From the IMG/VR virus record IMGVR_UViG_3300014962_000043, positions 1 through 27,414 of that record: a stretch of DNA of 27,414 bases; one strand, written 5' to 3'. The notes below the pieces were generated by a model. The model saw only the letters and a program-made list of their open reading frames with translations. It made no database searches and was not told the origin of the DNA. The stretch's first letter is position 1, and every line of letters starts with the position of its first letter. A program made the translations under genes and the position numbers. This document shows, piece by piece, positions 1 to 27,414 of the stretch. Source of the stretch: a virus.

Positions 1-216
1 GGAACTGAATACTGGCTCAACATCTGGCGCAAAACCGACCGCAATGGGAACGAGTGGTTTAGTGTCGGATTCAGGAAGAAAGAGCAGCGCAGCGGAGGCG
101 GAGGCGGAGGATTCCGGCGCGAGCAACCTCAGTCTCATGGACATTCTGGAGCCGCCAAGCCTGCCGGAAATCAACAGCGTCGGGATGATGGTCCAAACGA
201 CGAAGTCCCGTGGTAA
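1..216 (+). CDS. C-terminal fragment of a small protein with an SSB-like acidic tail (5' end outside window)
   Basis: Frame 1 is open from the first base to a TAA at 214-216, giving 71 residues with no start, so the gene begins upstream of the window. The visible part starts with a compact region rich in aromatic and basic residues (EYWLNIWRK, NEWFSVGFRKKEQ). A Gly-rich linker and a low-complexity R/Q/H/G stretch follow, and the end is acidic and aromatic (DDGPNDEVPW). A basic or aromatic body with a disordered linker and an acidic tail ending in an aromatic residue is how single-stranded DNA-binding proteins end, where the tail recruits partners. Only the tail resemblance is seen; the OB-fold is not in view. 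The stop overlaps the next gene by about 30 nt, which fits a replication/DNA-modification operon. It could equally be an unrelated small phage protein. Confidence 0.6.
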   Translation, partial: GTEYWLNIWRKTDRNGNEWFSVGFRKKEQRSGGGGGGFRREQPQSHGHSGAAKPAGNQQRRDDGPNDEVPW

Positions 217-772
217 GGGCCTAAAGCGCGCCCAGAGCCTTGTGGGCGTCTCTGAGGGCCGTCCAGCGGATGACTTCTACGTCACCCCCAAACGGGCCGT
301 AGAGGCGCTCCTGAGCGTCGAATCATTCGAGGGGATAATCTGGGAGCCCGCCTGCGGGACCGGGGCCATATCGGAAGTTCTGAAGGAATACGGGCACGAT
401 GTTCTGTCCTCTGACCTGTTCGATAAGGGCTACGGGACTCCCAACGCTGACTTCCTGAAAGCAGGAGGGATGTTTGTGGAAAATGTCATCACGAACCCGC
501 CCTTCCGCTACGCTCAGGAATTCGTGGACAGGGCTTTGGACCTCACCACCGGCAAGACCGCTATGTTGTTGAAACTGGCCTTCCTAGAAGGCCGGAAGCG
601 CAGCGCCTACTTGCAATCCACGCCCCTGAAGAACGTCTGGGTGTTCTCACAGCGGCTGAAGATGAGCCGGGATGGCAATGAGGATGCGTACAAGAATGGC
701 GGGATGATCGCCTTCGCTTGGTTCGTCTGGGAGCATGGGTATGAAGGCCGCCCCATGATCGGGTGGGTATGA
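185..772 (+). CDS. Phage N6-adenine-type DNA methyltransferase (NPPF motif)
   Basis: The 195-residue product looks like a class I SAM-dependent DNA methyltransferase that would modify adenine in phage or host DNA. Residues 54-60 (EPACGTG) form the SAM-binding motif I, with an acidic strand end at SSDLFD (75-80). Residues 104-107 (NPPF) are the catalytic motif IV of N6-adenine/N4-cytosine enzymes. A DDFYVTP box just before motif I is common in short phage methyltransferases. The frame is open further upstream to an ATG at 44, but that extension is low-complexity sequence out of frame with the preceding gene. The conserved fold needs only ATG 185 or 188, so I chose 185; no strong ribosome-binding site marks either. 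No target-recognition domain is visible, so it may be non-specific or a small Dam-like enzyme. Its stop overlaps the HNH start as ATGA. Confidence 0.8.
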   Translation: MMVQTTKSRGKGLKRAQSLVGVSEGRPADDFYVTPKRAVEALLSVESFEGIIWEPACGTGAISEVLKEYGHDVLSSDLFDKGYGTPNADFLKAGGMFVENVITNPPFRYAQEFVDRALDLTTGKTAMLLKLAFLEGRKRSAYLQSTPLKNVWVFSQRLKMSRDGNEDAYKNGGMIAFAWFVWEHGYEGRPMIGWV

Positions 773-1122
773 CCCGGCGGCGCACCATCACGACCAAGGA
801 CAGGGTTGCCCTGTTCCAGTCCCGTGGAGGCATCTGCCATATCTGCGGCGGCAGGATCAATGTCGGGGAAAAGTGGGAACTGGAACACCGGATTCCCCTT
901 CAACTTGGCGGCGATGATGAAGAACACAACTGGGAGTTGGCCCACGTCAAGTGCCACAGGGATAAGACGAAAGTCGATGTGGGACAGATAGCCAAAGCCA
1001 AGCGTCGAGAAGCCCGGCATCTGGGGGCCAAAATCAGCAAGTCCCCTATGCCCTACGGACGCGGTAGCAAGTGGAAGCGTAAGATGGATGGAACCGTAGT
1101 GAGGAGAGATGAAGATGTCTGA
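769..1122 (+). CDS. HNH endonuclease
   Basis: The 117-residue product has a canonical HNH (beta-beta-alpha-metal) nuclease core. CHIC at residues 23-26 and C62-H63 can form the structural zinc site. EHRIPL (39-44) supplies the first catalytic His, NWEL at 54-57 the central Asn, and KCHRDKT the last His. A basic C-terminal tail (residues 75-107) probably contacts DNA. ATG 769 overlaps the methyltransferase stop (ATGA) and has a G-rich GGGTGGGT stretch just upstream. A GTG at 763 is an alternative start. HNH proteins of this size occur in phages as packaging cofactors beside terminase genes or as free-standing homing or nicking nucleases. Here no terminase is adjacent; the partner gene is a methyltransferase, so a modification-linked nuclease role is possible but unproven. 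Confidence 0.9.
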   Translation: MTRRRTITTKDRVALFQSRGGICHICGGRINVGEKWELEHRIPLQLGGDDEEHNWELAHVKCHRDKTKVDVGQIAKAKRREARHLGAKISKSPMPYGRGSKWKRKMDGTVVRRDEDV

Positions 1123-1453
1123 AAACCAGAATCCGTTTCAGTTTATGGGCGAATCGCAAACAAATGAAATGGCAATCATCTTTGCCTTGGCTGACTTCCT
1201 CGCGGGAGAAATGCGGTCAATGTCCGAAAAGTTTGCGGATATCGCCAAACCGCAACTTAAGGAAATCGGCACGGACGGCCTGTCCACCCAGCAGATCAGC
1301 ACCGCCCTTATGATCATCATTGGGTTCCTGAACTCAAATGCTACAAGCGATGAATACGATATGATGGAGAAGGTCTTCAAAATAATTTTGGACCAGACGA
1401 GAAACATATCCCTCACCCCGGCCCCGCCCACAGATACCGACACCATCAACTGA
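1115..1453 (+). CDS. Hypothetical phage protein, largely helical
   Basis: I do not recognise this 112-residue protein. It is predicted mostly helical by eye, with an amphipathic segment around residues 17-50 (ADFLAGEMRSMSEKFADIA) and a second hydrophobic helix (STALMIIIGFLNSN). It ends in a Pro/Thr-rich tail (TPAPPTDTDTIN). I chose ATG 1115 over ATG 1109 because a GAGGAG ribosome-binding site at 1101-1106 sits 8 nt from 1115 but only 2 nt from 1109. The start overlaps the HNH stop, and the next gene begins 7 nt after its TGA, so it belongs to the rightward operon. No catalytic motif is visible. A small regulator or accessory DNA-metabolism protein is conceivable, but nothing in the sequence decides it. 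Confidence 0.65.
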   Translation: MSENQNPFQFMGESQTNEMAIIFALADFLAGEMRSMSEKFADIAKPQLKEIGTDGLSTQQISTALMIIIGFLNSNATSDEYDMMEKVFKIILDQTRNISLTPAPPTDTDTIN

Positions 1454-1460
1454 GGCGGCC

Positions 1461-1733
1461 ATGAACGAAACTTACAAGAAGGTTCTCTGGGACAAGACCG
1501 CCAACTCTATAGAGAAGAACATCATGCTGATGATTCTCCTAAAGTATGAGGGCATGTCTTTCTCAGGGAATCAAGCAGAGATGGCTGAGGATTTCGGCGT
1601 CTCTGTAGCAACTCTCAGGCGGGCGCTTGCCAGCTTGAAGCGCTTGGGGTGGGTCACATCAAAGCGGATTTATACGGCAGGCACCCACAACCTTAGACAC
1701 GTTGATGGGTGCCTGTACCATATCACCCTTTGA
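1461..1733 (+). CDS. Small winged-helix DNA-binding protein
   Basis: The 90-residue product reads as one winged helix-turn-helix domain. Helices follow around residues 14-30. The recognition helix-turn-helix is at residues 38-62 (AEMAEDFGVSVATLRRAL), and a wing-like GWVTSKRIYTAG segment leads to the C-terminus. The arrangement resembles the N-terminal HTH of phage replication-initiation proteins and GntR/MarR-type regulators. No effector or helicase-loader domain follows, so it is probably a stand-alone regulator or origin-binding factor. A TGAGGCGGCC stretch precedes ATG 1461. It is the last gene of the rightward group, and its final codons overlap the stop of the convergent late operon (1723-1733). 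An exact inverted repeat lies inside its 3' coding end and could be its own operator or a junction structure. Confidence 0.75.
   Translation: MNETYKKVLWDKTANSIEKNIMLMILLKYEGMSFSGNQAEMAEDFGVSVATLRRALASLKRLGWVTSKRIYTAGTHNLRHVDGCLYHITL
1678..1715. repeat. Perfect 10-bp inverted repeat at the convergent gene junction
   Basis: CAGGCACCCA at 1678-1687 is exactly complementary to TGGGTGCCTG at 1706-1715, with an 18-nt spacer. It lies in the last codons of the winged-helix gene and just beyond the stop codon of the opposing late operon (1723-1725). It would form a GC-rich hairpin in either transcript. No T-run follows on either strand, so it is not a standard intrinsic terminator. A bidirectional transcription barrier or a protein-binding palindrome are the alternatives. 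Confidence 0.6.
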
Positions 1734-4700
1734 GAACAGGGGCCGTCTTGGCGATGCGCAGAGCCTGCACGACAATATCATCGGGGGTATGAAGCACGCG
1801 CTTTGTCTCCCCGTCCATAGCCCGCTTGGCGGCTTTAAACATCTTGTCTACCTCAGGAATCCTGCCGCCCGTAGCCCTTTTGATAGAAGCCTCTTTGGCC
1901 TTGTTTCTTAGACGCTTTGTTATATCGCGACCGAATTGTTCCGCTGCCGGAAGCGTCGAGCTTACCAAATTCTGCACACCACGGCCCGGATTGCCCCCGG
2001 CTACGTTAACCGCCGCTAAAGAGGCCTGAGATATGGGTGATGGTGCCATATCCGCTGTATTGTATGCTCCATAAAGACGCTGCGATGTGCTTTCTGGAGT
2101 AGCCTCGCGAGCCATTCGCTTGACACTTGGCGGAACGATGGCCGAGTAGTTTGGGTTGTTGAATTCGGCCTGAAGTTGCTCTGGCGATGCGCGCCCGGCT
2201 TCATATTCGCTTTTGAGCCATGCGCGATAATCACGCTGCATGTTTCCTACGTTCTGAATGTCCTGAGCGGAAGACCGTACCCGACCAACATTCTCAGCGA
2301 CAGACCGATCGTCCCCACCAAAGTTAGGGGGGAATCTTCCTTCGGCTTTAGGTCCTTTCAGAAAAGAAACCCACCCACCTTCATCATAACCCTGAACATC
2401 TCCACCTTCGGCCTTGGTGATGTCTTCCTCATTCGGGTCAAATGACTCAGCGTTGATGGACTTCACTTGAGACGGATGAAAAACAACATAACTGTCTGAC
2501 CCCTTGTCCTCGTATTTGTTACGATAGACAAGGCCATCATAGCCCTCTTGCTTGGCTTGCGCGACAGCATCTGACCAATCATGGCCCTGATCCGTAACGC
2601 GTTTTGGATTCTTGATGTTCAGATATGCTGCTGTCATGTTCCCCATTTCTTCTGGGGATTGATCTATGTCCGAATACTGTTCCTGCGCAAAGTTTTCCGC
2701 GTGGCGCTTGGCGTGTTCCTTGGACGGAAAGCCCTCTTCATTTAGTTCTGCGGAATCTGTCCCATCGCCCGCAAACCAATGCCATTTACCATCAGCATCT
2801 TGGTCGTATTGAACGCTCTTGATGAAGTCATCAACAGGCTTGCCATAGGCTCTTTCTGTCGCTGCTTGTTTGGTCCCAAAATGCATGCCGTGAGGCCCTA
2901 CGTCAGGGACCTTATGTTCATTTTCAGAGAAATCACCATGGTGATGAACAATCAGAGGTTTGTTCTCTTTATCACGAACCTTACTGTCCTTGTGCCATTC
3001 TGTAAGTTTATCATTGCGCGATGGAGCGACACCGGCCATTTGCTTCAGGCCGTTTGTTGCCTCGTCAATAGCGCCGCCGTCAGCCATGCCCTGCATCGCA
3101 TTAGCGAGAAGGCCTTGTGTGGCGGAATGGATATCCCTGTTGCGCACATCGCTCTTGCGGACAGAGCCGCCATTGGCGAACTGAGGTAGATTGCCAGCCG
3201 CAATGCCGGTGGCCATCGGCACCCTTCCAGCCGTAGACAAAGCAAACTCACCCAAAGACCGGCGCAGAGACGGATTCTGGGCAATCATCTGCATCACATC
3301 CCGGAAGTCATTCGGGTCCTGCGATGAAATTTTTTCCCACATCCGCTGGGCGTATCTCTCGCCCATCTTCTGGTTGCTCCATAGGCCAAGCCAACGAGCC
3401 GCAGCCGCAGGAGCGCTGAAGATGCCCCACAACAGAGCCCGGACTTCTTGCCCTGCCCCCGGCGTGGCGCGCATCTTCGCTACATCCTTAGCTACTTGAG
3501 AAATCATATTCTCAGTGTGGATATAGCGCTGGAGGTTCTCCATGTTCTTCGGCATCAGGATGCTTTCCATCGCATCCCGGATGTACGGAGTTTTGAGATA
3601 GCTTTCCAACTTGGCGGCATTGATCTGCCCCGGCTGTGAACGGGACTGAGCGCGGGCCAGAAGATCAGTCAGGAGACCATGCTGAGCAAGTTCACGCTCT
3701 TCCGGCGACATATACTTGGCCTTTGAAGCAAGCGCCGCCGCATCCCGTGCGTTGTTCACTTTCTTCAGAAGGTCAGTTCCAAACTGCAAGGCAGTCCGCT
3801 GGTCAGAGAAATCTGAGTATTTGGCGCGGGTTTCCGCATAGAGCGGGTTGTAAAACTTGCCCTTAGGATCAGTCAGGGCATCGAGAATCTCGCGACGAGC
3901 GCCAGAAAGCCCCTTGGCGCTATCGCCCTTCGGGGTAAATTCCGCCCCATACCGCCCCTCAATGACATTGTTTAGGTTCCGTTGGAGTTTGTCGAGATAA
4001 GGAATATCGACACGGTTCCTGAACGCAACCGCCCATTCAGGCATATTGGTGCCTGCCACAGTCGGCGTAAACTTCAATCCCGTCTTTGGATCAATCCGCT
4101 CTACCGGGCGGAAGGGAGACATAAAGCTGGCGGGATCACGGCCTTGAAGCGCCATCGAATCCCGGATTTCGTTTTCAGTTTCAACAACCGCCTTACGGAA
4201 CGACGGGCTTTTCAGCCAAAAATCCCATGACCGGTCCCACGACCCAGAACCAACACCCGGCTGGAGAACCTGAGCGTAGCGTTGATCGGACTGTTGCTTA
4301 GCCAGATTCACCGCGCGCTGATTCAGTTCGACCGGGTTCTCCGCCGTCCCGCGCATGCGGGTGATAAAATCCTCAAACCGCTCGTTCTGGCTCTGGAGAC
4401 GCTGCATCGTATGCGTCTGCCAGTCTTGCAGAATCTCCGGGTTTTTCTTCAGCGCCTTGGCCGCCTCATTGCGGAAGTTCTGGCCATACATGTCCATGAC
4501 CGCGACCGGCTGACCACGATTCAGGGCATCCATGACATCGGCAGGAGCCATGCGGACATCGCCTGCCGCCATATCTTTCTGGGCGGCCTGACCAAGGCGA
4601 TTCCACTGCGCGTTATCGGTGCGCCCAAAAGTCTTCACCCAGTCAGGGGCAACAGCCTGATACGCTTTGCCTATACCAAGACCAGCAGCGCCCAGCCCAG

Positions 4701-5385
4701 CACCAAGCCCGCCACCAAGGACAGCCGCTTGCCCAATGCCGGTCTTTTCGCTTTCAGGCTGGGTGCCAAATAGTTTCTCGCCCGCAGCAGTAGCCGCGCC
4801 ATATCCAGCGCCTTCCGCGCCATAGCCTGCGATCTTGGCGGCAGTCTGACCCACCGTGCCAGCGCCACGCGCCGCAGCAGCCGTTCCAGCAGCCGCCCCA
4901 AGCCCCGTGGGAAGGGTTGCAATAGCTCCAGTCACCTGCCCGGCCAGACCAGCAATCTTGTGCCCAGTGCCCTCAGAATAAGCCCGGCGGAGCGCTTCGT
5001 CCTCAGCCCGAAGCTGTTCATAGCGTTCGCCAAAGGTCTTGCCTTCGCCCTTGCCAAGGCCCGCCAGAACAGCGCGGCTTGCGGCTTCACCCGCCGGTCC
5101 AATGAAAGGGATATCTCCAACGCCGCGAGCAAACGCAGTAGCGTATCCGCCTGTCAGTCCGCCCTTGACCTCTTCTCTAGCGCGAGGCAGGAGGCCCTGA
5201 ACTTTCTCTTCATAAGCACGTTCAGCTTCGGCCTCTTTGGTTGGCGGCTTCCCGCCTTTTGTTGGGTCACCAAAAATACTTTCCAAACTTTGCGGTTCAG
5301 AAGGTTTCTCAGGTTGCGCCCCCGTTGTAGGCTTAGCTCCGCCCGGAGCGCCGAACATTTTCTCCAGATCGAATTGATCGGCCAT
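1723..5385 (-). CDS. Giant internal-virion/ejection-type protein with embedded ADP-ribosyltransferase-like domain
   Basis: The 1220-residue multidomain protein is the last gene of the late operon. A charged N-terminus (1-75) precedes a long Ala/Gly-rich, weakly hydrophobic region (about 140-240), as in phage proteins that enter or cross membranes during DNA ejection. Residues 250-720 are mostly helical and charged. Two GG linkers follow (QFANGGSV at 735, GMADGGAI at 766). Residues 795-988 resemble ADP-ribosyltransferase domains of polyvalent proteins: SKVRDKENKPLIV, then HHHG, then MHFGT, AYLNIKNP, GYDGLVYRN and SYVVFHPSQVKSI. Residues 1061-1115 form a module shared with the 493-residue protein encoded at 9438-10919. 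GGAGG lies about 6 nt before ATG 5385, and the gene starts 2 nt after the preceding stop. Placement and composition suggest a virion protein delivered into the host; the exact role is inferred. Confidence 0.8.
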   Translation of the reverse strand: MADQFDLEKMFGAPGGAKPTTGAQPEKPSEPQSLESIFGDPTKGGKPPTKEAEAERAYEEKVQGLLPRAREEVKGGLTGGYATAFARGVGDIPFIGPAGEAASRAVLAGLGKGEGKTFGERYEQLRAEDEALRRAYSEGTGHKIAGLAGQVTGAIATLPTGLGAAAGTAAAARGAGTVGQTAAKIAGYGAEGAGYGAATAAGEKLFGTQPESEKTGIGQAAVLGGGLGAGLGAAGLGIGKAYQAVAPDWVKTFGRTDNAQWNRLGQAAQKDMAAGDVRMAPADVMDALNRGQPVAVMDMYGQNFRNEAAKALKKNPEILQDWQTHTMQRLQSQNERFEDFITRMRGTAENPVELNQRAVNLAKQQSDQRYAQVLQPGVGSGSWDRSWDFWLKSPSFRKAVVETENEIRDSMALQGRDPASFMSPFRPVERIDPKTGLKFTPTVAGTNMPEWAVAFRNRVDIPYLDKLQRNLNNVIEGRYGAEFTPKGDSAKGLSGARREILDALTDPKGKFYNPLYAETRAKYSDFSDQRTALQFGTDLLKKVNNARDAAALASKAKYMSPEERELAQHGLLTDLLARAQSRSQPGQINAAKLESYLKTPYIRDAMESILMPKNMENLQRYIHTENMISQVAKDVAKMRATPGAGQEVRALLWGIFSAPAAAARWLGLWSNQKMGERYAQRMWEKISSQDPNDFRDVMQMIAQNPSLRRSLGEFALSTAGRVPMATGIAAGNLPQFANGGSVRKSDVRNRDIHSATQGLLANAMQGMADGGAIDEATNGLKQMAGVAPSRNDKLTEWHKDSKVRDKENKPLIVHHHGDFSENEHKVPDVGPHGMHFGTKQAATERAYGKPVDDFIKSVQYDQDADGKWHWFAGDGTDSAELNEEGFPSKEHAKRHAENFAQEQYSDIDQSPEEMGNMTAAYLNIKNPKRVTDQGHDWSDAVAQAKQEGYDGLVYRNKYEDKGSDSYVVFHPSQVKSINAESFDPNEEDITKAEGGDVQGYDEGGWVSFLKGPKAEGRFPPNFGGDDRSVAENVGRVRSSAQDIQNVGNMQRDYRAWLKSEYEAGRASPEQLQAEFNNPNYSAIVPPSVKRMAREATPESTSQRLYGAYNTADMAPSPISQASLAAVNVAGGNPGRGVQNLVSSTLPAAEQFGRDITKRLRNKAKEASIKRATGGRIPEVDKMFKAAKRAMDGETKRVLHTPDDIVVQALRIAKTAPVLKG
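2422..3003 (-). other. ADP-ribosyltransferase-like domain (residues 795-988 of the 1220-residue protein)
   Basis: The segment order matches the ART fold found in phage and mobile-element polyvalent proteins. It has an SKVxDxxxKPLxV opening, a His-Gly motif (residues 814-817), a G-x-HFGT strand with AA-x-x-R (833-845), and AYLNIKNP (920-927). These are followed by EGYDGLVYRN (947-956) and a closing SYVVFHPSQVKSI (965-977). In the family the His-Gly motif usually reads YHGT and helps bind NAD; here it is HHHGDF, so activity is uncertain. Borders are estimated by eye. Confidence 0.65.
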
Positions 5386-5387
5386 GA

Positions 5388-8300
5388 TCAGCCTCCGAAG
5401 GCATAGCGGGACAGGTTATCAATACCAAAATACTTCTTGGCGTAGGCGTCAAACGCCTCACGCTTGATCTGACCATTTTGAAGCATGGTCAGCGGATTGC
5501 CCTGCGGCGACCGAAGCGCGAGAATCTTCTCAATCGCCTGTTTGTCTTGGAGATACCGTTCCTGCGGGACAACAGCGCGGAACACATCCTCCGCATTACG
5601 GCCCGCATTGTTGGAATAGTCTCCATACAGGCTGTAAATCTGCGCACGATCCATGTTGCGCTTGTTGGCAACGATCAGATCGGCGGTCAGGCTACGCGCC
5701 GTTTCTGCCGTCATGCCCGCGCTAGGATATGCTTTGGACAGGGTCTGGAGCCAAACTGCGGCCTCACGGCCAAGACCACGCTGTTCTTTTTGAGTGCTAA
5801 GCGTGCCCAGCTTGTCCAGCATTTCCTTTGAGGACATCGCGCCATTCACGCCAGCATCCACACCAAAGGATTTTGCAAATGTGTTGATGTAGTTCGCGAC
5901 CTGATAGCGCAATTCAGATGCTGCGCCGGGGGTCAGGGGACCAGATGCCGGAAGCCCAGAAATCGCCTTGGACAAAGCCGCCAGATCGTTCAGGGAGTTG
6001 GTTGCGGCCTTACCCTCGCGCTGAGCCTCGCCATTGATCTCAGCATATTCCTTCTGAAGCTGAGGACCATTGGTGCCCCATGCCTTCTGACTGATTTCTT
6101 CGCCCATCTTGCGCATCACATCTAGCTTCTGCTGGGCGGTTTCTCCGCCATGCAAAGGCGCGAAGTTGAAGACGCGCTTTTCGGTTTCCGTCTGCGCGCC
6201 GCCGGGAGCAGGAGCGCCGGTCGCTGTCGGAGCCTGCGGAGCCGTAGGAGCGCCGGGAGCCGTCGTGGGAGCCGCGCCACCGGGGCCGGGGACAATCGTC
6301 TCGCCGCCAGCCGCAGGCATTTTCGGAACTTCGATTTTGACGCCGCCTTCCGGGGTAGCCGTAAAACGAGCATATCCGCCGGGGCCGGGGATGAACTGGC
6401 CAGCAACAGCGCCCTGCTCTTCTTTTTTGGCCGCCGCACGAGTCTGCTCAGTGCCAGCTTGCGTCGAGGCAGCTTCACGCTGGCTCTTCTGAGCATCCAA
6501 CAACGTGCGAGCATAGGTATCGGCAGCCGCCGCCAGACCCACGCCCGGGCGGCCCGGAGTGCCAGCAAATTTCAGCGAGGCCTGAATGAAGGCCAGACGC
6601 TGCTCCGGCGTCATGGCAATGCCAAGCATACCGAACAGCCCTTCCTTAGTGGCGCGTGACTGAATCGGAATGCGCGCTTCATCGGGTGAGGCCGGAACGC
6701 GAGTGGTCTGTGCCGGGGCCTGAGCCTGCTGCACGCCTTGAGGGGCCTGCGGAGCCGCCCCAGCAGCGCCTTGACCGCCCATAGGACGGTTCAAAAAGTT
6801 AAAGACTTCGGAAGCAGTGCGGGGGGAGCCGTCGCGGTTGAAAAATACGTTGCGATTGGCGGCAACCTGATCAGGCTGAGCCAACGCCGTAGCCGGGCCG
6901 TTCGGGTTTTCCTGCATGCCCTTGATGAAGCGGGGACCGCCACCAGCACCAAGGAACCAAGACATATAGAGGTTTTGGTTGTTGGGTTCGATGCCTTGAG
7001 ATTGAAGCACACGCGCGAGTTCCTTGCGATGAGCCTCTGCCACGCGGGGATCATTTTTGCTTGCGCCCTCAAGCTCAGGATTCCGGGCAAGAACACCGCG
7101 ATAGGTTGCATCAGTAAATTGATAAAGCCCGCTTGCGCTGCTTTTCGGATTGCGCGCATTGGCATCTCCACCGCTTTCGCGCGGGGTGATGTAGCTAAGG
7201 AAGTCTGATTGACGCGGAGCCTGAGGAACAGGCTTGGTGAGGTCCAAAGGCTGACGCTCAACGTCAGTCTCAGCAGGGCCGCCATCAGCGAGGTGAATAC
7301 GGCCACCATGCGCAGCGCCAAGGATGCCAGAAGCCGCCTCAGCCTCTTCTTGAGGCGTCAAACCCGACATGCCAGCCCCTGCGCGAGACTGAGCCTGCTG
7401 AGCGAGGTCTTCCTTCGTCTGCATCCCATAGTCAAAGTTAAAAGGATTCACAGTGCCGCCAGCCGCATACAAATTGCTGAGGTCAGCAGTGCCTTCCGGG
7501 GTCGTGTTCGTCGTATCTGTCCCGACCGGCTCGACGCCAACGGGGGCCTGCGGGCCAAGCTGACGAGGCGCAGCCGCCTGAGGCTGGGCGGGCTTGGTCC
7601 CCATCATCGACTTGATGTTCTTGACCATGCTGTCAAGGCTATCGTCCTTGGCCATCTGCGGCTGCTGGGGCGGCTTGAACCCACCCTGACTCTGCATGGG
7701 CGCAGGGACGTATGACTGAGCCTGCATGCCAGCAATCGGGCTCATGCCGAGGACGCCGGGGACGCCACCATCCGCCATGTGCGGGATAGCCGCTTCCTTG
7801 GTTGCCGCCTGATAATCAACGGTTTTAATGCCGCCAAAGTCATGCACGGCCTCAGGCTTCACATGCTCGACTTCTTGAGCCATCAGGCCAAGTTGAGTTT
7901 GGCTAGGGTCTTGGCCTTTGAGATTGTAAGAATAGATATTTTGGCCGTCATTCGTCTTGCCAACTTGCTGTATATTTTCTTTTAGGCGCTCATCCGAAAC
8001 AGGAAAGCCAATAGCCGCAAGGCCGCCCATCAAAGAACTGCCAAGGCCACCAATGCCCCCGGAGCCGCCCATAGCGCCAAGCGCGCCGCCAAAACCGAGA
8101 AGCTGGTTGAACATGCTGGGCTGAGCCGCAGTCGTGGTGGTCGTGCCGCCAAGAGAACTGGCCGCGCCACTCATCAATCCGCCAAACCAGTTTGCAAGGT
8201 TGTACGGATACTGCTGCTGATTCAAGAACTGCTGATAGGCGGTGCTGAGTCCAGCCTGACCAAGTTGACGTTCCAGCCCACCATACCCAAGCTGCGCGCC

Positions 8301-8945
8301 AAGCTGAGCCAACTGAGCCTGCTGCTGAGCCGGTCCCATCTGCGCCAGAAGACCCGCACCAGACTGAGCCAACTGCCCGCTCTGAAGCTGACGCTGAAGA
8401 TCGACATTCTGCTGCTGGTTGAACATGCCCAGAGCCTGCGAGTAGCCCTGATTCGCAATATTCGCGAGAGTGGCATTATTCGCAAGGTTCTGTTGGCGAG
8501 CCAGTTCGGCCTGCGCAACACGGGCCCGATCACCGCCAAATGCTCCGCGTTGGATAGCATTGCCAGTCAATTGATTCTGCTGCTGCGCATTCGTCTCCAT
8601 AATGTTCTGGGCGGTTGTTCCCATCACGTTCTGGAGATAAGGCGACATATATTGCTGAACTGCCTGAGGCGAGAACTGCATTTGCTGGATGGGCTGAGAC
8701 CCCTGCATGGCCATCCCAGCAGCCGTGTTGAAATAAGGCTCCGTTCCCCCAAACAAGCCCGCAATCCCTTGTCCCGCCGCCTGTTCATAAGGCGACAAAC
8801 CTGCCACCAGCGGACCTTGATACGCCTCATACGGCTTTTGCAGTAGCGGCTTAGCAAAGCTTAAAAGCTCATCGTAGCCCTTCGTTACTGCTGCGGGCGG
8901 CGTATAAGTCGTAACTTGCGGTTTGGAGGAGCAAAAGGAACCCAT
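5388..8945 (-). CDS. Large virion protein: Q-rich structural N-terminus, S74 chaperone-peptidase domain, lytic transglycosylase
   Basis: The 1185-residue protein has several parts. Residues 1-100 resemble a phage structural family. Residues 85-280 are Gln-rich with a GAFGGDR motif (134-140), and a Gly-rich stretch runs over 282-313. SDERLKENI at 317-325 begins a peptidase S74/intramolecular chaperone domain, through GLMAQEVE to TVDYQAA near 380. Low-complexity linkers carry repeated A-x-GG motifs (HMADGG, YAAGG, GAAHGG, HLADGG). Residues 584-720 look like an SLT-type transglycosylase, with the candidate catalytic Glu in PRESGGD (E590) and SASGLYQFTDATY. Pro/Ala linkers and a helical C-terminus (925-1185) follow. 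Such proteins locally degrade peptidoglycan as DNA enters. AAGGA precedes ATG 8945. The mid-protein position of S74 is unusual, since it normally sits at the C-terminus of fibres. Confidence 0.82.
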   Translation of the reverse strand: MGSFCSSKPQVTTYTPPAAVTKGYDELLSFAKPLLQKPYEAYQGPLVAGLSPYEQAAGQGIAGLFGGTEPYFNTAAGMAMQGSQPIQQMQFSPQAVQQYMSPYLQNVMGTTAQNIMETNAQQQNQLTGNAIQRGAFGGDRARVAQAELARQQNLANNATLANIANQGYSQALGMFNQQQNVDLQRQLQSGQLAQSGAGLLAQMGPAQQQAQLAQLGAQLGYGGLERQLGQAGLSTAYQQFLNQQQYPYNLANWFGGLMSGAASSLGGTTTTTAAQPSMFNQLLGFGGALGAMGGSGGIGGLGSSLMGGLAAIGFPVSDERLKENIQQVGKTNDGQNIYSYNLKGQDPSQTQLGLMAQEVEHVKPEAVHDFGGIKTVDYQAATKEAAIPHMADGGVPGVLGMSPIAGMQAQSYVPAPMQSQGGFKPPQQPQMAKDDSLDSMVKNIKSMMGTKPAQPQAAAPRQLGPQAPVGVEPVGTDTTNTTPEGTADLSNLYAAGGTVNPFNFDYGMQTKEDLAQQAQSRAGAGMSGLTPQEEAEAASGILGAAHGGRIHLADGGPAETDVERQPLDLTKPVPQAPRQSDFLSYITPRESGGDANARNPKSSASGLYQFTDATYRGVLARNPELEGASKNDPRVAEAHRKELARVLQSQGIEPNNQNLYMSWFLGAGGGPRFIKGMQENPNGPATALAQPDQVAANRNVFFNRDGSPRTASEVFNFLNRPMGGQGAAGAAPQAPQGVQQAQAPAQTTRVPASPDEARIPIQSRATKEGLFGMLGIAMTPEQRLAFIQASLKFAGTPGRPGVGLAAAADTYARTLLDAQKSQREAASTQAGTEQTRAAAKKEEQGAVAGQFIPGPGGYARFTATPEGGVKIEVPKMPAAGGETIVPGPGGAAPTTAPGAPTAPQAPTATGAPAPGGAQTETEKRVFNFAPLHGGETAQQKLDVMRKMGEEISQKAWGTNGPQLQKEYAEINGEAQREGKAATNSLNDLAALSKAISGLPASGPLTPGAASELRYQVANYINTFAKSFGVDAGVNGAMSSKEMLDKLGTLSTQKEQRGLGREAAVWLQTLSKAYPSAGMTAETARSLTADLIVANKRNMDRAQIYSLYGDYSNNAGRNAEDVFRAVVPQERYLQDKQAIEKILALRSPQGNPLTMLQNGQIKREAFDAYAKKYFGIDNLSRYAFGG
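6786..7208 (-). other. Lytic transglycosylase-like domain (residues 580-720)
   Basis: PRESGGDANARNP followed by SSASGLYQFTDATY resembles the catalytic Glu and the G-L-x-Q-F motif of SLT-type lysozyme folds. YMSWFLGAGGGPRFIKG continues the fold. E590 is the candidate catalytic acid. Confidence 0.75.
7800..8000 (-). other. Peptidase S74 / intramolecular chaperone domain (residues 316-382)
   Basis: SDERLKENI (317-325) followed by GQNIYSYNLKG, TQLGLMAQEVE and GGIKTVDYQA is the S74 signature. In the family the Ser of the SD pair and the Lys five residues later form the self-cleaving dyad; both are present here (S317, K322). Confidence 0.85.
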
Positions 8946-8956
8946 GCTATTCGTCC

Positions 8957-9430
8957 TTATGATGCCCGCGCATGCGCAGTCGTTTTATCGTTGTACAAGA
9001 AAAAGGCCCCAGCCTTCTTCATCTGCCGCTCAAACAGCTTGATCTTGGACTCAGTCCTGACATTGGAAACGACACCCGTCATCAGCGGAATGCCCATTTC
9101 ATCAGAACACCGTTTAGCGAATTGCAGGAGATATTTGGCCCGCGTCGAGCGCCGGTAGGCCGGGCGGACAAAGTCGAAAACATCACCCAGATGCAGATCG
9201 TGGGTGTACCAGAGATTCGTGACCATCAGACAGATAGCCGCCTCAATCTCCGACTCGTTCTTGATCACGCCAATGATGCACTTATCATGTCGCGTTGCAG
9301 CATGAATCATGTCCCAGACAAGGTCCGGGGCCATATCAAACAGACCGTTTTCCGCATGCATCGTGGTGAGGAGGGCATAAAGGTCCTCCTCATCCTCCTG
9401 TGTCGCTATCGATACGGTGTACTCGTCCAT
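8957..9430 (-). CDS. GNAT-family N-acetyltransferase
   Basis: The 157-residue protein has the layout of a phage GNAT acetyltransferase. It has an N-terminal strand and helix (residues 3-25), a central sheet (IEAAICLMVTNLWY) and a DVFDFVRPAYRR strand leading into RRSTRAKYLL. This last segment is the acetyl-CoA pyrophosphate-binding turn in place of the usual R/QxxGxG/A. A LFERQMKKAGAFFLY C-terminal motif follows. GNAT proteins move an acetyl group from acetyl-CoA to an amine; the substrate cannot be read from sequence. It lies between two virion protein genes, 7 nt after one stop and 11 nt before the next start, so it is expressed late. It might modify a virion or host protein, or be packaged. 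AGGTGA lies 4 nt before ATG 9430. Confidence 0.82.
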   Translation of the reverse strand: MDEYTVSIATQEDEEDLYALLTTMHAENGLFDMAPDLVWDMIHAATRHDKCIIGVIKNESEIEAAICLMVTNLWYTHDLHLGDVFDFVRPAYRRSTRAKYLLQFAKRCSDEMGIPLMTGVVSNVRTESKIKLFERQMKKAGAFFLYNDKTTAHARAS

Positions 9431-9437
9431 TTATCAC

Positions 9438-10919
9438 CTAATCACGGCGGGGCCCGGGGAGGTTCTTTAGAGTCTTGGCGACATGGTCGCGGACGTATTT
9501 GACGAAGTTGTCCAGATACTCGTGCCCGGCGTCTTCGCTGCCTTCGCCCAGCATCTTAACAACTTCCGGCGGAACCACATACTCGCCGCCCGCCGCGATG
9601 ATCGGTACAGCCTTTTTCTCTTCAGAGATAGCGCCGCCCCGCTTGGAATACTTCGGCGGCTCATACTGGGAGGACATCCGCTCAGCCTGCGGGAACTTTG
9701 GCGAAGCGCGATGCTGAGCGGGCTCCGTGCCATACGGCCCCATCTTGAACATGCGGTTCAGGATTTCCGTGCCAGCCAGCGTATTGCCCTCGCCCAGACC
9801 GGACACGATGTCCGCAGGGAGGACATAGGAGTTGGCTAGAACATGCATCGGGATGTGGTCCGTGCGCCCGCCAACCGCCATGTTGATGATGCCGCTATGG
9901 CATTCCGGCTCTTTGGTCTGCGCCAGACGCATCGCCCGATCCACAGAGCCGCCAGAAGCATACTGACCAGCACCACGAATCCGTTGTAAGGCCGCATCGG
10001 CGCGGGCAAAGTCAGCCGGGTTGTTCGGATCACCAAAGTTAATCTGGCCCGTGGGGGAGATCACTTCCTCACCGGTGCTTTGATACATCGCTCCAGCCCG
10101 GCCAAGGGCCGCAGGACGCTCAGGAGGCATCGGAGCCGCCGCAGCCTGCCCCGCGCCCGCAGGACGTACAGGAGGACGAGGAACAGCCGCCGCAGCGCGC
10201 CCAAGACCAGCAGGTCGCACAGGCGGGACAGGGATGTTCTCTTCAGCCGCCGCCGCAGGACGAGAACCAAACGGCATGTTGGGGACGCCCTGAGTGGCAA
10301 GGATCGGGACACCAGCCGCAGTCGTAGCCGCCACAGTTCCCCTAGCAGGTGCGCCAGACATGCCTGCACGGGCCGGAATGCCAGTACCACGGAGCCACAT
10401 GCCAAGGCGCTCAGCCATGGAAAGACCGGGCGAGCCAGCCGTCAGGTAAGATGCGCCCGCAGAAGGAGCCTCAAATCCAGTCCGCATGGCGGAAGCGGGA
10501 TTGACCACGCCAGCGCCACGCAGGAGGCCATAAGCGCCCATCGCCATAGGCACATAGGTTGCGACATTCTGAGCGCCTTGAAGACGGGCGGCAGTGCTTT
10601 CCGGGGTTGCTGAAGTTACGGCCCGGCGGACACTAGGAGGCACTGTGCTGCCATATGTCGGCTGAGAATACTCACGCTCAAGCTGATCAGCCGTAATACG
10701 GCCTTCCGCATATCCCTGCTGCATTTGCTGGCGGCGAGCGCGCTGTTCAGCCGCCATCCGGTCCAGATCAGCCAGATTTCTCTGCCGAACGCTCAGATTA
10801 TAGCCCACAGGAGGGTTCGTCGGCGGGGTGGGGACGGTGGAGGCGGCAGGAGCCACCCGGACAGGCATGCGGCCCTCTTCTACGCCTTCTTGGTACAGAT
10901 CGTCGTAATACCCAGCCAT
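9438..10919 (-). CDS. Phage structural protein with Pro/Arg/Ala repeats and duplicated LGEG motifs
   Basis: The 493-residue protein has no enzyme motif. Residues 57-124 form a module shared with the 1220-residue protein (PPSVRR, ATPESTAARL). Residues 228-275 carry three imperfect Pro-Arg-Pro-Ala units (VPPVRPAGLGRAAAA, RPPVRPAGAGQAAAA, MPPERPAALGRAG). The C-terminal half has ASGGSV (321), then two related blocks. The first is YVLPADIVSGLGEG at 365-378; the second, after IIAAGGEYVVPPEV, is VVKMLGEG at 453-460. They match at 12 of 27 aligned positions. The basic C-terminus (KTLKNLPGPRRD) is typical of a phage virion-associated family without known function. TAGGAGG lies 5 nt upstream of ATG 10919. 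Its place among late virion genes suggests a minor structural or internal protein. Confidence 0.72.
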   Translation of the reverse strand: MAGYYDDLYQEGVEEGRMPVRVAPAASTVPTPPTNPPVGYNLSVRQRNLADLDRMAAEQRARRQQMQQGYAEGRITADQLEREYSQPTYGSTVPPSVRRAVTSATPESTAARLQGAQNVATYVPMAMGAYGLLRGAGVVNPASAMRTGFEAPSAGASYLTAGSPGLSMAERLGMWLRGTGIPARAGMSGAPARGTVAATTAAGVPILATQGVPNMPFGSRPAAAAEENIPVPPVRPAGLGRAAAAVPRPPVRPAGAGQAAAAPMPPERPAALGRAGAMYQSTGEEVISPTGQINFGDPNNPADFARADAALQRIRGAGQYASGGSVDRAMRLAQTKEPECHSGIINMAVGGRTDHIPMHVLANSYVLPADIVSGLGEGNTLAGTEILNRMFKMGPYGTEPAQHRASPKFPQAERMSSQYEPPKYSKRGGAISEEKKAVPIIAAGGEYVVPPEVVKMLGEGSEDAGHEYLDNFVKYVRDHVAKTLKNLPGPRRD

Positions 10920-10933
10920 AGTGGCCTCCTAAT

Positions 10934-11560
10934 TTAAGTCCAGCTTATCACAACACGGCCATCAGCGCCGTCAAAAGTTGCTCCATAACTAGAGGTTCCT
11001 TTGCCACCAACAGTTACCGTTAACGTAGTCCCAACAAACGAGGCCGTAGACAACGCGGCATACCCACCACCGCCACCACCTGATACATATCTGACATTGC
11101 CCCCGGTCGAAGTTGTAACAGTGCCGCCGCCCCCGCCCCCGGGAGGGTTACCCGGCGCACCAGAGCCACCCACACCGCCCCCGGGACCTGCGCCATTGCC
11201 GCCGACAACTGTATTGTATGATGCCGTATAGGGCGCAGTCCCGCCTGTTGCTGTGGTTGTTCCAGTAGGGCCAGACCCCGCACCGCCAAGCGCATCTTGC
11301 GCCCCGACAACGCCGCCCTGACCTCCCGTTGCTTGAATAGTGCCAAGCGGTGTCGTTACTGAAGATGTCCCACCAGCATTGCCGTTCCCAAACGATCCTT
11401 TGATATACCAAGCGCCGCCACCGCCAGCGCCATAAACCTGTATGGTCAGCGTGTTATACGCGGAAGGAGCCGTAAACGTATACGTTCCGGGCGTAGAGTA
11501 TGTCTGCGATCCGGGGATTATTGATGTCCCTAAGAATACTCCAATGCCCGGAAGCATCAT
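10934..11560 (-). CDS. Glycine-rich tail/receptor-binding-type protein (copy 2)
   Basis: The 208-residue protein has three parts. A short beta region (GSQTYSTPGTYTFTAP) ends in VYGAGGGG. A long glycine-rich core (residues 50-170) has many GG, GGG and GPGGG runs broken by T, S and P. A closing beta segment (TLTVTVGGKG ... GRVVISWT) completes it. Such glycine-rich domains occur at the tips of phage fibres; in Salmonella phage S16 gp38, poly-glycine helices form the receptor-binding end. ATG 11560 overlaps the stop of the upstream fibre gene (ATGA), which supports a fibre-plus-adhesin pair. A second ATG lies directly after it at 11557. A paralogue of the same plan is encoded at 16835-17458. Receptor binding is inferred. 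Confidence 0.72.
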   Translation of the reverse strand: MMLPGIGVFLGTSIIPGSQTYSTPGTYTFTAPSAYNTLTIQVYGAGGGGAWYIKGSFGNGNAGGTSSVTTPLGTIQATGGQGGVVGAQDALGGAGSGPTGTTTATGGTAPYTASYNTVVGGNGAGPGGGVGGSGAPGNPPGGGGGGTVTTSTGGNVRYVSGGGGGGYAALSTASFVGTTLTVTVGGKGTSSYGATFDGADGRVVISWT

Positions 11561-12459
11561 GCAACTCCACGGAAGGAGGAAATTAGGATAAAGGTTGGCG
11601 TTAAGACAAAATAAAACAGCATATCAATACTGCCGCCAGCGGTAGACAAAGTTGGCGCAACGCCGTTCGCAAATTTGTACGAACTGCTGAACGTCAATGT
11701 ACGACTACCCGTCACGTCCTGACTGACCGCGATGACACCAGATTGCCCAACCTTTGTGTTGCTGGGGTTCGCAAGAGTGCGGTTGCCGCCCAACGTCACT
11801 TGGAAGTTCAAGCCGCTGGACATATCCAAGTTGATGGTTGCGCCATCCACAAGCGTCACAATAGAGCCAGCGCCCCAAACACCAGTTGTATCAAGCAAAT
11901 GAGATGCAGCGTTTGACCTGAAATCTGCCGCGCTCGCAATCGATGCAGGCGCTACTTTAGGGTAGGTAACTGATCCATTTTGAAGCGCGTCTGTGTCTAC
12001 ACTATTGGCGGCAGGGGTGACCGGACGAGTGTCCGTGTACTTGATGTTGTTCCCGTCTGAGTAGAGGTTGTAGACATAACCTGTGTTCAGGACAAGAGAA
12101 TCACCGCCACCCGCCAGCGGAGATATAGTAATCGTGTAAGGGCCACCAAGACCGGACAAAACGCCGGTCAGATCAACAATCCAGTTGCCGCCCGCAATCG
12201 GGAAACCCGTAACAGAAGCTGGAGCCGGAATCCTGTACACAAGATTTTGCCCAAGCGTTCCGCTGAATTTTAGCGTTAACCTCTGGACTTGAGATATTGA
12301 AAGAGTTTGGATGGTCGTAACGCCAGTAACCGCAATCGATGTAACCCCGCCAAGAGCGGCGTCTAACCCATCGAAGTCAGCATTCAATGGTATGTCCCAG
12401 TTGATGTCCGCCGCTGCGGGCTTACCTAGATTTTTGTTCCCTGTATAGGACGTTGCCAT
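11557..12459 (-). CDS. Tail fibre-like protein
   Basis: The 300-residue protein begins with a segment common in phage fibre proteins (NKNLGKPAAADINWDIPLN), then beta-rich sequence with VTSIAVTGVTTIQTL. Its C-terminal half (residues 200-300) reads as a typical fibre beta domain: GATINLDMSSGLNFQVTLGG, NRTLANPSN, GQSGVIAVSQD, RTLTFSSSYKFANG and a final FILISSF strand. No catalytic residues stand out. GGAGG 5 nt before ATG 12459 marks the start. Its stop overlaps the following glycine-rich protein, suggesting the two are made together and may form fibre shaft and tip. Confidence 0.7.
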   Translation of the reverse strand: MATSYTGNKNLGKPAAADINWDIPLNADFDGLDAALGGVTSIAVTGVTTIQTLSISQVQRLTLKFSGTLGQNLVYRIPAPASVTGFPIAGGNWIVDLTGVLSGLGGPYTITISPLAGGGDSLVLNTGYVYNLYSDGNNIKYTDTRPVTPAANSVDTDALQNGSVTYPKVAPASIASAADFRSNAASHLLDTTGVWGAGSIVTLVDGATINLDMSSGLNFQVTLGGNRTLANPSNTKVGQSGVIAVSQDVTGSRTLTFSSSYKFANGVAPTLSTAGGSIDMLFYFVLTPTFILISSFRGVA

Positions 12460-12471
12460 ATTGGCCTCCGA

Positions 12472-12813
12472 TTAAGAGTAGCTTACGGACACGGTTTGAC
12501 CCGTCCCCGGCGTCACAATCAGTCCAGTCGTAAACGGCATATTAACTTGGAACACGCCAATCGTATTGGGTATGACGCATATTGTGCTTGATGTAGCCCC
12601 TGTGCTGGTCGAATCATAAGCATGACCAACCGTAGTCCCCGCAACGGTCACGCTAATATAAGCCACACGTCCTTCACCGCTTTTCACCAATGTTGCGGCG
12701 GTTATATCTAGACGCGTTTGCATCCCATTGACGTTTGAATATGTCTGCGAAGCGTTGTTCAACGCTGTCACGATATTCTTGGTGGCTGTGAGGATGTCTG
12801 TAAGAGATGACAT
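12472..12813 (-). CDS. Small phage protein, beta-rich, probable structural
   Basis: I do not recognise a named family with certainty. The 113-residue protein has an N-terminal helix (TDILTATKNIVTALNNA) and then beta-rich sequence (GRVAYISVTVAGTTVGHAYD, ICVIPNTIGVFQVN, GLIVTPGTGQTVSVSYS). It lies between the gp10-like tail gene and a fibre gene; its ATG overlaps the gp10-like stop as TAATG and no good ribosome-binding site is seen, so translation is probably coupled. A small tail or fibre-attachment component fits the context. Confidence 0.65.
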   Translation of the reverse strand: MSSLTDILTATKNIVTALNNASQTYSNVNGMQTRLDITAATLVKSGEGRVAYISVTVAGTTVGHAYDSTSTGATSSTICVIPNTIGVFQVNMPFTTGLIVTPGTGQTVSVSYS

Positions 12814-14936
12814 TAGAAACGTCCATCCGGCTGAAAGCGGTATCTGATAGCGCCAAGCCTCCAGAACCCATTAATATCATCGTTTGTGCTGCTTACAGCA
12901 ATAGAAACGAGACGCCCTCTCATTCTCGTTGAGATGAACTGATTGGCCTGAGTTACAGAATATGGACCATACACCCGTGGCGTATCACCGGGGTAGTTTG
13001 TTACATAAAAGGTGATATTGATGTTGGCGTTTTGTGCATCGCCATATAAACCCCAGCGCATGTCTGGCCAGAACTGATCTATGAAGCTCTGGAATTGACC
13101 ATCTTGAATTGTGAAGTAACCAGTCTGGAAACTGGAATTAATAAGCGCGCCTGCTGCACTATTTGAGGTTTCATGCTGATAGATATACCTGTCTTCAGAC
13201 GCGCCAATTGGCGGACCAAGCACAGATTCATTGATCCATGCGGTGCGGCTTAGCGTTCCGTAATCCCAGACATTCAGAAGCGTATTGTATTTCACATACG
13301 CATTGACTTCGCCGCCATTGCTCTTGGTCGGGTAGAACCAAGATATTTCACCAAAACGGCTGTTAGCCGCAACACGAATCTTATCGACATTGGTCAGGTC
13401 AAGGTCTTGGAAGATAACGTCCCAGACTGTACAAGGCAGCGTCTCTACGCCTTGCCCAGAGAGCCTATAAAATTGCGTCGGACCCATCCAATAAATGACG
13501 CCATTCAATGACGTGGCGGCTTTTCTGGAGACAAGGCCACATCCATTGCCTATTTCATTGAAGCTATAAACATAAGGCGCTCCAATATATTGCATGGCCC
13601 AAAGACCGATGTCAGTCCATACGAGGCCCTGTTGCGGGCCTTGAATACAAGATACAATCCTTGAGCCCTTCGGGATTCTATATGACCCTGCTTGATTTAT
13701 GGCCTGAGCGTACCAAACATCGTAGTTCTCGACATCACACCAGCGGAGAAGAAGCGGGTCTTGGATGCCATTGAAGGATGAACCCCAAGCAACAATTTGT
13801 CTTTGCGGCATGGCAACAAACATGCCATCATTAACGGCAGGAGCATTTACGATTGCTTGCGCCACAGGTGATCCCGATTGAGGCGACCACTGATAAATGG
13901 GAGCATATGGAAATGCCCCGCCATCAACTTGTGAAGATGCCGGGCAGGTCAAAAGCGTCTCACCCCATGTGTCTAGAGACCAATCAGTTGTTGGGATCGC
14001 GTAACCCGTAGACGGAGAGATAGCCGTACCGACACCGTACCCGCCAGACCCATATCCGCCAGCGCCGTAGCCCGTTGAGGGCGGCGTAGGAGACAGCCCA
14101 ATATTGTATACAATATACCCATTGCCAGAATTTTCGTATACAGAGGCATTCGCTGTCGCACTGTTCTGTGCAGTTATATAAAAGGTCGTTGTGGGGTTGA
14201 GTGTATCAAGAGATTTGATAAGATAATTCCCATAAAGAACCACCCCGCCAACAGAGGTTGAGATTAGGATGGGGAATGTATCTCCGACCTGATATCCATG
14301 ATCAGGCAAAACGACTTTTACGCTTGATGAGCCATTTGTCGTTGTAAACTCTGGAACAACGCCGCTTGTGACGGATGCCGTAGCATTAATTGGCAAACCA
14401 GTTGGAGTTGTTGTTTGGATTGTAAAATGAGTGGCGTCGAAGAAGGAGCACTGGTAGGTCCCAAAAAGCACCAAGCCGCCAGCGGAGATTGGTGTTGCAA
14501 TAAACACAGACATCTCATTGGAGGACGTGAAAGACACGTCTTGTATTTTTACGATATTCGAGCCAATCGTTGTGGTGACATCGTTCACAGCAGTTACGCT
14601 AACTGTGCTTGCGTATTTGCGGGGGGTAATCCCCTTTAAGGTTCCATTGGTGAGGACCCCAAGATAGGCGGTCGGGCTTGGGTCTGCGTTGAGCCCGGTT
14701 CCAATCGCCAAATGCTTTTGGGAGTTTGTATCCTCCCATGCAAGGAGAGCCCGAATTAAGGCTGGAAGCGTGTTATCATAGAACTTGGTCCACCCACCAA
14801 GTTTTTGAACCAGAGCCTGATATTGGGGATCAGGGATAAACCGGATTAGATTTGACGTAGCAAAGCCCGCCTCATTCAGGGCGTATGTTTCGTTGCGATT
14901 AATGCCCGGTTTTAACTTTAGGGTGGCCTGCGGCAT
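12813..14936 (-). CDS. P22 gp10-like tail/DNA-stabilisation protein
   Basis: The 707-residue protein begins with KLKPGINRNETYALNEAGF and LGGWTKFYD, then RALLAWEDTNSQKHLAIGTG. This opening is characteristic of podovirus packaged-DNA stabilisation/tail-hub proteins related to P22 gp10. Residues about 105-300 hold Ig-like beta repeats (DVTTTIGSNIVKIQD, then PDHGYQVGD), ending in a Gly-Tyr repeat (GYGAGGYGSGGYGVG). The second half matches the rest of the family pattern (WGSSFNGIQDPLLLRWCDVEN, RIPKGSRIVSCIQGPQQ, WDVIFQDLD). In P22 gp10 forms the tail channel below the adaptor ring. The adaptor gene lies directly upstream with a 5-nt gap, which supports the call. AGGT lies 7 nt before ATG 14936. 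Confidence 0.75.
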   Translation of the reverse strand: MPQATLKLKPGINRNETYALNEAGFATSNLIRFIPDPQYQALVQKLGGWTKFYDNTLPALIRALLAWEDTNSQKHLAIGTGLNADPSPTAYLGVLTNGTLKGITPRKYASTVSVTAVNDVTTTIGSNIVKIQDVSFTSSNEMSVFIATPISAGGLVLFGTYQCSFFDATHFTIQTTTPTGLPINATASVTSGVVPEFTTTNGSSSVKVVLPDHGYQVGDTFPILISTSVGGVVLYGNYLIKSLDTLNPTTTFYITAQNSATANASVYENSGNGYIVYNIGLSPTPPSTGYGAGGYGSGGYGVGTAISPSTGYAIPTTDWSLDTWGETLLTCPASSQVDGGAFPYAPIYQWSPQSGSPVAQAIVNAPAVNDGMFVAMPQRQIVAWGSSFNGIQDPLLLRWCDVENYDVWYAQAINQAGSYRIPKGSRIVSCIQGPQQGLVWTDIGLWAMQYIGAPYVYSFNEIGNGCGLVSRKAATSLNGVIYWMGPTQFYRLSGQGVETLPCTVWDVIFQDLDLTNVDKIRVAANSRFGEISWFYPTKSNGGEVNAYVKYNTLLNVWDYGTLSRTAWINESVLGPPIGASEDRYIYQHETSNSAAGALINSSFQTGYFTIQDGQFQSFIDQFWPDMRWGLYGDAQNANINITFYVTNYPGDTPRVYGPYSVTQANQFISTRMRGRLVSIAVSSTNDDINGFWRLGAIRYRFQPDGRF

Positions 14937-14941
14937 TTCGA

Positions 14942-15712
14942 CTACCTATTCGGGGTAGCTGTGGCGGAATTGGATTGGGATGACCAAGCCGCCGCCTCAA
15001 ACTTCTTGCGATTTTCTTCCGATATAGCGCTCTTGAGGAGCGTTTGATACTGGCTCTCGTAGCTTACGGCCATTTGCGGGTCATCACCCTGCCTACCAAA
15101 ATTGCGCTGGTACCCAGAAATATAAACCATGGATGCCATCAACATAAGATCAGGGAGGTAGAGACTGATGAACGTCGTCGTGTTTGTGGCCGAAAGGCTT
15201 TCTGGACGATACGTGCCGATCAGTTCACATGTGTAGTTTTGATCTGGATACGGGCCGACAAGGAATCGATAGTCATCAAAGGGGCAGAAGTATTTTGGCA
15301 GGCCAGTCTGCCCAGAAACGTTATAAACAGCGTCCAGAAACTCTTTTGTAACAGGAGTTAAAGGGTTTCTCGTGCCTAAGTCTGGGTCGGTCACACCGGC
15401 AGGAGTAATGACGTTAATCTGTTCAGGAACCACAAAAGTTCCCGAAGGTACAACAATTGCGCGACTGCCAATAGTGAGGCCGTAGTCCGTGGTCGCGATT
15501 GAGGTAAACAAAAAATCAAGATCGCGATACATACGGTTTTCAGCGTATGTAATTGCCTGCGGGAGCATCACTTGGCTTGGGTTAAGCGATACGTTCGTGG
15601 GGTCTCCCGGATAATCTACGGGAACGATAACGCCACCAATATCCTGCCAGTTCAGAACCGCAAGAGTACATATTTGCTTCACATATTCATTGTATGTTAG
15701 GCCGGTCGTCAT
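14942..15712 (-). CDS. Head-tail adaptor (SU10/phiEco32-like)
   Basis: The 256-residue protein fits the SU10-type adaptor plan. It has an N-terminal helix (YNEYVKQICTLAVL), a second helix around AITYAENRMYRDLDF, and a central beta region (SRAIVVPSGTFVVPEQINVI). A conserved LPKYFCPFDDYRFLVGPYPDQNY block follows, then TYRPESLSATN before a helical C-terminus (LPDLMLMASMVYISGY, YESQYQTLLKSAI). Adaptors form a 12-fold ring below the portal and receive the tail, acting at the head completion step. An AGGAG ribosome-binding site precedes ATG 15712. The gp10-like gene follows within 5 nt, the pairing expected for consecutive rings of a short tail. Family assignment rests on pattern recall. Confidence 0.75.
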   Translation of the reverse strand: MTTGLTYNEYVKQICTLAVLNWQDIGGVIVPVDYPGDPTNVSLNPSQVMLPQAITYAENRMYRDLDFLFTSIATTDYGLTIGSRAIVVPSGTFVVPEQINVITPAGVTDPDLGTRNPLTPVTKEFLDAVYNVSGQTGLPKYFCPFDDYRFLVGPYPDQNYTCELIGTYRPESLSATNTTTFISLYLPDLMLMASMVYISGYQRNFGRQGDDPQMAVSYESQYQTLLKSAISEENRKKFEAAAWSSQSNSATATPNR

Positions 15713-15743
15713 GTCTTGCGCTCCTGAGAGCTTGTTTTAGCAC

Positions 15744-15959
15744 TTATCGTGCATCTTTGCACCATCCATCCCGGCGCGCATTGTTAAGTTTGGCGTCAGC
15801 GATAGTCTTGTCGGTATCTTTGTCAGACCAACTGACGTAGGGCCAAACAGCGCAGGCGCTACTCGCGCCGCTTATGGCCGTCGTCTGCGCGCAACTCCCC
15901 AGAAGCAACCCGATTCCCGGAAGCAATAGAATTTTGAGTGCGGCGAAGCGCTTCTTCAT
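15744..15959 (-). CDS. Outer-membrane spanin-like lipoprotein (Rz1-type)
   Basis: The 71-residue product starts MKKRFAALKI and has a hydrophobic core (LLLPGIGLLL) ending in a lipobox, LLGSC, with Cys23 as the likely lipidated residue. The mature part is about 48 residues with CAVWPYVSWSDKDTD and a C-terminal NNARRDGWC, a W/C pattern I associate with small lysis-cassette lipoproteins. It is not Pro-rich like lambda Rz1. I chose ATG 15959 because GGAAAGG lies 4 nt upstream. A longer in-frame start at 16007 would place charged residues before the signal peptide. It overlaps the inner-membrane partner by 101 nt in another frame, the classic Rz/Rz1 arrangement. Outer-membrane fusion at the end of lysis is the inferred role. 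Confidence 0.72.
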   Translation of the reverse strand: MKKRFAALKILLLPGIGLLLGSCAQTTAISGASSACAVWPYVSWSDKDTDKTIADAKLNNARRDGWCKDAR

Positions 15960-16095
15960 TTGCCTTTCCTTTGATTTTCTCGCGGGCGTCACGCCGCCCT
16001 TTCCCATAGATCACGCCAATTACGGTTATGGCGGCAACAATCCACCCAGCTACCCGTACAAATGGTGATAAAAGGAAGTCAACGATCTTGAACAT
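15859..16095 (-). CDS. Inner-membrane spanin-like protein (Rz-type, short)
   Basis: The 78-residue protein has one N-terminal membrane segment (FVRVAGWIVAAITVIGVIYG, residues 12-31). A highly charged helix (KGRRDAREKIKGKANEEALRR) and a short C-terminal tail follow. This is the plan of an inner-membrane spanin, though its periplasmic part (about 47 residues) is much shorter than lambda Rz. GAGGAGG lies 7-8 nt upstream of ATG 16095, and its start overlaps the endolysin stop by one base (TGATG). The downstream lipoprotein gene begins inside it. A small holin-like protein is the main alternative. Confidence 0.68.
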   Translation of the reverse strand: MFKIVDFLLSPFVRVAGWIVAAITVIGVIYGKGRRDAREKIKGKANEEALRRTQNSIASGNRVASGELRADDGHKRRE

Positions 16096-16820
16096 CAGCT
16101 TTCCTCCTCAATCATCCGCTGCCTACGCCGCCACCAAATCAACCCAGCAAGACCTAGCAGCAGAAGGGCAACTAAGACCGCAGGAGTGCCGATAGCTGCC
16201 GTTGCTGCCGTATAGGCATCTGCTGCGTCCTGAATGACGGGCTTGGCCTCTTTGACTGCCGTGCCAATCGCGCCAGCCCCAATCAAAATTGACGCATTCC
16301 CCTCAATAGAAGAAGACATGGATTTCTTTGGGGTTGGTTTATCCGGCTTGGCGCGTGCCTCTTCGTAAGGAATGGCCGGGTCAGATTCGTCAACATTACG
16401 CCACATCGCAGTTTCTGCTCTCCGGCGGCGAACCAGCCCCTTCATTTCCCGCCCGTTTGCCCTTGTCCATTTCATGAACTCAGCAGGAACCTTGTCAAAG
16501 TCTCTAGAGTTTACCCTCTTGAGCAAAGTAGACTTTTCAAGATTTCCAAGACCGCAGTTAAACGCGAAAGAAACAAGAGCGTCGAACTGATGCTGTTCAA
16601 GGTCAACTTTAACAAGTCGGGCCACTCCAGCCTCAAACCTTTTCAAATCATTTTCAAATCTCTCAAATACTTGTTGACGGGTCAGCCGATCACCTTCCTT
16701 GACGGGGGGGGAGGTTGACCCTATTCCTATTGTCCAAATTCCAACAGAATCTTGGTAAGCTTCGAGCCTAATTGATTCGAAACTAATGATCAGCTCTTTA
16801 CCCGCTTGACTGATTTTCAT
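16095..16820 (-). CDS. Endolysin, T4 lysozyme-type (GH24), with C-terminal membrane segment
   Basis: The 241-residue protein carries the GH24 muramidase triad with T4-like spacing: E15 in SFES, D24 in YQDS and T30 in WTIGIG (E-x8-D-x5-T). It cuts the MurNAc-GlcNAc bond of peptidoglycan. FDALVSFAFNCGLGNL (79-94) and the RRRRAETAMW block (131-140) complete the domain. Residues 145-205 form a linker. A clear hydrophobic segment follows (VLVALLLLGLAGLIWW, 215-230), then RRRQR and an acidic end. That C-terminal anchor is not part of standard GH24 endolysins. I chose ATG 16820, which has GAGG 5 nt upstream. An in-frame ATG at 16847 would overlap the upstream gene without a good site. The spanin genes follow directly, giving a lysis cassette. 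Confidence 0.88.
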   Translation of the reverse strand: MKISQAGKELIISFESIRLEAYQDSVGIWTIGIGSTSPPVKEGDRLTRQQVFERFENDLKRFEAGVARLVKVDLEQHQFDALVSFAFNCGLGNLEKSTLLKRVNSRDFDKVPAEFMKWTRANGREMKGLVRRRRAETAMWRNVDESDPAIPYEEARAKPDKPTPKKSMSSSIEGNASILIGAGAIGTAVKEAKPVIQDAADAYTAATAAIGTPAVLVALLLLGLAGLIWWRRRQRMIEEES

Positions 16821-16834
16821 GGAAGCCTCGCATG

Positions 16835-17458
16835 TCAGTAATCCCACTCTATAACAATGCCGCCGTTTGCTCCATTGCCGCCACTATTTGTGCTCGCCCC
16901 TCCGGGGCCTCCTGCCCCCACAGCGTAAGCTATTGTTGAACCTGCGCTCAAAGATCCAAACTCATAAATCTTCTCGACAAAGGCTCCGCCACCGCCTCCG
17001 CGATTAGCGTAATAATTGCCCGTGTCAAACCCAGTCGCAGAGCCCCCACCGCCGCCGTAGGTGTTGCCTGCTCCGCCGGGCTGCCCCGAACCAGAATTAG
17101 CACCTATAGCGCCGCCAGTCCCGCCACCCTGCGCTGTATTCGCGGCATTGCCGCCATACCCGAACGTCGCGCCGCCCGTAGGCGAGGCAGAACCGTTTGT
17201 GTTTATGTCGCCGCCGCTGGCTGTTCCACCGCCTCCCGCCGCAAGGCCGCCTCCAGCCGAGAGAGTTGAAAATGTAGACGCCCCACCATTAGAGCCAGCA
17301 GTTGCAGTTATGCCGGAAAAGCCGGGGCCACCTCCGCCCGCACCCCACATCCTGACACGGAGGTTTTCAGTGTATGGGGGCACGGTGAAATTGCCTGACC
17401 CGTTCGTGTAGACCTGCGATCCATATACTTTCCCGCCGATGTACATGAACGTCGGCAT
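16835..17458 (-). CDS. Glycine-rich tail/receptor-binding-type protein (copy 1)
   Basis: The 207-residue protein has the same plan as the one at 10934-11560. It opens with beta sequence (YGSQVYTNGSGNFTVPP) and MWGAGGGG. A glycine-rich core (residues 40-155) has GG and GGGG runs mixed with S, T and N. It closes with GSTIAYAVGAGGPGG and GGIVIEWDY. Its ATG overlaps the stop of the preceding fibre-like gene (TGATG), repeating the fibre-then-glycine-rich order seen in the other copy. It is probably a fibre tip or receptor-contacting protein, inferred from the family of glycine-rich phage adhesins. Confidence 0.7.
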   Translation of the reverse strand: MPTFMYIGGKVYGSQVYTNGSGNFTVPPYTENLRVRMWGAGGGGPGFSGITATAGSNGGASTFSTLSAGGGLAAGGGGTASGGDINTNGSASPTGGATFGYGGNAANTAQGGGTGGAIGANSGSGQPGGAGNTYGGGGGSATGFDTGNYYANRGGGGGAFVEKIYEFGSLSAGSTIAYAVGAGGPGGASTNSGGNGANGGIVIEWDY

Positions 17459-18048
17459 CAGGCGAGCGTCCTTGTCATCTTGATGGTGAAAGACATATTT
17501 TGGCAGGTCGAATTGGCACTGACCGTGATGACGATGTCATCACCTGCCGCCGCCGCATTCGCTGATGAATGCGTTTGCGTTTGCTCCGAGATGGAAACGC
17601 TGTTGGCTGTTCCGCCCAGCGCCGTCGTGTTAATCTTAAACGTTGCCGTGCATGTGCCGGATGTTGAAATCGTGGTCGTGTCTGTAATCGTCACCGCATA
17701 GGGTATGTTCACCACGATCTTGTAGTCGGCGTTCGTTGGCACCGCTATGATGCCTGAAATGAACTCCGTCTGCGTCAAGGAGGGAATGCTGCCTACAGCA
17801 GCCCAAGACGGGTTCGCCCCGGCCCCATTGGTGGACAAAAACTGACCAGACGTGCCGGGTCCAAGCGCCACCCATGTCGTAGCATTCCGATAAAGGATCG
17901 ATCCTTGCGTGCTTGAGATACTATCAAGCGTCGTTGAAAGGCTGGAAAGAGTAAAGTCTACCCCATTGCCTAGCAGCAGTTCATTGGCCGCCGGAGAACG
18001 CCCTAGCTTGAGCGTTTGATTCCAAATGGCGACCTTGTCGTTGGCCAT
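17458..18048 (-). CDS. Tail fibre-like protein
   Basis: The 196-residue protein starts with KVAIWNQTLKLGRSPAANEL and LLLGNGVDF. It then has SILYRNATTWVALGPGTSGQ and FLSTNGAGANPSWA, repeats typical of phage fibre shafts. A beta-rich C-terminal domain (residues 95-196: DYKIVVNIPYAVTITDTTTI, GDDIVITVSANSTCQNMSFT) could be a receptor-contacting head. It overlaps both neighbours by single bases (TGATG at each end), so it is translated with the membrane protein upstream and the glycine-rich protein downstream. AGGACA lies 8 nt before ATG 18048. The exact position on the virion is unknown. Confidence 0.68.
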   Translation of the reverse strand: MANDKVAIWNQTLKLGRSPAANELLLGNGVDFTLSSLSTTLDSISSTQGSILYRNATTWVALGPGTSGQFLSTNGAGANPSWAAVGSIPSLTQTEFISGIIAVPTNADYKIVVNIPYAVTITDTTTISTSGTCTATFKINTTALGGTANSVSISEQTQTHSSANAAAAGDDIVITVSANSTCQNMSFTIKMTRTLA

Positions 18049-18290
18049 CAGTGCTTGTCCTGCTTATTGTCAAGCCTCTCAAATATCTGGCGGCAAATAT
18101 CCTTGATCTCTTTCAACCCTTCCGCAAACTCGTTCTTCTGAACATAGCTTGTCGGAAGAGCCACCTCGATGCGCTTAACATCATCTCTTAAGGATTTTAC
18201 CGCAGACCAGAGTTCACGCGCAGCCCAGCCAATACCAGCCAGAACGATGCCGCCAAGGATGTTAATGACAAACTGCGCGTCCATTTTCAT
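18048..18290 (-). CDS. Small membrane protein with coiled coil (possible holin, XhlA-like)
   Basis: The 80-residue protein has one N-terminal hydrophobic segment (FVINILGGIVLAGIGWAA, residues 7-24). A charged helical region follows (LWSAVKSLRDDVKRIEVAL and GLKEIKDICRQIFERLDNK) that can form a coiled coil. This layout is common in small phage membrane proteins sometimes annotated as XhlA-type hemolysin/holin. It sits two genes before the endolysin, so a holin role is plausible, but one TM plus coiled coil is also compatible with a fibre-linked accessory. ATG 18290 overlaps the upstream stop (ATGA) with AGAGG 4 nt before it. ATG 18284 is an alternative. Confidence 0.65.
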   Translation of the reverse strand: MKMDAQFVINILGGIVLAGIGWAARELWSAVKSLRDDVKRIEVALPTSYVQKNEFAEGLKEIKDICRQIFERLDNKQDKH

Positions 18291-19870
18291 GCTGCCTCTC
18301 TGTTTGGCGGCCCTTTTTTAAGGAACTTTAAGTTACCTTGTAAACGGGCATCATGTGGAGACATTTCGACAGCCTTCTTGGCGTGTTCGACAGATATGTC
18401 ATGCAGACCAAGATGATAGGCTGCTATGCTTGCCAAATCATGTGGCTGATGCCCCCAGACTTCAGGGTCAACCGTGTAGACCATTTCGCGGTTGGTGATA
18501 CGAAGAGCCCTCATGGCTGCCGCGAAACACTCTTCCCACCGATGCTGCCGATACATAAGCATCGCCAACTCGCACCAAGGCTCCCGCGTGTTCGGGGCTT
18601 CATAAGCCGCCATCTGAAACATTCGCTCAGCGTTATATGTGTCGCCAAGCTCGTTGTAGCAGCGGCCCATGACGCGGTATGCGTAGCACCTTTCGTTTGG
18701 CCAGTCGGCGCGCGGCAGATTCAGATACCGTTCACAGGCAGCAATGCTTTCACGCCATTTGCCATGAAAACTTAACTCACGAGCGTAATAAAAGGCATTG
18801 CGGGGGCAGTCTGGGTCCTCTTTGACAGACAGCTCAAGAAGATCGAGGTACTGACCACGAGATTTTGTCGGATCAGGCTTATGGACGACCAGAAGCATGT
18901 CTGTATCCGCCCAGACCTCCTGTACGCGCCCATCTGCAACCGGATATTCATGGCACGGGTGATGCCAATGATATCCATGGCGGGCATGAATCTTCTCATA
19001 CTTGAAAGCTATCCCGCAGCCCCAATCAAACATGTACCGGAGACGAGTTGTCTTCCCAAGCTCCCAAACACGCTCAATCTCTTCCCGCCACCCGGGCTGG
19101 AGAACCTCGTCTAGGTCCAAAGAGATACATATATCAATATCACGAGGTACCAAAGCAAGTGCAACGTTGCGAGCATGGTCAAACCGCCAAGGAGTAATGC
19201 AAATGTGATTGACAACAGCACCACACTTGCGAGCTTTTTCAACTGTCCCATCGGAGCTTCCAGTATCAGAGATTGAAACTAGATCAGCTTCCTTGGCGGC
19301 TTCGCAAAACCGTTCAACAAACTGCTCTTCGTTTTTGCTAATAGCGTAGACACAAATCTTCGGTCTTAGCTTGTGTTTCGACCAGATATAGACTCCAATT
19401 TCTCCGTCAATTGTATTCCAATCAGAGCTACCAAAAGCCTCTACGAAGCTTTCATGCGTCCAGTTGTCTGTGACATGGGTCTCATGCGGATTCCCGTCGT
19501 ATTCTCCCTGAGGATGATAGCCAATGGGAATACTAACGACCACTGTATCCGCGCACGCACGAAGCTTCTTAATAAGAGCTTTAGCTTCGTCGGTCGTCAT
19601 ATGCTCTAGGACATCTCCAGCGATAGCTACATCATAGTGCTCGTCTGGTTCCCATTTACGCGCATCAACAACAATCAAATTGTCGTATAGCGTATCTAAC
19701 CGATACTTTTCGACATATGGCTGCCAGATTTCAATTCCAGTCATATGAGAGTCATCAAACATCAGGGCGTATGTGCCGCAGCCACAGCCAACATCTAGGA
19801 TTTTCTCGTGAGGAATACGCGAGACAATCCTTTTGATTGATTCCTTCCCGCGTTCAGAGCTAAAAGGCAT
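18287..19870 (-). CDS. Fused SAM methyltransferase - family 2 glycosyltransferase - TPR protein
   Basis: The 527-residue protein has three parts. Residues 1-165 form a class I SAM methyltransferase: ILDVGCGCGTYAL (24-36) is motif I, GIEIWQPYVEKY holds the acidic ribose-binding end, and DVLEH lies at 86-90. Residues 171-345 form a GT-A family 2 glycosyltransferase: CVYAISKNEE, then SDTGSSDGT (201-209), and a DxD metal site in LDLDE (251-255). Residues 350-515 are TPR-like helical repeats (YAYRVMGRCYNELGDTYNAE, CELAMLMYRQHRWEEC) that may hold a polypeptide acceptor. GAGG lies 6 nt before ATG 19870. The gene starts 1 nt after the 60-residue protein, itself just downstream of the collagen-like fibre. 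Sugar donor, acceptor and methyl target are unknown. Fibre decoration is the best inference; host surface modification is the alternative. Confidence 0.85.
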   Translation of the reverse strand: MPFSSERGKESIKRIVSRIPHEKILDVGCGCGTYALMFDDSHMTGIEIWQPYVEKYRLDTLYDNLIVVDARKWEPDEHYDVAIAGDVLEHMTTDEAKALIKKLRACADTVVVSIPIGYHPQGEYDGNPHETHVTDNWTHESFVEAFGSSDWNTIDGEIGVYIWSKHKLRPKICVYAISKNEEQFVERFCEAAKEADLVSISDTGSSDGTVEKARKCGAVVNHICITPWRFDHARNVALALVPRDIDICISLDLDEVLQPGWREEIERVWELGKTTRLRYMFDWGCGIAFKYEKIHARHGYHWHHPCHEYPVADGRVQEVWADTDMLLVVHKPDPTKSRGQYLDLLELSVKEDPDCPRNAFYYARELSFHGKWRESIAACERYLNLPRADWPNERCYAYRVMGRCYNELGDTYNAERMFQMAAYEAPNTREPWCELAMLMYRQHRWEECFAAAMRALRITNREMVYTVDPEVWGHQPHDLASIAAYHLGLHDISVEHAKKAVEMSPHDARLQGNLKFLKKGPPNREAA

Positions 19871-19871
19871 G

Positions 19872-20054
19872 TCAAACCTCGCTCTTGTCTTGGGGCTGAG
19901 CCGCCGCCTGAACCTGCGTAATTTGGATTTCCGCCTGACGCCGGACTTCCCCCACTAAATCAACAACTTCTTCAAAAGGCCGTTTGACCAAAGCGGCAAG
20001 AATGACATTCCATTGGCGTAGTGGCAACTTAATGCTTACTTCTTGATTTTCCAT
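19872..20054 (-). CDS. Small conserved phage protein of the fibre region
   Basis: The 60-residue product (MENQEVSIKLPLRQWNVI...) has one amphipathic helical core: LPLRQWNVILAALVKRPF, then EEVVDLVGEVRRQAE. A polar Gln/Ala-rich tail follows. Tiny proteins with this pattern are common in phage tail regions and have no known function. I chose ATG 20054 because GGAG sits 6 nt upstream. Longer in-frame starts (20066, 20102) would translate the hairpin at 20070-20092 and add an unlike GWAAVGAPP segment. It lies between the fibre and the glycosyltransferase, so a chaperone or partner role for either is conceivable. Confidence 0.68.
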   Translation of the reverse strand: MENQEVSIKLPLRQWNVILAALVKRPFEEVVDLVGEVRRQAEIQITQVQAAAQPQDKSEV

Positions 20055-20069
20055 CTTACTCTCCATCTT

Positions 20070-20092
20070 GGGCGGCGCTCCGACCGCCGCCC
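20070..20092 (-). promoter_or_regulatory. GC-rich hairpin in the leader between fibre and the 60-residue gene
   Basis: GGGCGGCG (20070-20077) and CGCCGCCC (20085-20092) pair perfectly over 8 bp with a 7-nt loop. It lies in the 70-nt gap between the fibre stop and the next start. No U-run follows in the - strand transcript, so it is not a textbook terminator; partial termination, RNA protection or translation control are possible. Confidence 0.5.
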
Positions 20093-20124
20093 ATCCTACC
20101 AAAGATAGCCAAAAATTTCTCTAG

Positions 20125-26454
<6,330 letters not shown>

Positions 26455-26455
26455 T

Positions 26456-27414
26456 CTATATCCCCGTCTGAGGAATTTGATCGAAGCTCATGGGCAAACC
26501 GACTAAGACTTCGCTGATTCTAACAGAAGAACTCAACAAGCTTCCCGGCGCGATAGGAGTGTTCACATAATACGTGAAAGAGGTGCCTGATGTCACCAGA
26601 ACACTATAAAATCCATCCGCCGTTGTATCTGTTAGACCCTCAACAGCTACAATGCTGTTGGTGGCTAAACCATGCGGCAACGATGTTGTTACAGTGATTG
26701 TATATGTTCCGTTTGCCATCACAGAGACAAGGTCAAGGGCTTGATTGTATGCCTTACCTTGGTACTCAGGCGGCACAGCATCCATGTTCAGCCCAGTGGG
26801 GATACCAATTGGCTGCGTAGAGCGGATATTGCCATTGTCCGTGACAAGAATATCCGTTGAGCTAATTGGAAGTCCCGTAGTGGGGTCAACATTAACGACA
26901 ACTTGACCGGCGAATGCTAACGGCTGTGTATTGCTGCTGGCAACGCTAATTGTCCACGTCGGGGAGCTTGTCGAGGAGGATACAAGGTACGTACCATTAT
27001 ATACTTCTGGCACCATACTAAGAACAACAATAGTTGACCCGACCAATGGCGGCTCTACCGTAGAGTCTATGTTAAATGTGAATGTCGCCGTAATTCCGTC
27101 ACCAGAAACTGACGACGGAACTAAATACTGACCAGACAGAGATCGCTGATTGGTGTTTGCATAAGTGTAGTTTTCTGGCCTTGCGTTCAGAATTGGAATT
27201 GGGTCTTGCGTAATAAGCACCGGCTTTAACTGTGGCTGAGGCTTGTCATAACAAGTCTGACAGACAAGGATACGAAGATTCGCGAGTCTCGGACCACGAT
27301 AATCAAACTGCCACCGCAGGTCGCTATGGTTATAAATAAAACCACAACGATCACAGCGAGCAAACGCCCGTGGGGCATCAGCATTGACTCTTGCTCTGCC
27401 GTGCGGACGGTAAG
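26456..27414 (-). CDS. Phage structural protein with N-terminal zinc ribbon (N-terminus beyond window edge)
   Basis: The reading frame is open from the stop at 26456 to the window edge, giving 318 residues without a start. A GTG at 27220 gives a shorter 254-residue protein but would cut off a clearly coding domain. The upstream part reads [18 protein letters not shown] then [20 protein letters not shown] and TCYD. It has two C-x2-C pairs (about 27346-27355 and 27253-27262), so it is a zinc-ribbon domain. This RYxxxDLRWQ.. / RGPRL.NLRILVC pattern is common in small phage structural proteins. [10 protein letters not shown] follows, then an Ig-like beta region with [15 protein letters not shown] near the C-terminus. 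It ends 1 nt before the giant fibre start, so it may be the protein to which the fibre attaches, or a tail/neck component. Confidence 0.8.

Follow-up and report, generated by a model that had tools for sequence, protein, structure and literature searches.

A short S74 module with an invariant Ser-Lys pair at the seam of a probable fused ejection protein in uncultured podoviruses

The window, by which we mean the whole 27.4-kb stretch of DNA analysed here, is the virus record of an uncultured phage. Its minus strand carries an intact ORF of 1185 aa (5388..8945) that appears to encode a fused ejection polyprotein, composed of an internal virion protein B-like part, a short Peptidase_S74 (ICA) module and a hydrolase-bearing part, all described below on the same strand. 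The N-terminal part (residues 1-316, 7998..8945) is mostly helical and rich in Q, G and A (15.5%, 14.9% and 13.6%, respectively). It is followed by the S74 module (residues 317-381, 7803..7997), modelled with a pLDDT of about 95, in which Ser317 (codon TCG, 7995..7997) is the predicted nucleophile and Lys322 (codon AAA, 7980..7982) the predicted general base, the predicted cut falling between residues 316 and 317. Next comes a low-complexity linker (residues 382-580, 7206..7802) with A-x-GG motifs at residues 391, 494, 545 and 553, the start of which (around residue 382) corresponds to a gene boundary in cultured relatives. The remainder of the ORF consists of a gp144-like lytic transglycosylase domain (residues 583-722, 6780..7199), with the catalytic E590 at 7176-7178, and the rest of the hydrolase-bearing ejection protein up to its C-terminus (residues 723-1185, 5391..6779), for which no Pfam match was obtained.

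Indeed, a Pfam search with the whole ORF returned a single domain, Peptidase_S74, the PF13884 match extending over residues 317-368 and all 58 positions of the profile, with E 6e-9 and a score of 36.5 bits (cut-off 22), well outside what chance would give. The profile of PHROG 4287, annotated as DNA ejection protein (392 positions), matched residues 4-381 over profile positions 4-386 (E 7.8e-21), indicating that the N-terminal part and the S74 module together make up a complete protein elsewhere. The transglycosylase was recognised by sequence through phiKZ gp144 (3bkh, phmmer E 3.5e-10) and through PHROG 4067, a transglycosylase family (E 3.7e-19), as well as by fold, since the predicted structure matched 3bkh in Foldseek (E 5.9e-8, TMq 0.60). 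E590 aligns with gp144 E115 and is kept in nearly all aligned relatives. A preliminary description of this DNA had placed an S74 domain, with SDERLKENI at residues 317-325, in mid-protein between a Q/G-rich part of 316 residues and a transglycosylase with E590, the sizes on the two sides of the putative cut being 316 and 869 residues; all of these assignments were borne out.

An assembly or frameshift artefact as the origin of the long ORF was ruled out, as intact ORFs were found in a related contig (L002; 1211 aa, 85% identity in the N-terminal part and 64% in the rest) and in about 90 further loci. The A-x-GG and GYA-x-GG motifs of the linker (7206-7802, minus strand) recur in the ejection proteins encoded at 1723-5385 and 9438-10919. 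The 1185-aa ORF holds 10 such motifs, compared to 2.5 in shuffled sequences (0/1000 shuffles), an excess part of which may stem from the Gly-rich composition, and in fused relatives a GG lies 64-94 residues after the S74 Ser (n=111).

The surroundings of the ORF are those of podovirus ejection genes. A virion protein gene (PHROG 3287; 12813..14936, minus strand) in the position of the P22 gp10-like stabilisation protein, or tubular tail protein B, marks a podovirus tail module. Directly upstream of the fused ORF lies a GNAT-like gene (8957..9430, minus strand) in the position of P22 gene 14 and T7 internal virion protein A, as also found for phiGT1_16 and in locus L003, and directly downstream a 1220-aa gene (1723..5385, minus strand) in the position of internal virion protein D and P22 gp16. 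The order in the window thus runs from the GNAT-like gene (9430..8957) through the fused ORF to the candidate internal virion protein D, with the fused ORF placed after the tail tube B and GNAT-like genes and before the large internal virion protein, as is the case for podovirus ejection proteins. Residues 914-981, in the C-terminal part of the 1220-aa protein, resemble an ART-PolyVal-like ADP-ribosyltransferase domain, just under the Pfam cut-off (E 6e-7), and this part has relatives among cyanophage and other phage proteins, one of them named large polyvalent protein. Farther away, a 527-aa ORF (18287-19870, minus strand) looks by eye like a methyltransferase joined to a glycosyltransferase, and a 2109-aa protein (20125-26454, minus strand) shows, likewise by eye, long collagen-like GPT repeats.

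The counterpart of the N-terminal part and S74 module is a separate gene product in Sinorhizobium phage phiM5, Rhizobium phage RHph_N2, EBPR podovirus 2, Sulfitobacter phage pCB2047-C, NYA-2014a and phiGT1, and further in Microcystis phage Mwe-JY13, Pseudomonas phage PAE2 and a Bradyrhizobium phage. These stand-alone proteins end 62-78 aa past the Ser (median 70 for stand-alone forms), and in several relatives the gene that follows carries an annotation as peptidoglycan hydrolase or internal virion protein, while a GNAT-like gene precedes the S74 gene in several; that of phiGT1 is a relative of P22 gp14 and T7 internal virion protein A (PMC10386132). The gene order of the window is found at phiGT1_17 and phiGT1_18, phiM5_27/28, pCB2047-C genes 9/10 and EBPR podovirus 2 gp27/28, namely a GNAT-like gene (none is annotated in phiM5), the S74 protein, a hydrolase or internal virion protein and a large internal virion protein. 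Similar to the window, the S74 proteins of these four phages carry a short S74 with Ser and Lys(+5), which is C-terminal in them, but two separate genes stand where the window has one fused ORF. According to the record notes, both products were detected in the phiM5 particle proteome; no reports on cleavage were found for these separate proteins or for the fused form.

From the sequences, the ORF is best read as two adjoining ejectosome genes of a P22/LUZ24-like podovirus that have become one. The S74 module would lie in mid-chain for this reason and mark the old gene boundary. The N-terminal part is, judged by its PHROG match and by gene order, an ejection-type protein, and direct sequence similarity of this part to P22 gp7 and T7 gp14 was not detected. 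The sets gp14-gp15-gp16 of T7 and gp7-gp20-gp16 of P22 also follow the tail tube genes, and T7 also has a hydrolase in an ejected protein; in contrast to the fused ORF, however, they are separate genes without S74. The same kind of fusion occurs in MW202675.1, a complete uncultivated genome (Manatee Spring), whose 'internal virion protein D' of likewise 1185 aa carries the dyad and an SLT-like motif, its N-terminal part being 38% identical to that of the window and its transglycosylase being, by eye, of a different subtype.

S74 domains are C-terminal chaperones of trimeric fibres. Compared to fibre and spike S74 domains (endoNF, the T5 L-shaped fibre, the GA-1 neck appendage), with which it has PF13884 and the Ser-Lys dyad in common, the window module is neither C-terminal nor part of a fibre. 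It is short (about 65 residues), and its match to the 129-residue GA-1 S74 does not go beyond residues 1-67. A trimerising C-terminal helix or coiled coil is absent, as the model has only a short helix at residues 378-385, and no beta-helical stalk is predicted upstream of S74, where the model is mostly helical at low confidence (pLDDT about 35-80). In the alignment of the module with MyRF and other S74 structures, S317 and K322 fall on the MyRF dyad positions, and VIA-align gave a weak match to the MyRF fold (7dc3_B, Z 4.5, rmsd 3.7, 70 aligned, 23% identity); a Foldseek search with the model of residues 1-400 yielded no significant match. An internal S74 that splits its chain in two is established for one eukaryotic family, the transcription factor MYRF (PMC3742443, PMC8326128), where cleavage requires the C-terminal helix and trimerisation is driven by the coiled coil (PMC8326128). 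The MYRF ICA domain thus resembles the window module in lying within a longer chain from which two working parts are expected, but MYRF has a trimerising helix and a membrane anchor, whereas in the window a hydrolase follows S74.

The preliminary description had looked to homologues lacking the Ser-Lys pair as evidence against cleavage. Instead, Ser and Lys(+5) were kept in 162/162 S74-bearing loci from two scans. As the pattern of the first scan itself contained SD..K, conservation of the dyad was recounted with patterns lacking the pair, where S, D and K were present in 79/79 S74 domains, and with a pattern from the N-terminal core, which lies outside S74, where the dyad was present in 50/50 S74-bearing proteins; these recounts counter the explanation that conservation reflects search bias. 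In a tree built from 94 distinct segments, 0 changes were counted at positions 317, 318 and 322, compared to a median of 14 per column, although G329, G353, A356 and V367 are equally fixed, so invariance by itself is no proof of catalysis. The Ser codons comprise all four TCN and, rarely, AGY, which means that the DNA changed while the residue stayed. Lys to Arg was never seen, and the sole replacement of Ser was Cys with Lys kept (MLCDIRAKENI), in stand-alone proteins of four related Rhizobium loci (L261, L262, L264, L267), which at the sequence level is a natural nucleophile swap. An apparent loss of the dyad in L025, L033, L034 and L035 was traced to the ends of the HMM alignment; by eye, Ser and Lys(+5) are kept there, with insertions behind them. 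Where fusions lack S74, the module is lost whole rather than kept with a decayed dyad. These data show selection on the pair, and such all-or-nothing conservation agrees better with a role in catalysis than with one in structure.

To describe how widespread the fusion is, we used a locus set from the IMG/VR scans plus three loci from other searches, in which 91 loci have the fused form and 44 the stand-alone form, with another 26 being open or partial. On an S74 tree, weakly resolved owing to the short alignment, fused and stand-alone forms separate with 3 label changes. Some bacterial assemblies, with labels such as Bosea, Rhizobium and Opitutae, hold fused forms as well. The hydrolase behind S74 varies while the module itself persists, as among 45 scanned there were SLT (9), GH108 (3), phage lysozyme (2), Hydrolase_2 (1) and VanY (1). 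Moreover, two S74 modules occur in 19 ORFs, separated by some 160-410 aa and both with Ser and Lys(+5), from which three products would be expected if the modules are active (two-module loci include L013, L026, L037, L038, L042, L043, L050, L076, L085 and L103, and further L112, L123, L127, L135, L136, L148, L150, L159, L162 and L248). A scan on the N-terminal core alone, in turn, retrieved 24 long fusions with the same N-terminal part and without S74, 12 of the 18 scanned having an SLT domain (S74-less loci include L166, L170-L186, L207, L208, L215, L218, L219, L222, L239 and L141). A move of S74 to another gene in such phages was rejected, as in the stretches examined only L170 carries an S74 elsewhere, in an upstream ORF. 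On the N-core tree, presence of S74 switched about seven times, and the window's own clade holds members with and without it; together with the existence of S74-less SLT fusions, this indicates that a cut is dispensable for the hydrolase to work.

These S74-less fusions, which must either function uncut or be processed in some other way, and the missing activating helix are the points in favour of a module that does not cut, the short S74 serving as a folding or oligomerisation module for the N-terminal part (a chaperone relic) and the fusion acting as one long ejection protein. We consider this explanation rather unlikely, since Ser and Lys are invariant in the unbiased sets and unchanged across the 94 segments, and Ser to Cys is the sole replacement seen. 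Furthermore, a MyRF Ser-to-Ala mutant retains trimer folding (PMC8326128), so that a Ser at this position would not be needed if the role were structural only.

The presence of the Ser-Lys dyad and the hydrolase on one chain would also agree with a protein that stays whole in the virion until an infection-triggered cut frees the transglycosylase from an anchor, and the preliminary description had indeed seen a structural anchor in the N-terminal part and a possible release step in its cleavage. This part of the description was not supported. The N-terminal part is of the ejection type and neither an anchor nor a fibre, S74 ends the corresponding protein in cultured relatives, and such stand-alone forms could release only S74 itself; known S74 domains cut upon folding and trimerisation in assembly, not on infection (PMC8326128), which makes a release step at infection unlikely; and the 24 related fusions without S74 indicate that the hydrolase can act even where no S74 cut releases it. 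Overall, we regard an infection-triggered release as very improbable. Even less credit is given to internal translation initiation as an additional source of the hydrolase part, which would make cleavage unneeded to obtain it: Met390, shared with L002, closely follows S74, and its codon is preceded by AAGGAAG at a distance of some 15 bases, but the spacing is poor and the Met is absent in the other relatives read there (GHFYRGG, GHFAYGG and similar).

Taken together, we somewhat favour a model, based on sequence comparison, in which two ejectosome genes have fused and a cis-acting maturation cut by S74 takes place during assembly. The N-terminal part would fold and, presumably, oligomerise during assembly, whereupon Ser317, activated by Lys322, would most likely cut the 316/317 bond in cis, probably at this stage. 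Such a cut, which most likely separates two functional parts as foreseen in the preliminary description, would yield an ejection protein of 316 residues and an S74-transglycosylase ejection protein of 869 residues, which approximately correspond to the proteins encoded by two individual genes in cultured relatives. A precedent among ejection proteins is P22 gp7, which according to a record note is processed by a host protease.

Whereas the S74 family and its catalytic pair are known, its location at an ejection-polyprotein seam, its short form, its tandem arrangement and the breadth of its occurrence are undescribed in the literature searched. Our searches, which covered open-licence papers, found none that deals with S74 in ejection proteins, nor a description of such a maturation step in podovirus ejection machines. 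These results raise the question of how a short S74 without a trimerising helix gets switched on. More tentatively, it may well be that in a large group of uncultured podoviruses the ejection apparatus is made as a self-processing polyprotein. Its one or two short S74 modules, no longer tied to fibres, would serve as cis proteases gated by folding and divide a single precursor to give two or three ejection proteins with no separate maturation protease. That the catalytic pair of S74 stays unchanged where ejection proteins are joined points to a maturation step in the DNA-ejection machines of podoviruses.
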